A stretch of DNA of 64,000 nucleotides from positions 540,659-604,658 of the forward strand of contig NZ_JAENIM010000039.1 in assembly GCF_016595495.1 (NCBI RefSeq). Direction: 5' to 3'. The first letter of the stretch is position 1, and each line of letters starts with the position of its first letter. A program made the translations under genes and the position numbers. The notes beneath the pieces were generated by a model. That model worked only from the letters and a program-made list of their open reading frames with translations, searched no databases and was not told the DNA's origin. Positions 1-64,000 of this stretch are shown one piece after another. This DNA comes from Persicirhabdus sediminis. Its GTDB lineage: Bacteria > Verrucomicrobiota > Verrucomicrobiia > Verrucomicrobiales > Akkermansiaceae.

Positions 1-806
1 TCGGCGATGCGATCAGCCACAGCGTGCTGCCGGGCATCGTTATTGCCTTTCTATTTACCGGCGATCTCTCGTCGCCGTGGTTAATCATCGGTGCTGGCAT
101 AGCTGGGCTCTTGGTGACCATTTTCATCGAAATGATCCACGTCGGCACGCGGGTGAAATCTGATGCCGCCACCGGCATTGCTTTCACTGCCTTGTTTGCG
201 CTGGGGGTTTTGCTCATGCAGCTGTACGGCGGGTCAAAAGTCGACCTCGACCCTGACTGCGTGCTCTACGGTCAGCTAGATCACATTCTCGAATACGAAG
301 CTGTTTCCATTGCTGGGCTGGATGTGCCGCGCCCGCTGGTCACCATGACCGCGGTGGCATTCTTCACGCTCACCACCATGTTTGTATTCTACCGCGTGCT
401 TGTGCTCAGCACCTTTGACGCTGGGCTCGCCGCCTCCTACGGTTACAAACCCGTGATGGTGCATTACGGCATGATGTTTGTGCTCTCTATCGTCGTGGTG
501 GCTGCTTTCCAGTCGGTTGGCGCCATCTTGGTGATTGCCTTGCTGATTTTGCCGGGAGCTTTCGCATACATGTGCACGCATAAGCTGCCGGTGATGTTAT
601 CATTGGCGGCTGGCCACGCGTTGTTATCCGCGGTGTTAGGCCTGTACATCTACGCGTGGTTCGACTGCAACCTAGCTGGAGCCGTTGTGTTAGCTGGTGC
701 TGCGCTGCTAGTTCTAGCGTGGTTATTTGGTCCAGTTGACGGTCAGCTGTGGAAATGGAAGCGCTCGCTGGGTGAGGTTGAGAAGCCAGATGATTTAATT
801 CTCTAG
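1..806 (+). CDS. Metal ABC transporter permease, ABC-3 family (5' end outside window)
   Basis: Integral membrane permease of the manganese/zinc/iron ABC-3 family (MntB, ZnuB, TroC type), which moves divalent metal across the inner membrane with an ATPase and a periplasmic binding protein. The open frame already runs at base 3 and reads GDAISHSVLPG, the cytoplasmic loop that contacts the ATPase, so the ATG at 24 lies inside the gene and the N-terminal helices are outside the window. Several hydrophobic helices follow, with the family-typical QSVGAILVIALLILPGA segment near the C-terminus. The acidic tail EVEKPDDLIL is cytoplasmic by inference. Partner genes should lie to the left. The transported metal cannot be told from this part. 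Confidence 0.88.
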   Translation, partial: GDAISHSVLPGIVIAFLFTGDLSSPWLIIGAGIAGLLVTIFIEMIHVGTRVKSDAATGIAFTALFALGVLLMQLYGGSKVDLDPDCVLYGQLDHILEYEAVSIAGLDVPRPLVTMTAVAFFTLTTMFVFYRVLVLSTFDAGLAASYGYKPVMVHYGMMFVLSIVVVAAFQSVGAILVIALLILPGAFAYMCTHKLPVMLSLAAGHALLSAVLGLYIYAWFDCNLAGAVVLAGAALLVLAWLFGPVDGQLWKWKRSLGEVEKPDDLIL

Positions 807-848
807 ATATTCCGCTTGTATCGGTGCGGTGGTGAGGGTACGGAACTT

Positions 849-872
849 GTCCCATTAATTACCACTGGGACA
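849..872 (+). promoter_or_regulatory. Inverted repeat just upstream of purH
   Basis: A 7-bp perfect inverted repeat, TGTCCCA and TGGGACA, separated by 10 bases, ends 13 bases before the purH start codon. It could be an operator or a weak leader hairpin. There is no T-tract, so it is not a convincing terminator for the permease gene. No Shine-Dalgarno sequence is visible between it and purH. The role is unknown. Confidence 0.3.
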
Positions 873-885
873 CACAATTTCCATT

Positions 886-2430
886 ATGGCTATTCAACGA
901 GCACTTCTCTCTGTATCTGACAAATCGGGATTGATCGATTTCGCCAAGGGCCTCAACGACCACGGCGTTGAGCTTCTTTCCACAGGTGGCACTGCCAAAG
1001 CACTGCGCGAGGCTGGACTTCCTGTTATCGATGTTTCTGAGTTCACAGGCGCCCCCGAGCTTTTCGACGGCCGCGTCAAAACTCTCCACCCAAAAGTTCA
1101 CGGTGGTCTACTACACCGCCGCGACGACGAAACTCACCTCGAGCAAGCCAAAGCGAATGATATCCCGCCAATCGACTTGGTTGTGGTGAATCTTTACCCG
1201 TTTGAGGAAACAATCGCTCGCCCAGACGTGACTCTGGAAGAGGCTATCGAAAACATCGACATCGGCGGTCCATCAATGCTGCGCTCAGCGGCTAAAAACT
1301 ACAAGTCAGTGACTGTAGTGACTGATCCAGCTGATTACGTCAACGTGCTCAACGAAATGAACGAGCACGATGGTGATACTTCATTCAAACTGCGTGAGCA
1401 GCTTGCGGTGAAAGTATTCCTGCGCACATCTCAGTACGACGGCCACATCACTAACTACCTTTCTCAGGCAGCTGAGGGCACTCGCTCTGGCCTGTCAATC
1501 ACACTGCCGCTCGAGCGCGAACTGCGTTACGGCGACAACCCGCACCAGAAGGCGACTCTCTACGGCACATTCTCTGAGTGTTTCACTCAGCTGCAAGGCA
1601 AAGAGCTCAGCTACACCAACGTGCTCGACATCGAAGCTGCGTCAGAGGTGATCAGCGACTTCATCCGCCCAACCGTAGCTATCTTCAAGCACTCCAACCC
1701 ATGTGGTGTTGGTCAGCACGACGATGACCTGCGTGAAGCATGGCAGCTGGCATTTGAAACCGATACACAAGCACCATTTGGTGGCGTGATCGTTATGAAC
1801 CGCCCGCTTACAGAAAGCCTAGCTCGTGTGATTTCTACTATCTTCACTGACGTGATCATCGCGCCAGATTACGAGCCAGAAGCTCGTGCTATTCTACAGA
1901 AGAAGAAAAACCTTCGCCTCATCAAGCTCAACAAAGACGCTTGGGATATCTGCCGCAAGACACCTGTCGTGCGTTCAGCTCCAGGTGGCCTGATGGTGAT
2001 GGATCGCGATCACAGCACACTCGGCCTCGACAACCTCGAGACTAAAGTAGTGACTAAGCGCCCACCAACAGACGAAGAACTCCGCGCAATGCGTTTCGCT
2101 TGGCGTGTTGTTCGTCACGTGAAGTCAAATGCCATCGTTTACGCTGGCGCAGACCGCACACTCGGCATCGGCGCTGGCCAAATGAGCCGCGTCGATTCAT
2201 CCCGCATCGCGGTATGGAAAGCTGGCGAAGCTGGTCTGGCTCTCGGCGGTAGCGTTGTTGCTTCTGACGCGATGTTCCCATTTGCTGATGGCCTGCAAAG
2301 CGCTATCGATGCTGGCGCGACTGCCTGCATCCAGCCAGGTGGCTCAATTCGTGACGAAGAAGTCATCGCCGCAGCTGATGCAGCTGGCATGGCAATGTGC
2401 TTCACTGGTCACCGCCACTTCAAACACTAA
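886..2430 (+). CDS. purH: Bifunctional AICAR transformylase / IMP cyclohydrolase
   Basis: Catalyses the last two steps of de novo IMP synthesis: formylation of AICAR with 10-formyl-tetrahydrofolate, then ring closure to IMP, in the cytoplasm. The 514-residue length is normal. The N-terminal MGS-like cyclohydrolase domain begins [19 protein letters not shown] and carries STGGTAKAL; the transformylase domain contains the Lys-His pair in FKHSNPCG and ends [10 protein letters not shown], as in the family. The ATG at 886 has no recognisable Shine-Dalgarno site but begins exactly at the conserved N-terminus. It is transcribed alone and followed by an intrinsic terminator. Codon use is that of a well-expressed gene, and it lacks the CCAGCTGG octamer common elsewhere in the window. 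Confidence 0.97.
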
Positions 2431-2488
2431 GGTGTTTCTAGCTAGTCGATTCCGTATGGAAAATGGCTAGTGAAAACTAATTTCACAT

Positions 2489-2524
2489 CTCCTCGTCAGC
2501 CTAGCTGGCGGGGAGATTTTTTTA
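2489..2524 (+). terminator. Intrinsic terminator of purH
   Basis: An imperfect GC-rich stem formed by CTCCTCGTCAGC and GCTGGCGGGGAG around a short CTA-type loop, followed by ATTTTTTTATTT. It lies 58 bases after the purH stop codon. Confidence 0.8.
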
Positions 2525-2667
2525 TTTCAGCCAGCTGCGAGCGGGTAGGGCGGGTGATGATTTTGCGCCAGATCATGTGACTTTGCCTATTTTACGTCAG
2601 CTGAAAATCACTACCAGATCCAAAAAGTATTGCAAATCCCAGCGTCTAGTGGTTTTTGGAGCACGTC

Positions 2668-4548
2668 ATGTCAGACTCAAAAGAACGGAAAACATTGGAA
2701 CAGCGTCACCAGATGAGTGACCTCGAGCGCCTGCGTCACTCATGTGCCCACGTGCTTGCCACCGCGATTCTCCGACTCTGGCCGAATGCTCAACTAGCTG
2801 GCGGCCCACCGGTAGAAAATGGATTTTATTACGATATCGAGCTCGACCATCGTATCACCCCAGATGATTTTGTCAAAATTGAGGCTGAAATGAAGGCCGT
2901 AGTTAAGGCTAATGATACTTTTGAAAAACAAGTGGTTAGCCGTGAGGAAGCACTGGAAATGGCCAAAAGTGGTCGCCTCGGAGCACTTTCTGAGCGCGAT
3001 GCCGTGAGCCAATTCAAGGTAGACCTACTCGCTGACATCCCAGAGGGTGAAGAGATTTCTATTTTCAAAAATGGCGACTTCTGGGACCTCTGCGCCGGCC
3101 CTCACGTTGGACGTACTGGCAACTGCAAAGCCTACAAGGTGATGAGTGTAGCCAGCGCATTCTACAAAGGTGACTCCGATAAACAACAGCTGCAGCGTGT
3201 TTACGGAACTTGTTTCAAAAACAAAACTCAGCTCAATGAGCACCTCGAGCGCCTCGAAGAAGCGAAAAAACGTGATCACCGCAAACTTGGCCGCGAGCTT
3301 GACCTTTTCCACATCGACGAAGCCGTCGGTCAGGGGCTCATCCTCTGGAAACCAAAAGGTGCGCTAGTACGCCGCGCGCTCCAAGACTTCATCACCGCTG
3401 AGCTGGACAAACAAGAATACCAACAAGTATTCACTCCACACATTGGCAAGCTAGACCTCTACCGTACCAGTGGTCACTTCCCATACTATCAGGAGAGCCA
3501 GTACGCGCCTATCGCTGATAAGGGTGTGCTCGAAAAACTCTCTGACGAAGGATGTACCTGCTCGCAGCTCAGCAACATGCTGGAAAATGGCGAGGCTGAC
3601 GGCTACATGCTTAAGCCAATGAACTGCCCGCACCACATCAAAATCTTTGATAGTGAGCACCACAGCTACCGCGACCTGCCAGTGCGTCTGGCTGAGTTTG
3701 GTACCGTTTACCGCTGGGAGCAATCCGGCGAGCTCGGCGGCATGACACGCGTGCGTGGATTTACTCAGGATGACGCCCACATTTTCTGTACTCCTGACCA
3801 GATCGCTGAGGAAGTTCAAGGATGCCTTGGATTGGTGAAAAAAGTTCTCAGCACACTGGGCATGGAAGATTACAGCGTGCGTCTATCACTGCGTGATCCA
3901 GATAGCGACAAATACGTCGGTAGCTCAGAAAACTGGGACAAAGCGGAAGCAGCGCTGCGTGAAGCGGTGCAGACACTCGGTGTAGATTACATCGAAGAAG
4001 AAGGGGAAGCCGCATTCTACGGCCCTAAAATCGACTTTGTGGTTAAGGACGTCATCGGTCGCGACTGGCAGCTAGGCACCGTGCAGGTCGACTACAACCT
4101 GCCTGAGCGCTTCAACCTGTCCTACGTTGGCTCAGACAATAAACCACACGCGCCAGTGATGATTCACCGTGCGCCATTTGGTTCGCTAGAAAGATTTGTT
4201 GGTCTGCTCATCGAGCACTTCGAAGGTAAATTCCCAACATGGCTCGCTCCAGAGCAAGTTCGTGTACTTGGTATTTCAGAAAAATTCACCCCACAAGTGG
4301 AAGAAGCTGTAGCTAAGCTCACAGCGATTGGCTGTCGAGTTAGGAAAGATGTTACCGCAGATAAGATTGGAGCTAAAATTCGTCTTGCCAGATTAGAGCG
4401 TGTCCCTTATATGCTAATCATCGGCGCACGTGAGGCTGAAACCCAGTCCGCGTCAGTTCGTCACCGAGATCGAGAAGATCTAGGTGCCATGCCTATCGAT
4501 GAATTTGTCCAGCACATCCAACAGGAACTCATCAACCGCACTCTTTAG
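2668..4548 (+). CDS. thrS: Threonyl-tRNA synthetase lacking the TGS domain
   Basis: Charges tRNA-Thr with threonine. The protein starts directly at the editing domain (HSCAHVLA, later CAGPHV, the HxxxH/CxxxH metal site) instead of the usual 60-residue TGS domain. The class II core has motif 2 FGTVYRWEQSGELGG, the zinc-binding MNCPHH, motif 3 HRAPFGSLERF, and a normal anticodon-binding domain. An extra segment of about 30 residues, including DEGCTCSQ, sits between the motif-1 region and MNCPHH. The ATG at 2668 was chosen because GGAG lies 6 bases upstream; the in-frame TTG at 2656 overlaps that site. The product is 626 residues. It is followed by infC, the classical thrS-infC order. Confidence 0.96.
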   Translation: MSDSKERKTLEQRHQMSDLERLRHSCAHVLATAILRLWPNAQLAGGPPVENGFYYDIELDHRITPDDFVKIEAEMKAVVKANDTFEKQVVSREEALEMAKSGRLGALSERDAVSQFKVDLLADIPEGEEISIFKNGDFWDLCAGPHVGRTGNCKAYKVMSVASAFYKGDSDKQQLQRVYGTCFKNKTQLNEHLERLEEAKKRDHRKLGRELDLFHIDEAVGQGLILWKPKGALVRRALQDFITAELDKQEYQQVFTPHIGKLDLYRTSGHFPYYQESQYAPIADKGVLEKLSDEGCTCSQLSNMLENGEADGYMLKPMNCPHHIKIFDSEHHSYRDLPVRLAEFGTVYRWEQSGELGGMTRVRGFTQDDAHIFCTPDQIAEEVQGCLGLVKKVLSTLGMEDYSVRLSLRDPDSDKYVGSSENWDKAEAALREAVQTLGVDYIEEEGEAAFYGPKIDFVVKDVIGRDWQLGTVQVDYNLPERFNLSYVGSDNKPHAPVMIHRAPFGSLERFVGLLIEHFEGKFPTWLAPEQVRVLGISEKFTPQVEEAVAKLTAIGCRVRKDVTADKIGAKIRLARLERVPYMLIIGAREAETQSASVRHRDREDLGAMPIDEFVQHIQQELINRTL

Positions 4549-4633
4549 TTCTGAGAGCGGGTCTAATAGCGCATGCTTGATTGATTGCATTAACGACTCA
4601 TTGCAGCTCAGTGTGCGCCATTTATTAACTAAC

Positions 4634-4650
4634 AGGAGGATACGACCATA
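4634..4650 (+). promoter_or_regulatory. Strong Shine-Dalgarno site and ATA start codon of infC
   Basis: AGGAGGA at 4634-4640 is the best ribosome-binding site in this neighbourhood. Eight bases further, in frame with infC, is ATA (4648-4650), followed by GCT AAA CCA AAA AAG. The first in-frame ATG (4690) has no such site. Non-canonical starts (AUU, AUC, AUA) are the known basis of IF-3 autoregulation in other bacteria, because IF-3 rejects them when abundant. Confidence 0.8.
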
Positions 4651-5307
4651 GCTAAACCAAAAAAGAAGCAAGCCCGTTCGCGTCGCGACATGACGCGTAT
4701 TAATGAAAAAATCAGAGCCCCTAAGGTGCGTGTTGTCATGCACACTGGCGAGCAACTCGGGGTCATGAGCGTGCGTGAAGCCGTTGAAAAGGCAAAGTCA
4801 ATCGGCTTAGACCTGGTCGAAGTGGCCGCAACGGTCAGCCCTCCTGTGTGTCGCATCGTCGACTATGGTAAATACAAGTACGAGCAGTCAAAGCTGAAGA
4901 AGAAGAAAGCTAAGACAATGACCCGTATTAAGGAAATCAAAGTGCGCGTGGGTACAGATACTCACGATTACAACATCAAGTTGGCCCGCGCTGAGAAATT
5001 CCTCTACGAAGGATCTAAAGTGCGCGTGCGCCTGCAGTTCCGTGGTCGTGAAAATGCTCACCGTGAGATCGGTTTTGAGGTCGTTAAGCAAGTTGCTGTC
5101 GATCTCGCTGGCATCGCAGTGGTTGACCAGCAAGCTCGTCTTGCCGGACGCGCCATCAACATGATGCTCTCACCGCTGCCTAAAGAGCAACGTCAGCGTA
5201 AGTACTTCCTCAGTCACGGTAGCCTCATCGAAAATGATGACGACGACAGTGAATTGCCGGACGACGAAGATGACGTACAAGATGATGCCCCTCAGGCTCA
5301 GGAGTAA
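4648..5307 (+). CDS. infC: Translation initiation factor IF-3, ATA start
   Basis: IF-3 binds the 30S subunit, prevents premature 50S joining and checks start codons and initiator tRNA. The N-domain includes the conserved INEKIRAPKVRVV, followed by the lysine-rich linker KKKKAKTMTRIKEIKVR and the C-domain ending in MMLSPLPKEQRQ. With the ATA start the protein is 219 residues and gains a basic N-terminus (AKPKKKQARSRRD). It also has an acidic C-terminal tail of about 25 residues rich in Asp and Glu that ordinary IF-3 lacks. It follows thrS by 99 bases. The usual rpmI and rplT partners are absent: a terminator and an opposing gene follow. Confidence 0.95.
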   Translation: MAKPKKKQARSRRDMTRINEKIRAPKVRVVMHTGEQLGVMSVREAVEKAKSIGLDLVEVAATVSPPVCRIVDYGKYKYEQSKLKKKKAKTMTRIKEIKVRVGTDTHDYNIKLARAEKFLYEGSKVRVRLQFRGRENAHREIGFEVVKQVAVDLAGIAVVDQQARLAGRAINMMLSPLPKEQRQRKYFLSHGSLIENDDDDSELPDDEDDVQDDAPQAQE

Positions 5308-5349
5308 TTTCCTGGTAGCTAGACGCATCCAAGTCCAATAACTTTATAA

Positions 5350-5389
5350 AGACCGCCACGCAGCTAGCTGTGTGACGGTCTTTTTTTTG
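5350..5389 (+). terminator. Intrinsic terminator of infC
   Basis: A long stem pairs GACCGCCACGCAGCTAGCTG with the following TGTGACGGTC (outer arms GACCG/CGGTC and CAC/GTG), then TTTTTTTT. The inner part is the CAGCTAGCTG palindrome that recurs in other terminators here. It separates infC from the convergent fic gene. Confidence 0.88.
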
Positions 5390-5495
5390 TTCCAGCTGGA
5401 AAATTCTAGCTAGCTGGACCCGTGGGCCAGCTGGCTAGCCATCGTCCTCAGCCGCGATATTTCTGCAAACCACTGGTGCGCGTGCCAATTTCAGC

Positions 5496-6971
5496 TTAGC
5501 TTTCGCGGCCACTTTGCCATTTGGCAAATTCAGCCGGACGTAGTTTGTAGCGCACGATGCTGCCAACGTGCAGGGCCGCCAGCTCAGCAGCCACAATCTG
5601 GCCAAATGACTTTTCTTCGTGGCTTGGCGCTAGCTGGCTCGCGCGCTCGGCGATGAGCGCTTTTGCTTGCTCACCGTGCGCACCCAGCTGGACCAGCTCA
5701 CGCACGCAGTTTTTTATCTGCTCGCGGTATTTCAGCTGGAATGGATCTGGATTTCCCAGCGTCAGCCGGATGGCATTGTAGCGGGTGCATGACCGCTTGT
5801 ACGCCCAGATAAACAAATCGCGCAGGTAGTCGACGCGGTTCAGCTCGTACACCGCCAGCACAGCATTGAGGTACTCGCGGGTATCCACATCCACAAATGA
5901 GAGCGGGCACAGGTTGTGCTGCACCATCGGGATGTTGGCTGCCAGCCGTGATGTGCGTTTATTGACGTCTGCAAATGGCTGCAGGTAAGGCAGCTGCACG
6001 AGCACAAAAAATGCCGCTTCGAAAGGGTCGTCAATGGCTGCCGCCTTTTCCAATACCAGCTGGAAGTTTTCTTCGATCTGCTGCGGGATTTCCAGCGGAC
6101 GAAAGACGGATTGGCCAATGCCCACCGCGACTCTGCGTAGCCTGCCACCAGCGCCAATCTCACCGAGCAAGTTCTCCGCCAGTAGCGCGTGCAGGTTGCA
6201 CAGGCTGTAGCGGTTAAATCCCAGCTCGTCACTTGGATCAGCCAGCATTTCTATCGCCGCTTTGTGGTTGAGCAGCATCTGGGTTTCAGCGGTGGATTTG
6301 CCTCCGTGGCTCAGCCCATGCTGCATCAGCCGCTCGGTCTCCAGCAGCGAGTAGGTATTGCCTTCTAGCCGGCTGGAGTTCCACGAAATCTCGATGATCA
6401 TGCGGTCGAGCAGCTTGCGCAGGTAGGTGCCAGGTGGCAGGTCGTTTAAGCCCACGCGACCAAGCTCAGCCAGCTCTGCGCGAGTCGCCTCGTCGAGATA
6501 GTAACTTTGGTTGGGCTGGTAGTCGTGGAGAAATTCCGCCCGATAGCCGACGGCTTTGCGCTCAGCGAGCGGGCGCGCAATCAGTTTTTTGCATTCCAGC
6601 CCACCGTCACTCAGCCAGCTGTCGTCAGCTGCAGCTGAGTAGGGCGCATGGCTTTCTTCAAGGCGGCTGGCTCTGTAGCTGCTAGCTGAAGGATTTCCGT
6701 AGCTGGCGCCATCTTCACTGAGCATGTTGCCATAGTAATGTTCTTTTTCTGGCGCAAATACCGGGGTGATGTAGCGAATGTTGCGGCTGTGGCCACGTGC
6801 CACAATCTCCCCACGCGCCACCAATGACTCAAGCCGACGCTGCAAGGTGCGCCGACTGTAATCCAGCTGGTCAATATCAAGCAATTCGCTGATGGAGCGA
6901 CCATTGGGCATCGCTGCATGAATGGTATCACGCAGCAATTCTAGCTCTTCATTTTTGATAATAGCAGGCAT
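5496..6971 (-). CDS. Fic-domain protein with winged-helix N-terminus and variant Fic motif
   Basis: Fic domains usually transfer AMP or another nucleotide moiety to a target protein. Residues 1-70 look like a winged helix (SISELLDIDQ, SRRTLQRRLESLVARGEI). Residues 199-205, SSRLEGN, match the inhibitory-helix motif [ST]xxxE[GN] placed N-terminal to the Fic core. The catalytic loop at 331-342 reads QPFADVNKRTSR: the usual catalytic His is Gln and GNGR is replaced by VNKR. AMP transfer is therefore doubtful; it may be a regulator or use another chemistry. The 491-residue start is supported by GAGGAA shortly before the ATG. Two direct repeats upstream could be its operator. It lies next to a restriction operon but is in CCAGCTGG-rich, host-like sequence. 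Confidence 0.85.
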   Translation of the reverse strand: MPAIIKNEELELLRDTIHAAMPNGRSISELLDIDQLDYSRRTLQRRLESLVARGEIVARGHSRNIRYITPVFAPEKEHYYGNMLSEDGASYGNPSASSYRASRLEESHAPYSAAADDSWLSDGGLECKKLIARPLAERKAVGYRAEFLHDYQPNQSYYLDEATRAELAELGRVGLNDLPPGTYLRKLLDRMIIEISWNSSRLEGNTYSLLETERLMQHGLSHGGKSTAETQMLLNHKAAIEMLADPSDELGFNRYSLCNLHALLAENLLGEIGAGGRLRRVAVGIGQSVFRPLEIPQQIEENFQLVLEKAAAIDDPFEAAFFVLVQLPYLQPFADVNKRTSRLAANIPMVQHNLCPLSFVDVDTREYLNAVLAVYELNRVDYLRDLFIWAYKRSCTRYNAIRLTLGNPDPFQLKYREQIKNCVRELVQLGAHGEQAKALIAERASQLAPSHEEKSFGQIVAAELAALHVGSIVRYKLRPAEFAKWQSGRES

Positions 6972-7019
6972 GACTTCCTCTTTTTTTCTTCATAGGGAAC
7001 ACTCACACCTTACCACATT

Positions 7020-7050
7020 CGCGCCAATTTAAAAGCGTCACGCGCCAATT
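7020..7050 (-). promoter_or_regulatory. Two direct repeats upstream of the fic gene
   Basis: The decamer CGCGCCAATT occurs at 7020-7029 and again at 7041-7050, a 21-bp period or two helical turns, about 50 to 80 bases before the fic start codon. Same-face direct repeats of this kind often bind a winged-helix or HTH dimer. Binding by the Fic protein's own N-terminal domain is a guess. Confidence 0.45.
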
Positions 7051-7130
7051 AAACCAAATAAATGCCACATAAACCAGCTGGCTGGGAATTATTCACCTCG
7101 TGATGAGCTGGCCAGCTGTTGACGTTAGGG

Positions 7131-9506
7131 CTAGCTAGAGGCTTCCAGTATATCAGCCCATGAGCAGGTGACTGCCATGTATTTTGAGCCAGAGCGGTAT
7201 TTTTGGTGTACTGCAGAAAGATCTTGTTTGGCAAACTTACTAACATGATCAAATTCAAAAACCAAATAATGCGCAGTGGAGCTTGGTTGAAGTTGAGATA
7301 AGAGCCCTTTATGCTGGAGATACAATTCGAGCTTTTGCTTTGCCATAAAGCGGGCGGAGGTAACTTTAGCTCGCCAGCCCAAGCTGCTTATTGGCTCTCC
7401 TTGACGGCCACCGCACGGAATAAACTCAGAACCTATTTCAGTGCTTAGATTAAGGTCTAATGCATGACTCTCTGTTTGATTGCGTGGTACAGCGTGACAA
7501 TAAGCAAAACCATTTTCTCGGAATATGTCGGAGTTTGATTTTTTCAGCCAAAGCAATACACATGGGGCATTTTTTCGCGCCACATCGTAGCTCACAGACT
7601 CCTCTTCAAGAATCGTGGGTTTGTTTTCGATGATGGCGTGATTCGCGTCACGAATGTAGCTGTGCTGAGTGAACTGACTCCTTTGGCTATTCAAAACGTC
7701 GATCAGAAATGATTTAAGTGAGTTGGCGCACTCAGGGTTTCCGGGCTTCATAATATGCGCACCGACACTGGGTGCGATCTCGTGAAACTTCTTGAACTCG
7801 CTTCTATGCTCGGACCCTGTTCCTGGATAGAGAACATAGGAGCCGATGGTCTTACGCAGCGCATCGTTATAGGTGTGCATCTTCAGCAGGTCCACTCGCT
7901 TGTAGCTGGAAACTTTATTCTTCAATTTCTCCTGAGTGATTGCGTCATCTGTTGACTCGTGATCCTCACCAAAGAGGGCCTGCAGGTTTTGAATGCGGTA
8001 TTTCGCGTCAAAATGCAAATGAGCTACTTTGCCTTCATGCGCGGCCGCGGCCTCCGTTTTATAGCGATCGGGGAAAAGTGAGAGCGTATAGTCAGGCCTG
8101 AATTGCCTTGAGTACGATTGCCCCGAGGTGGCTGATTCACTGTGTGAGAATGTTTTCTCGTAGTGCAGGTCAATTCTCACTCCATCTAATTCGGCATCTG
8201 GCTGGTACAAGAAAGATGACTGAGAGTTCTTTCCCTGTTTGAGCTGTATCGAGATCGCTCCAGCGTCGTGTTTGATAAACCTATCACTATCGTCGATTGG
8301 ATTAGACGTGATGTGAGTGATCCCATCGATACTGGCGAGAATTTTATGAATTTCTAAAAATAGCCAATATTCATAAAGTGTTGCCACGTCACGTGTTTCA
8401 CCTTGGAAACAGTCTTGTTGGCCCTGCCAATCAAGACTGCATGCGGACTCAACCAAAATCCAGCCACGTAAAAATTCGCGATAGCCCTCGCGCTTTTGCA
8501 GTGTCTGATTGTTCAGGGGGAGGTGCTTTAGCTGAGGTAAGTTTTTGTAGAATGGGTGAGCTAGGGTGCTGTCGATCGATACTTGGAGCTCTTCAGCTTG
8601 CTTCCTAATTGTGCTGCCGATGCTCTTTAGATTGAGAACGTCAGTAGTGATTTTGCGAAAATGTAGCAGGGCAAATTTCACGAACTGGTTGGGAGGCGTA
8701 TTGTGTGATTCCTCTCTCCTGATATTGAGCCCTTGTGTAGGCATGCTCGTACCATTGATGTTTCTCCAGTCACGTAGCATTGCGTTTGGATTGCTTAGAT
8801 GGTGGCTAGATTTCACCATGCTCATAGGCTTCCATTCTCGTTCGCTTACCAGAGCGCTATGTGGGTTTCGCTGAATCAACTCACTCAACCATTGGAGTCT
8901 TTCAGGTGATAGGAAGTGACGCAGGAAGATGAAGCTTTCTAAGAGAACCTTGCGCTGCTCGCTTGGAGTTGATGAGAATTTTAGAGAAGTTGGGGCAGTT
9001 GCTGACAAGAGTAACTGCTCACAAAACGCAGCGATATCTTCCGTCATTTGCCGATATTCAGTATGAAAATCAATTTTAGGAGAAATGAACTCCAGCTGAA
9101 GAGACAAACTCGCTAGCCCGCCTTCATTCATTAGCTGGAATTTTGTATAACCTAGGTGGTTGACGATACAGAACGCGCCACGCTCAACTATTTTATTATA
9201 TCGCTCGACTGACCATCTTTGACGCCGACTGCTTTCTAGCGAACTGTTAACATTGATTATCTCGTTGTTGCCGTCGATCGCCCAGCAATAACCCAGCGTC
9301 TCCTTGAGACGCAGTGCGTGCTCTATGTTTTCTCCAATGACTTCGATAGCGCCATTGTCGGCTAGCCAGCCGCGGCATCCTCTTTGCAGTTCGATAAACC
9401 CTTCCTCGCTGGCAGAACGATCAAAGTCAGCAGCTTGTATGCCGAGTAGAAAATAGCCTCCGCCTTTCAGGGGGATTGCAATTTTTGAATATTGCTGAGA
9501 GAGCAT
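7131..9506 (-). CDS. McrC-like restriction nuclease subunit (DUF2357 plus PD-(D/E)xK)
   Basis: Predicted nuclease partner of the GTPase encoded just upstream. Residues of roughly 60-300 resemble the DUF2357 region of LlaJI/BsuMI-type restriction subunits. The nuclease core follows: LYEYWLFLEI (about 377-386), RPDYTL (470-475) and HFDAKYR (498-504), giving the PD...DxK catalytic set with Asp471-472, Asp500 and Lys502. Residues about 640-791 form an extra C-terminal part (WRAKVTSARFMAKQKLELYL, then HYLVFEFDHV) that I do not recognise. It is the last gene of the four-gene operon, 12 bases after the GTPase gene. Base composition is more AT-rich than the flanks and the CCAGCTGG octamer is absent, consistent with transfer. 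Confidence 0.82.
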   Translation of the reverse strand: MLSQQYSKIAIPLKGGGYFLLGIQAADFDRSASEEGFIELQRGCRGWLADNGAIEVIGENIEHALRLKETLGYCWAIDGNNEIINVNSSLESSRRQRWSVERYNKIVERGAFCIVNHLGYTKFQLMNEGGLASLSLQLEFISPKIDFHTEYRQMTEDIAAFCEQLLLSATAPTSLKFSSTPSEQRKVLLESFIFLRHFLSPERLQWLSELIQRNPHSALVSEREWKPMSMVKSSHHLSNPNAMLRDWRNINGTSMPTQGLNIRREESHNTPPNQFVKFALLHFRKITTDVLNLKSIGSTIRKQAEELQVSIDSTLAHPFYKNLPQLKHLPLNNQTLQKREGYREFLRGWILVESACSLDWQGQQDCFQGETRDVATLYEYWLFLEIHKILASIDGITHITSNPIDDSDRFIKHDAGAISIQLKQGKNSQSSFLYQPDAELDGVRIDLHYEKTFSHSESATSGQSYSRQFRPDYTLSLFPDRYKTEAAAAHEGKVAHLHFDAKYRIQNLQALFGEDHESTDDAITQEKLKNKVSSYKRVDLLKMHTYNDALRKTIGSYVLYPGTGSEHRSEFKKFHEIAPSVGAHIMKPGNPECANSLKSFLIDVLNSQRSQFTQHSYIRDANHAIIENKPTILEEESVSYDVARKNAPCVLLWLKKSNSDIFRENGFAYCHAVPRNQTESHALDLNLSTEIGSEFIPCGGRQGEPISSLGWRAKVTSARFMAKQKLELYLQHKGLLSQLQPSSTAHYLVFEFDHVSKFAKQDLSAVHQKYRSGSKYMAVTCSWADILEASS

Positions 9507-9518
9507 GGTGGCTAATCA

Positions 9519-11270
9519 CTAATGAATAAAGCTCACAAACTGTTCTTCTTGCAGCGTCTCAGCCATCGACTTGAGTTTAGCAAATGACCTTTTAAATTTG
9601 GCTGAATTGGCATCAAGCTTAGCAGCCTCCATCAGTGAGTCATTCAGCTGATCTGGATCCTTTGGTGTGTGGCAAAAGTGAGCCAAGCGAGCGATGAGTT
9701 TGCCGACGCGGCCAATGCTACCGTGAAGCTTTGGTAAGATTTTTTGCACGATCTGCTGGTCGAAGCTGTCTTCCCATCCTTCTGCTACCCACTTAGCCTC
9801 ATCCTCATCATCGAGCTGAAATTGAGAAACTCGCATGTAGCGGGTGATTTCGTTGGCTGTGCGATAAGCAAACTCAAACCGTCCTTGCTGCATGATGGTA
9901 AATAGTTGAAGAAGGTGATCATTTAACTTTTCAGCAATATTGGCATCTAGTTGAGGAAGGTCATTTGCACGTGCTTGTTTAGCTAGGGATAAAAAAGCTT
10001 CAGCCTGACCTTCAGCAGCTCTTTCCACTTCTGGGTATTCATGGGGCTCCTTGAGGAAATTTTCCAAATCGTCCTTCGCTACTTTGAATTCAATCACATT
10101 AGCTCGATCAAGAACCTTTGGGCTGAACATGTAGGTTGTCTCGTCGATATTGACGGTGCCAATGACAAAAAGGTTTTCTGGATACGGCAGTTTCTTTGGA
10201 ATCTTCTGTTCTCCAGTAGCTGAATTTGTCAGCTCTGCGCCCTCGTCATGTAGATGAAATTGACCGTCTTTTTGCTCCATAACGGAGAGAAAATCGGCAA
10301 AGTAGCGCTCTACGTGTGAAAGATTCATCTCATCCAAGATTAAAAAATAGGGAAATGTAGGATCAGCATTCGCTCGAATAAGAAGGTTTAGGATCTCCGT
10401 CGATTGATAGACTGGCTGATTTTGTTCATCCTTCTGCAGGTGATTTACAAAACCCAAAGTATTTCGATTATCTGTCCAGTCAGCGCCTACTGCAACAATA
10501 GCGTGGTTGTCTGAGTTTTGATTAGAATAGTGCTTGCAGAGGCTTTCAGCCTGTTTGGTTTTACCTGTGCCGGATGAGCCGGTCAAGATAGTGAAAGGTT
10601 TGGCCAGAAGAGCAGAATCAAGAGGATGGGTGGATAAATTCGCGGCATTACTTATTGAGCAATATTGCTCGATTATATCTTTTGTAAGTATAGGGTTGGC
10701 CTTAAGTGTTGACGTGATTTTATTTGGGTAAGCATCGGCAGCAAGAGTTCCGATATATGTTGCTAGGGCCGGCCCCCATTGATCTCCCTGCTTTCGGTCA
10801 ATTTGCTTAAAAGGGCCTACACTATCTTCCTTCCTGCGTTCCTTTTTTGAGGATAGCATTTTGTCAATTATGCCAAGATCTTCCTTGGAGCGGGATGATG
10901 CCTCTAGCTTACTCATAATCAGAGCTATTTCATCTTTAGTAAGCTCGCTTCCTGTATCAGCGCCAATTTTTGATGTTAAATTGAGTTCATCAGTGTGGGC
11001 TTTAATTATTTGAGAGAGCCTCTCATATTCATTATATAGGCTGACGGCCTTAGCGCATTTAAGCAGAAGCTCGTCCGTTAAGGCATATGTTGGTGCTTTT
11101 CCTGTATTTGCAATTCGTATTTGTTTATCAACAATAATCGCATTTCCTGCTTCTAGCCACAGCTGAACGAATTGTTCTTTCAAGGCTATTGGAACCTTAG
11201 TAAATCCAATTTTCGAATCTAGATGAGAACTGAATTTCGTGAGTTCTTGAATTATCTGTAGCAGGTTCAT
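9519..11270 (-). CDS. McrB-like AAA+ GTPase, restriction subunit
   Basis: Motor subunit of a modification-dependent or modification-blocked restriction enzyme of the McrBC/LlaJI class; by analogy it hydrolyses GTP, translocates DNA and activates the nuclease. Residues 1-200 are a variable region that should contain DNA-binding or specificity functions. The AAA+ core has Walker A GSSGTGKT (231-238), Walker B YFLILDEMN (about 318-326) and GTVNIDE (371-377), corresponding to the NxxD signature used for GTP selectivity in McrB. Sensor-region residues LDRANVIEF follow. It starts 5 bases after the methyltransferase stop codon and is followed after 12 bases by the nuclease gene, so the three are almost certainly co-translated. 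GTP rather than ATP use is inferred, not shown. Confidence 0.88.
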   Translation of the reverse strand: MNLLQIIQELTKFSSHLDSKIGFTKVPIALKEQFVQLWLEAGNAIIVDKQIRIANTGKAPTYALTDELLLKCAKAVSLYNEYERLSQIIKAHTDELNLTSKIGADTGSELTKDEIALIMSKLEASSRSKEDLGIIDKMLSSKKERRKEDSVGPFKQIDRKQGDQWGPALATYIGTLAADAYPNKITSTLKANPILTKDIIEQYCSISNAANLSTHPLDSALLAKPFTILTGSSGTGKTKQAESLCKHYSNQNSDNHAIVAVGADWTDNRNTLGFVNHLQKDEQNQPVYQSTEILNLLIRANADPTFPYFLILDEMNLSHVERYFADFLSVMEQKDGQFHLHDEGAELTNSATGEQKIPKKLPYPENLFVIGTVNIDETTYMFSPKVLDRANVIEFKVAKDDLENFLKEPHEYPEVERAAEGQAEAFLSLAKQARANDLPQLDANIAEKLNDHLLQLFTIMQQGRFEFAYRTANEITRYMRVSQFQLDDEDEAKWVAEGWEDSFDQQIVQKILPKLHGSIGRVGKLIARLAHFCHTPKDPDQLNDSLMEAAKLDANSAKFKRSFAKLKSMAETLQEEQFVSFIH

Positions 11271-11275
11271 TGTTG

Positions 11276-12598
11276 TTATTGTCTACTTTTCCGTATCTTT
11301 GTTTGTTTGGTTCTTAGAGACTTTATAATCTCTTCGCCAATTGCAGTAATTACAGGAACTGCGACAGAGTTCCCAAATTGCTGGTAGCCATGTCTCTTCG
11401 ATGCGTGAGGGACAAACTCTTCTGGATACCCCTGTAATCTAGCACACTCTCTGTGAGATAGGATCCTAGGGTTCTTTCCTTTTTGGGCAATTAAAATTTC
11501 ACTGCCGTCCTTCCAGTACCTAGCTGAAATAGTGTTAGCGTACTCATCCTCCTCTGTGAAAAGTGAATAACCAAAGCCATTGCCCTTTGTCTTATGTTCT
11601 CTTAGCCGACGCTGATGGCCTTCCCATAATTTATCTGAAATGGTGTATTGCTCATCTTGATCAGGCTCTAAGATATCACCGAGATTGTTGTAGAGTTGGT
11701 ATTTTCTTGGCTCAGGGAAGTTGAAGCTCCGTGGTTCGGAGAAGGCAACAATGAAGATACGTTCTCTGTTTTGAGGTACACCATAATCATGAGCCTTCAG
11801 AACCTTGGAGTAAACTGTGTAACCAATTTCTTCGAGTGCGTTACAGATTACTTGAAAAGTTCTGCCTTTGTCGTGTCCCCGTAGGCGCTTAACATTCTCT
11901 AGGAATAGTACCTTTGGTCGCTGAGTCTTAGCTATCGTCAGAATGTCGTAAAATAAGGTACCTCGAGCATCATCAAACCCTAACTGCCTGCCAGCTTGTG
12001 AGAATGGCTGACATGGAAATCCGCCACATAAAATATCGTGGTTTGGAATTTTTTCTGGAGCGGCGCTGTCGTTCGGGTTCGTGTGTGTAAAGTTAGTTAT
12101 ATCCCCGAATGGAATCTCGCCATAGTTTGAGTAGTATGTTTCTTTGGCATGTTTATCCCATTCAGAAGAGAATACACATTTTCCTCCAAGCGATTCTAGG
12201 GCTAGCCGGAAACCTCCAATGCCTGCAAATAGGTCAATGAAGTTGAATTTGGGTTTTTTGTTAACTGGAGGAAGAGGGAAGCCTGAGTAGTCGATTAAAA
12301 CTTTCTTATCTGCTGTCTTGGTTGATTTTGGGAATAAGCCTACTTTCTCAATGCGTCCGAGAGAGCTTAATATTTTGGTCCATTTGTCTTTATATGACGA
12401 ATCTAATAAGATTGGATCAGCCTTTGGGTCTTGGAGCCAATGGGAAATAATAGCAGGAAGTTCATCCCGTATTATTTCGGAGTGATCATTTGAGTACTCG
12501 ACAGCTAAGATTGTTTTTAGAGCTTTTTCAGGAGAGCATACATACGCTGCTGTACTTTTTGCTGGGGGCTTGGCTGTATAATCGATATTGCCCGACAT
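11276..12598 (-). CDS. DNA (cytosine-5) methyltransferase
   Basis: Transfers a methyl group from S-adenosylmethionine to C5 of cytosine in a specific DNA sequence, protecting host DNA from the linked restriction subunits. All core motifs are visible: I FIDLFAGIGGF, IV GGFPCQPFSQAG with the catalytic Cys, VI LFLENVKRL, VIII PQNRERIFIV, IX RECARLQGYPEEF and X QFGNSVAVPV. The target-recognition region lies between VIII and IX and includes NGFGYSLF and TISARYWKDGSEILI; I cannot assign the DNA site from it. An N-terminal extension of about 120 residues precedes motif I. The start codon overlaps the controller stop codon in TAATG. Only one methyltransferase is present, which suggests a symmetric target. 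Confidence 0.95.
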   Translation of the reverse strand: MSGNIDYTAKPPAKSTAAYVCSPEKALKTILAVEYSNDHSEIIRDELPAIISHWLQDPKADPILLDSSYKDKWTKILSSLGRIEKVGLFPKSTKTADKKVLIDYSGFPLPPVNKKPKFNFIDLFAGIGGFRLALESLGGKCVFSSEWDKHAKETYYSNYGEIPFGDITNFTHTNPNDSAAPEKIPNHDILCGGFPCQPFSQAGRQLGFDDARGTLFYDILTIAKTQRPKVLFLENVKRLRGHDKGRTFQVICNALEEIGYTVYSKVLKAHDYGVPQNRERIFIVAFSEPRSFNFPEPRKYQLYNNLGDILEPDQDEQYTISDKLWEGHQRRLREHKTKGNGFGYSLFTEEDEYANTISARYWKDGSEILIAQKGKNPRILSHRECARLQGYPEEFVPHASKRHGYQQFGNSVAVPVITAIGEEIIKSLRTKQTKIRKSRQ

Positions 12599-12828
12599 TA
12601 TTTCACGCCCTCCAAGAGTTCAGATACAGTGACTTCCAGAGGCTTGGCAATGCGTAGCAAGCTCATGATTGTAGGGTTTCTTTCGCCCCTCTCCAGTCCG
12701 CCGACGTATGCGCGATCAAGGTCTGCTTGAAGAGCAAGCTCTTCTTGAGATAGTCCAATTTCTTTACGGAAATTTCTTAAATTCTCACCAAATGTGATGA
12801 GCGCTGAGTGCTTATTATCCACCCGCAC
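12598..12828 (-). CDS. Controller-type HTH (Xre) regulator of the R-M operon
   Basis: A 76-residue helix-turn-helix protein with the size and pattern of restriction-modification controller (C) proteins: FGENLRNFRKEIGLSQEELA, then DRAYVGGLERGERNPT with the recognition helix. C proteins bind tandem operators, first activating and later repressing, and so delay restriction after the genes enter a new cell. The start taken is the GTG at 12828. No Shine-Dalgarno site precedes it, and the operator lies only 18 bases upstream, so a leaderless transcript, known for several C genes, is plausible. The stop codon overlaps the methyltransferase start by one base. Here the controller leads the whole C-M-R-R operon. 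Confidence 0.88.
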   Translation of the reverse strand: MRVDNKHSALITFGENLRNFRKEIGLSQEELALQADLDRAYVGGLERGERNPTIMSLLRIAKPLEVTVSELLEGVK

Positions 12829-12846
12829 AGTTAAGCTTAAATGATG

Positions 12847-12870
12847 ACTTAAATTCCACTGACTATAAGT
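12847..12870 (-). promoter_or_regulatory. Controller-protein operator (C-box) of the R-M operon
   Basis: Read on the minus strand, the 24-bp site starts ACTTATAGTC, continues AGTGG and ends AATTTAAGT. This closely follows the known C-box layout of an ACTTATAGTC half, a GTGG centre and a degenerate second half. It sits 18 bases before the GTG of the controller gene. The imperfect second half would be the lower-affinity operator. The match is by eye to the published pattern. Confidence 0.72.
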
Positions 12871-12891
12871 ATCATTTGGAGCGCTGTTTAA

Positions 12892-12914
12892 CTCTCTAGT
12901 TTTGCGCTAGAGAG
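12892..12914 (-). terminator. Possible terminator between the CorA-like gene and the R-M operon
   Basis: A perfect 8-bp inverted repeat CTCTCTAG/CTAGAGAG with a 7-base loop. On the minus strand it follows the CorA-like gene by about 20 bases and is followed only by TTAAAC, so it is a weak terminator at best. It may mark the right edge of the acquired segment. Confidence 0.35.
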
Positions 12915-12935
12915 CAAGATTATAGGCGCAGCTAG

Positions 12936-13670
12936 CTAGCCCTTTTTACTAATGGCGGATTGGATGACGAGGCCGGAGAGCAGGGCGGCGGCCATGATGA
13001 TCCAGAAGGTGGTGGGTGATTGGTGGCCTTCTAGGCCGGTGGTCATGTTGGCGCCGAGCACGCTGGCGACGGCGGTAACGGGCAGGAAGATGGCTGCCAT
13101 GGTATTGAGGTAATGGGTGGTATTGGAGATTTTGGCGGCTTGTTTGGCCTGATCTTCAGCGCGTCTAGCTAGCAGGTAGTCGAGCGCGTTTTTGCAGTCG
13201 GCATGCAGCAGCTCGGCGGTGCGTTCTACCTCCATGGCTCTATCGCGCAGGGTGATGATTTTTTTATCATTAGGCAGCGATGTGCGCAGCTGCTGCAGGC
13301 AGTGGTGCATGTTTTTTACCGCCCGCTGGATTGGGTTCAGGCGGCTCATCACCTCAAAGAGCTGCTCAGCGGATTGTGCATCATCTTGCTGTTGGTCGAG
13401 CTCAGCCAGCACTTCTTCGTAACTTTCAATATGCTCGCTGAGGGCGCTCAGGCCGTTGCCGCTGGCGGTGGTTTTCCAGCTACCTTCGGGGGATCGCCAG
13501 AATAAGACCGCCTGGCGAGTAGTCTCTTCGGCGACGGGAACGCGGTGTAAAATCAACAAGTTATGACCGGCGTGTTGCATCAGGCGCTGTTTGCCTGCGC
13601 TGGCGCCAAAGCGTGATGAAATCTCCTCAGGTAAGGACCAATTAGCTGGTAGGGTGAATTTTTCAGACAT
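12936..13670 (-). CDS. CorA-like divalent-cation transporter with altered pore motif
   Basis: Two C-terminal transmembrane helices after a long charged cytoplasmic part rich in helices (SYEEVLAELDQQQDD, SLPNDKKIITLRDRAMEVER) give the CorA/ZntB architecture. The hallmark GMN between the helices is replaced: the segment reads SVLGANMTTGLEG. Mg2+ selectivity is thus uncertain, and zinc export or an unassigned role is possible. The protein is 244 residues, shorter than Escherichia coli CorA by about 70 N-terminal residues. The ATG at 13670 (MSEKFTLP) is preferred, with AGGTG 10 bases upstream; the longer frame would need a TTG at 13697. It is a single-gene unit. Confidence 0.72.
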   Translation of the reverse strand: MSEKFTLPANWSLPEEISSRFGASAGKQRLMQHAGHNLLILHRVPVAEETTRQAVLFWRSPEGSWKTTASGNGLSALSEHIESYEEVLAELDQQQDDAQSAEQLFEVMSRLNPIQRAVKNMHHCLQQLRTSLPNDKKIITLRDRAMEVERTAELLHADCKNALDYLLARRAEDQAKQAAKISNTTHYLNTMAAIFLPVTAVASVLGANMTTGLEGHQSPTTFWIIMAAALLSGLVIQSAISKKG

Positions 13671-13822
13671 GGTAAATGAACACCTGTTTTCTAGCAAAAA
13701 TATTTACGCTGTCACGGATAGATTTTGCCAGCTGACTGGAAATCCTCTGGCTGAGAAAGCCGCGATTTCATGGTGATAGAGTTAAACGTCTGACCTTGAA
13801 TGTGTAGCAGAATTTACTAGTA

Positions 13823-13841
13823 ATTGCGACTGAGTCGCAAT
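13823..13841 (+). promoter_or_regulatory. Fur-like palindrome upstream of the TonB receptor
   Basis: A 19-bp perfect palindrome around one central base, ATTGCGACT-G-AGTCGCAAT, lies 16 bases before the receptor start codon. Length, AT-flanked symmetry and location match an iron-responsive Fur-family operator. The sequence differs from the classical GATAATGAT consensus, so the assignment rests on position and symmetry. Confidence 0.5.
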
Positions 13842-13857
13842 AGCAATTCGTGCAGAT

Positions 13858-15852
13858 ATGAAAACGCATCTGCAAGGAATCAAATTTGGCTCAGCGAGCG
13901 TGCTGAGCATTGGCATTCTCACTATGGGCCAAGCATTGGCGGAAGAGATTGGCGAGCTGGAGCACACGGTGATTGAGGGTGATAGCTCAGCATTGATTGT
14001 GATCACTGACCCTGGTGTGGAGGAAATCACTGGTCGCCAGATTGAAGTGAAGCAGCCAGATACATTGGGTGATTTATTTAAAGACCTACCGGGCGCGCAA
14101 GTGAGTGGTGGTTATGCTGCAGATCAGAAACTTTACCTGCGTGGTGTGGAGGATAAATTTGCCAACATCAGCGTAGATGGTGTGGTGCAGGGTGGCTATC
14201 TCAACTACCACTCAGGCCAGCTATCCGTTGAGCCAGAAATGCTCAAGTCTGTGAGTGTAGGACTAGGTGCAGGCAGCGCGCTGAATGGCCCCGGTGCTCT
14301 GGCTGGTGCGGTGATGTTTGAAACCAAAAATGCCGACGACATGCTGGCTGAAGGTGAAGACTTTGGTGGCTACCTGAAGGCTGGTTACGGCAGCGGCGCC
14401 AATAGCTACTTTGGTGCAGCTACTGTGTATGGTCGCATCAATGAAGACTGGTCATTCCTCGGTTCACTTACCTACCGCGACAACGACGACTACCGCGCTG
14501 GCAATGGCGAAACCATCGACTACACCGCTAGCCAGCAGTGGCAGTCATTATTAAAAATCAATGGCCAGCTGAATGCGCAAAATTCTGTAGAATTCAGCTA
14601 CGAGCACAACGAGCTGGATGGCATTTTCCGCTACCGCCCACACCTCAGCCAAGACATCACCCACCCGTCAGCGGATAACCGCCCGGGACCACAGGTGAAC
14701 AAACGCGATACGCTGAGCGCAAAGTGGCGTCATGAAGGTGCTTCTGATTGGCTCGACCTCACCGCTCGTGCTTATTTGAATACCAACTCGATCACTCGCG
14801 TTGATCAGTTCCGCCTCGGCTACCAGAGTTACGGGATCGATTTGAGAAATACCGCTGACCTGCAAGATCACCACCTCGTATTTGGTGCTGAGCTGCGCCG
14901 CGATGATGCCAAACAACACATCCTCGGACCCAACATCAACTCCGATGGCGATGAGAACTGGCCAACCCAAAGAGGTGGTGAAGAACTTGAGATCGTCGGT
15001 CTGTATGCGCAGGACGAATGGCAAATCTCCGAGCGCTGGCGCGCCAGCTACGGTGGTCGCGTAGATCTCTACGACTACACCGACAGAGATGGTAAAAACT
15101 TCACCGACATTGGCCCAAGTGGTAACGTCACACTGAGCTACAGCCCGCTGGCTGGCTTGGACATCAATGCCACAGCCGCGCACGTTTTCCGCGGTGTGCA
15201 GCCGATGGAAGTGGTGAAATTCTCCCGCGATACGATGAACTCCGATGACTTGTCAGCTGAAACCGCTGATAAGATCGAGCTCGGTGCCGTGTGGCAGTCA
15301 GATAGCGGATTTTTTGCTAAAGGTGCCATTTACAAACAACGCATCAATGACGTGATTTTGTTTGAAGGCGACTACCGTGTGAATGGTGGTGAGCTGGATA
15401 CTCAAGGTTACGAAATGAGCTTTGGTTGGATGAAAGATAACTTTAACGTGACCTTTGGCCTGGAAGATGCTCGTCCTGAGCTCAATGGCGAAGCACTGCA
15501 AGACGACGACTTCGGTCTGGGAACCACAACAGGTAGAACATGGCGCGCAAGCACCAGCTACATGTTCGAAGACCAACGCCTGTTGGTTGGCTGGTCCATG
15601 CGCTTTGTTGAGTCAGTAGATGACGTGCCGGAAGATGTTCCAGCTAAAGATGCTTACTTCATCAACGACTGCTACGCTGAGTGGCGCCCGTGGGCAGAAA
15701 AAGACATCACGCTCAACCTCACCGTGAACAACGTATTTGACGAATACTACTACGATCACGGTACCTGGGGCATGAACAGCGCAACTGGCCTGCAGCGTGG
15801 ATTTGCCGAGCGTGGCCGCGACATCACATTGTCTGCGACTTATAAGTTTTAA
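13858..15852 (+). CDS. TonB-dependent outer-membrane receptor
   Basis: Outer-membrane beta-barrel for energised uptake of iron complexes or another large nutrient. Residues 1-28 are a signal peptide ending in QALA. A TonB-box-like stretch (SSALIVIT) and the plug domain follow (TLGDLFKDLPGAQVSG, LYLRGVEDKFANISVDG, GPGALAGAVMFET), then a 22-strand-type barrel with alternating aromatic strands ending in TLSATYKF, with the expected C-terminal Phe. The 664-residue length is normal. The DGVVQGGYLNYHSG turn and overall layout resemble haem/siderophore receptors, but the ligand cannot be assigned. A Fur-like palindrome precedes the gene; no TonB/ExbBD genes are in the window. The start has no clear Shine-Dalgarno site. 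Confidence 0.93.
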   Translation: MKTHLQGIKFGSASVLSIGILTMGQALAEEIGELEHTVIEGDSSALIVITDPGVEEITGRQIEVKQPDTLGDLFKDLPGAQVSGGYAADQKLYLRGVEDKFANISVDGVVQGGYLNYHSGQLSVEPEMLKSVSVGLGAGSALNGPGALAGAVMFETKNADDMLAEGEDFGGYLKAGYGSGANSYFGAATVYGRINEDWSFLGSLTYRDNDDYRAGNGETIDYTASQQWQSLLKINGQLNAQNSVEFSYEHNELDGIFRYRPHLSQDITHPSADNRPGPQVNKRDTLSAKWRHEGASDWLDLTARAYLNTNSITRVDQFRLGYQSYGIDLRNTADLQDHHLVFGAELRRDDAKQHILGPNINSDGDENWPTQRGGEELEIVGLYAQDEWQISERWRASYGGRVDLYDYTDRDGKNFTDIGPSGNVTLSYSPLAGLDINATAAHVFRGVQPMEVVKFSRDTMNSDDLSAETADKIELGAVWQSDSGFFAKGAIYKQRINDVILFEGDYRVNGGELDTQGYEMSFGWMKDNFNVTFGLEDARPELNGEALQDDDFGLGTTTGRTWRASTSYMFEDQRLLVGWSMRFVESVDDVPEDVPAKDAYFINDCYAEWRPWAEKDITLNLTVNNVFDEYYYDHGTWGMNSATGLQRGFAERGRDITLSATYKF

Positions 15853-15892
15853 TACCATTTGAGCAGTTAAATTGTCGGAATGGCGAACTGGA

Positions 15893-15969
15893 TTTTCTAT
15901 TAGGCCAAGGCGAGAAGTGGTCGTGTAGCCGGCTACTCGATCACTGATAAACGCAGGCCTAGTGGAAAA
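15893..15969 (+). ncRNA. Structured RNA-like element downstream of the TonB receptor
   Basis: The outer arms TTTTCTATTAGGCC (15893-15906) and GGCCTAGTGGAAAA (15956-15969) pair over all 14 positions if G-U pairs are allowed, which indicates an RNA rather than DNA structure. Inside, AGTGGTCGTGTAGCC and GGCTACTCGATCACT (15916-15945) form a second stem of about 14 pairs with one T-T mismatch and a CCGG loop. The internal strands AAGGCGAGA and GATAAACGCA form an asymmetric internal loop. It lies 40 bases after the receptor stop codon. I do not recognise a named family. It could also be the palindromic core of a dispersed repeat. The strand is not certain. Confidence 0.55.
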
Positions 15970-16141
15970 GACAGGAGCTTCTCATTAGAAACTCAGCTCG
16001 CTGAGCTAGTCTGATAGTTAGCTGAAAATAATAACCATTCCGGCTAGTTGGCTGTGAGAAGGGTATTAGTAGCTAGGCAGACAATTTTCTCATCATTATT
16101 TGTCTGAATAATACTGGGTGACCTGTGAGTGCAGGTTGTCG
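15970..16141. other. Gene-free stretch between the structured element and a terminator
   Basis: No coding frame is supported here. It contains a small AGCTCGCTGAGCT hairpin near 15992, a partly Fur-box-like AT-rich stretch (GAAAATAATAACCATTC near 16023), and a hairpin ACCTG-TGAGTG-CAGGT near 16119-16134. Together with 15853-16273 it forms a 420-base intergenic region. Confidence 0.5.
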
Positions 16142-16179
16142 ACTCCAGCTGGTTTCGTTTTCCAGCTGGAGTTTTTTTT
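16142..16179 (+). terminator. Intrinsic terminator built from two CCAGCTGG copies
   Basis: ACTCCAGCTGG and CCAGCTGGAGT form a perfect 11-bp stem with a TTTCGTTTT loop, followed by TTTTTTT. It is likely the end of transcripts from the receptor/structured-element region. Each arm carries the dispersed octamer. Confidence 0.9.
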
Positions 16180-16273
16180 GTTATTTTGCCGCCGACCATT
16201 TGACCGCGGCTGATCCCTCCATAGTTTGTGGGCGTTTCATTTATCTATCTAGCCAACCAGAAACCACAACAAA

Positions 16274-17284
16274 ATGATGATCAAAGCCTACGCCGCCCAC
16301 GAAGCAGGAGCCGAACTGAAGCCATTTGAATACGACCCCGGTGAACTTGGCGCCGAGCAGGTGGAAATCGACGTCATGTACTGCGGTCTGTGTCACAGCG
16401 ACCTCAGCGTGATCAACGACGAATGGGCGCTAACAACATACCCGGTAGTGCCTGGCCACGAGGTTGTGGGCAGGATTTCCCAGCTGGGAGAAAATGTCAG
16501 CGGACTGCAGAAAGGTGATATCGTTGGTCTCGGCTGGCACGCTGGTTATTGCGGTGAGTGCCCGTCGTGCAAAGGTGGCGAGCAAAATTTGTGCCCTGAG
16601 CCGCAGTCGACCATCATCAACCACCACGGCGGATTTGCCGAGCAGGTGAGGGCGGATGCCGAAAGTGTGGTCAAAATTCCCGATGGTATCGACCTCGCAT
16701 CAGCTGGCCCATTATTCTGCGGTGGCATCACGGTTTTTAATCCACTCGTGCAGTTTGATGTCAAGCCGACCGATAAAGTGGCGGTGATTGGCATTGGCGG
16801 GCTCGGTCACCTCGCGCTGCAGTTTCTCGAATCTTGGGGGTGTGAAGTCACTGCATTCACCACCAGCGAATTCAAGCGGCTCGAAGCGATTGAACTCGGT
16901 GCTCATCATACGCTGAACTCGCGTGATGAAGAAGAAATCGCCGCGGCAGCTGGACAATTTGACCTGATCATTTCTACCGTCAATGTGAAGCTTAACTGGG
17001 ACCTCTACCTTGGCACGCTCAAACCCAAAGGTCGCTTGCATTTTGTGGGCGCCACATTGGAGCCGCTGGACATCAATGTATTTTCGCTGATCTCAGCGCA
17101 GCGACAAGTTTCTGGTTCACCCGTCGGCAGCCCGCAGACGATTGCGCAGATGTTGGAATTTGCCAAATTACACGGCATCCAGCCAGTGGTTGAGGAATTT
17201 CCACTAGCGGATGTAAATGAGGCGATTGCTCGCTTAAAAAGCGGCAAAGCCCAATACCGAGTGGTTTTGCATGTCGCTGATTGA
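16274..17284 (+). CDS. Zinc-dependent NAD(P)H alcohol/aldehyde dehydrogenase (YahK/AdhC class)
   Basis: Medium-chain dehydrogenase that interconverts alcohols and aldehydes in the cytoplasm. The catalytic zinc ligands are in CGLCHSD and GHEVVG; the structural zinc site is CGECPSCKGGEQNLC. The Rossmann loop is AVIGIGGLGHLALQF and the following TSEFKRLEAIELGA suggests NADP preference. The 336-residue length and QVSGSPVGSP segment fit the cinnamyl-alcohol-dehydrogenase-like YahK group. The start is the first of two ATG codons (16274 and 16277). The physiological substrate is unknown. It follows a terminator and appears monocistronic or paired with the small membrane protein 40 bases downstream. 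Confidence 0.92.
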   Translation: MMIKAYAAHEAGAELKPFEYDPGELGAEQVEIDVMYCGLCHSDLSVINDEWALTTYPVVPGHEVVGRISQLGENVSGLQKGDIVGLGWHAGYCGECPSCKGGEQNLCPEPQSTIINHHGGFAEQVRADAESVVKIPDGIDLASAGPLFCGGITVFNPLVQFDVKPTDKVAVIGIGGLGHLALQFLESWGCEVTAFTTSEFKRLEAIELGAHHTLNSRDEEEIAAAAGQFDLIISTVNVKLNWDLYLGTLKPKGRLHFVGATLEPLDINVFSLISAQRQVSGSPVGSPQTIAQMLEFAKLHGIQPVVEEFPLADVNEAIARLKSGKAQYRVVLHVAD

Positions 17285-17324
17285 TCTTGATCGTCACCGC
17301 AGATGAAGACAAACCCGTAGAGTC

Positions 17325-17708
17325 ATGACACTCACCACACCAGCGCTGCTTTTTCCGGCTATTTCTTTGTTATTGCTGGCTTATACCAACCGATTTTTGG
17401 TGTTGGCCCAGCTGATCCGCGAGCTCAATGGCAAAAATAAAGCAGAGATGCGCGAGCTGATTGTGCGTCAGATTGCCAACCTGAAGAAGCGTCTGATGTT
17501 GATCAAGCTGATGCAGGGATTTGGGGTATTTAGTTTCATTCTGTGCACGTTTTCCATGTTCTGCATCTTTTTGGAATTTGAGACCGGCGGGAAATTTCTC
17601 TTTGGTGCCAGCTTGATTTCGCTGGCGGTTTCGTTGATCTGTTCGCTCTACGAGGTGATCATCTCGATGATTGCCATCAATGTTGAGCTGGAGAGCTTGG
17701 AGTTGTAG
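17325..17708 (+). CDS. DUF2721 family membrane protein
   Basis: 127 residues with three hydrophobic helices: residues about 5-30, 62-85 and 91-118. A basic cytoplasmic stretch (NGKNKAEMRELIVRQIANLKKR) separates the first two. The pattern, including the conserved LxNRFLVLAQLIRELN start, fits DUF2721, a bacterial family of unknown function. No catalytic residues are apparent. It lies between the alcohol dehydrogenase and the antiporter gene on the same strand. Confidence 0.75.
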   Translation: MTLTTPALLFPAISLLLLAYTNRFLVLAQLIRELNGKNKAEMRELIVRQIANLKKRLMLIKLMQGFGVFSFILCTFSMFCIFLEFETGGKFLFGASLISLAVSLICSLYEVIISMIAINVELESLEL

Positions 17709-17866
17709 TTGGGCGATTTCCAGCTGCACCCGCTGGCTGGGAGAAATTTCCAGCTGGCGAACAAACATCACCATGGTTGGCTGGAAATTCCGTTGATGGC
17801 AGAATGATTTCTTGCTCATTGTCCATCGCTGGCTGATGCTGGCGGCGAGATTAATCTCATTAATTT

Positions 17867-19507
17867 ATGGAAGCCGTTTACGCTATCGCCATTGCTGTGG
17901 CCTTTATCTTTGGCATGGCGGCGCGCACGCTCAAGTTGCCGCCGCTGGTTGGATTTCTTGCCGCTGGGTTTGCGGTCAATTTTGCCGTATTTGAATCTGG
18001 CTGGATGCACCGCGGTGACGGCATCAGCTTCATTGATGTGCTGGCCGATCTCGGTGTCACTCTGTTGCTGTTCACCATTGGCCTCAAGCTGAAGGTCAAA
18101 GATTTGCTAGCCAAAGAAGTCTGGGGCAGTGCCTCGCTGCACATGGTTGCCACCACCATTATCATGGCGCTGGGTGTCAATGCGATGACGGTTTTTGGTC
18201 TCAGCCAGCTGGCGGGAATTGATTTCACCACTGCCTTGTTGATTGGTTTTGCGCTGAGTTTTTCCAGCACGGTTTTTGCTATCAAAGTGCTCGACGAACA
18301 GGGCGAGTCGTCGTCTCTGCATGCGCGCGTCGCCATTGGTGTGCTCATCATCCAGGACATTGCCGCGGTGATCTTTATGGCGGCGTCAAAAGGTGAACCA
18401 CCATCCATCTTTGCGCTGGGCCTATTTTTGCTTTACCCAGCGCGCCCGCTATTGCGCTCATTGCTCAACCGCTGTGGTCACGGCGAGCTGTTGATTCTAT
18501 TTGGCATGATGCTGGCATTCCTCGGCTACCAGCTATTTGAGGCGGTAGGTGTGAAAGGTGATTTTGGCGCCTTGATTCTCGGCATGTTGATTGCGCCATA
18601 CAAACGCGCTGACGAGCTGTACAAAACATTGATTGGCTTCAAAGACCTCATGCTGGTGAGCTTTTTCCTCAGCATTGGTCTGTCGGGAACTCCAGATGCC
18701 AGCCATCTCGGCATGGCGGCTTTGTTATTGGTTTTCCTGCCAGTGAAAATGGTCGCCTACTTTTTTATCCTTTGCCGATTCCGTCTGCGCATCCGTACTG
18801 CGCTGCTCACCACCTTGTTATTATCCAACTTCTCCGAGTTTGGCCTCATCGTTGCTGGTGTGGCGGTGAAAAGCGGCTGGCTGACCAACGACTGGCTGGT
18901 CATCCTAGCGCTCTCGGTCTCAATGACCTTTTTGATTGCCTCGCCGCTGAATGCCTACGGCAAAAAACTTTACGAAATCTTGCGTGAGCGGTTGATGCGG
19001 TTCCAGCGCAGCAAGCGACTCAAAGGTGACGACGTCATCTGCGCTGAAGGCGTGGAGATTGCTATCTTTGGCATGGGCCGCGTGGGCCGCGAAGCCTACG
19101 ATGCTATGGCTGCCAAATACGGCGCCGACAAGGTGATTGGTGTCGATTTTGACATGCGTGTGGTGGAAAAACACTGCCGCGAAGGACGCAATGTCATCCA
19201 AGGTGACTCGACGGATATCGACTACTGGGAACGCGCGCGACCAAATAAGTTCATGAAGATCGTCATGCTCGCCATGCCCAACGTGCAGGAAAATGTTGCT
19301 GGGGCAAAAATGATACGCTCGCGCGGGTTCAAAGGATGCGTGGCTGCTACTGCATTGTTTGACGATGATGCCGAGCACCTGCGCGAAGCTGGCGTGAATA
19401 CCGTCTACAACATTTACAAACAGGCGGGTGAGGCATTTGCCGGATACGTCTGTGAGATAGAACATGATGAAGTGCCAGAAGTGCTCGAAGAAGGTAGCGG
19501 AATTTGA
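17867..19507 (+). CDS. Kef/YbaL-type monovalent cation:proton antiporter with TrkA-N domain
   Basis: Inner-membrane antiporter, probably for K+/H+. Residues about 1-375 contain roughly a dozen hydrophobic helices with CPA2 features (LADLGVTLLLFTIGLKLK, FALSFSSTVFAIKVLDEQGE, IGVLIIQDIAAVIFM). The C-terminal TrkA-N domain binds NAD(H) through AIFGMGRVGREAYDAM and GVDFDMRVVEKH, and gates the channel in relatives. The 546-residue length is close to YbaL/KefC. The ATG at 17867 is chosen because it opens the first helix. The intergenic region before it (17709-17866) carries several CCAGCTGG-like motifs but no convincing promoter. Confidence 0.9.
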   Translation: MEAVYAIAIAVAFIFGMAARTLKLPPLVGFLAAGFAVNFAVFESGWMHRGDGISFIDVLADLGVTLLLFTIGLKLKVKDLLAKEVWGSASLHMVATTIIMALGVNAMTVFGLSQLAGIDFTTALLIGFALSFSSTVFAIKVLDEQGESSSLHARVAIGVLIIQDIAAVIFMAASKGEPPSIFALGLFLLYPARPLLRSLLNRCGHGELLILFGMMLAFLGYQLFEAVGVKGDFGALILGMLIAPYKRADELYKTLIGFKDLMLVSFFLSIGLSGTPDASHLGMAALLLVFLPVKMVAYFFILCRFRLRIRTALLTTLLLSNFSEFGLIVAGVAVKSGWLTNDWLVILALSVSMTFLIASPLNAYGKKLYEILRERLMRFQRSKRLKGDDVICAEGVEIAIFGMGRVGREAYDAMAAKYGADKVIGVDFDMRVVEKHCREGRNVIQGDSTDIDYWERARPNKFMKIVMLAMPNVQENVAGAKMIRSRGFKGCVAATALFDDDAEHLREAGVNTVYNIYKQAGEAFAGYVCEIEHDEVPEVLEEGSGI

Positions 19508-19576
19508 TTTTCCCGCAAAAATGTCAGCTGGGTTACAAATTCTTAAGGTGAATGACTTAGCTGTGATTTCCTTTAG

Positions 19577-19605
19577 CTGTGGGCGATTGTTCGTTTTTCT
19601 GTGTG
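19577..19605 (+). promoter_or_regulatory. Possible Pho-box-like repeats before the phosphatase gene
   Basis: CTGTGGG (19577), TGTTCGT (19588) and CTGTGTG (19599) are spaced exactly 11 bases apart, the period of PhoB half-sites. Match to the CTGTCAT consensus is poor, especially in the middle unit. The location, about 65 bases before an alkaline phosphatase gene, is what makes it worth listing. Confidence 0.25.
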
Positions 19606-19667
19606 ATAAATTAAAAAAATCCAAATCTGAGCTATAAATATCCACCCGTTTTGCGTATCAGGTAGAT

Positions 19668-21077
19668 ATGCAGAAGAAAAATTCTTCATTTTCACGTCGG
19701 CGTCTCCTCCAAGGGGCTGGATTAGCGGGTTTAGGATCATTGATTGGTGGTCGCGCGGTGGCTGACATCGTGCCGAGCCCATCGAGCAACGAACTGAAAA
19801 AGGCCGACGGTAAGGCCAAAAATGTTATTTTCTTAGTTGCTGACGGCATGGGCGGCGGCACGCTGAGTCTGGCGAGCCACGCGGCGCAACATCGCGGTCG
19901 CGAGCTCGAGTGGATGAAACTCTACGACCAGCCGGATGTTTACCACGGCTTGCAAGAAACCTGTTCTGCAAATTCTTACGTTACCGACTCCGCTGCTGCA
20001 GCTAGCAGCTGGGGGTGTGGCCAGCGCATACCTAATGGCCGTGTTAACATGGATGAAAATGGCAAAGCGCTCACTCCGCTGTGCACCTACGCCAATCTAG
20101 CTGGAAAAGCGACTGGTCTGGTGACGACATGCACCGTGACCCATGCCACGCCGGCTGGATTTGCTGCCAATGTGCTCTCGCGAAATGATTCACGTACGAT
20201 TGCCAAACAATACCTCGAGCGCAATGTGGACGTGCTCATGGGCGGTGGTTTCAACAACTTTGCCGCCAATAAGGATGGCGATGAAGATCTCATCGCGCTG
20301 GCGGCCAAAAAAGGCTACAAACTGTGCCGTAATAAAAATGACCTCGCTGGCGCCAAGGGTGCGGAAAAGGTTCTAGGATTATTTACCCATGGTGGTTACA
20401 TCCCATTTGCTATCGATCGTCGCCACCGCGCGGCTCATAAAGATGTGCCCAGCTTGGTGGAAATGAGCCGCGCCGCGCTGCAAAGCTTGAGCGAAAACAA
20501 AAATGGCTTTTTGCTGCAGATTGAAGCGGGCCGAGTCGATCACGCGGGTCACGCCAACTGCCCATTTGCCATCCTCCACGAACAACTCGAATACGATGAG
20601 GTGATCAAGCTGGTGATGGCTTTCCAGAAAAAGAACCCTGATACCTTGGTGGTGATGACCTCAGACCACGGAACAGGTGGGTTCCAGCTGAATTCTAGCC
20701 GCGCTGCGCGCAAGGAAAAAGGCAATGGCATCGACATGCTGCTCAATGCCAAATCTAGCTGCCCGACAATGGAGCGCGAGCTAGGAGCACAATCAGATTT
20801 ACGTGCGTATTTTGCCGCACAAACTGGCCTAGAACTAGATGACGCAAACTTGCAAAAACTGCAAGAATACATCGACCTGAAAGGGCGTCCAGGATTAGGT
20901 AAATACTTCAACGACCTGTTTGCGCGTTCCTTTGGTGTGGGTTGGTCGTCAGGTGGTCATACCTCAGAAATGGTGGAATACATCGCCGTTGGACCAGGCA
21001 GCGAAACCATTCCAGCGATGGTGAAAAACTACCAATTCCACAACATCCTGCTGGATGCCATGGGAGTGAAAAAGTAA
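19668..21077 (+). CDS. Alkaline phosphatase with Tat signal
   Basis: Metal-dependent phosphomonoesterase of the PhoA superfamily, exported to the periplasm. The N-terminus SFSRRRLLQGAGLAGLGS is a twin-arginine signal ending near RAVA. Metal and nucleophile sites are clear: NVIFLVADGMGGG (Asp for Zn2), VTDSAAAAS with the Ser nucleophile, IEAGRVDHAGHAN, VMTSDHGTGG, and the late GGHTSEM. The 469-residue length is normal. The Tat signal suggests folding with its metals before export. It likely supplies phosphate from organic phosphate esters; control by phosphate is only hinted at by weak repeats upstream. An intrinsic terminator follows. Confidence 0.93.
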   Translation: MQKKNSSFSRRRLLQGAGLAGLGSLIGGRAVADIVPSPSSNELKKADGKAKNVIFLVADGMGGGTLSLASHAAQHRGRELEWMKLYDQPDVYHGLQETCSANSYVTDSAAAASSWGCGQRIPNGRVNMDENGKALTPLCTYANLAGKATGLVTTCTVTHATPAGFAANVLSRNDSRTIAKQYLERNVDVLMGGGFNNFAANKDGDEDLIALAAKKGYKLCRNKNDLAGAKGAEKVLGLFTHGGYIPFAIDRRHRAAHKDVPSLVEMSRAALQSLSENKNGFLLQIEAGRVDHAGHANCPFAILHEQLEYDEVIKLVMAFQKKNPDTLVVMTSDHGTGGFQLNSSRAARKEKGNGIDMLLNAKSSCPTMERELGAQSDLRAYFAAQTGLELDDANLQKLQEYIDLKGRPGLGKYFNDLFARSFGVGWSSGGHTSEMVEYIAVGPGSETIPAMVKNYQFHNILLDAMGVKK

Positions 21078-21099
21078 ACGAATTCTTCTAAGTAACTAG

Positions 21100-21145
21100 C
21101 TGGCTGGCGGTGGATGATTTTCACTGTCAGTCAGCCATTTTTTTT
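21100..21145 (+). terminator. Intrinsic terminator of the alkaline phosphatase gene
   Basis: An imperfect stem with TGGCTG paired to CAGCCA at its base, partly paired inner segments (GGTGGA with TCACTG), then eight T residues at 21138-21145. It separates the gene from the convergent recQ. Confidence 0.7.
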
Positions 21146-21161
21146 GCCGTCGATTTGCCAG

Positions 21162-23081
21162 CTAGCGGGTGAACTCACGACAATAAATCAAGACGTCGGC
21201 GTAGCTGTGGCGTTTGAGCATGGACCATTCCTTACGCATCGCCAGCCGGTAGCGTGAGATCGATGGTGTGTAGATGCCGCAGAGGAATTTGGCTAGCCGC
21301 TCGGCAGAGGCCAGCGCGGCGTGTGGTTTGTTGGCGAGCTGCTGGATGACTTCCAGTTCGTCGAGCGAGATTTCAGCTGGCTGGGAAAATGGCAGCTTGC
21401 GTGGCCGTTTCTCCTGCAGGCAGCTGGAACAATGTCCACACGGCGCTGTGCGTTTTTCACCAAATGCCATTACCAGCTGGTTGGGCAGGCAGGATTTGCC
21501 GCTGGCAATTTTCAGCACACGCGCAAATTGCGCTTCGTCATCGTCGACGTGGGATTGGAAAATTTCCCCCAGCTGGCTGGCCAGATCTGCCAAATTCTCC
21601 GGTGGTTTTTTGATCAAAAAATGGCTGAGTCGGTGGGAGAATTGCACCTGTGCGTCACCCGCCAAATCGAGCTCGTAGAGCAGGTCGCAGAGTTCGCCAA
21701 TGGGGAGATTTTCCGATTCCGTAATTTGCGTAAGATTTATCCGTTGATGGTCGTTTATAAGTAGATTAAGTATCTTTTGATGGCGTGGGGTGTGGCTAGC
21801 TAAAATCCCATCCGCTGAGTTGATCAATCGCAGCTTTGCCCACTTCCACGATTGGCGATCTGCCGCCAGATAATTCATCAGCTGCAGGTGGGTGAGGATG
21901 AGCTCCACGGCTTCGCGGCTGAGATCGGTGAGCGTGCTCAGATCGTAGCGCGAGACGATGGCTATTTTGCTCTGCGAGAAGATGCGCTCGAGCACGTCGC
22001 GGATGAGTCGCGGTGTTGGTTGTTTCACCGCCAGATGGTTTTCGATAAATGTCTTATCATTGCCGCAGGCGAGCAGCTCGCAAGTTGACGGCTGACCGTC
22101 ACGACCAGCGCGACCACTTTCCTGCACCCAGCTAGCTGGCGAGCTCGGCAGGTGGTAGTGGATCACTGAGCGGATATTGGCAATGTCGACGCCCATGCCA
22201 AAGGCGATGGTGGCGCAGATGATGGAGATTTTGCCGCTGGCAAAGCCATCTTGCACACGCGCGCGCGAATCTGGGCTCATGCCAGCGTGGTAGGCGCGTG
22301 CGTCAAACCCGTGGCTGGCGAGCATGGCGGCAATCGTTTCCGTATCGCTGCGACGGTGAGCGTAGACGATGGCGGGCAGCGCATTTGCAGAATTCAGCCT
22401 ATCCAGTAAACGTTGGTCTTTTTCCTCCAGCTGGACTGGGGTGACCAAAAAATGCAGATTCTCGCGGAAGAAGCTGGTTTGGATTTGATTTTTTTTGAGC
22501 ATGCCAAAGCTCTTGCGAATATCGCTAGCTACCTTGGGCGTGGCGGTGGCGGTGAGGGCTAAAACTGCCCGTGGTTTCAGCTGGCGCACCCATTTTGGGG
22601 TATGCAAATACGCTGGGCGAAATTGATTTCCCCACAGGCTCATGCAATGCGCTTCATCGATGGCGACCAGGCTGATTTCCAGCTGGCTGAGAAATTTCCG
22701 CAGGCTCAGTTTGCCGAGTTGTTCGGGTGACAGGTAGAGGATTTTGATGCCACCGGCGGCAATCTTCTCCCACAAGTCATCCATTTGCCCGTGGGATTTT
22801 TCGCTCGAGTCGATTTTGGCGGCAGGAATGCCGCGTGCGACCATGCTATCGACCTGATCTTTCATCAAGGCGATCAATGGCGAGATGACAATGGTCAGCC
22901 CCGGCATCGCCATGGCGGTGTATTGGTAACACAATGATTTGCCCGCGCCGGTGGGTAAAATCGCTAGCGTGTGAATGCCCGCCAATAGCTGGCGAATCAC
23001 TGGCTGCTGGGCACCACGAAATGAGCGGTGACCAAAACACCGCTCCAGTAATTCGAGATCCAGTGGGGTAGATGAGTCCAA
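21162..23081 (-). CDS. recQ: RecQ-family ATP-dependent DNA helicase
   Basis: 3'-5' DNA helicase acting in recombination and stalled-fork repair. Motif 0 FRGAQQPVIRQLLAG is followed by Walker A LPTGAGKSLCYQ, motif II AIDEAHCMSLWG, motif III LTATATPKV, then IVYAHRRSDTETIA, CATIAFGMGVDIANIR and QESGRAGRDGQPS. The zinc-binding RQC region ends CGHCSSCLQ (with Cys earlier in the region). The C-terminal part (STSISRYRLAMRKEWSM-type segment) is short and HRDC-like. The protein is 639 residues. It follows pdxA by 25 bases on the same strand, so it is probably the last gene of the mfd-surA-pdxA-recQ series. Many CCAGCTGG copies lie within it. Confidence 0.93.
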   Translation of the reverse strand: MDSSTPLDLELLERCFGHRSFRGAQQPVIRQLLAGIHTLAILPTGAGKSLCYQYTAMAMPGLTIVISPLIALMKDQVDSMVARGIPAAKIDSSEKSHGQMDDLWEKIAAGGIKILYLSPEQLGKLSLRKFLSQLEISLVAIDEAHCMSLWGNQFRPAYLHTPKWVRQLKPRAVLALTATATPKVASDIRKSFGMLKKNQIQTSFFRENLHFLVTPVQLEEKDQRLLDRLNSANALPAIVYAHRRSDTETIAAMLASHGFDARAYHAGMSPDSRARVQDGFASGKISIICATIAFGMGVDIANIRSVIHYHLPSSPASWVQESGRAGRDGQPSTCELLACGNDKTFIENHLAVKQPTPRLIRDVLERIFSQSKIAIVSRYDLSTLTDLSREAVELILTHLQLMNYLAADRQSWKWAKLRLINSADGILASHTPRHQKILNLLINDHQRINLTQITESENLPIGELCDLLYELDLAGDAQVQFSHRLSHFLIKKPPENLADLASQLGEIFQSHVDDDEAQFARVLKIASGKSCLPNQLVMAFGEKRTAPCGHCSSCLQEKRPRKLPFSQPAEISLDELEVIQQLANKPHAALASAERLAKFLCGIYTPSISRYRLAMRKEWSMLKRHSYADVLIYCREFTR

Positions 23082-23106
23082 TTCAGCTAGTTGAGAAGTG
23101 GCTGGA

Positions 23107-23991
23107 TTACGCCAGCTGGACGCACATCTGGATGGCGTGGATCATCGATTCCGCGCTCGCTTTACCCTTGCCAGCCAGCGCAAAGGCGGTGCCGTGGTCT
23201 GGGCTGGTGCGTGGGCGTGGAAGACCCAGCGTGATATTTACGCCAGTGTCAAAATCGAGCAGCTTGAGCGGAATTAAGCCTTGATCGTGGTACATGCAGA
23301 GCACCGCGTCGTAGTCGCCATCTACCGCTGGACGGAAAATCGTATCGGCAGCGTGTGGGCCAGAGAATGGTGGCAATAACGACGAAGTATGATCCGTCGG
23401 CATGTACTCGAAGTTCAGCTGGTTGATTGCCGGCTGGATGATGCGTTGGTCTTCATCGCCAAAAGCACCATTTTCGCCGCAGTGTGGGTTGAGACCACAA
23501 ACCGCAATGGCGGGCGAGGTGATGCCTCGTTTGAAGCAGAAATCTACCAGCAAGTTGCCAATGCGGGTGATTTCGTCGCGGTTGAGGTGGCTGGAAACAT
23601 CAGAAATCGCTATGTGCGTGGTCACCAACCCAACGGTCAAACTTTTCCCCGATAGGCACATCGCGTAGTTGCTAACGTCGAGGCGGGTGGCAAAAAATTC
23701 AGTCTGACCGGGAAATGAAAACCCGAGGTCGTGCAGCGCGTCTTTGGCAATTGGGCCAGTGACGACGCCGTCGATTTCACCAAACTTCAACAATGAGGCG
23801 GCTTCTTCCAGCCCGTCGAGCGCTGCTTGGGCGGTCTCTATGGTTGGTTTGCCGGGAATGACATTGTCGAGCTTGGGGCCGATGATGCGGTATTCGCAGT
23901 CAGCTGGAAGCCGGCCAGATTTCAGCGCGGCTTCGATGATTTCCGGACCAATTCCAGCTTGATCCCCTAGGGTGATTCCGATGGTCTTCAT
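23107..23991 (-). CDS. pdxA: 4-hydroxythreonine-4-phosphate dehydrogenase (PdxA family)
   Basis: Oxidises 4-phosphohydroxy-L-threonine in the DXP-dependent pyridoxal phosphate pathway. The N-terminus ITLGDQAGIGPEI, GVVTGPIAKDAL, FPGQTEFFA, and the metal-binding MYHDQGLIPLK plus RTSPDHGTAFALAG are all conserved. At 294 residues it is about 35 shorter than Escherichia coli PdxA, mainly through shorter loops; catalytic parts are complete. It sits directly downstream of the surA-like gene, the same surA-pdxA pairing seen in enterobacteria. Confidence 0.93.
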   Translation of the reverse strand: MKTIGITLGDQAGIGPEIIEAALKSGRLPADCEYRIIGPKLDNVIPGKPTIETAQAALDGLEEAASLLKFGEIDGVVTGPIAKDALHDLGFSFPGQTEFFATRLDVSNYAMCLSGKSLTVGLVTTHIAISDVSSHLNRDEITRIGNLLVDFCFKRGITSPAIAVCGLNPHCGENGAFGDEDQRIIQPAINQLNFEYMPTDHTSSLLPPFSGPHAADTIFRPAVDGDYDAVLCMYHDQGLIPLKLLDFDTGVNITLGLPRPRTSPDHGTAFALAGKGKASAESMIHAIQMCVQLA

Positions 23992-24052
23992 TGTTGTGAG
24001 AAATGAAATGTGGGTTTCTGTAGGGGATTTGGAGTTTTAGCCAGCTGGCAGA

Positions 24053-25036
24053 TTACATTCTGGAGATCATTGCCTTTTTGCGCAGGCGCTCGATCCAGCG
24101 GTCGTGTTTGACTTTGTTTTTCTCAGCACGCACACGGTTTTCCATGGCGCCGCGAACTTCTGACAGCGGCGGCACTGGGCCGTATTTCTTTTTGTTGACG
24201 CGCACGATGGTGAAGCTCAATGGTCCGTCGAGCGGGCCAACGATTTTACCAATATCAGCTTCATCCATGAGAATGTTGGCAAAGGCTGGTGACAGGTCGG
24301 TGCGTTTGGTCATTGGCCATTCGCCACCTTGGTCGGAGCGACTGTCGACGGAATATCTTTTGGCTAGCTCAGCAAAGTCGGCGCCATCGTTGAGTTGTTT
24401 GGCAACGTCTTCAGCTAGCTTGAACTGTGACTCTTGAGTTGAGTCTGGGCGTTCTGGGTCGATTTTTGGAATATCGATCTTGCTGTACTGCAGTTCGTCA
24501 CCTGAGCGGTCACGCATTTGCAGCTTGTTTTCGTTGTACTCAGCTTGCACTTCCTGCGGCAGTGGCGGCACGCTGTCGGAGAAGAAATTCGCGCGCATCG
24601 CTTGCACTTTGATCTTTTTCTCGGTTTCGCGGCGGTGTTGCTGCTGCGTCAGGCCAGCGCTTCTCAGCGCTTTGTGGAATTCTTCTTCGCTGCCGTTGTA
24701 CAGGTTGCGGATTTCCTTTTTGATTTCATCGTCGATGACGTGTGGCGGAATGAATGCACCACGTGCTTTGAATTCGTAGAGGATGAGCTCGCGGTCGATC
24801 AGGTTATCGATGATCTTGTTGCGCTGCTCGGCGATGATTTTGTCATACGCAGGCCCTTTGTTGGGCATCTGCGCGGACAGCGCATCGCGTAGCGGTGTCA
24901 GCTGGAAATTGATTTCGTTATTGGTGATAACGGTGCCGTTGACTTTCACGGCGATGCCATTGACTTTAGTAGCCGCTGCCAGTGTCAGAGGCATGCTGAG
25001 CATGGCGAGAGCGATAGTGAGGTTGCGCAAGATCAT
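24053..25036 (-). CDS. surA: SurA-like periplasmic peptidyl-prolyl isomerase
   Basis: Chaperone/isomerase for outer-membrane proteins in the periplasm. Residues 1-22 are a signal peptide (LTIALAMLSMPLTLAAA). A SurA_N chaperone domain covers about 25-185 (VNGTVITNNEINFQL, DNLIDRELILYEF, GLTQQQHRRETEKKI). One parvulin domain follows at about 185-295 (FAELAKRYSVDSRSDQGGEW, VGPLDGPLSFTIVRV). Escherichia coli SurA has two parvulin domains; having one is common in other phyla. The gene lies between mfd and pdxA, with gaps of about 70 and 60 bases. Confidence 0.88.
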   Translation of the reverse strand: MILRNLTIALAMLSMPLTLAAATKVNGIAVKVNGTVITNNEINFQLTPLRDALSAQMPNKGPAYDKIIAEQRNKIIDNLIDRELILYEFKARGAFIPPHVIDDEIKKEIRNLYNGSEEEFHKALRSAGLTQQQHRRETEKKIKVQAMRANFFSDSVPPLPQEVQAEYNENKLQMRDRSGDELQYSKIDIPKIDPERPDSTQESQFKLAEDVAKQLNDGADFAELAKRYSVDSRSDQGGEWPMTKRTDLSPAFANILMDEADIGKIVGPLDGPLSFTIVRVNKKKYGPVPPLSEVRGAMENRVRAEKNKVKHDRWIERLRKKAMISRM

Positions 25037-25107
25037 ATAAGGGAGATTGGTGGAAAATTGGAAAGGTTCACAGGTCCTGTGAAAGTTGTGAATGGTGGTT
25101 AGTTTGA

Positions 25108-28100
25108 TTAAAGTTTTTGCAGCCAGTCGATGGCCTCGTCAAGCTTTCGGCTTGCTACGGTTTCTGTCAACCGAGGGAATCGTTTTCCTGTAAGGGTGAT
25201 ATACTCGCCATTGCGCGTTAGTTTCAAGCGCTGATCGCGTATTTCTACGCTGGTGATTCTATTTCTGGCAGCAATGAGCTTCAGACGGGTGGTGTCGAGC
25301 AGGCGGACAACCGGCACGGATGGCTTGCCAAAGCGGTCTTTCCATCTAGCGGTGAGCTTTTTCAGCTCTCTGAGATCTTGGCACTCGGCGAGCTCTTTGT
25401 AGGCGGCAATGCGCATTCTTGCGTCAGGCATGTAGTCGCCAGGAATGAAACATGGCAGGTTGGATTTTGGATCGCTGCCAAGGAAGTCGCCTTCGTTGAA
25501 ACAGAGGAAATCTGCGCGCAAGGTGACGTCGACTCGTTGTTTTACCGTGCCGCCGCGCAGCCTGTCGATGCTCTGGCGCAGTAGCTGGCAGTAAAGGTCG
25601 AAGCCGATAGAAACGATGTGGCCAGATTGTTTGGTGCCCAGCAGGTTGCCGGCGCCGCGGATTTCTAGATCGCGCATGGCAATTTTAAACCCAGACCCCA
25701 GCGCGGTATATTGCTGAATGGCATTGATGCGCTTGCGGGCATCGCCGTGGATCATGTCGCTCGGTAAAAGCAGAATCGCATACGCTTGGCCGCCAGCTCG
25801 CCCGACACGTCCGCGCAGCTGGTAGAGATCAGCGAGGCCAAAGCGATCAGCGCGGTCGATGATGATGGTATTGGCATTGGGAATGTCGATGCCGCTCTCA
25901 ATGATGGTGGTGGCCAGCAAGATATCCGCTTCTCCCTGCACAAATGATTTCATCACCACTTCCAGCTGGTCTTTTTCCATCTGCCCGTGGCCCACCACGC
26001 AGGTGGCTGAAGGAACCAGCTCCTGTAGACGTTTTTGCACCATCTCGATGGTTTGCACGCGGTTGTGGAGGAAATACACCTGACCACCGCGCTTGAGCTC
26101 TTTTTCAATCGCCTGCTTGATCACCGCTTCATCGTAGCCGCAAATGCTGGTATGGATGGGCACTTTGCCCGGCAATGGCGTATCGATGGTGGACATGTCA
26201 CGCGCGCCCATCATGGATAAATACAGCGTGCGTGGAATTGGCGTGGCTGAAAGTGTCAGCACGTCGATCTGGCGGAAGATTTCTTTAAATTGCTCTTTGT
26301 GTTTCACCCCAAACCGCTGCTCTTCGTCAACGATGGCGAGTCCGAGGTTTTTGTAGCTGACGTCTTTGGAAATCAAGCGATGTGTGCCAATGACGATGTC
26401 GACGGATCCATCAGCGAGCCCCTTGAGGGTTTCGCGCACTTCAGCTGGTTTGCGGAAGCGGTTGAGCAGCTCGATGCGCAGTGGGTAGTCTGACATGCGC
26501 TCGCGGAACGTGCGCCAGTGTTGCTCAGCTAGCACGGTAGTGGGGCAGAGCAGGGCGACTTGGCGGCCAGAAGTGGCGGATTTGAAGGCCGCTCGGATGG
26601 CCACTTCGGTTTTGCCAAACCCGACGTCACCGCAGATCAGCCGGTCCATCGCCTTGGCGCATTCCATGTCTGCTTTGACGTCTTCGATGGCATCGCGCTG
26701 GCCAGGAGTGAGTTCAAAGTGGAATGAATTCTCAAATTCGTACATCCACCGGTTGTCGGCGTCGTGTGGGTTGGATTTTTCTACATTGCGCTCAGCTTGG
26801 ATTTTCAACAGCTGGGCGGCGTAATCCATGATCGACTTCTCCGCCTGCTGGCGAGTTTTCCCCCAGCTGGTGGTGCCAATTTTGCTTAACTGTGGTGTTT
26901 TGCCGCCGATGCCCACGTAGCGGGTGAGCAGGTGCGCTTGATCCAGCGGCACGCTGAGCGTCGTCTGATCGCGGTAGAGGATGTGGATTTCTTCGTATCC
27001 ATCTTCATCTTTGGCAATGCCATTGAATTTACCAATGCCATACTCGCTGTGGACAACAAAATCTCCGTAGTCGACCTCCTCGAGCGCCAGCTGGCCACGA
27101 TTGCGCCTTTGGTGGTCTTGGCTGGTGAGTTTGCGTCGCCGCTGGGGTGTTTGGTAGCGACCAAATAGCTCCGATGACGAGAGAAATGCCAGCTTAGCAT
27201 CCGGCATGGTGAAGCCTTGCACGAGCTCGCCAATCAGCGGCGTCAGTGAGGCATTTTTGAAAAAATCTTCGTCGACGAGTTCCTCGAAGCGTTCTTGCTC
27301 AGCTGGTCGGCTAAAGGTGATGAAGATCTGCCAGTCGTCACTGCGCCAGTCGGCAATCTGCTGGAAAAACCTGTGACGGCGAGTTTCCTGTAAAATGAAA
27401 TCGCCGGCGTCAAAATGACCTAATGGACTGCCAATCACTTCAGGCGCGTTGGTTCCGCCGTCTGAGAGCTCGGCAAGTGCGCGCGCTGGAATGTCGTCGC
27501 CAGCTGAAATCACCCAGTCGTCGTCGCTAAGGTAGTCGCCGAGCGTGGCCATTTCCTGCGACTCGGTCACCACCAGCTCGGCCTGCTGGCATTTGTTGCG
27601 CGAGACTTGCGAGTCGAGGTCAAACTCGCGGATGCTCTCGACTTCAGTATCAAAAAATTCGATGCGATACGGGAACTCAGCCTGCCACGGGAAAACGTCT
27701 AAGATGCCGCCGCGGCGCGCAAACTGCCCGCGCGAGTGAATTTGGTGAACTTTTTCAAATTGCTCACTGCTCAATGTTTTTTCCAGCTGCTCGGGTGGCA
27801 GTTCATCACCTAGCTGGATGATGATTTTGCCATCGCTCAGCGATTCTGGCACCGGCGCTGGGCTGTCGAGCGCATCAGGGGAAAATAGAAATACGGTGGG
27901 CGCGCTGAGTTTGTCGGGTGAATGCAGCACCTGCAGCGAGGCCAATCGTTCCGCGGCAATTTCCGGCGCGGTGATTTCACCTTCGCCATTGCTTTCCGGA
28001 ATATCTGGAACCACCGTGGCTTTGATGCCCCAGAGCTCCAGCTCAGACGCTAAACGCTCGCGAACCCGTGGGTGTGGGTGGGTGAAACAGACACGCCGGC

Positions 28101-28305
28101 CAGAGGGGAATTTCTCCTGTAGGCGAATGCATGCGAGGATAAATGCGTAGCCTGAATCCGCCACGCAATCCAGCTCGACGATTTCAGCTGGATTCTCCAG
28201 CGCGTCAATCAGCTGGCGCACCGCTGGGATGCGCTGGGCTTTTTTGATACCCGGGGAATGTGGCTGGATTGGTTTTTTACTCACGATCGAAATGGTCGAA
28301 CCCAT
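25108..28305 (-). CDS. mfd: Transcription-repair coupling factor
   Basis: ATP-dependent translocase that removes RNA polymerase stalled at DNA lesions and recruits UvrA. Order of parts: UvrB-like N-terminal domains ([23 protein letters not shown]), RNA-polymerase interaction domain ([16 protein letters not shown]), helicase lobe 1 with Walker [12 protein letters not shown] and motif [15 protein letters not shown], lobe 2 with the TRG region, QLRGRVGRA and [13 protein letters not shown], then the C-terminal autoinhibitory domain. The ATG at 28305 gives 1065 residues. The longer frame would start at a TTG (28362) that lies inside the T-tract of the preceding gene's terminator, so I reject it. 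Codons contain several CCAGCTGG copies. Confidence 0.94.
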
Positions 28306-28350
28306 GCAAACGTGATTTCTATCTGCTGGCAATGCCAATCGATTCACTAA

Positions 28351-28394
28351 GCGCAAAAACAAAACAAGCTAGCAGCTGGAAAGGCTGCTAGCTG
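28351..28394 (-). terminator. Intrinsic terminator of the small lipoprotein gene
   Basis: On the minus strand AGCTAGCAGCC, a short loop and GCTGCTAGCT form a 10-bp stem, followed by TGTTTTGTTTTTG. It lies about 26 bases after the lipoprotein stop codon and just before mfd. Confidence 0.8.
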
Positions 28395-28419
28395 GGAGAT
28401 CAAACAATCAATGCGAGAT

Positions 28420-28548
28420 CTAGAAACCTAATGTTGTAGCGGTTCCTTTGACAATTTTGCCTGGAGCTTTGAGAATATTACCAAGGACCGTGCATGAGCT
28501 CAATGAGAGGAGAGCGATTGCAGCTGTAATTAAGCGAAGTGTGCGCAT
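28420..28548 (-). CDS. Very small lipoprotein (42 residues)
   Basis: A short frame starting MRTLRLITAAIALLSLSSC with a textbook lipoprotein signal: a basic n-region, a hydrophobic core and lipobox LSSC with Cys19. The predicted mature peptide is only 24 residues (CTVLGNILKAPGKIVKG and TATTLGF). The length and shape recall entericidin-like and other tiny envelope lipoproteins, but I do not recognise a family. An intrinsic terminator follows directly, which supports a real gene. No Shine-Dalgarno site is visible, as is common here. Divergent from the amidase gene. Confidence 0.68.
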   Translation of the reverse strand: MRTLRLITAAIALLSLSSCTVLGNILKAPGKIVKGTATTLGF

Positions 28549-28719
28549 GTAAGAGATAAATAGAAATCCCAGCGGGGCTGTCAATCATCATGATGGGATT
28601 TGTTATTGATAATTCGTAATCAAGCTATTGTTTGGAATTCCTTATAAAAGCGGGTGGGATACTTGAAAATTCCTTATTTTAAGTTTCTTATGACGATTGC
28701 ATCGTGCTATTAATTACTC

Positions 28720-29499
28720 ATGAATGTTTTTTGCTGCCTTAAAAGTTTCTCGCTGATTGCGGTGCTAGGATTGTGCTCCTGCTCACAATCTCCTCCAGTT
28801 GTGGATATTAAACCTGGAGGAAATTCATCTGGCTATGGCGCGACGGCAGCAGTTTCTAGCAACTACAACCCTGTGCCAGCTGGCAGCCCAGCAAAGTCGC
28901 CAACGCAGTTATACAGCGAGGCTAACGTAAAGCGTGACTATATCCCTAAGGGAACTCACGGCAGAAAAGTGAAACGCACGCTGCGTCCGCGCTACATCAC
29001 TATTCACAGTACGCAGAACTACAGCTCACAGGCAGATGCATGGCAGCATTCTAAGGCATTAAAAAATGGCGCACTGAGCTGCCGCAAGGTCAAAGGTGGC
29101 AACCGCATTGGCTATCTAACTTGGCATTACACCGTCGACCAGAGCGTGGCGGTGCAGCATTTGCCAACTAACGAGCAAGGTGAGCATGCAGATTACGACG
29201 GTCCAGGAAACAACTACAGCATTGGCATAGAGATGTGCGAAAACCGCGGCAATGACCGTGCGCGCACACTTGATAGAACGGCTAAGCTGACTGCCTACCT
29301 GATGCATCAATACAAAATTCCTATCAATCGCGTGGTGCCACATTACCACTGGCCACGATTTGGCCATGACCCAATGCATAAAAATTGCCCACACTTTTTG
29401 CTAGATAATGGTCGCCCAGGTAAAAAATGGAGACAATATCAGGCGCAGATTAAGAAACATTACGACTCTATCACAAAACCAGCTGGAGGTATGTTCTAG
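28720..29499 (+). CDS. N-acetylmuramoyl-L-alanine amidase, lipoprotein (Amidase_2)
   Basis: Zinc amidase that cleaves the bond between muramic acid and the stem peptide of peptidoglycan. The signal LIAVLGLCSC has a lipobox-like end with Cys at 20 or 22, so it is probably membrane-anchored in the periplasm. A Ser/Pro-rich linker (to about residue 75) precedes the Amidase_2 fold: YITIHST with the first zinc His, LTWHYTVDQ, GNNYSIGIEMCEN, and HKNCPHFLL with the last His/Cys pair. The 259-residue length suits a single-domain enzyme. A role in wall turnover or recycling is inferred. Confidence 0.9.
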   Translation: MNVFCCLKSFSLIAVLGLCSCSQSPPVVDIKPGGNSSGYGATAAVSSNYNPVPAGSPAKSPTQLYSEANVKRDYIPKGTHGRKVKRTLRPRYITIHSTQNYSSQADAWQHSKALKNGALSCRKVKGGNRIGYLTWHYTVDQSVAVQHLPTNEQGEHADYDGPGNNYSIGIEMCENRGNDRARTLDRTAKLTAYLMHQYKIPINRVVPHYHWPRFGHDPMHKNCPHFLLDNGRPGKKWRQYQAQIKKHYDSITKPAGGMF

Positions 29500-29528
29500 C
29501 TGATTGTTAGTCATTTCTGTTATATTTC

Positions 29529-29569
29529 TAGCCAGCTGACGCATTGATATGTCAGCTGGCTAATTTTTT
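29529..29569 (+). terminator. Intrinsic terminator of the amidase gene
   Basis: A perfect 12-bp stem TAGCCAGCTGAC / GTCAGCTGGCTA with a 10-base loop, followed by ATTTTTTG. The stem includes the CAGCTG core of the dispersed palindrome. Confidence 0.9.
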
Positions 29570-29701
29570 GCCGTAAATTAACAGATTTACGTCTATCAAA
29601 ATCCGCCATCTCAATTACCTAAGTCATATTAACGATAATGGCTTGGCATTGAGCTAGATTGCCGTTAATAGGATTATGTATTTCAAACAAATTACACAGC
29701 A

Positions 29702-31363
29702 ATGAGCTTTTTGCCTGAACCCTTCAAACACTCTTACGAAATCGATCCCAAATATAAAACCAGTGCTGCATACTTCAGCATGGAGTTTGCGATCGATCAA
29801 ACATTGAAAATCTACTCTGGTGGACTTGGCTTTCTAGCAGGTTCGCACATGCGTAGTGCCTATGATCTCAAACAGAACATGATAGGCATCGGAATTCTCT
29901 GGTCATACGGCTACTATAACCAAGCGCGCGGCGAGAACCGCGAAATGGCGGTGCAAAACCGTCGCAAAGACTATCACTTTCTTAAAGACACTGGAATTAA
30001 GTACACCATCACCGTGCACGACCACGATGTATGGGTGAAGGTACTTTACATGGAGCCAGATACCTTTGGCTCTGCGCCAATGTTCCTGCTCACTACAGAC
30101 ATTGAGGAAAATGACGTGCTTTCACGTACTATTTCTCACCGACTATATGATAGTGACTTCCTAACACGTACCGCTCAATACATCTTGCTAGGTGTAGGTG
30201 GTGCTAGATTGCTAGAAGAGCTGGGTGTTGATCCAGACGTATGGCACCTCAATGAGGCACACGCGCTGTCAGCTGCCTTCCATGTTTACAAGAAAACCAA
30301 GAGCCTGGAAGAAGTGAAGAAGCGTTTTGTCTTCACCACACACACACCTGTTGAGGCTGGTAACGAAAAATCATCATTCGACTTGCTTCGCAAATTCACC
30401 TTCTTTGGTGGACTGCCAGAAGCTGAGCTGCGTGAACTCTGCGGCATTGACGGTGATGAATTTAACCACTCGCTAGCTGCTTTCCGCATGTGTCGCCTGT
30501 CTAACGGTGTCTCTAAGCTTCACGGTGAAGTTTCCCGTAAAATGTGGGCTGGTTACGACAACATTTGTCCAATCACGCACGTCACTAACGCGCAGAATAA
30601 GCGTTACTGGGTGGACGAACAGCTCGAAGAGGCGCGCCTCGACAATAATTTCAAAGCGATTGCTAAGCGCAAACGTGAGCTGAAGAAAAAACTCTTCAAA
30701 GAAGTAGCTGACCAAACTGGTCGTCTGTTTGATCCAGACTACCTAACGATCGTGTGGGCTCGTCGTTTTGCTGACTACAAACGCGCTGACCTCATCACAC
30801 GCGACATCGAGCGATTTGAAGAAATCCTCAATGACGCAGACCGTCCGGTGCAGGTGATCTGGGCTGGTAAACCATTCCCGAAAGATTACGGCGCGGTGGA
30901 TATGTTCAACCGACTGGTCAATCTATCACGTGAGCATCCGCGCATGGCGGTATTGGTTGGTTACGAGCTCTCTCTATCAAAGCTGCTGAAAGACGGCTCT
31001 GATATGTGGCTGAACAACCCAATCGTCACCCGTGAAGCATCCGGCACATCCGGCATGACTGCGGCGATGAATGCTAGTGTTAACTACTCCACTAACGACG
31101 GCTGGGTTTGTGAGTTTGCTAAAGATGGTGAGAATTCATTCATCATTCCTGAGGCTGATACTGATCTCACACCTGAAGCGCGTGATCACCACGACATGCT
31201 TGGATTCTATCAAGTGCTCGAAGATAAAGTGCTTCCCGCCTACTACGATGAGCCAGAGCAGTGGTGGAAAATCGTCAAACAGAGCATGGACGATGTGGTG
31301 CCATTCTTTGATGCCGACCGCATGGCTGACGAGTATTATAGCAAAATCTACGACGCTAAATAA
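29702..31363 (+). CDS. Alpha-glucan phosphorylase family protein (GT35) lacking the PLP lysine
   Basis: Belongs to the bacterial alpha-glucan phosphorylase group that releases glucose 1-phosphate from glycogen or maltodextrin. Family marks include AAYFSMEFAIDQTLKIYSGGLG, WHLNEAHALSAA, FTTHTPVEAGNE and WARRFADYKRADL. The cofactor segment reads EASGTSGMTAAMN where the family normally has SGMKAAMN: the lysine that holds pyridoxal phosphate is Thr453. Everything around it is intact, including DGWVCEFAKDGENSF. The protein may therefore not bind PLP covalently, or may not be a phosphorylase at all. It has 553 residues, near the short class length. It is monocistronic with a strong terminator. Confidence 0.85.
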   Translation: MSFLPEPFKHSYEIDPKYKTSAAYFSMEFAIDQTLKIYSGGLGFLAGSHMRSAYDLKQNMIGIGILWSYGYYNQARGENREMAVQNRRKDYHFLKDTGIKYTITVHDHDVWVKVLYMEPDTFGSAPMFLLTTDIEENDVLSRTISHRLYDSDFLTRTAQYILLGVGGARLLEELGVDPDVWHLNEAHALSAAFHVYKKTKSLEEVKKRFVFTTHTPVEAGNEKSSFDLLRKFTFFGGLPEAELRELCGIDGDEFNHSLAAFRMCRLSNGVSKLHGEVSRKMWAGYDNICPITHVTNAQNKRYWVDEQLEEARLDNNFKAIAKRKRELKKKLFKEVADQTGRLFDPDYLTIVWARRFADYKRADLITRDIERFEEILNDADRPVQVIWAGKPFPKDYGAVDMFNRLVNLSREHPRMAVLVGYELSLSKLLKDGSDMWLNNPIVTREASGTSGMTAAMNASVNYSTNDGWVCEFAKDGENSFIIPEADTDLTPEARDHHDMLGFYQVLEDKVLPAYYDEPEQWWKIVKQSMDDVVPFFDADRMADEYYSKIYDAK

Positions 31364-31392
31364 GCGATTCGTTAGCATTATTTAATCTCTAT

Positions 31393-31431
31393 CCGTCACT
31401 CACCAGCTAGCTGGGGGGTGACGGATTTTTT
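31393..31431 (+). terminator. Intrinsic terminator of the phosphorylase-family gene
   Basis: CCGTCAC and GTGACGG form the stem base, with CCAGCTAGCTGG at the top, followed by ATTTTTTG. Confidence 0.88.
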
Positions 31432-31444
31432 GTGTTCAGAAATG

Positions 31445-31468
31445 AAACGGTGAAATAAACTACCGTTT
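31445..31468 (+). promoter_or_regulatory. Inverted repeat upstream of the PEP-CTERM gene
   Basis: AAACGGT and ACCGTTT are separated by 10 bases, about 70 bases before the start codon of the PEP-CTERM protein. It has the geometry of a dimeric repressor or activator site. No sigma-54 promoter of the kind often tied to PEP-CTERM genes is convincing nearby. Confidence 0.35.
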
Positions 31469-31538
31469 AGGGTATTATTATCTGGCAGGATCTAATTATT
31501 TATGATTCACTGATGATGAATTCTTTAACTGGTGAATT

Positions 31539-32333
31539 ATGAGACGAAATTATGACAAATTGAGAAGCTGTATTCTGCTGGCTGCCACTATATGCGGCGG
31601 CGCCGCACAAGCAGCAACGGTGATAGCGGATGACTTTACCGCAACTGATCAAGATCCATTTACGGGTTCCTCCACGGCGCTCACTTGGACAGGGGATTTG
31701 GCTGAGCTGGAATTGGCTGGCAATAGAATCCAGCAGGATACCAGTCAGGTAGTTAGCACGATTACTACAAATATTTCAACAATTGATAGCTTGGGCTTAG
31801 GCGAGATTTACCAATGGGTTGGGCAAGTTGGGCGAGTCTCGGGCTCGATGACTGTGACTGACGAGAACTGGGGTGGGATTGTTATAAGCTCGGACAGCAG
31901 TGATGCAGCGGCCATTGAAGCGGGTACCATGAATGGCTATCGTCTGGTATTAAAAGACGGCGATGGGGGGGATTTCGTGGCTCTTGAGCAAGCGTCCGGC
32001 TCAGGCTGGAGTCAAATAGCTAGAGACGACCAAGCAAATGCTGCTATCAACATGGCAACAAACCCGGTGATGACCATTACGCTAGATGAGAATGGTGTCT
32101 TTGATTTTAATGTCGTTCTGTCGGCAGGTGCTGTAACAAGATCGGGTAGCTTTGATACTGGCGGCGCGATCACTTTGGATAATTTCTCTGGATTTACCAT
32201 CAGCAGTGGTGCTTCTCCACGCCTTGCCTACCTTGATGATTTCTCACTGTCGATTGAAGCCATTCCCGAGCCAGCCACGTTGAGCCTGATCTCACTAGCA
32301 GGCTTTGGATTTATTTTACGCCGTCGCACCTAA
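31539..32333 (+). CDS. PEP-CTERM sorting-domain protein
   Basis: Secreted protein with an N-terminal signal peptide (CILLAATICGGAAQA, about residues 11-25), a beta-rich central part full of Thr, Asp and Gly resembling a jelly-roll/LamG-like fold, and a C-terminal sorting signal: IPEPATLSL, a hydrophobic helix and the RRRT end. PEP-CTERM proteins are processed by an exosortase, not encoded in this window, and displayed on the surface or in exopolysaccharide. The 264-residue length is typical. A direct role is unknown. Isolated between two terminators. Confidence 0.9.
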   Translation: MRRNYDKLRSCILLAATICGGAAQAATVIADDFTATDQDPFTGSSTALTWTGDLAELELAGNRIQQDTSQVVSTITTNISTIDSLGLGEIYQWVGQVGRVSGSMTVTDENWGGIVISSDSSDAAAIEAGTMNGYRLVLKDGDGGDFVALEQASGSGWSQIARDDQANAAINMATNPVMTITLDENGVFDFNVVLSAGAVTRSGSFDTGGAITLDNFSGFTISSGASPRLAYLDDFSLSIEAIPEPATLSLISLAGFGFILRRRT

Positions 32334-32359
32334 TCTGGTACCTATCGATCAAAAAACAA

Positions 32360-32392
32360 AAACACCGCAGCCTATTTGGCTGCGGTGTTTTT
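32360..32392. terminator. Bidirectional intrinsic terminator
   Basis: AACACCGCAGCC and GGCTGCGGTGTT form a perfect 12-bp stem with a 5-base loop, flanked by an A-rich run on the left and TTTTT on the right. It can end both the PEP-CTERM gene and the convergent DUF6172-like gene. Confidence 0.9.
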
Positions 32393-32419
32393 CAGTTAGA
32401 TAACTGTGAGAGCTGAAAA

Positions 32420-32770
32420 CTACGCTTCGCCTTCAGCTGTTTTGTCTGCTTCTTCAGCGGCTGGATTTTCTTCAGCAGCAGGTTTTTCCTTGCTGGTGCG
32501 GTAGCCGGCTACAGCGATGATTTCAACATATACAGATTCCAGCTGATCTTTCTCAGCGGCATCGAGCAGGGCATTAAATTGAGACACGTGTACGTCAGCT
32601 GCTGACTCGGCATCGGCGCCAAATTTGCATGCGAAGTCGCAGAAATCGACACCTTCAGGCAGCGATTTTTTGCGCTCACGTTTGATGTATTTGCGGATCT
32701 CACTTTTGACCGCCTCGACGCGACGGGCTACAGCCATTTTTGGGTCGATCAATGAATAGTTCTTCTTCAT
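32420..32770 (-). CDS. DUF6172-like small cytoplasmic protein
   Basis: 116 residues: KKNYSLIDPKMAVARRVEAV, a basic helix (KYIKRERKKSLPEG), then VDFCDFACKFG and an Ala/Glu-rich tail. The start at ATG 32770 (MKKNYSL) is preferred; the longer frame adds an unlikely Cys-rich leader. The core matches my memory of DUF6172 proteins, which have no known function. The acidic low-complexity tail (KPAAEENPAAEEADKTAEGEA) is probably disordered. Confidence 0.65.
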   Translation of the reverse strand: MKKNYSLIDPKMAVARRVEAVKSEIRKYIKRERKKSLPEGVDFCDFACKFGADAESAADVHVSQFNALLDAAEKDQLESVYVEIIAVAGYRTSKEKPAAEENPAAEEADKTAEGEA

Positions 32771-32916
32771 AATTTTTGCCACCATGCACAATTGACAGGC
32801 AATTGCGAACATGTTTGCGAAATGATTTCTAGTGAGCGCAAAAAATAGCCCACCCAGCTGGATAAATAGCTGAGCGGGCCAGAGGAAAAATTTCCAGCTA
32901 GCTGGAGTGGGTGATC

Positions 32917-33696
32917 TTAGATAGACAGCGATGAATACCCGCCATCAACAACGATTTCTTCACCAGTGATAAATCCGCCAGCTGAGCGCGATGCTAGCAT
33001 CAGAATGGCGCCAGTGAGTTCTTCAGCTGAGCCAAAGCGTGACATCGGCGTGCGGCGCAAAATTGCCAGCGCGCGTGATTCGTCGATCTTATTCTGGTTT
33101 TCCGGATTCGGGAAAAACCCTGGAACCAGCGTATTCACACGGATTTCTTGGTCGGCCCATTCGCGCGCTAGGTTCTTGGTTAGGTTGTGCACCGCTGCCT
33201 TTGCCGCTGAGTAGTTAAATGCCCAGGAAACCGGACGCAGGCCACTGAGTGAACCGACATTGATGATTGATGCCGGCTCGCCGCGATCAACAAAATAGCG
33301 ACCAAAGATCTGGCAGGCGCGAAATACCGATTTGTAATTCACGTTGAGCATGTTCTCCAGCTCATCTTCAGTAGTTTCTAAAAAGGGAGTGATGATGTTA
33401 GCACTGGCGCCATTGATGAGAATGTCTACCTTGCCGGAGCGGTCGACCACACGCGCTAGCAGCTGCTCGAGGTCTTCGCGGCTGGAAGTATCCGCTTTGC
33501 AAAACCATGCGTTGCCGTCAAAGGCGTCGATTTCAGCTAACTTTTCAAAAGCATTCTCAGGATTGCGACCAACCAGAATGACTTCGGCACCCGCTCTAGC
33601 CAGCGCGATTCCCATGCGTCCGCACAGATCACCAGTGCCACCAATCACCACTGCGGTCTTTCCCTTGAGTCCAAAAATACTTTCTAAAAAATCCAT
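32917..33696 (-). CDS. Short-chain dehydrogenase/reductase
   Basis: Cytoplasmic NAD(P)-dependent oxidoreductase of the classical SDR type. Cofactor motif VIGGTGDLCGRMG, NGAS (NNAG equivalent), catalytic Ser in INVGSLSG and YSAAK with the active Tyr and Lys; C-terminal GGFITGEEIVVDGG. The start ESIFGLKGKTAVV is like sugar-acid SDRs (gluconate 5-dehydrogenase, SDR-type mannonate oxidoreductase, KduD). Such an enzyme would fit sugar-acid catabolism, but the substrate cannot be fixed by sequence alone. It is a lone gene in leftward orientation. Confidence 0.88.
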   Translation of the reverse strand: MDFLESIFGLKGKTAVVIGGTGDLCGRMGIALARAGAEVILVGRNPENAFEKLAEIDAFDGNAWFCKADTSSREDLEQLLARVVDRSGKVDILINGASANIITPFLETTEDELENMLNVNYKSVFRACQIFGRYFVDRGEPASIINVGSLSGLRPVSWAFNYSAAKAAVHNLTKNLAREWADQEIRVNTLVPGFFPNPENQNKIDESRALAILRRTPMSRFGSAEELTGAILMLASRSAGGFITGEEIVVDGGYSSLSI

Positions 33697-33869
33697 ATAT
33701 ATTAACTATACCCATCTTGAAATTGTGCCAATCAGATTATGCAGAATCTCACCAGCCGAAGCTACAAAGCGCTAGTTGTGAGATAGAAGCGCTTAGCAGA
33801 AAATGGCCTAATGGTTTATCGTTAGCTAACCTAGCTGGATTGGCATTAGCAATCGATGACGATGTAAAT

Positions 33870-33903
33870 AAAAACGCCGCAGATTTCTCTGCGGCGCTTT
33901 TAA
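33870..33903 (-). terminator. Intrinsic terminator of thiC (also works rightward)
   Basis: On the minus strand GCGCCGCAGA, GAAA and TCTGCGGCG form a strong stem followed by TTTTTATTTAC, 23 bases or so after the thiC stop codon. The forward strand also ends in CTTTTAA, so it may be bidirectional. Confidence 0.85.
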
Positions 33904-33925
33904 ATAAATGAGCTAGCTAGAATGC

Positions 33926-36121
<2,196 letters not shown>

Positions 36122-36162
36122 GAGGCGAAGTTGGGCATGAGCGGGGAGCTGAAACCACAATT

Positions 36163-36262
36163 TCGACTTCCTGCGACGGCATGATCCGCATCAGGTTCTA
36201 AGGGTTACGTCTCCGCGGAAAACGCTCTCAGCACGGCGATCGCCGCACACCCCTGTCGATTG
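36163..36262 (-). promoter_or_regulatory. TPP riboswitch (THI element)
   Basis: Minus-strand leader RNA with the hallmark aptamer segments in order: GACAGGGGTG, CTGAGA, ACCCTTAGAACCTGAT and GGATCATGCC, closed by a P1 stem of TCGAC with GTCGA. A GC-rich variable P3 arm (GCGGCGATCGCCG-like) sits between the first two segments. It lies upstream of thiC, which is the expected target. Confidence 0.96.
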
Positions 36263-36342
36263 ATGAAGCAGAGAATCATACAGCCAGCTAGGAATGTCAA
36301 GTGACCAGTAGCCCACATCTTTGTCAGCCAGAAAACCGCGAC

Positions 36343-36378
36343 GGCTAGAAAACCAAATGGTGATTTGGGCTGGGTTCG
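36343..36378 (+). repeat. Left copy of a 36-bp direct repeat flanking the REP/transposase locus
   Basis: GGCTAGAAAACCAAATGGTG at 36343 begins a 36-bp stretch that recurs at 38688-38723 with two differences. This copy lies in gene-free DNA. The right copy covers the 3' end, including the stop codon, of the zinc-ribbon gene. The two enclose 2.3 kb of tandem repeats and a transposase. The left copy may be a remnant of that gene's end. Confidence 0.8.
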
Positions 36379-36473
36379 TGGAACGCAGGGCGGGTTGAAA
36401 GCAGCTAGAAATTTGCCAGCTGCGAAAGCGCTTTGGTTACTCACTTTGCTGACTGCGCGCATCGCGCAAGCTT

Positions 36474-37228
36474 AGCCACGGAGTGGCGGTCGATCGAAGC
36501 CCAGGGCAACGCCCTGGGGTTGGCATGTGCTAGAATAGGCTAGCCCCGTAGGGGCGACCATTTAGCCGATGACTGCTGGCGCCAGATGTCCATGTTTATA
36601 GGGTTCGTCACGGGTGGCACTTGGTTATAAAGCTCATTAGCCTGAGAAGATTCACTAACTTGAGAAGACTCATTGGTCGGAGGTTTCATCAGTTCTAGCC
36701 ACGGAGTGGCGGTCGATCGAAGCCTAGGGCAACGCCCTGGGGTTTGACATTCGCTAGAGTAGGAGAGCCCCGTAAGGGCGACCATTTAGCCAATGGCTGC
36801 TGGCGCCAGATGTCTTGTTTATAGGGCCGTCGCAGGTGGTACCTGGTTATAAGGCTCATTAGTCTGAGAAGATTCACTAACTTGAGAAGACTCATTGGTC
36901 GGAGGTTTCATCAGTTCTAGCCACGGAGTGGCGGTCATTCGAAGCCCAGGGCAACGCCCTGGGGTTTGTCATTCGCTAGAGTAGGAGAGCCCCGTAGGGG
37001 CGACCATTTAGCCAATGGCTGCTGGCGCCAGATGTCCATGTTTATAGGGTTCGTCACAGGTGGTACTTGGTTATAAAGCTCATTAGCCTGAGAAGATTCA
37101 CTAACTTGAGACGACTCATTGGTCGGAGGTTTCATCAGTTCTAGCCACGGAGTGGCGGTCGATCGAAGCCTAGGGCAACGCCCTGGGGGGGCATGTGCTA
37201 GACTAGGAGAGCCCCGTAGGGGCGACCA
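36474..37228 (+). repeat. Left tandem array of ~223-bp units with REP-like hairpins
   Basis: Units begin AGCCACGGAGTGGC at 36474, 36697, 36919 and 37143 (spacing 223, 222 and 224); the last is partial. Each unit has a hairpin module of about 85 bases with three small palindromes, GCCACGGAGTGGC, CCAGGGCAACGCCCTGG and GCCCCGTAGGGGC, ending GGGGCGACCA, and then a spacer of about 135 bases. The array ends where the transposase gene stops. Small open frames here are artefacts of the repeats. Confidence 0.88.
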
Positions 37229-37681
37229 TCATTCCCAAAGATAGCGATTATCGTATTCGATCTTGTTTTTCTTCAGGAAACTAACGAATTCCTGTTTGAA
37301 GCTTAACTTCTGATGATGCTCTTCTTGTCGAGCAATGTAGTCTTTCACGCACTTTACATTCGACTCACTAACTGAGAAGGCTGCGTAACCTGCCTGCCAT
37401 TGGAAATTGGCTAGACTAGTTAGCTGAGTTTTCAGCCACTTTGAGGAAGATTTTTTCACCTCCTCGGCGACACTAGCTGGGGAACTAGTACGCGCCAGCT
37501 TTAATAAAATATGAACGTGATCTTCTACTGAGTTGATAGCACATACCGAATTAGATGCGTTAGTTAGCACCTTTGCCATATATTGATGCATGGCTGGCCG
37601 TATAGATTTAACTAGCCACGGGTGACGGTTTTTGGTGCTGAAAATCAGGTGGATATAGATATTCGAATACGAATGAGCCAT
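37229..37681 (-). CDS. Y1 (IS200-like, REP-associated) transposase
   Basis: Single-strand DNA transposase of the HUH superfamily. The HUH pair is His-Val-His at residues 55-57 (DHVHILLKL) and the catalytic Tyr is probably Tyr115 in VKDYIARQEEHH. The compact 150-residue size fits IS200-type and RAYT enzymes. The ATG at 37681 is preferred over the longer frame, whose first 30 residues are repeat-derived (MPPRHEPRRGDHQ). It is bounded exactly by GGGGCGACCA on the left and TGGTCGCCCC on the right, in inverted orientation. Relatives of RAYT proteins mobilise the hairpins (REPs) that flank them. Confidence 0.85.
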   Translation of the reverse strand: MAHSYSNIYIHLIFSTKNRHPWLVKSIRPAMHQYMAKVLTNASNSVCAINSVEDHVHILLKLARTSSPASVAEEVKKSSSKWLKTQLTSLANFQWQAGYAAFSVSESNVKCVKDYIARQEEHHQKLSFKQEFVSFLKKNKIEYDNRYLWE

Positions 37682-37736
37682 TTTTGAAACTAACCGATAT
37701 GGGCGCCTGTTGCAAGTAGTTGGGGTTTCTGGCTGG

Positions 37737-38640
37737 TGGTCGCCCCTGCGGGGCTCATGTCGTGGAGGCACCTAACCCCAAGGCGTTGCCTTGGGCTTCG
37801 AATGGTCGCCACTCCGTGGCTAGCGATGACATCAGCCTTGGCTGGGTTAGTAGTTTTATTCCGTGGCTGAATTTATGATTTTTGCCCGCGATTGTGTTTC
37901 TCCGTGTGGTTGATCGTTAGTTGCCGGCTAGAGTCGATGGTGTTAGTTCTCATCTGCGAGTGGTCGCCCTACGGGGCTCATGGTCGTGGGGGCGTCTAAA
38001 CCCAAGGCGTTGCCTTGGGCTTCGAATGGTCGCCACTCCGTGGCTAGCGATGACATCAGCCTCGGCTGGCTTTGTAGTTTATTCCGTGGCTGAATTTATG
38101 ATTTTTGCCCGCGATTGTGTTTCTCCGTGTGGTTGATCGTTAGTTGCCGGCTAGAGTCGATGGTGTTAGTTCTCATCTGCGAGTGGTCGCCCTACGGGGC
38201 TCATGGTCGTGGGGGCGTCTAACCCCAAGGCGTTGCCTTGGGCTTCGAATGAGCGCCACTCCGTGGCTAATAATGACCTCTGCATCGGCTGGCTTTGTGG
38301 TTTATTCCGTGGCTGAATTTATGATTTTTGCCGCGATTGTGTTTCTCCGTGCGGTTGATCGTTAGTTGCCGGCTGGAGTCGATGATGTTAGTTCTCATTG
38401 GCGGGTGGTCGCCCCTACGGGGCTCATGTCATGGGGCACCTAAACCCAAGGCGTTGCCTTGGGCTTCGAATGGTCGCCACTCCGTGGCTAACGATGACAT
38501 CAGCCTTGGCTGGGTTTGTGGTTTTATTCCGTGGCTAACAATGACCTCTGCCTTGGCTGGCTTTGTGGTTTATTCCGTGGCTAGCAAGAAGAGTCCCATC
38601 TCGGCTAGGTTTGTGGTTTTGCTTCGTGGCTAAATTATGA
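37737..38640 (-). repeat. Right tandem array of ~223-bp units, inverted relative to the left array
   Basis: Units begin TGGTCGCCC at 37737, 37961, 38184 and 38406 (spacing 224, 223, 222) and carry the same three palindromes as the left array in reverse complement, including CCAAGGCGTTGCCTTGG and GCCACTCCGTGGC. The spacer between modules is unrelated to that in the left array. The last unit decays into partial TTTATTCCGTGGCTA repeats. Confidence 0.85.
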
Positions 38641-38687
38641 TTTTCGGCTAGCTGGAGGCTTCCAGCTAGGTAACAGTTTCGCCCAGT

Positions 38688-38723
38688 GGCTAGAAAACCA
38701 AATGGTGATTTGGACTCGGTTCG
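38688..38723 (+). repeat. Right copy of the 36-bp direct repeat
   Basis: 34 of 36 positions match the copy at 36343-36378, same orientation. It overlaps the stop codon and last codons of the gene on the minus strand that starts at 39232. Confidence 0.8.
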
Positions 38724-39232
38724 CCTATGGCTGGTGGGCCAGGGAAATGGTCGTTGATGAACTTATCCCAAACATCCTTGGTGTGATCAGATAGGCATTG
38801 ATAGACTTCTTCTTCGCAGCTGGAGCAGATCATCAATGGAAAGGCGCCTGTGAGCATGAGGCCATTGTGAAATACGGCTGCGGTAGAATAACTTTCCGCC
38901 AGCTGGCGGTCTAATCCGCAAGTAGCGCAGCTATCTAGCTGGAGCTGATAGTTTGCGGCATTTTTGTATTTTTCCTCGCGCTGGGGCATGTTCACGCGGT
39001 CGTGCATGAAATCAAACATGGCGACACGCGAGTCATCGGAGAGTTCATTGTGGATTTTCTCCCGGCAATCCATGCAGATGGCGTATTCGAAGGTGCATTC
39101 GTCACCGCGATACGCCTTGCTCACCATGAATAAGCCAGCTGTGGTTAGCTGGCATTCGCAGTGGATGCACTGGCGGAAAACCTCATCGGTTTCCGCTGAG
39201 AGAAAATCTAACTCTATCTCTGAGTTGCTCAT
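38690..39232 (-). CDS. Protein with two pairs of CxxC zinc-ribbon motifs
   Basis: 180 residues with two similar halves. Half one has CIHC (22-25) and CMDC (53-56); half two has CATC (102-105) and CSSC (136-139), each pair about 30 residues apart, as in two zinc ribbons. Acidic segments ([19 protein letters not shown]) lie between. I do not recognise the family. Its ATG overlaps the exonuclease III stop codon by 4 bases (ATGA), so the two are translationally coupled. A link to DNA repair is suggested by this alone. Its 3' end coincides with the 36-bp direct repeat. Confidence 0.8.
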
Positions 39233-39987
39233 TTTAGAGTGATCGACACGGGGCAGTGGTCGGACCCTAACACGTCCTGATGGATAGCGGCGGACGCCAG
39301 ACTATCAGTGAGCGAGGCTGAGACGCAGAAGTAGTCGATTCTCCAGCCAACATTCTTGGCGCGAGCACCGCCACGGTAGCTCCACCAGCTGTATTCATCG
39401 ACTTTTTCTGGGTAGAAATGCCTGAAGGTATCAACAAATCCAGCTGCGACAATTTGATCAAATCCAGCTCGTTCTTCGTCTGAGAATCCAGCGCTCTTGC
39501 GGTTTGCCTTGGGTCTAGCGAGATCAATCTCAGTGTGCGCCACATTCAGGTCGCCACAGAAAATGACTGGTTTATTCTTTTCCAAATCTTTCACAAAGGC
39601 GAGGAAATCACGGTCCCAGCTTTGGCGGTAAGGCAGGCGCTTGAGTTCGTTTTGTGAGTTAGGCGTGTAAACAGTAACTACGTAGTAGTCAGCAAACTCT
39701 AGTGTAACGACGCGTCCTTCGCGGTCGTGCTCGTCGATGCCAATTCCCTGCTGCACGCTGATAGGCTCAATTTTGCTAAAGATCACAGTGCCTGAATAAC
39801 CTGCTTTTTCTGCACTGCACCAGTAGTGGCTGTAGCCAGCCATTTCTAGCGGCAGGTCTACCTGCTCTGGGCGAGCTTTAGTTTCTTGCAAGCAGAGGAT
39901 GTCAGGGTTGTGTTCGCTAACAAATTCGGCAAAATTTTTCTTAATCACGGCGCGCAGGCCGTTGACGTTCCAGGAAATGAGTTTCAT
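39229..39987 (-). CDS. xth: Exodeoxyribonuclease III
   Basis: AP endonuclease and 3' exonuclease of base-excision repair. It starts at the [10 protein letters not shown] motif and has LCLQETKA (metal Glu), [25 protein letters not shown] (active Asp/Asn), [20 protein letters not shown] and the end [11 protein letters not shown] with the catalytic His. The 252-residue length is normal. It lies 48 bases after the HIT gene and overlaps the zinc-ribbon gene. Confidence 0.96.
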
Positions 39988-40035
39988 GCAGCAGCTAATA
40001 GATTCGGGTGTGGGCTGGGGATGCCCGTGTATGGA

Positions 40036-40374
40036 CTAGCCTGGAGGCCAAGTCAACTTTCGGCCAGCAAGCACGTGGACGTGCAGGTGCGGGACTTCTT
40101 CGCCGCCGTCCGGCCCGTTGTTGATGATGAGGCGGAACCCGTCATCGGCAAATCCTTCTTGCTCAGCGACTTTTCTGGCGACTAACATCAGGTGACCTAG
40201 CACCTCTTTGTCGGCATCGTCAGCCAGCGCGACACGGGTGATGCATTTTTTTGGAATAACTAACAAATGCACTGGTGCCTGCGGGTTGATGTCGCGGATG
40301 CACATGCACAGGTCGTCTTCGTAAACGAAGTCAGCTGGAATCTCTCTAGCGGCAATTTTTTCGAATAAGGTCAT
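40036..40374 (-). CDS. HIT-family (histidine triad) nucleotide-binding protein
   Basis: Small cytoplasmic hydrolase of the HINT branch, which cleaves phosphoramidates such as AMP-lysine. Start MTLFEKIAAREIPADFVYED, then NPQAPVHLLVIPKK, NNGPDGGEEVPHLHVHVLAGR with the His triad. The ATG at 40374 overlaps the upstream stop codon in ATGA; the longer frame runs back into the preceding gene. The length, 112 residues, is usual for the family. Confidence 0.93.
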   Translation of the reverse strand: MTLFEKIAAREIPADFVYEDDLCMCIRDINPQAPVHLLVIPKKCITRVALADDADKEVLGHLMLVARKVAEQEGFADDGFRLIINNGPDGGEEVPHLHVHVLAGRKLTWPPG

Positions 40375-40943
40375 CTCGGTGAATTCAGATTGAGTGAAAT
40401 TTTCTGCGGGTGATGTCGCGAGCTGCGTCCATGGGTGCGCAGGAAGGTGAGGATTTCTTCGCGTAGCTGGTCGCACGAGTCATTCCATTTTTCCTGACCG
40501 CGCAGCACCATCACGCTGTGACGCACGTCGTTAAACTCGATCATGCTCACGCCGTAGCTTTTCAGCTCGCCGATTTCTTTTTGCAGGTGGTCGAAAAAGG
40601 CTAGCTCGTAACCATTGCCGGCGGACTCAGCGGCGTCGCGCAGTGAGATTTCTATCGCTGGAGCACGGCGCGGCAGCACCTCAGCCATCGGCTGGTGGCC
40701 GATGCGCGTGAGCATGTGCTGAATGCGCTTGTGCAGGTCTTCGATTTTGAGCAGCTGCAGTGGGCAGTTGTGTTCAAGGTAATGCAAGATGCCGCTGTGC
40801 AAATCATCAGCGAATGGGAAATCATCGCGGCCAGATAGCTCGGCAGCGGTGATGATAGACTCGCGAATCCACTCAGTGTCGTAGCCGCTCACTTGGTGGC
40901 GGCCGACCTGTAGCACGGGGCGATTTCCAATCAGACAAATCAT
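40371..40943 (-). CDS. ATP-cone-like protein of unknown function next to nrdR
   Basis: 190 residues. The first 90 resemble an ATP-cone-type helical domain (HQVSGYDTEWIRESIITAA, EDLHKRIQHMLTRIGH). The second part (AFFDHLQKEIGELKSYGVSM, DVRHSVMVLRGQ) has no obvious match. The ATG at 40943 was chosen because the longer frame overlaps nrdR; the gap to nrdR is then 16 bases, and the stop overlaps the HIT start by 4. ATP or dATP binding and a role beside NrdR are inferences from fold resemblance and position. Confidence 0.6.
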   Translation of the reverse strand: MICLIGNRPVLQVGRHQVSGYDTEWIRESIITAAELSGRDDFPFADDLHSGILHYLEHNCPLQLLKIEDLHKRIQHMLTRIGHQPMAEVLPRRAPAIEISLRDAAESAGNGYELAFFDHLQKEIGELKSYGVSMIEFNDVRHSVMVLRGQEKWNDSCDQLREEILTFLRTHGRSSRHHPQKISLNLNSPR

Positions 40944-40959
40944 AATAGGGTATGGGGTG

Positions 40960-41451
40960 TTATTCTTTGAAAAGTTTCCGCTGGCCGACGTCGCGTGCGC
41001 TGCGTTGCTCCAGCTCTTGAATCTCGCGGATGAACTCGCCAACATCATCAAACTGGCGGTAAACCGAGACGTAGCGCACGTAGGCGACGGGATCGATTTG
41101 GTGCAGCTTGCTCATGACTTTGGCGCCAATGACTGAGGAGGGGACTTCGCTGAGGTGATCTTTGTGCAGGTCGGTGAGGATTTCCTCTACCGCGCGGTCC
41201 AGCCGGTCCATAGAAACCGGTCGTTTTTCGCAGGCTTTCACCAGCCCGCGGAATAGTTTCTCACGGTTCACGGTTTCGCGCGCTCCGTCACGTTTGACCA
41301 CGCGCAGTTCCGTGCGCTCGATCTGCTCGTAGGTGGTGTAACGATACCCACAATCGAGACATTCACGGCGACGACGTGTCGTCGTGCCGTCCTTCGACAT
41401 TCTCGAATCAATGACCTTATCTGTTAATGAACCACAGCTGATACAGCGCAT
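40960..41451 (-). CDS. nrdR: Transcriptional repressor NrdR
   Basis: Nucleotide-sensing repressor of ribonucleotide reductase genes. The N-terminal zinc ribbon has CISCGS and CLDCGYRYTTYE, followed by an ATP-cone domain (RETVNREKLFRGLVKACEKRPV to VAYVRYVSVYRQFDD). The 163 residues are usual. AGGAGG lies upstream of the ATG at 41451 with good spacing. It heads a series with the ATP-cone-like, HIT, xth and zinc-ribbon genes. A weak NrdR-box-like sequence lies upstream. Confidence 0.97.
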   Translation of the reverse strand: MRCISCGSLTDKVIDSRMSKDGTTTRRRRECLDCGYRYTTYEQIERTELRVVKRDGARETVNREKLFRGLVKACEKRPVSMDRLDRAVEEILTDLHKDHLSEVPSSVIGAKVMSKLHQIDPVAYVRYVSVYRQFDDVGEFIREIQELEQRSARDVGQRKLFKE

Positions 41452-41510
41452 AATGAACTCCTCCTGCTTTGACGCTAGAACGGAATATGTGGCAGACTCA
41501 AAGCAAAAAT

Positions 41511-41526
41511 TACACTATATTTGGTA
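41511..41526. promoter_or_regulatory. Weak NrdR-box-like sequence upstream of nrdR
   Basis: ACACTATATTTGGTAG matches about 12 of 16 positions of the ACACWATATATWGTGT consensus. A poorer relative, ACGGAATATGTGGCAG, lies 32 bases nearer the gene, which is about the usual pair spacing. The rest of this 346-base gap (41452-41797) has no gene I can support. Confidence 0.3.
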
Positions 41527-41797
41527 GTAGGTGCTGATGATTAACATGTCTTAATAAGTCTTTTTTAGAATTCATTCACACGCCGCCAGATGCCCCTTCG
41601 TTTACTTAAAATTTTAAAATTTACTCAACACACACGGATCATCGGGCCAGCTGAACCAATGAAAAATCGGCAGGATTTTGGGCATTCGAAGTGGCTGCAA
41701 ATGCTCTGTTTGCCCGCGGCGTGACAGGTCACACTTGGGTAAGATTTTAGCAACTAATGCAGAATTTCCAGCTAGCTGGCACTGCCTGTGGTTTTGT

Positions 41798-42859
41798 TCA
41801 ATACGGGAAATGTGATTTCAGCTGGTAGGCAGGTTTTTCGATGTATTTCCACGACAGTCTGGCCATTGCGTATGAGGTGCCACCGAGGATGGCGAGCCGT
41901 AGCGGGAAGAGCATGATTTCCCAGCCGTCGGCCCAGAGAAATGGGGTGATGTACCCCATCATCAGCGGTGCGAGGTTATGATAGAGGTAGAGCCCGTAGC
42001 TCATTAAGCCGATGTGCTGCAGGGTGGCATTGCCGAGGATTTTTCCCGTGAGCCCCGTGAATCCGGCAGAAGCATTCACCACGATACCTACGCAGGCGAT
42101 AGTGAGGAAACTTTGCTGAAGCCACTGCCAGCTGGGAATGGTGGCTTCAGAATACCAGCGGAACCAGAAAAAGAGGTAAATGAGGCCGCTGGTGACGTAG
42201 ATGGTATTGAGTTTGCGGCTAACTAGCTGGATGCCGTTAATACTCATCACGGCGGTGATGGAGCCAGCGGCGAGGTAGTCGAGGCATTTCCATGTTGGTT
42301 TGCCCGGCATTGCCCATGAGTTGATCCAGCCAAGCATTTCTAGACAGCGCAGCGTTGGTGAGATGAGAAAGATGCCAGCTAGCGCGGGCAAGATCCACCG
42401 GCGCGGCAAAATGAGCAAAACCACTGGCCAGAGGAGGTAAAATTGCTGTTCGATGGCCAGCGTCCAAAACTGCGACGCGCCAGGTGACCATTGGCCAGTG
42501 GAGGCAAAGAGGAAGTTGCTCGCCTGACATAGGTACCAAAATAAGTTGTCGTAAACGTCGGCGAAACCAAAAACCAAGTACAGGGCGATGGCGACAAGGA
42601 AGCCTGGAAAAATCCGCAGCAGCCGACGAGCGAAAAATGACTTGGTGAAGTTGGGTAGCGTGGTATCACCGGCGTCGATTTTTTCCCGTCCGCGCAGCAA
42701 AATCTGTGTGATGAGGAAGCCGCTGAGCACAAAAAATAGAAAAACACCAATCGAGTAGGGTACTGGTGCGTGGTGCAGCGGCTCAGGAGACCAATGGTGG
42801 ATGGATACTAGCAAGATGGCAATGGCGCGCAGCGAGTGAAGTTGTGGCATTTGATTCAT
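41798..42859 (-). CDS. Acyltransferase family 3 (OafA/YrhL type) membrane protein
   Basis: Integral membrane O-acyltransferase that modifies surface polysaccharide or peptidoglycan. Start LHSLRAIAILLVSIHHW carries the conserved Arg and His of the family. About ten hydrophobic helices follow, with FFLFFVLSGFLI-like and FFARRLLRIFP motifs. 353 residues is the short form without a SGNH domain. The acceptor is unknown. It is a lone gene. Confidence 0.9.
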   Translation of the reverse strand: MNQMPQLHSLRAIAILLVSIHHWSPEPLHHAPVPYSIGVFLFFVLSGFLITQILLRGREKIDAGDTTLPNFTKSFFARRLLRIFPGFLVAIALYLVFGFADVYDNLFWYLCQASNFLFASTGQWSPGASQFWTLAIEQQFYLLWPVVLLILPRRWILPALAGIFLISPTLRCLEMLGWINSWAMPGKPTWKCLDYLAAGSITAVMSINGIQLVSRKLNTIYVTSGLIYLFFWFRWYSEATIPSWQWLQQSFLTIACVGIVVNASAGFTGLTGKILGNATLQHIGLMSYGLYLYHNLAPLMMGYITPFLWADGWEIMLFPLRLAILGGTSYAMARLSWKYIEKPAYQLKSHFPY

Positions 42860-43043
42860 GCCCGCGCATCATTGGCTGGCGGTATGCAGGCGGCTAGCTC
42901 GAGAATGTGCCAGAATGGACACGTCTCAGCGATTTGGTCAGGCTGGCTGATCTTTTACGTCTATCTTGGTCTAGTTAGGTTTATCTGACAGCTTGCCTAT
43001 TTAAAAACTACTTGCCTGTTTGAATTTGTATTTTCAATGATGC

Positions 43044-43592
43044 TTGCGTGATTGGGTGTGGCTGCTAGTGATTAGAGTTGTGCTAACCCTGCCTATAGAA
43101 TCTGAGCGCATTCGGCTACGACGATTTGTCGAGCGTGATCGTGCTAGCTTTGTGAGTTTCATGCAAAATGAGACATCAAATCGCTATTTGATGTTTGATG
43201 CCGATGAATGCTCGGACGAAGGGGCAAACCAGCTGGTGGATCGTATCATGGCGTCCTATGCTGACGAGGTGGAGATTTGCTCTTATGTGGTGGCTGATTT
43301 ACACAGCGACCGCTATCTCGGCACCGCTGGGTTTACCAGCTACGATGTTGGCGTGATGGAGTGTTATTTTGGCATCAACGAGGAGTTTTGCGGTCACGGC
43401 TATGCCACTGAGGCGCTGGTGATGTTGCGCGATGTGTTGATGCCCAGCTACCAGCTGCGAGTTTATTGCCACGATGATAACCAGCTAGCTCACCGCGTGG
43501 CGCTGGCGGCTGGGTTTAAATTGCGTGGTGCAGCGGTAAACAAAAATAGCCAGCTCAGCGGCCAGCTATTTGTTTACAAACAAGGTGTGTAG
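43044..43592 (+). CDS. GNAT-family N-acetyltransferase (RimJ/RimL type)
   Basis: Acetyl-CoA-dependent acetyltransferase. TLPIESERIRLRRF begins the fold; YLGTAGFTSYD, CYFGINEEFCGHGYATEAL (acetyl-CoA pyrophosphate loop) and NQLAHRVALAAGFKLRG complete it. The start is unsure: the frame opens with TTG at 43044, but a GTG near 43080 would give a more typical N-terminus. No good ribosome site is seen for either. The target (protein N-terminus, antibiotic or metabolite) is not determinable. Confidence 0.8.
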   Translation: MRDWVWLLVIRVVLTLPIESERIRLRRFVERDRASFVSFMQNETSNRYLMFDADECSDEGANQLVDRIMASYADEVEICSYVVADLHSDRYLGTAGFTSYDVGVMECYFGINEEFCGHGYATEALVMLRDVLMPSYQLRVYCHDDNQLAHRVALAAGFKLRGAAVNKNSQLSGQLFVYKQGV

Positions 43593-43648
43593 TGAGGGAA
43601 TTTTCCAGCTGGGAATAAATCACTCCAGCTGGAAATAATGATTGAGAA

Positions 43649-44875
43649 TTATTCGATCAGATCGGCAGCGCTAAGTCCACGCAGCTCGAGCACACGTAAG
43701 ATCGCAGATTCGATCAGGTTGTTTGGGCATGATGCGCCCGCGGTGATGCCGACGGTGCATGGTTTATCCGGGTTGAGGATCTCAGTGTAGCTGGATTTGA
43801 TCTCGGCATTTTTTTCGAGGTCAAAGTGGATGATTTCCTCTAGCGATTCGATGCATGATGCCTTGCGGATGAAGAAGGTAGGTAATTCTTGCTCAGCAAT
43901 TTCCACCAGGTGAGTGGTATTTGAGCTGTTGTAGCCGCCGACCACTAACATCATGTCCATTGGCTTCTTGAGCATCTCAAAGAGCGCGCTTTGACGCTCC
44001 TGAGTGGCGCCGCAGATGGTATCAAAAACGTGGTAGTTCTGGGTATGTCCGTCGCGTTTTTCTAGCGCTGCCTGGATGTGGCGTTGCAGTTCTTCGGTCT
44101 CGCTTTGCAGCATGGTGGTCTGGTTGGCCACACCAACTTGCTGAAGGTGGACGTCTGGGTCAAATCCCTCTGAATAAGCGCCGCTGAATTTCTCCAACAA
44201 GGCCGCTTTGTCGCCACCATTGATAATGTAGTCGCAGACGTAATCCGCATCAGCCAGCGTGAGGATGACTAGGTAATGACCGTCTTTTTTATCGCCGAGC
44301 GCACGTGACGCAGTGGCTAAAGTTTCTTCATGGCCAGCTTTGCCGTGAATGATGGAGGTGACTTGTTGTTTGGCGTAACCACGAACGCGGCGCCAAACTT
44401 TCATCACATCACCACAGGTGGTATCAACGACGTGGCAGCCGACCTCAGCGAGGAAATCCATGAAATGCGTAGGCGCACCAAATGCTGGCACGATCACCAC
44501 ATCTTCGTCGGTGAGATCTTTGTATTCATCGCTGAGTTTTTTCCACGGCAGAGAAACGATGCCCATGTCGCGAAGTTGTTTGTTAACCTCTGGGTTGTGA
44601 ATGATTTCACCAATCAAAAACAAGCGCTGGTCAGGGAAAACTTTATGGGTGGCGTAGGCGAGGTCGATGGCGCGCTCCACACCGTAGCAAAAACCAAACT
44701 GCTGGGCCAGCCGGATGGTGGTATTGCCAATCTGCACTTCGCCGTGAGACGCGCGGATTTTCTCCACTAAAGACGAGCGGTAGTGGTTTTCCACTTCAGC
44801 TTGGACTTTTTCCATCACATCGGGGCGGCGAACATTTACGCGCTTACGCTTAGGGCTATCAGTTGGCTTGCTCAT
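43649..44875 (-). CDS. ispH: 4-hydroxy-3-methylbut-2-enyl diphosphate reductase, long type
   Basis: Last enzyme of the MEP isoprenoid pathway; makes IPP and DMAPP using a [4Fe-4S] cluster. Cluster Cys residues are in FGFCYGVERA, VDTTCGDVMKVW and GASCPNNLIE. Substrate residues include IGEIIHNPEV and SSNTTHLVEI. The ATG at 44875 (MSKPTDSPKRKRV) gives 408 residues, the longer cyanobacterial/plant-like form rather than the roughly 310-residue enterobacterial one. The frame extends further upstream but into the YwaF-like gene. Confidence 0.95.
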   Translation of the reverse strand: MSKPTDSPKRKRVNVRRPDVMEKVQAEVENHYRSSLVEKIRASHGEVQIGNTTIRLAQQFGFCYGVERAIDLAYATHKVFPDQRLFLIGEIIHNPEVNKQLRDMGIVSLPWKKLSDEYKDLTDEDVVIVPAFGAPTHFMDFLAEVGCHVVDTTCGDVMKVWRRVRGYAKQQVTSIIHGKAGHEETLATASRALGDKKDGHYLVILTLADADYVCDYIINGGDKAALLEKFSGAYSEGFDPDVHLQQVGVANQTTMLQSETEELQRHIQAALEKRDGHTQNYHVFDTICGATQERQSALFEMLKKPMDMMLVVGGYNSSNTTHLVEIAEQELPTFFIRKASCIESLEEIIHFDLEKNAEIKSSYTEILNPDKPCTVGITAGASCPNNLIESAILRVLELRGLSAADLIE

Positions 44876-44943
44876 GAATTTGGTCAAAATTTTGCGTCGG
44901 GACGCTGAAAGAAAAGAAACCAGTTTGCCCGAAAAGGCACGTA

Positions 44944-45621
44944 TTATTTTTGCTTTGTCTGACGAAATGGCAAACTCAGTAGCCAAAATAGCAAACTGGC
45001 GATGGCGCCGAGCGACAAAATGTACCACGGCCACGGGCCCATCACGTCAATCAAGCTGGATTCGCTGGGTTTGGCAGCAAGGAAACCAAAGTTGGCGCCG
45101 AGTAAGAAATTCAGAGCTCCGGCGATGGTGGCGTAAACTGCCAGCCAGCCCACGGCGCGTCTTACTGAGCCAGCGCGTGGCCTCCAGCCAATGCAGATGG
45201 GCAAATACAAGGCGGCGCAAACGACGCCGAGGTGGGAAAAATAAAAGGCCAGCGCAACCGGGTGAGTGAATGACTCGTTGATGTCTGGCGTGAGCATCGC
45301 CTGAGTGGCGCCAGCTAGCCCCCAGTAGTAAACAAGCTCACGCAGCGTGGCTTGTTTGTAGATCATGGCAAATCCAGCTAGGATCACCGACAGGTCGCAA
45401 AGGTGGTAGGGGATCTTGATCTCAATGGGCATGTGGTAGCCAGCGAGCTGGTAGGCCAGCAGCGTGACCGGATAAGCCAATAGGCAGCTAATGCCAATGG
45501 CATAGCGCAGTGGTTTGGCTGAGCCCGCGGATTCAAGTCGGCGGCCAATAAGCAAAACCACAGCAATGGACGCAAATGATAGCGCTAAACAAATTAGGTG
45601 GTGGCTAGAAAATATTTCCAT
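44944..45621 (-). CDS. YwaF/TIGR02206-type membrane protein
   Basis: 225 residues with seven hydrophobic helices. IFSSHHLICL at the start and the conserved IPYHLCDLSVILAG and LTPDINESFTHP segments match the TIGR02206 group, whose function is unknown. The ATG at 45621 was chosen over a TTG 33 bases upstream. It lies 68 bases upstream of ispH on the same strand. Confidence 0.82.
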   Translation of the reverse strand: MEIFSSHHLICLALSFASIAVVLLIGRRLESAGSAKPLRYAIGISCLLAYPVTLLAYQLAGYHMPIEIKIPYHLCDLSVILAGFAMIYKQATLRELVYYWGLAGATQAMLTPDINESFTHPVALAFYFSHLGVVCAALYLPICIGWRPRAGSVRRAVGWLAVYATIAGALNFLLGANFGFLAAKPSESSLIDVMGPWPWYILSLGAIASLLFWLLSLPFRQTKQK

Positions 45622-45807
45622 TGCTGTGAGTTCTTCGGCCCAGTTATACGTCAAGCTTGGTGCGAATTAAGCAGCTAAGTGTCATAAAATTGATTTTCTC
45701 TATCTGCCTAGTGGCACATTTGTTAATCTATGTGACTATCGGCTAGGTACGTGCAGATGCAATCAGCTGTTTGGTTTTGCGCTGCATTTATAAAACCTAC
45801 TAAAATT

Positions 45808-47085
45808 ATGGTCGATAAGCACATTATTATCATTGGCGCGGGGTTCGGGGGGATGACTTGCGCCAAGAAGTTGGGCAACAAAGAGGGGGTTAGGGTGACT
45901 ATCGTTGATAGAAAAAATCACCACCTCTTCCAACCTTTACTCTATCAGGTAGCGACGTCGACTCTGGCGGCGCCAGATATTTCGCGCTCTATCCGGTCAA
46001 TTTTTGATAAATATAACAATATAGACGTCGTCTACGATCATATCGAGCGGGTTGATCTGGCTGGAAAAGTTCTACATGCGTCCTCTGGTCTTAGTTTGAG
46101 CTACGACTACCTCGTAGTCGCAACTGGAGTGAAGACGAGCTTTTTTGGCAAAGCTGAATGGGAGAAACACGTCTATTGTCTCAAATCATTAGATGATGCC
46201 TTTTCTATCCGCGAGAAGTTGCTCAGAAGCCTGGAGGTTGCCGACCGTGGAACTGAGCCGCAAAATATCGCCAAGCTCTCAACGACCGTGATTATCGGCG
46301 GCGGCCCGACTGGCGTGGAGCTAGCTGGCGCATTTTCGGATCTGGTGAAGCGCACCATGAAGCGTGGATTTAAAAACTACGATACCAGCCAGCAGCGGAT
46401 CATTTTGATTGAGGCACAAGACCAGCTGCTGGGTGCCTTTCCTCGCGACCAGGCAGAATACGCCGTCGAGCGATTAGAGCAACGCGGTGTTGAGGTGAAG
46501 CTGAATTCTATGGTCAGCCACATTGACGAGGGCATCGTTGAGTTGAAATCTGGCGAAATCATTGAGGCGGGTGTGATTATTTGGGGTGCAGGTGTGGAGG
46601 CGACTCCAATTACCAAAACTCTCGGTGTTAGCCTGAATCGTGCGGGTTTGGTTGAAGTGGAGAAAGACCTGTCGATTCCTGGCAATCCAGAGGCCTTTGT
46701 GATTGGTGATGCGGCGGCGGTAAAACAAGCCAATGGTAAACTCGTTCCTGGCCAAGCGCCAGCGGCGATGCAAGAAGGTGGTTTTGTTGCTACGATCATC
46801 AAAAATGAGCTGGTCAGCGGGATCGGCAAGCGGCCTGATTTTGACTATTTCGACAAAGGTTTCATGGCCATTGTGGGGAAAAACTCAGCAGTGGTGAATT
46901 TCCGCGATGTGCTGAAAGTGAAAGGATTTTTGGCTTGGATGATGTGGTTATTCATTCACATCATGTTTCTGACGAATTTCCGCAGTCGCATTGGAGTTCT
47001 CATCTCATGGTGTTTTTCTTACCTAGCCGATAAGCCTGGCGCGCGCGTGGTGACTGCCGCGAGCGACGATGAATGGAAGGCGTAG
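45808..47085 (+). CDS. ndh: Type II NADH:quinone oxidoreductase
   Basis: Single-subunit flavoprotein that passes electrons from NADH to the quinone pool without pumping protons. FAD motif IIIIGAGFGGMTCAKKL, redox-core PLLYQVATSTLAAPDISRSI, NADH motif TVIIGGGPTGVELAGAFSDL, late FAD site VIGDAAA, and C-terminal membrane anchor (WMMWLFIHIMFLTNFRSRIG). The ATG at 45808 gives 425 residues; the longer frame adds a dubious leader. It pairs functionally with menaquinone (menD in this window). Confidence 0.94.
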   Translation: MVDKHIIIIGAGFGGMTCAKKLGNKEGVRVTIVDRKNHHLFQPLLYQVATSTLAAPDISRSIRSIFDKYNNIDVVYDHIERVDLAGKVLHASSGLSLSYDYLVVATGVKTSFFGKAEWEKHVYCLKSLDDAFSIREKLLRSLEVADRGTEPQNIAKLSTTVIIGGGPTGVELAGAFSDLVKRTMKRGFKNYDTSQQRIILIEAQDQLLGAFPRDQAEYAVERLEQRGVEVKLNSMVSHIDEGIVELKSGEIIEAGVIIWGAGVEATPITKTLGVSLNRAGLVEVEKDLSIPGNPEAFVIGDAAAVKQANGKLVPGQAPAAMQEGGFVATIIKNELVSGIGKRPDFDYFDKGFMAIVGKNSAVVNFRDVLKVKGFLAWMMWLFIHIMFLTNFRSRIGVLISWCFSYLADKPGARVVTAASDDEWKA

Positions 47086-47149
47086 TGAGCCAGCGGGAAT
47101 TGGTGGTTTGTTATCGTCGCCAATTTTCTGGCTGGAATTTTCCATAAGC

Positions 47150-47188
47150 AAAAAAAAGCCGGACTCATTGCTGAGTCCGGCTTTTTTG
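47150..47188. terminator. Bidirectional intrinsic terminator between ndh and pyk
   Basis: AAAAAAAAGCCGGACTCA, TTGC and TGAGTCCGGCTTTTTT form a 10-bp GC-rich stem with A and T tracts on both sides, between two convergent genes. Confidence 0.95.
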
Positions 47189-47209
47189 AAATGGTTGTGA
47201 TCCAGCTAA

Positions 47210-48610
47210 TTAAGCGTGGATGATAAGAATGGAGTCCACGGTGTGGTCCTTCTGCAGTGTGTCTGAGATGACGATGAGTGGAGTGCCTTCTGGAACTTCA
47301 CCTGTGCCACGCAGAACTTCGAGAGCAGCTGCTTGGTTGGTATCGTGATCTTCGCTGAATGGAATCTGGTAAGCGCGAACGCCACGTGAGAGAGCCATTT
47401 TGCGGCAGATGCCAGACTTACTTGTGAATGCGTGGATGCGTGACTGTGGGCGAAGCTGTGCACAGGCAACTGGAAGGAATCCGCGACGTGTGAAGCAGAT
47501 GATCTGCGCGTCCGCAATGGAGTCAACCAAGTTAACTGCAGCGCGAAGTGTTTTCTGACGCTCGGTGCGCAGGATAACTTCTTTGCCGTAGCCCATGCCG
47601 CCACTGCGCTCGATGCGCTGGGCGATGCGGCTGAGTGTTTCCACACACTGCACTGGGTATCTGCCCATGGCAGTTTCACCAGAAAGCATGATGGCGTCAG
47701 CTTCTTCAAACACAGCGTTAGCAACGTCAGTTACTTCAGCACGTGTTGGCATTGGGTTCTCGATCATGGACTCAAGCATTTGAGTTGCAACGATAACGCG
47801 GCGGCCGAGAACGTGACATCTGCGAACGATGCGGCGCTGGATGAGTGGAAGTTCTTCGAATTCAACTTCAACACCGAGGTCACCACGAGCAACCATGATG
47901 CCGTCAGCAGCATTGATGATGCCATCGATGTTGCGGATCGCTTCTTGGTCTTCAATCTTAGCAACGATGTGTGCTTCGCCACCGAGTTCTTCCATGGCTT
48001 TGCGCAGTTCATCAACGTGAGCAGCGTCACGCACAAATGAGCCAGCGATGAAATCAACACCAGCTTCAACAGCTGTAGCGAGATCGCCGTGATCTTTAGC
48101 AGTCAGGGCAGGAAGGTTGAGGCGAACACCTGGAAGGTTGATGTGGCGGCGGCTGCCGAGTTTACCTTCAGTCTTCACTTCACATACGATGCGGTCAGGA
48201 AGTACTTCTGTGATGGTCATCAGCAAGTAGCCGTTGTCGACCACCAATGGGTCGCCAGCGCGCACGTCGTCCATTAGGCCTTCATAGTTGACAGTAGACG
48301 AATACTTTTCCTTCTGCTCAGCGTCGCGTTTGCGGAATTCAAGAACGTCACCTGGAACCAACATGTACGGCTCATCGAGGTCACCTGTACGGATTGATGG
48401 GCCTTGCAGGTCGCAAAGCACGGCGGTGTGGCGCTTCTTTTCTTTGGCAATAGCACGAATGCGAAGTGTAACGTCTTTGACCCACTCGCGAGGCGCGTGA
48501 CTCATGTTGAGACGGAAAATGTTTACGCCAGCGTCGATCAATTGGCCGAGCATCTCGTTGGAGTCGCTCACTGGGCCTAGTGTAGAAATGATACGGGTCT
48601 TCTGGGACAT
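47210..48610 (-). CDS. pyk: Pyruvate kinase
   Basis: Makes ATP and pyruvate from phosphoenolpyruvate in glycolysis. The TIM barrel starts KTRIISTLGPVS, NIFRLNMSH; the active site has IVAKIEDQEAIRNIDGI and IMVARGDLGVE, then ATQMLESMIENPMPTRAEV. A C-terminal allosteric domain follows (TRRGFLPVACAQLRP) and the protein ends after SILIIHA. 466 residues is usual for the family. It lacks CCAGCTGG. Confidence 0.97.
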   Translation of the reverse strand: MSQKTRIISTLGPVSDSNEMLGQLIDAGVNIFRLNMSHAPREWVKDVTLRIRAIAKEKKRHTAVLCDLQGPSIRTGDLDEPYMLVPGDVLEFRKRDAEQKEKYSSTVNYEGLMDDVRAGDPLVVDNGYLLMTITEVLPDRIVCEVKTEGKLGSRRHINLPGVRLNLPALTAKDHGDLATAVEAGVDFIAGSFVRDAAHVDELRKAMEELGGEAHIVAKIEDQEAIRNIDGIINAADGIMVARGDLGVEVEFEELPLIQRRIVRRCHVLGRRVIVATQMLESMIENPMPTRAEVTDVANAVFEEADAIMLSGETAMGRYPVQCVETLSRIAQRIERSGGMGYGKEVILRTERQKTLRAAVNLVDSIADAQIICFTRRGFLPVACAQLRPQSRIHAFTSKSGICRKMALSRGVRAYQIPFSEDHDTNQAAALEVLRGTGEVPEGTPLIVISDTLQKDHTVDSILIIHA

Positions 48611-48916
48611 GCGCGCAAGCTACGTTTAATATAGGCAATTAGCCAATAATAAAATCCCGACAATTACAATTTCTTCCAGCTCGATTAACGCAGTCTTGTT
48701 TAATGTGTTGAAAATGAATGAGTTTGAGTCATGCCATAAAACGACAGCAAAAGCAGGCATTATTTCGCAATGAAATTAACGATTAATTTTCACCGCCATG
48801 TAGTGGTCAATTCCAGCCAATAGCCAAATGTAGAATAAGCGACATTTCTCATATCATTGAAAAATGAATTTGTACTTTAAGTACTTTAAGTAAAGTTGAT
48901 AATTAATTTCCAGATC
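48611..48916. other. AT-rich gene-free region before the first fucosidase gene
   Basis: About 300 bases with no supportable gene. It holds short repeats of TACTTTAAG (TACTTTAAGTACTTTAAGTAAAG near 48873-48895) and presumably the promoters for pyk (leftward) and the fucosidase (rightward). Confidence 0.5.
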
Positions 48917-50902
48917 ATGATGAAAAAAATTAAATTATTGCCACGAGCGATGGCATTGGGTGCGTTAGCAGCCATTTCAGCGTCCGCAATGACGAGCGCG
49001 CATGCTGAGTCGGCAGCAGGTCCAGTGAAGCCAGAGTTGAAGTCATTACAGCAACATTTCAAAACTCCCGAGTGGCTGCAAGATGCCAAACTTGGTGTTT
49101 ATACTCACTGGGGTCCAGTGACTCAGGCGATTCGCCACCACGATCAGGGGAACTTCGGCTGGTACGGACGATTCATGTACCAGCAAGGGCACGCCGCCAT
49201 GGAGTATCACAAAAAACATTTTGGTGACCCCAAGGACGTGCCGTACACCAAGATCATGGAAGAATTCACCGCGGAGAAATTTGACGCCGCTGAGTGGGCT
49301 GAGTTAATTGCTGGTGCGGGTGCAAAGTTTGGCGGTCCGGTTTCCATCCACCACGATAACTACGCCATGTGGGATAGCGACATCCACGCGTGGAACTCGG
49401 TAAATATCGGCCCCAAGCGCGACATCACCGGTGAGCTGGAAAAAGAATACCGCAAGCGTGGGATGAAGTTCCTCGGCGCATTCCACCACGGGTTCACTTA
49501 TCATTTTTACAAATACGCACGGCAAAATGGCTACCAAGGGACAGAGGCGGAATTTGCCAAACTCTACGGGCCAGTTGATAAACGTGACGAGAAAAAGGAA
49601 TTCATTCCGCGCGCATTTCAGGAACAATGGCTGGCGCTGGTGAATGAATACGTCACCAAGTACAACCCAGACTTGATCTACTACGATTTTGGCCTCGGCT
49701 GGCAGGATCAAGATGTTCAGTACCAAATGTATGCGGATTATTATAATTACGGCATCAAAGAGGGGAAAGAGGTCACCGTGCTGCAAAAAGAACGTGCGCC
49801 GATTTTGCGCAGCTACTCGACGATGGATCTGGAACGTGGTCGCATGGACGAGCTGACGCCGTACACTTGGACTACGGACACCTCAGCTGGCGCGTGGTTT
49901 TACCATCCAGATTCCAGCTGGGAGGATTCCAATACGATGATCGATATGTTCATCGATATTGTTTCTAAAAATGGCATCATGTTGCTCAATGTGGCACCTG
50001 ATTTTGAGGGGTCTATCCCGCCAGAAATGAAGTCATTGCTGAAAGATTTTGGCAGCTGGACGAGCCAAAATGGTGAAGGTATCTACGAAACTCGCCCGTG
50101 GCCAATCTACGGCGAAGGAAGTGTGGGCGCTGACTCAGGGCATTTTAAAATTGAAAACTCAAAGGCGCGCAAAGAAGCCAAATACGGCGGCGACGACATC
50201 CGCTACACGGTGTCTAAAGATGGCAAAACTCAGTTTGCTTTCTTCCTCGGCTGGCCAGAAAGCGAGCAAGTCATCCTCAATGGATTTGATGTCAAATCAG
50301 CTGGCGGCAAGGTCACCTTGTTTGGTTACGACAAAGCTATCAACTTCGAGGTATTGGCTGACGGTCGCATCCAGCTGGATATTCCAAAGCTGGCTGATTT
50401 GCCAAATGATTTTGCCTACGGGTTCAAATTTGACGGTTTTGACATCCAGCCGCGCAAACAAGGGTTATTTTACCAGCCAAACTCAAAAACCATTGGCGCG
50501 GAGATGGCAGCCATTCACGGCTACCATATCAGTGAAGGCGAAAATGCCGACGGTCAAACCGTGATCAATAATTGGACGTCATGGTGGGGAAGCGTGAATT
50601 TCCTCTGGAGAAATAAATTCAAGGATAGTGATTTCACGCTGCGTGCCAAAATGCGCAATTTGAATGATACGAACGAGTTGAGCGTGAAGATATTCAACGA
50701 CGGCGGCGAAGTGGTCACCCTGCAGGTAAACCCGCAGGTGACTGGCGATGAATTTGTTTACGTCGATCTAGGCGATTTCCACCTCAATGCCGATGGTGTT
50801 TTCCAAATCAAAATTGGCTCTGAAGAGGGCAAATTTGCGCCACGTTCGATGGAGATCGAGGCGATACAAATTGCGCCGATTCCGGTGCAGATGAAACGCT
50901 AA
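48917..50902 (+). CDS. Secreted alpha-L-fucosidase, GH29 (copy 1)
   Basis: Hydrolyses alpha-L-fucosyl residues from glycans such as algal fucoidan-type or host glycans. A signal peptide of about 29 residues ends SAHA. The GH29 barrel follows: TPEWLQDAKLGVYTHWGPVT, HHDNYAMWDSDIHAWNSVN, and the nucleophile Asp257 in PDLIYYDFGLGW. A C-terminal beta-rich region (FLGWPESEQVILNGFDV) and a further 120-residue domain with a galactose-binding look complete the 661 residues. The ATG at 48917 was chosen; the TTG at 48896 is unlikely. About 8 kb from its paralogue. Confidence 0.93.
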   Translation: MMKKIKLLPRAMALGALAAISASAMTSAHAESAAGPVKPELKSLQQHFKTPEWLQDAKLGVYTHWGPVTQAIRHHDQGNFGWYGRFMYQQGHAAMEYHKKHFGDPKDVPYTKIMEEFTAEKFDAAEWAELIAGAGAKFGGPVSIHHDNYAMWDSDIHAWNSVNIGPKRDITGELEKEYRKRGMKFLGAFHHGFTYHFYKYARQNGYQGTEAEFAKLYGPVDKRDEKKEFIPRAFQEQWLALVNEYVTKYNPDLIYYDFGLGWQDQDVQYQMYADYYNYGIKEGKEVTVLQKERAPILRSYSTMDLERGRMDELTPYTWTTDTSAGAWFYHPDSSWEDSNTMIDMFIDIVSKNGIMLLNVAPDFEGSIPPEMKSLLKDFGSWTSQNGEGIYETRPWPIYGEGSVGADSGHFKIENSKARKEAKYGGDDIRYTVSKDGKTQFAFFLGWPESEQVILNGFDVKSAGGKVTLFGYDKAINFEVLADGRIQLDIPKLADLPNDFAYGFKFDGFDIQPRKQGLFYQPNSKTIGAEMAAIHGYHISEGENADGQTVINNWTSWWGSVNFLWRNKFKDSDFTLRAKMRNLNDTNELSVKIFNDGGEVVTLQVNPQVTGDEFVYVDLGDFHLNADGVFQIKIGSEEGKFAPRSMEIEAIQIAPIPVQMKR

Positions 50903-50929
50903 TTTCCAGCTAGCTGGAAATTGATTAAC

Positions 50930-50970
50930 GCGAAACCCGCCGCCATACTTGACGCCGGCGGGGGTTTCGC
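50930..50970 (+). promoter_or_regulatory. Long GC-rich hairpin in the thiG leader
   Basis: GCGAAACCCGCCG and CGGCGGGGGTTTCGC form a stem of about 13 pairs with a 13-base loop, ending 15 bases before the thiG ATG. There is no T-tract. It could terminate the fucosidase transcript poorly, or control thiG translation. A separate TTCCAGCTAGCTGGAA palindrome lies just before it. Confidence 0.5.
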
Positions 50971-50985
50971 TAAGTTCGCCGCTAA

Positions 50986-51768
50986 ATGAATGAGAAACTC
51001 ACGATAGCTGGCCGTCAATTTGGCTCCCGTCTGATGACAGGAACTGGGAAATTTGCCTCAAATGACTTAATGCGCGACGCACTGGCGGCCGCAGAAACAG
51101 AGATTGTCACCGTGGCCTTGCGTCGCGCTGATCTAAGCGGCGGGCAGGATGCCTACGCTAACATTTTAGAATATGTCGATCGCGACCGTTACTTGCTGCT
51201 GCCAAATACCAGCGGGGCAATGAATGCCGAAGAGGCTGTGCGCCTAGCTCGGCTAGCGGAAGCGGCTGGTCTGCCAAAGTGGATCAAGTTGGAAATCCAC
51301 CCAGATCCAACGTACCTGCTGCCAGATCCTATCGAGACATTAAAAGCAGCTGAAATCCTCGTTAAAGAAGGGTTCACGGTATTACCATATATCAATGCGG
51401 ACCCAGTTCTCGCCAAGCATTTGCAAGAAGCTGGCTGTGCCGCGGTGATGCCACTTGGCGCACCAATCGGCTCCAACAAAGGCATCATCACCCGCGATCA
51501 AGTCAGCATCATCATCGAGCAGGCCACCGTGCCTGTTGTGGTTGACGCTGGTATCGGCGCGCCGAGCCACGCAGCCGAAGCCATGGAGCTTGGCGCTGAC
51601 GCGGTTCTGGTCAATACCGCCATGGCCATTGCTAGTGATCCGATCCGCATGGCGCGCGCCTTTAAGCTCGCTGTGGAAGCTGGCCGCGATGCATATGAAA
51701 TCGGCCTGCCACAAGCGCAGCTGAAAGCGTCCGCCACCAGCCCGCTGACCGCATTTCTCTCTGAGTAA
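50986..51768 (+). CDS. thiG: Thiazole synthase ThiG
   Basis: Forms the thiazole phosphate of thiamine from DXP, the ThiS thiocarboxylate and dehydroglycine. Start [19 protein letters not shown]; the Schiff-base Lys lies in [28 protein letters not shown] and [28 protein letters not shown] complete the phosphate site. 260 residues is normal. ThiS, ThiF and ThiH are not in the window. No TPP aptamer precedes it, unlike thiC. It is followed 34 bases later by menD. Confidence 0.97.
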
Positions 51769-51802
51769 TCCAGCTGGCAACCATCAACTTATCATCGATA
51801 GC

Positions 51803-53386
51803 ATGTCTGATACCGTATTGATTGAAACCAGCATCGAGGCTTGCCTCGCCGCTGGTATTGGCGAATTTGTCATCTGCGCTGGTGCGCGCAACTTGCCCAT
51901 CGTTACTGCGCTGGCTGAGCTGACCGACATCCAAGTGTGGTCACATTTTGACGAGCGCGCAGCTGGATTTTTTGCCCTCGGGCGCATCATGGATAGTGGT
52001 TACCCGTGCGCGGTGATCACCACTTCTGGTACCGCTGTAGCTGAGCTCTTGCCGTCGGTGATCGAAGCTCACTACCAACAACGACCGCTGGTTGTTATCA
52101 CGGCTGACAGGCCGAAATCATACCGCGGAACTGGCGCGCCACAAGCTATCGAGCAAGCGGGCATTTTTGGCCCATACGTAGAACATGCCGTCGACCTCGA
52201 CGCCTCTGAGTCAGCGGATGATGTGCTGGCTGATTGGTCTGGCGCATCGCCGTATCACATCAACCTGTGCTTAGATGAACCATCGCTGTCAACTGAATGG
52301 CAGCTAGCTGGCGAGCTGGCTGATTTTGAGCGTGTGCGCGAGCCGCTGAGCAATGTCACTGAGCTGGTGAGTTTTGTTCACGACCACTGGCGTGGGCTGG
52401 TGGTCATGTTGGGCGGTCTCGAGCCAGAAGATACTGAAGAGGTGCTGCATTTCCTCAAAGAACTTGGCGCTCCAGTGATTGCCGATGCCACGAGCGGACT
52501 GCGCGAGCAGCTAGGCAAGCTGGCTTTGGTGCAGGGTGATGCCTTGTTGAAAGCGACCCCTCCGGGGAAAGTATTGCGCATTGGTGAAGTTCCAGTCGGT
52601 CGATTCTGGCGCGATCTGGAAAACATGCCCGACGTCGATGTTCTTTCAGTCACCCGCACTGGTTTCAGCGGGTTGTCCCGACCGAGCACGGTGGTCACCG
52701 GTGGCATCAGCCGCTGCCTTAGAGGTATGGGTGAACCACCAAAAGTGGGCGATGTGCTAGATATCTTGCGACTCAGCAAGCGCAACCAAGCGCAGGTGCT
52801 CGAGCTTCTCGAAGCTTATCCAGAAAGTGAGCCCGGCATGATTTATCAAATTTCCATGTTAGCCACTGAAGGTGAGAGCGTTTACTTGGGCAATAGCCTG
52901 CCAATCCGCGAGTGGAACGACTTCGCTCAGCGCGAAATCCCACACGAGCTGGTGCGCGCTAACCGTGGTGCCAATGGTATCGACGGGCAAATTTCCAGCT
53001 GGCTGGGAACGACAGCGGTTGATTCAGGCGCATGGGGGATCTTTGGCGACCTTACCACGATGTACGATTTATCTTCCCTGGCGATTTTGCCGCAGATCAA
53101 TCGCGAAAAGCGTGTTCTGGTGGTGATCAACAATGGCGGAGGCAGAATTTTCGAACAACTGCCCGCTGTGCGTGAGTTAGATGAAGCTTTGGTTAAGGTG
53201 ATTGCTAACGAACATAAGACACATTTTTCCAGCTGGGCTGAAATGTGGGGGTTAGACTATCACCAAATTACTGGTATTGAGCAGCTTGACGTTGAGCTGT
53301 CAGAAGAAACTTCTGTTATTGAGGTGATTCCGGACGCCAAACAAACCGCAGCATTCTGGCAATCAATCAAACGTTTATCATCATGA
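51803..53386 (+). CDS. menD: Menaquinone synthase MenD (SEPHCHC synthase)
   Basis: Thiamine-diphosphate enzyme that joins 2-oxoglutarate and isochorismate in menaquinone biosynthesis. Ordered parts: CAGARNLPIVTALAE (family SPGSR-like), SHFDERAAGFFALGR with the catalytic Glu, TTSGTAVAELLPSVIEAHYQ, ITADRPKSYRGTGAPQAI, and the C-terminal VLVVINNGGGRIFEQLPA. 527 residues is slightly short. Another ThDP carboligase cannot be excluded, but the DERAAGFFALG segment is very MenD-like. It needs TPP, whose synthesis genes (thiG) adjoin it. Confidence 0.82.
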   Translation: MSDTVLIETSIEACLAAGIGEFVICAGARNLPIVTALAELTDIQVWSHFDERAAGFFALGRIMDSGYPCAVITTSGTAVAELLPSVIEAHYQQRPLVVITADRPKSYRGTGAPQAIEQAGIFGPYVEHAVDLDASESADDVLADWSGASPYHINLCLDEPSLSTEWQLAGELADFERVREPLSNVTELVSFVHDHWRGLVVMLGGLEPEDTEEVLHFLKELGAPVIADATSGLREQLGKLALVQGDALLKATPPGKVLRIGEVPVGRFWRDLENMPDVDVLSVTRTGFSGLSRPSTVVTGGISRCLRGMGEPPKVGDVLDILRLSKRNQAQVLELLEAYPESEPGMIYQISMLATEGESVYLGNSLPIREWNDFAQREIPHELVRANRGANGIDGQISSWLGTTAVDSGAWGIFGDLTTMYDLSSLAILPQINREKRVLVVINNGGGRIFEQLPAVRELDEALVKVIANEHKTHFSSWAEMWGLDYHQITGIEQLDVELSEETSVIEVIPDAKQTAAFWQSIKRLSS

Positions 53387-53476
53387 TATTATTTTATGCA
53401 GCTATGATTTTGCGTCATGCAGAGCAGAATTAACTTGGACGCAACCAAACTACCGAGGTATTGACAGCCCAGACGT

Positions 53477-55015
53477 ATGGCAAACACAAATCCTTTTAGA
53501 GAAGATCTAGTGACTCGCTCGCAGGCCGCGCCCTGCACAGTGGTCATTTTTGGCGCAACTGGTGACCTGACTCACCGCAAACTTGTGCCTGCATTATACA
53601 ACTTAGCGGTCGAGGGAGAACTCCCTCCCGGCGTTAAAATCATTGGTTTTGCGCGTCGTGAGAAATCCGACGAAGTATTTCGCGCAGGCCTTAAAGAAAT
53701 CAACCCAAAGGTTTCTCGCAGCGGTCACGAAGCGAAGATTTGGGATCCATTTGAAGAAAACATCCACTACCACCAGAGTGAATTCCAAGACGTCGACGGC
53801 TACCAGCGCCTAGCTGATCGCCTCGACGAGATTGACAATGGTCGCGGCGGCAAAGGTAACCGTTTATTCTACGTTGCCAGCGCGCCTGAGTTTTTTGATG
53901 ACATTCTAGAAAACCTCAAAAAAGTGGGCCTCAACGAAGCCGCTGACGGCTGCTGGGCACGGGTGATTGTAGAGAAGCCATTTGGTACTGATCTGCCATC
54001 CGCCAAGCACCTCAACGAAGTGGTGAGCCGCACATTTGCGGAGAAGGAAACTTACCGTATCGACCACTACCTGGGCAAAGAAACTGCGCAAAACATCATG
54101 GTGCTGCGCTTTGCCAATGCTATTTTTGAGCCACTCTGGAACAACCGCTACATCGAGCAGGTGCAGATTACTTGTTCTGAAAACCTCGGCATGGAAGGTG
54201 GCCGCGGTGGTTATTATGATAAATCTGGCGCCATGCGCGACATGATCCAGAACCACTTGCTCCAGCTGCTTAGTTTGGTGGCTATGGAGCCGCCAACTGA
54301 CCTGTCAGCTGACGGTGTGCGTGATGAAAAAGTAAAAGTCATCCGCTCGCTGCGCCAGTGGGACACTCCGGAAAAAGTAGCTGAAAACGTCGTGCGCGCT
54401 CAGTACACAGCGGGCACCGTTGATGGCGTCAGCCGCGTTGGTTACCGCGAGGAAGATCGTGTGGATCCAGAAAGCATGACAGAAAGTTATGTGGCCGTCC
54501 GCTGCATGATTGATACTTGGCGATGGAGTGGCGTACCATTTTACGTACGCATGGGTAAGCAGCTGCCAAAGAAGGCAACTGAAATCTCCATCCACTTCAA
54601 ATCACCACCATCCGTTCTCTTTAACTCCGACTCAAGCGGCACACCGGGCGGCAACGTTCTAGTGATTCGCATCCAGCCGGATGAAGGCATCTCGCTACGC
54701 ATGATGTCCAAGATCCCAGGTGCAAACCTGCGTCTTGAGCCAGTGAAGATGGATTTCCATTACGCCACAAGCTTTGGCAAAGGAAGCCCAGAAGCTTACG
54801 AGCGCCTCTTGCTCGACTCCATGGCTGGCGATGCCACATTGTTTGCGCGCCGCGACGAAGTCGAAGAAGCGTGGAAGTTTGTGGATCACATCGAGCGTGC
54901 CTGGCACGAATCTGACAATGCACCACCTATGGCTGAATACACAGCTGGATCGTGGGGGCCAAAAGAAGCAGACGATTTGCTCAAGCAAGACGGCAACGAG
55001 TGGCGTAGACTGTAA
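53477..55015 (+). CDS. zwf: Glucose-6-phosphate dehydrogenase
   Basis: First enzyme of the oxidative pentose phosphate pathway; makes NADPH. The cofactor motif is VIFGATGDLTHRKLVPALY; the substrate site is RIDHYLGKETAQNIMVLRFAN. The 512-residue length is normal. It lies 35 bases upstream of opcA, the usual activator pairing in cyanobacteria and actinobacteria. It lacks the octamer. Confidence 0.97.
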   Translation: MANTNPFREDLVTRSQAAPCTVVIFGATGDLTHRKLVPALYNLAVEGELPPGVKIIGFARREKSDEVFRAGLKEINPKVSRSGHEAKIWDPFEENIHYHQSEFQDVDGYQRLADRLDEIDNGRGGKGNRLFYVASAPEFFDDILENLKKVGLNEAADGCWARVIVEKPFGTDLPSAKHLNEVVSRTFAEKETYRIDHYLGKETAQNIMVLRFANAIFEPLWNNRYIEQVQITCSENLGMEGGRGGYYDKSGAMRDMIQNHLLQLLSLVAMEPPTDLSADGVRDEKVKVIRSLRQWDTPEKVAENVVRAQYTAGTVDGVSRVGYREEDRVDPESMTESYVAVRCMIDTWRWSGVPFYVRMGKQLPKKATEISIHFKSPPSVLFNSDSSGTPGGNVLVIRIQPDEGISLRMMSKIPGANLRLEPVKMDFHYATSFGKGSPEAYERLLLDSMAGDATLFARRDEVEEAWKFVDHIERAWHESDNAPPMAEYTAGSWGPKEADDLLKQDGNEWRRL

Positions 55016-55050
55016 TCGTCAGCGCTTGAAATCTAAATGATTCAATCACC

Positions 55051-56112
55051 ATGACGATTCCTGAAAATACCATCGCCTTAGGCAAAGAGGTTGCCATTGC
55101 TAGCATCGATAAAGAGCTGCACCGCCTCTGGGAGCAGGACGATGCACGCACTAATGCCTCATTGACGAATCTGGCTGTTTATTCCGAGCACCCTGGTGGG
55201 CTGGAAAAAAATACCCAGATCATTCAGTCGATCACCCGCGAGCACGCATGTCGCTCGATTTTGATCGGCATGGATAGAGAGTCACCTGAGACATCCATCA
55301 CCGCATGGATCACCGCGCATTGCCATCTGGCTCACGGGCGCAAGAGCGTGTGCTGCGAGCAGCTGTCATTTCACCTGACTGGCCGCGCGACAGGTCGACT
55401 TCGCAATACTGTATTTGCTCACCTCAATAGTGACCTGCCATTGGTTTTCTGGTGGCAAGGAGAACTCAGCGACATCTTCAGTGATCGCCTCTACACGCTG
55501 ATCAACCGCTTCATCTTTGATAGCGCAGAGTGGGAGAAGCCAGCTGAAGGGTTTGCTAAAGTAGCGACTGCTAGCCAGGCGAGCCGATCGTTTTTTGCCT
55601 TCGATCTCGCATGGATGCGCAGCCACAGCTGGAGACTTTCTCTCGCAGCCTTGTTTGACGATCCATTGGCGCTGGCATCACTGCCAAAAACCAAGGAGCT
55701 CAACATCACCGCGCACCGCAACCAGCGCACCACAGCTTTGTTTGTGCTCGCGTGGATCACTCAGCAAGCTGGCTGGAAACGTAGCTTAGAGCTGGACATT
55801 GCAGCTGACGGCGACGTGTTCCATTTCGAAACCCAAGAGGGCAGCGAAGTGGTGGCTAAAGTCAGCTATGACGAAACTTCACCATTAAGCGAAGTTGAGT
55901 TGATTGCACCGAACTGCAAAGTGCGCCTGCACCGCAATCCTGATTCAGAATACCTGCATCAAGAAATCTGCGCTGGTGATCATTGCATTGGTCAAAGAGC
56001 GCCAGCTGGTGCCGATGATCCTGCTCAGTTGCTCACGGATCAACTTGCGCTGGGGACAAAAAACACCCTGTATTCAAAAATATTACCTAGCATGCTCGAA
56101 TTGCTCGGGTAA
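55051..56112 (+). CDS. opcA: OpcA, glucose-6-phosphate dehydrogenase assembly/activator protein
   Basis: Allosteric partner of G6PDH, known from cyanobacteria and actinobacteria. 353 residues with NLAVYSEHPGG near the start, RACRSILIGMD-like (HACRSILIGMDRESPE), VCCEQLSFHLTGRATGRL, and LPLVFWWQGE, all of the OpcA pattern. It is coupled to zwf. OpcA tunes G6PDH by redox in cyanobacteria; whether that holds here is unknown. CxxC is reduced to Cys-Cys, so redox sensing is doubtful. Confidence 0.88.
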   Translation: MTIPENTIALGKEVAIASIDKELHRLWEQDDARTNASLTNLAVYSEHPGGLEKNTQIIQSITREHACRSILIGMDRESPETSITAWITAHCHLAHGRKSVCCEQLSFHLTGRATGRLRNTVFAHLNSDLPLVFWWQGELSDIFSDRLYTLINRFIFDSAEWEKPAEGFAKVATASQASRSFFAFDLAWMRSHSWRLSLAALFDDPLALASLPKTKELNITAHRNQRTTALFVLAWITQQAGWKRSLELDIAADGDVFHFETQEGSEVVAKVSYDETSPLSEVELIAPNCKVRLHRNPDSEYLHQEICAGDHCIGQRAPAGADDPAQLLTDQLALGTKNTLYSKILPSMLELLG

Positions 56113-56143
56113 GGGGGTATTTTTACTTAATTTTCATAAACGG

Positions 56144-56183
56144 AAAAATCCACCTGTGCGATGTGCGCGGGTGGATTTTTTTT
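56144..56183 (+). terminator. Intrinsic terminator of zwf-opcA
   Basis: AAATCCACC and GGTGGATTT form a 9-bp stem around a GC-containing loop (partly paired TGCG/CGCG), followed by TTTTT. The rest of the 371-base gap (56113-56483) has no gene; it should hold the promoter of the second fucosidase. Confidence 0.88.
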
Positions 56184-56483
56184 GCTTATTTTCGCAGCAG
56201 ATCCGGCGAGGAATTTATCTAGCGAGCGCAGGTATCTAGCGGAATTGCCTTGATCTGCTGTGGCGATCTTCCCAGTGTGGTAAATGATCGCGCTTTTGAG
56301 TTGTCTTATAACTTTGGTTTATTAAGCTTATCATGATTATCGATACGCCGTTATTGGTGAAAGATAGTTAATCAAAACCAGCTCTAATTAACACCCATAG
56401 AGTTAAACAAGCAGCCAACTCAAAGTTCCTCCAGCTGCTGACTTGCGTTCACGCGAGCCAGCAATGAATCGAACCAGATACCT

Positions 56484-58397
56484 ATGAACAAATCCACCTT
56501 ATTAGCCGTGCTCGTGTGTGGAGCGGCCAGCGCTCACGCTGAATCACCATACCAAGCGAATATTGATTCACTGAAAAAACACAAAACCCCCGAATGGCTG
56601 CTCGATGCCAAATTTGGTATCTGGACGCATTGGTGTCCGGTGACCAATGCCATTTCCAACTCAGCTGAGCAAATGGGCTGGTACGGCGGGCAGATGTACA
56701 TTGACGGTTCGCGCGAGCAGCAATACCACCTCGCCAATTTTGGCACGGTTGAAGATGTTGGTTACGGTGACCTTTGCGAGAAATTTAACCCAGAGAAGTT
56801 TGACCCCGCGAGCTGGGCTGAGCTGTTTGCTAAGTCAGGCGCAAAATTTGCCGGTCCCACAGCTGTGCACCATGATAATTTTGCCATGTGGGATAGCGAA
56901 GTGACGCCGTGGAATGCAGTGGCCATGGGGCCAAAACGCGATATCGTTGGCGAGCTGGAAAAGGAAATCCGCGCTCAGGGCATGAAATACATGCTCAGCT
57001 ACCACCACGGGTACAGCTGGTTCTATTACCGCGACGTTTACAAACACGAACAGCCATCCGAGAAGAATATTTTGTTATTTGGTGAGTCGCGGCCAGCTGA
57101 TATACACGAATTTCAAATCGCGCCCGTGACTTACCAAGACCGCTGGCTGGGCATGGCAAATGAAGCCAATAATAAATACCAGCCGGATGTCATTTGGCAC
57201 GATTTTGGATTAGAAAAAAACATCTCGCCCGACTACCGCGATAAGTTTCTAGCTGAGTATTTCAACATGGGCGAGAGGAATGGCAAGCAAGTGGAGGCAT
57301 TGATCCGCGACTTCGACCTGCCAAAAACAGTGTGCATGAATAGCATGGAAAAAGGGGTGCGTGGTTACCTCGATCCAATTCCGTGGAATGTCGTCACCTC
57401 CATTTCTCAAGAATGGTTTGCCTTTTCGCCCAAAAATGGCGTTGAGCTCTTATCGCTGGGTGACATTGTTCACCAGCTAGTGGATACGGTGTCGAAAAAT
57501 GGCACCTTCATTCTCAATATCGGACCCAATGCCGACGGCACGATTCGCCAGCAATATCAGGACCGACTGCTGGAGCTCGGCGGCTGGCTGGAGGAAAATG
57601 GTGACGCCATTTACAATACTCGTCCGTGGGACGTTTATGGCGAATTTCCGCGCGGCATTCCGCGCTGGCGTTTTGTTGGTCATGTCACGCCTAGCTACGA
57701 CAGCCGTGATATTCGTTACACGCGCAGCAAAGATGGCACTAATGTTTATGCTATCACGCTGGGGTGGCCAAAAATGTCTCAGCTCGAGCTGCAGGCAGTG
57801 AAGGTTAATAAGGCGCCAGCTGGAGCCGCCGTCACGTTGCTCGGGTCGGCCCAACCGGTGGCTTTCAGCAAATCCCAAGCGGGAAATCTAGTGCTCGATC
57901 TCAGCAGTGTCGATTTGCGTAAGCTGGATCATAGCTCGCCCGCATACGCATTTGATCTCAGTGGTTTTGATCTCGCCGCCTCAGATCGCGCGCATGATTA
58001 CTCGCCAAATGCCATCGGTCTCTACCCGCGTGAAGCGGCGTATTCTGGCTGGGGTTTGCACGCAGCTCCGGAAGAACGTGGCGCGGTCATTACCCGCTGG
58101 GTGACTGAAAATGAGCAAGCTCATTGGCAAAAAAACATCCGTGAAGCGAGCCGTTACAAAGTGGTTGTGCGCTACAGCATGCGCCACGAGCACGGTTTTC
58201 CGCTGCAGCTGGTGAATGGTAATCAGGTGCTTAACTTTGATGTCGAGCACACTGGAGCTGGCGATATCAAGGAGGTGACTATTGGCTCGATGCAGCTTGA
58301 GCAGGGTTTCCAGGAGTTTGTGCTGCGAACTAAAGATAAAACGCGCCCGACCTACAAACACCTCAAGATCTACGGGTTTACGCTGGTGCCAGAGTAA
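56484..58397 (+). CDS. Secreted alpha-L-fucosidase, GH29 (copy 2)
   Basis: Paralogue of the GH29 enzyme 8 kb upstream. Signal peptide (residues 1-20) ends SAHA. GH29 marks: TPEWLLDAKFGIWTHWCPVT, HHDNFAMWDSEVTPWNAV, and the nucleophile Asp240 in PDVIWHDFGLEK. The segment following (NMGERNGKQVEALIRDFDLP) differs from copy 1, as does the C-terminal region (about residues 490-637), so substrate linkage or aglycone probably differs. 637 residues. A strong terminator follows. Confidence 0.93.
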   Translation: MNKSTLLAVLVCGAASAHAESPYQANIDSLKKHKTPEWLLDAKFGIWTHWCPVTNAISNSAEQMGWYGGQMYIDGSREQQYHLANFGTVEDVGYGDLCEKFNPEKFDPASWAELFAKSGAKFAGPTAVHHDNFAMWDSEVTPWNAVAMGPKRDIVGELEKEIRAQGMKYMLSYHHGYSWFYYRDVYKHEQPSEKNILLFGESRPADIHEFQIAPVTYQDRWLGMANEANNKYQPDVIWHDFGLEKNISPDYRDKFLAEYFNMGERNGKQVEALIRDFDLPKTVCMNSMEKGVRGYLDPIPWNVVTSISQEWFAFSPKNGVELLSLGDIVHQLVDTVSKNGTFILNIGPNADGTIRQQYQDRLLELGGWLEENGDAIYNTRPWDVYGEFPRGIPRWRFVGHVTPSYDSRDIRYTRSKDGTNVYAITLGWPKMSQLELQAVKVNKAPAGAAVTLLGSAQPVAFSKSQAGNLVLDLSSVDLRKLDHSSPAYAFDLSGFDLAASDRAHDYSPNAIGLYPREAAYSGWGLHAAPEERGAVITRWVTENEQAHWQKNIREASRYKVVVRYSMRHEHGFPLQLVNGNQVLNFDVEHTGAGDIKEVTIGSMQLEQGFQEFVLRTKDKTRPTYKHLKIYGFTLVPE

Positions 58398-58434
58398 TGA
58401 TGAGTCCAGTTGTTTGAGGTCATTTCATGAATAC

Positions 58435-58473
58435 AAAATCACCCGCGGCAGCTAGCTCGCGGGTGATTTTTTT
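58435..58473 (+). terminator. Intrinsic terminator of the second fucosidase gene
   Basis: AAAATCACCCGCG and CGCGGGTGATTTT form a perfect 13-bp stem around GCAGCTAGCT, followed by TTT. On the minus strand it ends ATTTTGTA, so it may also help the convergent gene. Confidence 0.9.
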
Positions 58474-58509
58474 GTCGGTATGCCGTCTGGTAGTGGTGGG
58501 CGAAAATAT

Positions 58510-59865
58510 TTACCACTCTACCGTCGTGACGGATGATTTGACCCTAAGCTCAGCCGGTATCGAGCAGCTGAATTTGTTTTCGCCCTTAGCATCTTTGGTC
58601 ATTTTTACCGCCATGCCCTCAAATGAAAATTCGGCCTCTGCGAGTTGGTAGGCGCTTCTTAATTCAGCTAAGCTCGCTGGCTGGCGGTTATGGTCGATTT
58701 TAAACAGCGCGTTAGCCAGAGCGAGCTTGCTTAGCTCGATGGATGCTTGCTGCATAGCTATGCTCTGTGCGGATCCGCGTAGGGTGGATAGATAGCAGTC
58801 GCCCAGCGCATAAGTATTTAACTTAAATGAGTTTGGCTCCGGTCGCTCGGTCCAATATTTTAATAACTCAAGCTGGCTCGTGGTGACATTGGGCGACTTT
58901 TCTAGCAAACCGCTGGCATCCAGCTGGCGGCAATAATTAGATTTCTGCAGGCTAGCTATGATTTTTCGTGGCAATTGTCGTGGCAGCGTGGGGGTGCCGT
59001 GTGCATATCCACAAAAAGCATTCATATCAGCAATGAATTGAGCCCGATTTGTCACTATTATATCTCGCAAATTAGCCTGGTCGACCGGCTCATTTTGCAT
59101 CATTTGCAGAAGTGTGAGCAATTGATCGCGTGAAAATTGATTAGTTTCCATGCCGTGCCATATGTAATTGCTTACGCTGCGAATCATGGCTGTAGCTGTG
59201 ACGGCTGTCATACCCTTAGGGTTGGCGGCAAGTTTGCCAGCTAGCCGCCAGATCAGCTGAATATCGGCCATGGCGGCGTCGCTATTTTCCATGATCAAAT
59301 GGCAGCTCACCCGCATATTTAGAAATTTCAATAAATAGATAGGGGATAAGTCGTGATCGATACCGCCGCCGAACATATGTGTGGGCTCCAGCTGCCAATA
59401 GCTGGCTGGATTTTCTAGCTGGCTGGCTAGGCTGGAGAATGGCTCAGCTAGGGCATCGAGTTCGTCGAGTACAAGTTTGGCGGCGGCATGTTGCTCTGCG
59501 GGTGATTTTCCTGCCGAGCTGAGTGCAGCGAGTTGATTATCCTCGCGCGATAGTTTGGTGAAGCGTGTGTGCTCTTTGATGTCATTCGTCAGAGCCTTAA
59601 CGTCGTTGAGGCTAGTCGTTCCCGCGCTGAGTTTATTAGGATCTTCCAGTAGTGGGTGACGCGCTAGATTGACTGCAGGATCGGCATCAGCTGGCGCGAA
59701 ACGCATCACCTCAAGGCTGAAATCTTGTCCCGCGGCTTCTTGTTGCGCTTTATATTTCATCCAGCGGCTCTCAGCTTTCAATAACCACGCTAAGGCTGCG
59801 ATGATGGGTAAAACAATTCCAGCTAGTAGGCAGAGGGTGATGAGTTTGGTTTTGCCACGTTTCAT
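58510..59865 (-). CDS. Membrane-anchored protein of unknown function
   Basis: 451 residues beginning with a signal anchor (TLCLLAGIVLPIIAALAWLL, residues about 9-28) and then a long, mainly alpha-helical periplasmic part (KALTNDIKEHTRFTKLS, AAAKLVLDELDALAEPFSSL). The C-terminal ALANALFKIDHNRQPASLAEL looks like the repeat end of planctomycete/verrucomicrobial large hypothetical proteins. No catalytic motif is visible. I do not recognise a family. It is a lone leftward gene. ATG at 59865 has a plausible anchor right after it. Confidence 0.75.
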   Translation of the reverse strand: MKRGKTKLITLCLLAGIVLPIIAALAWLLKAESRWMKYKAQQEAAGQDFSLEVMRFAPADADPAVNLARHPLLEDPNKLSAGTTSLNDVKALTNDIKEHTRFTKLSREDNQLAALSSAGKSPAEQHAAAKLVLDELDALAEPFSSLASQLENPASYWQLEPTHMFGGGIDHDLSPIYLLKFLNMRVSCHLIMENSDAAMADIQLIWRLAGKLAANPKGMTAVTATAMIRSVSNYIWHGMETNQFSRDQLLTLLQMMQNEPVDQANLRDIIVTNRAQFIADMNAFCGYAHGTPTLPRQLPRKIIASLQKSNYCRQLDASGLLEKSPNVTTSQLELLKYWTERPEPNSFKLNTYALGDCYLSTLRGSAQSIAMQQASIELSKLALANALFKIDHNRQPASLAELRSAYQLAEAEFSFEGMAVKMTKDAKGENKFSCSIPAELRVKSSVTTVEW

Positions 59866-60006
59866 GCATGTAGTATTGCTAGAATGATAGACTTGGCTAG
59901 AGAATTCCGTTAGGAGAGTAAGTTTAGGCTAGACGTTCACCTGTTGTTTGTTAGCGTGACTGCGCCATTGCCGCTGGCTAGCTGGTTCTGACGTGATACT
60001 TCGGGC

Positions 60007-60477
60007 GTGGATGTGTTGATAGAAATTATGCTGAGATCTCTAATTAGATTGTTTTTGGCCTTCATTTTGCCACTGCTCATCATGGTGTTTTTGTGCCTGC
60101 TGATTGCCGAGCTGTTCTATTTCAATAAGGTGCACGGTGAGAGCAAGCTGCGCGATGGCTCTCTGATGTTCATGCTTCGGGCTTATGTTTGGTTCCTATT
60201 GCTGGCTGCCAGTATTTTTTTTGTACCCGGGCTGCTGTATGCCGCGGCTTTGGAATATAAAAGGTGCCATGGCGACAGCTATCAACCGTTCAGCTGGGTT
60301 TTTGGCATCATTGTCGGCGTTTTTGCTTTTTATATGTTCCTGCCGCCCTTGCAGGCATGTTGCCCGTGGGATATCGCCGAGGGATTTGCGCATCTAGCTG
60401 GTGCGACCATCACGCTAGGCTGGCTGGTGCCAAAGATTTTGATGCAAATCGGCGCCAAAGCAAAACCGGCAGAGTAG
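60007..60477 (+). CDS. Small four-helix membrane protein of unknown function
   Basis: 156 residues with about four hydrophobic segments (residues about 10-37, 55-75, 95-112 and 125-147). The frame begins with GTG at 60007; an ATG at 60028 is equally possible. A Cys-Cys pair (LQACCPWD) lies between the last helices. No family is recognised and neighbours give no clue. Confidence 0.65.
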   Translation: MDVLIEIMLRSLIRLFLAFILPLLIMVFLCLLIAELFYFNKVHGESKLRDGSLMFMLRAYVWFLLLAASIFFVPGLLYAAALEYKRCHGDSYQPFSWVFGIIVGVFAFYMFLPPLQACCPWDIAEGFAHLAGATITLGWLVPKILMQIGAKAKPAE

Positions 60478-60535
60478 CTGGATGCTGTGGTCGATTTTTC
60501 GATAGTCGCTAGCTAGCTAGAAATGGTGTAGCTGG

Positions 60536-61516
60536 CTAGAATCTTAGATTGAAGCCAAAGTCGATGAAGGGTGCGGCTTCCAGCTCAGATTCCAATAGCG
60601 TAACGCCATCGAGGTCCTCGATGTCCACATTTCTCGCAAAGTGGTAACCAGCGTAGCCGTACACCCACGCTTTAGAATACAGGTGGTGTTCCACTCGTAG
60701 GCCAGCCTTGAGTCCATACACGCTGACGTTGCGGTCGGGTAGTCCATCTTTGCTCTGCACGGTGGATGTTTTGGAGTCAAATGACCCCGCTAGGCTGAGG
60801 ATCCATCGTTCCGCTGGCGAGTAGGTGACGCCCGCAAATGGTGGTAGCAGGTAGATCTCTACGTCGCGACACGGGCGGTAGTTAAAACCAATGCCGGGCA
60901 TGAAAAAATCATCCATCAGACCTTTAGAGTAAAAGGCGCCGGCGTAGAAGTTGAACTGCGGCCCAAATGAATAGCCAGCTGCAGCTGCCGCCCAGTAGGA
61001 CATGCCGTCAGATGTGCTGCCGCGGAAATCGCCCGTATAGCCAGGGGTGAAAACACCACCGATGAGCCAGTCATCAAAACCATCGTAGAGTAGGGCGATG
61101 GGCATGGAAACGGAGTGAAGGGTATGGTCGGGTACGAGTGGCTGGTTAGGCGAATCGTACTGGGTGCCGCGGTAGTTGATAAATACTAAGCCGTGCCAGT
61201 CGCCCATGTTGATTGGTAAAATGGGCGTGAATAAGGCGACTTCTTTGGCGGACAGCGAGCCGTCAGAGCTTTTGTAATCAGCTTCAAAAGTGTGGCTGTA
61301 GCGCATGTTGCCAAAGGCATAACCAGGCAGCAGCGAGTACTCGTTCTGGCGGCCAAAGTTGAGCACCGGCACGCTGACTAAGCTTTGCTCGGATTGATCA
61401 GCTGGTTCACTCAGGTAGTCGCCATTCTGGTGTGATGGATTCTGGCTGGATTCTCCAGCGGAAGCTTGTGATAGACCTACGCTAGCGGTGAGCAGGCAGA
61501 GGGTGAAAATTTTCAT
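60536..61516 (-). CDS. Outer-membrane beta-barrel protein, DUF6268-like
   Basis: 326 residues with a signal peptide (SVGLSQASA, cleavage near residue 20), an acidic linker and then alternating strands typical of a 12- to 16-strand barrel (YSLLPGYAFGNMRYSHTF, WVYGYAGYHFARNVDI) ending in FGFNLRF with a terminal Phe. The shape fits DUF6268, a family of Bacteroidota and Verrucomicrobiota outer-membrane proteins without known cargo. It is 78 bases from the HdeD-like gene on the same strand. Confidence 0.75.
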   Translation of the reverse strand: MKIFTLCLLTASVGLSQASAGESSQNPSHQNGDYLSEPADQSEQSLVSVPVLNFGRQNEYSLLPGYAFGNMRYSHTFEADYKSSDGSLSAKEVALFTPILPINMGDWHGLVFINYRGTQYDSPNQPLVPDHTLHSVSMPIALLYDGFDDWLIGGVFTPGYTGDFRGSTSDGMSYWAAAAAGYSFGPQFNFYAGAFYSKGLMDDFFMPGIGFNYRPCRDVEIYLLPPFAGVTYSPAERWILSLAGSFDSKTSTVQSKDGLPDRNVSVYGLKAGLRVEHHLYSKAWVYGYAGYHFARNVDIEDLDGVTLLESELEAAPFIDFGFNLRF

Positions 61517-61594
61517 GGTAAGGATGTTTTTGGAGTCGAATGATAGCTGTGCTGGCGTTGTCGTTTGATGTAGCCAGTGGAAAAATAGGAATGA

Positions 61595-62167
61595 TTATTT
61601 GGCGATTTTGGCGGCTGTTTTCGCGCCGAGCCCAATCAAGAGCATCATCAAGCCGGCAAAAATCAGGTGAATGCCAATCAGTGTACCAACCAGCCAAGCA
61701 GCGGACAATGGCCACTCGGTGCAGACAAAGATAGCTAGGCCCAGCGAGGCGATGCCGCTGATGAGTACCCAGATCCAGCCGGGCACCGGACGCATGGCAA
61801 AGGACTGGGCGATCTTGCCAAATCCATCAACAAAGAAATAGATCACCAATATGATGGTGACGATGCCGTAGCCGATGCCTGGTTTGGTCAGCAAAATCGC
61901 GCCGCAGATGATGGTGGCTGCGGAGGAGAGAAATAACATCACAGTGGCTACCGAGCCGCGCGCTTTGATGGCAAAAATTAGCTGCAGAATGCCACCAGTT
62001 AGCAAGACTCCGCCAATAAACTTGAAAATGAATGTCGCCACGGCATCAGCTGAGCTGATCACGCTGATGCCGAGCAGGGTGATGATGATGCCAAAAATGA
62101 TCGCTGTAGTGCCACCTTTCTGCGCAAGGGTGACCAGTGGGTTAGGGGGGAGTGAGGATGAATTCAT
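61595..62167 (-). CDS. HdeD/DUF308 family membrane protein
   Basis: 190 residues with six hydrophobic helices arranged as three pairs (TAIIFGIIITLLGISVI, GGVLLTGGILQLIFA, IVTIILVIYFFVDGF, GWIWVLISGIASLGLA). The pattern and PGWIWVLISG segment are those of the HdeD acid-resistance family, DUF308. Function outside enterobacterial acid stress is not known. Start MNSSSLPPNP has no hydrophobic signal. Confidence 0.85.
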   Translation of the reverse strand: MNSSSLPPNPLVTLAQKGGTTAIIFGIIITLLGISVISSADAVATFIFKFIGGVLLTGGILQLIFAIKARGSVATVMLFLSSAATIICGAILLTKPGIGYGIVTIILVIYFFVDGFGKIAQSFAMRPVPGWIWVLISGIASLGLAIFVCTEWPLSAAWLVGTLIGIHLIFAGLMMLLIGLGAKTAAKIAK

Positions 62168-62403
62168 GTGCTCACGTTAGGCAAGCGGCCAGATATGTCA
62201 GCAATTAATTAGAGGAAATGGAGTCAGTTGATTGAACGTGATAAACATGCCGTCACGCGATCGTTTGTGCAAAAACTAGCCCGTCTGCACGACTGCTTAG
62301 AAAATTATTGTCGATTCGTTCATTGTGGCTTGCATTTCTGGTTGAATCTGTTCTATTTCCCGCGTCCCGCACAAGGGCGGAAGGGTCAAGGTGACGCTTC
62401 CTG

Positions 62404-62679
62404 ATGAAAATATATACTGCTATGAGCGAAAATACTATCAATCCACAAGACTACCGTTTGCACGAAGGTGACACAGGTAGCGCAGACTACCAAGTTGCTG
62501 TTCTTACTAAGCGCATCATCGAGCTTACAGAACACCTCAAAATCCACAAGAAAGACTTCGCAAGCCGCCGCGGTCTTCTCAGCATGGTAGCTAACCGTCG
62601 TAAGCTTCTCGACTACCTTAAGAAGCAATCACCTGAGCGCTACCAGAAGTGCCTTACAGGTCTTGGCCTTCGTCGCTAA
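62404..62679 (+). CDS. rpsO: 30S ribosomal protein S15
   Basis: Primary binder of 16S rRNA helices 20-22. The conserved core [36 protein letters not shown] and [11 protein letters not shown] is intact. The ATG at 62404 has AAGGTGA at 9 bases, giving 91 residues; the alternative ATG at 62422 (MSENTIN) has no such site but fits usual length (85 residues). Followed by a terminator and pnp, the common order in bacteria. Confidence 0.96.
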
Positions 62680-62695
62680 TGAAAATTTCCGCAAG

Positions 62696-62730
62696 ACGGT
62701 CACGGTAACTTACCGTGGCCGTTTTGTTTT
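62696..62730 (+). terminator. Terminator-like hairpin between rpsO and pnp
   Basis: ACGGTCACGGTAA and TTACCGTGGCCGT pair over 13 positions (one G-T), followed by TTTGTTTT. It could partly terminate rpsO transcripts or be a processing site, as in other rpsO-pnp operons. A second small hairpin, CCCGGATAGCCATCCGGG, lies at 62828-62845. Confidence 0.8.
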
Positions 62731-62863
62731 GAAGCCATGTTGCGGATAACCAAGGTCTCACCTGCAACGTGGTCAGCTAGCTAAGCATTGATTTCAATGG
62801 TCCAGCTGGCACTCCCCACGAGACACCCCCGGATAGCCATCCGGGATGAAGACTTAGAAGAAT

Positions 62864-64000
62864 ATGAATATGAACATCCATAAAGTAACGGGCCAGGTCG
62901 GCGCGAATCCTATCAGTTTCGAAACTGGTAAAATGGCGAAACTCGCTGACGGCGCAGTTGTCGTTTCATCAGGCGAGACAACAGTCCTCGTGACTGCTTG
63001 CTCACTGACAAAAATCAAGCCGGGCCAGTCATGGTTCCCGCTTTCTGTTGAATATAAAGAGCGCGCATTTGCTGCTGGTGTTTTCCCAGGTGGCTACTTC
63101 AAGCGTGAAGGTCGTCCAACTGAGAAGGAAATTCTCACTTGCCGCATGACTGACCGTCCACTCCGCCCACTTTTCCCAAAAGGCTACCTCTACGAGACAC
63201 AGATCGTAGCGCTGATGCTTTCAGCTGACGGCATCAACGATGCTGACATCCTCTCCATGAACGGCGCTTCTGCTGCACTGGTTATTTCTGACATCCCATT
63301 CGCTCGCCCAATCGGCGCTGTGCGTGTTGGTCGCGTTGACGGCGAGTTTGTTGTTAACCCAACATTCGAAGAGCGTGAAGAATCTGACCTCGACCTCGTT
63401 TACGTTGGTGACAAAGAAAACGTCATCATGATCGAAGGTGGTGCTGACCAGATCCCTGAAGAAGAATTCATCAAGGCGCTGCACTTCGCTCAAGAGAACG
63501 TGCAAATCCTCGTAGCTGCTCAGGAAGAACTCAAGGCAGTAGCTGGTAAAGAGACTCGTGAATACGACGTTACTCTGGCCAAGCAAGACCTCCTTGACAT
63601 CGCTTACGAAATCGCTGGCGACCGCATCGAAGATGCCATCTACGCAGCTACTAAGCACGAGCGCGGCAAGAAAGTTGGCGCCCTTCGTGACGAAGTAGAA
63701 GCTACTATCCTCGAGCGTTTCCCAGAAACTACTGATTTCGAGATCGAGCAGGCATTCGAATTCCTGCAGAAGAAAGCATTCCGCATTTCTATCCTCGACA
63801 AAGGTCAGCGTGCTGACGGTCGTACTCCAGCTGACTTACGTCCGCTCTTCGCTGAAGAAGGTCTGCTTCCACGCGTTCACGGCTCAGCTCTCTTTGCCCG
63901 TGGTGAAACTCAGGCACTTGCCGTTTCTACACTCGCTCCAGCTGACGAACGTCAATACTTCGACAACTACGCAGGTGGCGAAGACAGCAAGCGCTTCATC
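62864..64000 (+). CDS. pnp: Polyribonucleotide nucleotidyltransferase (3' end outside window)
   Basis: 3'-5' phosphorolytic exoribonuclease of mRNA decay. The frame is open to the window end. It begins [20 protein letters not shown], reads into [29 protein letters not shown]-type ([19 protein letters not shown]) and [13 protein letters not shown], all hallmark PNPase core. The second core with KH and S1 domains is beyond the window. ATG at 62864 is the first in frame; 62870 is a second. 184 bases after rpsO. Confidence 0.97.

Follow-up and report, generated by a model that had tools for sequence, protein, structure and literature searches.

The minus strand of the window (the whole stretch of 64,000 nucleotides from Persicirhabdus sediminis that was analysed) contains four intact ORFs at positions 7131-12870, arranged in the order C, M, B and N. 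The C gene (12598..12828) has a GTG start and encodes a C protein of 76 aa with an HTH_3 domain, and M (11276..12598), which starts with an ATG within the motif TAATG, encodes a C5-cytosine DNA methyltransferase of 440 aa. These are followed by B (9519..11270), which encodes an McrB-like AAA+ NTPase of 583 aa with the NxD signature, and by N (7131..9506), which encodes an McrC-like nuclease of 791 aa that combines DUF2357 with a PD-(D/E)xK domain. The C and M genes share one base in the TAATG, and the gaps between M and B and between B and N are 5 and 12 bases, respectively, exactly as the first-pass annotation had described for all four ORFs, which are arranged with translational coupling. 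The gene identities assigned there also hold, with matches far above chance for C (PADLOC, C.AhdI), M (PF00145), B (McrB 6hz4) and N (DUF2357, PDDEXK_7), and the catalytic residues are conserved. The GC content is 42-47% in the operon versus 52-56% in the flanks, and this relative AT-richness suggests that the operon was probably acquired. A search for long DNA relatives of the operon in plasmids gave methyltransferase fragments as the only matches.

The C protein fits the controller family in its size (the class of 70-100 aa), its HTH and its kinship to C.AhdI, C.Esp1396I and C.BclI. It matches the PADLOC model Control_protein (E 4.6e-19), and among solved structures C.AhdI is the best match (E 4.9e-15), followed by C.Esp1396I and C.BclI. 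Published C operators span about 35 bp and consist of two quasi-palindromes of the type GACTtatAGTC, with a conserved GT between them and TG...CA at the flanks (PMC3115060; also PMC3758141). A predicted operator of 35 bp, ATGATACTTATAGTCAGTGGAATTTAAGTCATCAT, which has two GACTtatAGTC-type boxes, the central GT and the outer TG...CA, is located at 12841..12875 (-) and ends 12 bases ahead of the GTG of C. It agrees with the consensus at 24 of 28 positions, as compared to 18 for the runner-up place in the window and at most 19 in any of 80 randomised 64-kb strands. The exact core 16-mer of the C-box lies at 12870-12855, its first base being the end point that had earlier been given to the operon, and it has a single exact match in the 4.17-Mb genome. 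No obvious Shine-Dalgarno sequence was seen upstream of C. A consensus scan placed a putative sigma-70-like promoter, TAAACA-17-TATAGT, at 12862..12890 (-); two such matches were found in the 500-bp region, where 0.6 are expected by chance. The second hexamer falls within the left C-box, and given this ambiguous position C may activate, repress or do both.

The 76-aa protein could instead be a generic XRE repressor that does not function as a C protein, as it also matches Pfam HTH_3 (E 2.3e-14) and generic antitoxin and repressor models, and as other Cro-like (XRE-like) proteins head the related operons L044, L046 and L069. We consider this quite unlikely, since C proteins are the best-scoring families and structures, the canonical two-box operator is found in the expected place, and the heads of L069 and L044 gave no match to the Control_protein models. 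As a C protein, it has both the protein family and the two-box operator in common with the AhdI, Esp1396I and BclI systems.

M matches PF00145 (E 4.6e-103), and its residues 96-428 show 53% identity to the SsoII/Kpn2kI methyltransferase. The target-recognition region (residues 300-375; 11474..11701 (-)) is 71% identical to M.SpyI, which we also take to read CCNGG, and 58% identical to M.SsoII/Kpn2kI. M.Kpn2kI is identical to M.SsoII (PMC3695355), the specificity of which is CCNGG (PMC6100179). The recognition domain of M is closest in sequence to these CCNGG enzymes, and a CCNGG site is predicted. CCNGG is under-represented in the window, and GGNCC is equally low, which makes the scarcity uninformative as a sign of restriction-site avoidance. 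A second methyltransferase gene, the presence of which the first-pass annotation had named as evidence against its reading, was looked for and none was found in the operon. The genome contains one match to PF00145 and zero to PF01555, the two families covered by this search.

Pfam gave only weak AAA matches to B. The modelled core of the protein best matches E. coli McrB (6hz4, Z 16.6; 6ut6, Z 16.4), over about 168 residues and with an rmsd of 2.9-3.0. Walker A, Walker B, the NxD signature (Asn-Ile-Asp, N374-x-D376; 10143..10151 (-)) and the Glu that follows it (E377) are invariant across 24 relatives. The NxD clade of McrB GTPases was defined in PMC11090510, which describes methyltransferase-associated McrB GTPases as common and gives no characterised GTPase in the NxD branch as of 2024. 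B presumably uses GTP.

The N-terminal domain of B (about residues 1-212; 10635..11270 (-)) is variable, has no Pfam match and is mostly helical in a low-confidence model (pLDDT about 25-50); we propose that it is the reader of the DNA site. No match to B3, the specificity domain of the R1.LlaJI type, was seen in B, the N-terminal domain of which is poorly modelled, and, with no Pfam match either, the model of this domain is too poor to tell whether it has the long coiled coil and the cold-shock/RNA-binding domains found on McrB in CoCoNuT systems. B does have the NxD McrB GTPase feature of the CoCoNuT systems. Significant similarity in the N-terminal domain is found only between systems with similar methyltransferases: all pairs at E below 0.01 are among the better-matched methyltransferase pairs, and the two similarities are correlated (Spearman 0.34, p 1.5e-4, the pairs not being independent). 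This co-variation is what would be expected if the domain recognised the site protected by M. Among 285 genomes of the class, relatives of the domain were identified only in the genome itself and in G264, and none was confirmed in viral contigs.

N matches DUF2357 (PF09823, E 8.5e-35) and PDDEXK_7 (PF04411, E 4.8e-25), and the catalytic residues D472, D500 and K502 are invariant in 8 of 8 relatives. A sequence search gave no match among solved structures, and two additional domains were recognised in a model of moderate confidence (mean pLDDT 64). The first is an Ig-like beta-sandwich at the N-terminus (about residues 14-143; 9078..9467 (-)) with matches to filamin and other Ig folds, the best of which is 2eec (Z 6.2 over 85 residues, rmsd 3.1). 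This agrees with the Ig domain reported for the McrC homologues of NxD systems in PMC11090510, so that the operon has three features in common with the NxD-type systems described there: NxD followed by Glu, the association with a methyltransferase and the Ig-like domain on the McrC homologue. The source defers the methyltransferase-associated NxD group to later work, and its accessible part contains no mention of a C protein. The second domain is located at the C-terminus of N (about residues 644-791; 7134..7577 (-)), and its best 24 chains are all ASCH, EVE (including VcaM4I-EVE), YTH, THYN1 or the N-domain of S. marinus McrB, with Z 6.5-8.2 over 112-139 residues and an rmsd of 3.4-4.4. The top two matches in Foldseek are likewise ASCH and the S. 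marinus McrB N-domain. On its own, a Z of about 8 would not settle the assignment, but the uniform superfamily and the end-to-end coverage suggest that N ends in an EVE/ASCH/YTH-like fold. The domain contains a conserved Trp, in the segment LGWRAKV. A related C-terminal domain is detected with a profile in 30 of the 88 N proteins, about 22 of which are convincing.

In other McrBC systems, modified bases are read by domains of the EVE/YTH type (PMC7680126, PMC11090510). With such a fold on N, the B-N pair could be a Type IV McrBC nuclease, dependent on methylation, to which the C-M pair is no more than a neighbour, with the EVE-like domain reading the modified DNA of invaders and M protecting or regulating some other target. 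This is very improbable, since M, B and N lie close together in a single operon and are found as a set in many genomes, since the N-terminal domain of B goes with the methyltransferase type, and since a nuclease that cut the product of M would kill the host. PcaRCI, which has the same layout, restricts unmethylated DNA (PMC8989522), and Type IV McrBC systems lack a cognate methyltransferase, whereas here one is present in the operon. Decay or silencing of the operon, to which the GTG start and the lack of an obvious Shine-Dalgarno sequence before C might point, is just as improbable, given the four intact ORFs, the conserved catalytic residues and the well-preserved operator. The evidence points, with a probability of roughly 0.8, to a complete McrBC-type restriction-modification operon that was probably horizontally acquired, and it supports the first-pass reading of a controller-led operon with one C5 methyltransferase and an McrB/McrC-like nuclease, with a C operator upstream.

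All components of the McrBC-type restriction-modification systems of the PcaRCI/LlaJI kind, namely the McrB-like AAA+ protein, DUF2357 with an intact PD-(D/E)xK domain and a methyltransferase in the operon, are present here; PcaRCI, LlaJI and LlaI were compared with the operon by their descriptions rather than by protein alignment. Like BsuMI, LlaJI (Lactococcus pNP40) has McrBC-like restriction subunits in a restriction-modification operon and protects against unmethylated DNA. The two differ from the operon in that they have two C5 methyltransferases, in place of the single enzyme and the C protein found here, and LlaJI regulates itself through M1 methylation at its own promoter. In the LlaI operon (Lactococcus pTR2030) a small controller gene, llaIC (C.LlaI), comes first, which would be a precedent for a controller-led McrBC-type operon. 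Unlike the operon described here, its methyltransferase is an adenine enzyme of the FokI-like two-domain type, and there are three restriction genes. The restriction subunits of LlaI and its relatives are relatives of McrBC (PMC2614495, PMC3874153).

One of the closest described systems has the same core of a single methyltransferase with McrBC-like subunits. According to the accessible text of PMC8989522, PcaRCI from Pectobacterium carotovorum RC5297 contains a single Dcm-like methyltransferase, which methylates CCNGG, and an McrBC-like nuclease, is AT-rich and probably mobile, and has been demonstrated to restrict both phages and plasmids. The same text proposes that a delay arises through gene order and slow assembly and mentions no controller, whereas a C protein and a C operator are present here. 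The authors leave the C-terminal extension of PcaRCI without a function in this text, and the EVE/ASCH-like fold on N is a candidate for its identity. With this fold at hand, point mutations could also show whether McrBC-type restriction-modification enzymes sense methylation.

N-like proteins occur widely. The scan of genome contigs confirmed 569 stretches, from which 80 loci were kept, and together with the genomes of the phylum it gave a census set of 90 loci. The host falls among the Verrucomicrobiota, with Prosthecobacter, Roseibacillus and other Verrucomicrobiales as named relatives. B and N are both present at 78 of the 90 loci. A methyltransferase was recognisable directly upstream at 22 loci, one gene at 16 and two at 6; these counts are motif-based and therefore undercounts, and L055 and L064 are apparent near-duplicates. 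A single methyltransferase is thus the common state among the related loci.

A C protein was found at just two of the roughly 90 related loci, L067 and L114, and both of these proteins match the control-protein models. In L067, from Taibaiella lutea, the C-M-B-N genes are in line with the same one-base overlap between C and M, and the C gene is preceded by the palindrome GACTTATAG...CTATAAGTC. The C-box-like site ahead of this gene (L067:4410-4475) is part of an extended and almost perfect inverted repeat, AAAATGGCAAACGTGACTTATAG...CTATAAGTCACGTTTGCCATTTT. In L114 (3999-11011), from another Verrucomicrobiota genome, C-M is divergent from B-N across an intergenic region of roughly 690 bp, an arrangement in which two promoters would be open to control by C. 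A search for further C-led loci around Taibaiella (L067) and L114/G283 found no C protein ahead of B in the six loci with upstream DNA, one of which has a generic HTH downstream. The claim that the combination is incompletely described stands for the C protein, which is unusual, but not for the core of one methyltransferase and an McrBC-like motor-nuclease, which is known from PcaRCI (PMC8989522). The new features are confined to the regulator chosen here and to certain details of the domains. McrB-McrC pairs also occur in plasmid pND2a of Kurthia gibsonii (L137:202-5521), with divergent methyltransferase genes and a divergent HTH gene, and in pSpe of Thiospirochaeta (L138:1846-8314), with divergent methyltransferase genes.

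The closest complete sister operons are L020 (Prosthecobacter) and L111. Their methyltransferases are 67-68% identical to M, with 71% identity in the recognition region, and both operons carry a recognisable homologue of the N-terminal domain of B. The methyltransferase in L111 (L111:4118-5752) has 544 aa and two copies of an N-terminal domain of about 100 aa, of which the enzyme in the window has one. The slot of the C gene is occupied in both sisters by an unrelated small protein of 67-70 aa, which is also found in L084 from Sideroxydans. This family of 67-71 aa (SGRIVIDVEPEFKxELYxALAL...; L020:4658-4870, L111:3903-4106, L084:4529-4744) heads sister McrBC-type restriction-modification operons, and an operator-like sequence, GTAACGTCACATACGTCACGTTAC, is identical in L020 and L111 immediately upstream of the head gene. 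The family has no match in Pfam, NCBIfam or PADLOC, and among solved structures only short segments of designed proteins were matched. By eye it resembles a ribbon-helix-helix protein, which no library confirmed, the one match being that of a single member to ParD (E 0.2). We regard it as a candidate for a new family of restriction-modification controllers. The different head proteins and operators in the sister operons suggest that the regulator is an exchangeable module, and the lack of a C protein in the closest sister systems that it is not essential to the type.

In the proposed mechanism, M would methylate a CCNGG-like site in the host DNA, and B would form an NTP-driven ring, with a variable N-terminal domain that recognises this site in its unmethylated state. 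N would dock on the ring of B, and its PD-(D/E)xK centre would cut after translocation, as in McrBC, while the EVE/ASCH/YTH-like domain may help to sense base modification. C would bind the 35-bp operator that precedes its gene and exert autogenous feedback over the whole C-M-B-N transcript, thereby setting how strongly the cassette is expressed.

The C-driven unit of standard C systems consists of C and R, with the methyltransferase expressed outside it (PMC3850674), whereas here M is placed behind C inside the C-led unit and R is an McrBC-like pair. The usual scheme, in which M acts at once and R awaits C (PMC3850674), is thus inapplicable unless M has an internal promoter. Because M sits behind C, C alone cannot delay R relative to M, which makes it doubtful that the controller times methylation and nuclease as was first suggested. 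On a transcript shared with M, the delay must otherwise come from gene order and slow assembly, and a newly entered host would have to be protected by gene order, basal expression of M and the slow assembly of the B/N complex.

A broader reading is that the C protein was recruited to a transcript shared by M and the motor-nuclease and sets the dose of the whole self-poisoning cassette rather than delaying the nuclease. It further holds that the nuclease subunit, rather than the McrB-like one, has an EVE-type reader with which it looks for the methyl mark prior to cleavage, and that the regulator slot is freely exchanged among otherwise equivalent systems, being filled by a C protein, by the unclassified family of 70 aa, which has a separate operator, or by Cro-like proteins. 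Taken as a whole we consider this reading tentative and somewhat unlikely. Apart from this reading, the operon itself indicates that classical control by C proteins is not confined to restriction-modification systems with simple endonucleases. The sister operons, with the same methyltransferase and specificity domain but a different regulator and operator, represent a natural experiment on how such cassettes spare a new host despite having M and R on one transcript.

A Fic/DOC-family protein of 491 aa, which contains the motif QPFADVNKRTSR and lacks the usual catalytic His of HPFxDGNGR, is encoded at 5496-6971 (-) of the window, on the same strand as the operon and 159 bases downstream of the nuclease gene.

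Follow-up and report, generated by a model that had tools for sequence, protein, structure and literature searches.

A probable REPtron-like locus of Y1 transposase subclass 1.2 with inverted three-hairpin repeats in Persicirhabdus sediminis

What accounts for a small Y1 transposase gene lying between two tandem arrays that have almost the same period, carry the same three-hairpin module in inverted orientation, and are filled with unrelated spacer DNA? A sequence-only reading had described this arrangement in a 64,000-nt stretch of the Persicirhabdus sediminis genome (the whole stretch analyzed, hereafter the window), and the description held when we measured it. Tandem Repeats Finder placed the two strongest tandem arrays of the 64-kb window on either side of the gene, tnpA (37229..37681, minus strand). 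The left array (36473..37229, minus strand) has a period of 222 bp and 3.4 copies and the right array (37736..38536, plus strand) a period of 223 bp and 3.6 copies, in agreement with the claimed unit of about 223 bp. Each side carries four modules of 88–92 nt, each with three hairpins (hp1, hp2, and hp3), and three full spacers, to which the right array adds part of a fourth. Distances from one module start to the next are 222, 222, and 224 bp on the left and 224, 223, and 222 bp on the right. Modules on both sides point away from tnpA, with all three hairpins inverted between the sides, as had been claimed. Read outward from the gene, a typical unit consists of TGGTC, hp1 (GCCCC-TAC-GGGGC), about 22 nt, hp2, about 12 nt, hp3 (GCCAC-TCC-GTGGC), and the spacer. 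The second hairpin is CCCAGGGC-GTT-GCCCTGGG in the left array and CCCAAGGC-GTT-GCCTTGGG in the right array.

A covariance model of the module (R1, described below) detected all eight window modules at full length with scores of about 50–62 bits. On the minus strand these are left module 1 (37140..37229, 50.5 bits, model positions 1–91 of 91), which starts on the last base of the tnpA stop codon, left module 2 (36916..37007, 56.4 bits, positions 1–91), left module 3 (36694..36785, 49.8 bits, positions 1–91), and the outermost left module 4 (36471..36561, 62.2 bits). On the plus strand, right module 1 lies upstream of tnpA and points away from it (37736..37824, 55.2 bits), followed by right module 2 (37960..38048, 50.4 bits), right module 3 (38183..38271, 50.0 bits), and right module 4 (38405..38492, 57.0 bits). 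The left array has a module at both termini. The right array extends about 44 nt into its own spacer, and this stretch is itself repeated, forming a short tandem repeat of about 47 bp (38481..38587, plus strand, 2.3 copies) in which the end of the module is joined to the beginning of the spacer, on the array’s outer edge. The extent first given for the feature, 36474–38640, has a right end that runs past the last full module and through diverged copies of this ~47-bp repeat of the right-spacer start. Folding of single window modules was modestly better than that of shuffled sequences (z from −0.6 to −2.9), and the minimum-energy fold of left module 3 does not give three hairpins.

A relation between the two spacer types (for example, 36562..36693, one of three copies of the left type, and 37825..37959, one of three full copies of the right type) was rejected in either orientation, as the sequence-only reading had held. 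The best same-strand local alignment scored 14, which 380 of 500 shuffles reached, and the best reverse-complement alignment scored 12, which 475 of 500 reached. Neither type occurs outside its own array in the 4.17-Mb genome. Structured spacers were rejected as well, with folding no better than that of shuffles (z = +1.4 and +0.5). Two other features adjoin the locus. A TPP riboswitch (RF00059, 73.6 bits, 36151–36264, minus strand) upstream of thiC lies beside its left end, and a 36-bp direct repeat containing the small palindrome CCAAAT-GGTG-ATTTGG is found just outside both arrays (36343–36378 and 38688–38723, copies 2345 bp apart). A search of the window and the fetched loci gave no third copy of this repeat. 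It could indicate a former outer limit of the entire locus.

The tnpA product is a 150-aa Y1 transposase (Pfam PF01797, E = 2.6e-24) with the motifs DHVH, WQ, and YIARQEEHH, the signature of subclass 1.2. The three subclass motifs (DH[IV]H, WQ, Y---Q--HH) are all found in 60 of 64 related proteins. We built a profile from 28 relatives, and it matched the solved Y1 transposases 2xm3 (1.4e-17), from ISDra2, and 2a6m (1.1e-14), labelled ISHp608 transposase; by sequence profile the protein is predicted to have the HUH/Y1 fold. PF01797 matched the genome 25 times: six matches are short genes like that of the window, and most of the remaining 19 lie in frames of about 400 aa. The six short copies are diverged, being 36–43% identical to the window’s. 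Several of the longer matches lie at the very start of contigs (G000: C34:226, C45:226, C41:200, and others), as expected of repeated elements that break an assembly.

In the parts of Quentin et al. 2018 (PMC6006769) available to us, TnpA_Y1 subclass 1.2 is defined by DH[VI]H, WQ, and Y---Q--HH, a median length of 148 aa, and few copies per genome with low identity between them. Judged by its motifs, length, and few diverged copies, the window’s TnpA would belong to this subclass. Those parts describe the subclass as being without REP and generally without typical terminal secondary structures, whereas here a three-hairpin module flanks the gene. They also draw it mostly from Cyanobacteria and Bacteroidetes, while the window’s relatives come, by record titles, mainly from Verrucomicrobia, Planctomycetes, and their neighbors.

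We built R1 from 18 modules of 13 loci, all from other species (19 training candidates were listed, and one from L091 was dropped). The sequence-only reading had proposed looking for the module elsewhere in the genome, and it does recur away from the locus, singly or in arrays. R1, scored on 150 of 1041 candidates, gave at least 115 matches at E ≤ 0.001, so modules far outnumber the six short tnpA copies. In nearly all of the dispersed copies examined, hp1 and hp3 are 66–67 nt apart. The training modules had been picked for perfect stems, and therefore the 100% pairing in their alignment (A1) holds by construction. A second alignment (A2) combined the eight window modules with 11 dispersed copies picked by hand; two of these are without hp1, and in two others hp3 is cut. 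The base pairs of the module covary: among own-genome copies, 27 cells were changed on both sides of a pair, compared with 10.4 ± 2.1 in shuffles, and the stem variants of hp2 (CCCAGGGC, CCCAAGGC, CCTTGGGC, CCCTAGGC, and CCCTGGGC) nearly always have matching partners. The number of changed pairs was less telling (5 vs. 3.7, equalled by 61 of 500 shuffles). The foot before hp1 is mostly GGTC, GGCC, or GATC (17, 8, and 7 of 92 modules), and hp3 in the window’s module family is often preceded by GGTC or GACC. With such feet, the two outer hairpins could act as a left and a right end.

The module also accompanies related genes. We collected 64 loci of relatives, of which 58 had both flanks readable (the incomplete L097, L098, and L099 were left out; the frames of L066, L086, and L115 contain a stop, and their matched span was taken unchanged). 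In 53 of these 58, R1 detected a module no more than 200 nt from tnpA on one side or both, and in 35 it did so on both; of those 35, 27 had modules that were inverted and pointed away from the gene; no module was found near tnpA in the other five loci. Among the 47 loci outside the training set, the corresponding counts were 42, 24, and 16. Background more than 1.5 kb away amounted to 14 matches in 131,012 nt, or 0.021 per 200 nt. A strict, sequence-blind scan for three hairpins with perfect stems was positive in 39 of 124 flanks of such genes, compared with none of 620 shuffles and 1 of 243 distant flanks; in the opposite orientation it was positive in 13 of 124 flanks. It missed 32 of 59 loci because it demanded perfect stems.

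Within the window’s genome, four of the six short tnpA genes have inverted R1 matches on both sides, one has only a distant match, and one has none, and all six show inverted matches between their upstream and downstream flanks. Our first inverted-repeat test used mismatched locus pairs as a control and put 25 of 58 loci above the control’s 99th percentile. Since modules are homologous between loci, that control was inflated and the test uninformative; direct matches were present too in 27 of 58 loci. Adjacent modules in the relatives’ loci often alternate in strand, with 46 −+ neighbors (median gap 26.5 nt), 57 +− neighbors (median 71 nt), and 22 on the same strand. These alternating neighbors resemble REPIN doublets, whereas each window array keeps a single orientation.

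Gene and module also go together across genomes. Over 58 genomes (the window’s and those of relatives), the transposase was present in 38 and the module in 39: both in 35, the transposase only in 3, the module only in 4, and neither in 16 (Fisher p = 4e-8). Put differently, 35 of the 38 genomes with the transposase had the module, as did 4 of the 20 without it. The association held in the 44 genomes of at least 3 Mb with the window’s own excluded (Fisher p = 2e-6). Modules flanking one gene have a mean identity of 0.746 (n = 35), compared with 0.634 between different loci, and module identity tracks protein identity over 55 loci (Spearman 0.49, with none of 2000 permutations as high). R1 found modules in 15 of 17 picked genomes, many of them metagenome bins and two of them sources of training modules, with titles that include Planctomycetota, Acidobacteriaceae, Lentisphaerae, Chloroflexi, Armatimonadetes, and Bacteroidetes; two Bacteroidetes genomes among the 17 gave no R1 module. 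In 20 Bacteroidota loci, all with Y---Q--HH, R1 matched at E ≤ 0.001 in 12 and not in the other 8. Related enzymes in several bacterial phyla are accompanied by the same module.

We consider it probable that the locus is REPtron-like and belongs to TnpA_Y1 subclass 1.2, that is, a tnpA gene with inverted cognate repeats whose module is dispersed genome-wide. The rival that survives best is ordinary satellite-like expansion by slippage or unequal exchange, with no part for the transposase. This genome does contain many kinds of tandem repeat, and recombination between modules alone can yield arrays bounded by modules. Other tandem arrays near module loci (L046:8865–9179, L054:11534–11964, and L051:5254–11086) repeat every 7 bp, every 16 bp, or at a variety of longer periods, and by eye they are unrelated in sequence to the module. 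However, arrays of period 60 or more cover 11% of the 500 bp adjoining such genes and only 0–3% beyond 1.5 kb, and the module both co-occurs and co-diverges with the enzyme. Overall we think this rival unlikely, although it may apply where only array expansion, and not the module, is concerned. Of 36 array edges, 19 lay no more than 10 nt from the edge of a module; random placement would give 3.5, and no simulation among 20,000 exceeded 13. This count may have been raised by conserved modules giving the repeat finder anchor points. Arrays of such size and symmetry around the gene had been called unusual. Among 52 loci, an array within 300 bp of the gene is no rarity, with 13 instances, but arrays on both sides are rare, with 3. 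The other loci with arrays on both sides have periods of 77/77 and 66/66, which are not independent support for matched lengths, since strong same-orientation matches across the gene indicate that the same unit is probably on both sides.

A second rival takes the locus for an IS200-type insertion sequence, in which tnpA and its flanking modules move together and the modules are the ends. The Y---Q motif is like that of subclass 1.1, and modules lie at a median of 11 nt from the stop codon and 18.5 nt from the start codon, as terminal sequences would. IS200-type ends carry hairpins of one orientation, whereas the modules here are inverted. Further, the genome’s six short copies are diverged and not near-identical, its modules greatly outnumber them, flanking DNA at the locus is conserved in three species pairs, and we saw no mobility of the whole unit. 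In those pairs the DNA around tnpA is conserved while module number differs (15 in L078 vs. 5 in L080, 3 in L062 vs. 6 in L063, and 6 in L071 vs. 4 in L072, whose contig is short downstream), as would be expected if the gene stays in place while modules move or recombine. An insertion sequence is therefore improbable in our view.

The third rival came from Rfam, where Acido-Lenti-1 (RF01687) is catalogued as an sRNA. It aligns to hp2 and hp3, the 3′ half of the module. In the window it matches three modules of the left array at 34.1, 29.1, and 29.1 bits, all under the cut-off of 37; the best of these covers hp2 and hp3 of left module 4 (36474–36518). Above the cut-off, there were 16 matches in 20 relatives’ loci and 26 in seven other stretches of the window’s genome, and by eye 15 of the 16 and all 26 lie inside module matches, so that 41 of the 42 gathering matches compared coincide with the module. 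RF01687 matched 34 of the 38 genomes that have the transposase and 4 of the 20 that do not. Among 148 Bacteroidota genomes the link to the transposase was weaker (19 of 70 vs. 10 of 78, p = 0.023; above the cut-off, 11 vs. 3, p = 0.014). Tandem Acido-Lenti-1 matches 68–70 bp apart occur in G057:C38 and G050:C59, which suggests arrays that repeat hp2–hp3 alone. The portions of Weinberg et al. 2010 (PMC2864571) available to us tabulate Acido-Lenti-1 as a probable RNA of Acidobacteria and Lentisphaerae, and those of a 2026 paper (PMC13298647) suggest gene regulation from it; neither set of portions ties it to a transposase.

If the modules acted as RNA, Acido-Lenti-1 would be a real small RNA or a transcript-end structure that regulates or terminates tnpA and its neighbors. 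In keeping with this, the first module begins at the stop codon, and paired bases covary as they do in RNA. Covariation cannot separate DNA hairpins from RNA hairpins, however, and tandem and inverted arrays on both strands and both sides of the gene, in tens of copies per genome, have the look of a repeat family rather than an RNA gene. We regard an RNA role as improbable too.

The last proposal was a constraint on unit length itself, imposed by replication, transposition, or nucleoid packing. It drew on the agreement within 1–2 bp of two arrays with unrelated spacers, and it is very improbable because periods in the module family vary widely and the constant part is the module itself, with its fixed hp1-to-hp3 spacing. 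Widely differing periods had been named beforehand as the finding that would refute such a constraint, and a check of other copies for a 135-base spacer had been suggested. Elsewhere in the window’s genome, inter-module periods include 101, 127, 148, 149, 161, 249, 276, 281, 321, 393, and 431–435 bp, and beside related transposases in other genomes they are 66–488 bp. In the hand-compiled list of own-genome periods, 4 of 210 pairs agree within 1 bp, so a single matching pair, though uncommon, is nothing remarkable and needs no mechanism; the equal periods of the two window arrays are probably a coincidence. An array of period 222 also occurs in another species (L104). Two module arrays stand out elsewhere in the genome. 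Nine same-orientation modules with a period of 101 bp, and hence spacers of only about 11 nt, occupy L056:14366–15296 (G000:C47, ~192.4–193.3 kb), where no short tnpA is directly adjacent. On the window’s own contig, 3.7 kb past the right end of the window, alternating inverted modules of the same family have periods of 435 and 321 bp (L045:8116–9573).

Returning to the REPtron-like reading, we think it probable, from sequence comparison, that this is a REP/RAYT-like system of subclass 1.2 in which a stationary single-strand transposase would act on dispersed modules. TnpA would bind the module hairpins where DNA is single-stranded, such as at replication forks, and would cut and rejoin at or near module ends, perhaps with a role for the GGTC-like foot before the hairpins. 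Such cutting and rejoining may spread modules while the gene stays in place. The available portions of PMC6006769 offer a precedent in IS608, where a guide at the foot of the hairpins that the enzyme binds determines its cutting sites. Where two modules come to lie in the same orientation, strand exchange, by TnpA or by homologous recombination, could duplicate a module together with the intervening DNA. Repeated module–spacer–module arrays would result, with a period that is an accident of the initial distance.

A link to REP/RAYT had been raised in the sequence-only reading, and it was right in kind: the system would work in the REP/RAYT manner, yet it falls outside the RAYT class as published. 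As in REPtrons (class 2, TnpA_REP), the Y1 gene is present in few copies and has on its two sides, in inverted orientation, a palindromic repeat that is dispersed in the genome and may also form inverted doublets and clusters. However, the protein has YIARQEEHH and no Y---NP, the feet lack GT[AG]G, and the unit has three hairpins in 88–92 nt rather than one hairpin of 20–40 nt. TIRtrons, as the available portions of Di Nocera et al. 2013 (PMC3733652) describe them, also have a tyrosine transposase gene (TIRYT) between long inverted repeats, some of which form families with dimers and clusters. They differ in protein class, being mostly of subclass 2.1 with a C-terminal HTH domain and GGGGWSAS in the repeats (PMC3733652, PMC6006769, in the portions available). 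IS200/IS605 elements (subclass 1.1) share the predicted fold family and Y---Q, whereas here the copies are single and diverged, the flanks are inverted and composite, and HH is added to the Y motif.

A broader reading is more doubtful, and we hold it tentatively. An unrecognized REP-type system of subclass 1.2 may extend across Verrucomicrobia, Planctomycetes, Bacteroidota, Acidobacteria, and others. Its substrate would be a fixed three-hairpin single-strand module, with same-oriented outer hairpins acting as IS200-like left and right ends around a central hairpin, and Acido-Lenti-1 would be the right half of that module, a DNA element instead of an RNA gene. If so, genome annotators may be misled by the Rfam entry, which presents Acido-Lenti-1 as a gene for a non-coding RNA. 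The arrays bounded by module ends are natural material for studying repeat expansion. Our results suggest that an enzyme class thought to be without a DNA partner has one, and that the orphan family Acido-Lenti-1, which thereby gains a testable identity, may belong to it. They offer a candidate DNA partner, obtainable as synthetic oligonucleotides, for an enzyme subclass that was described without one.
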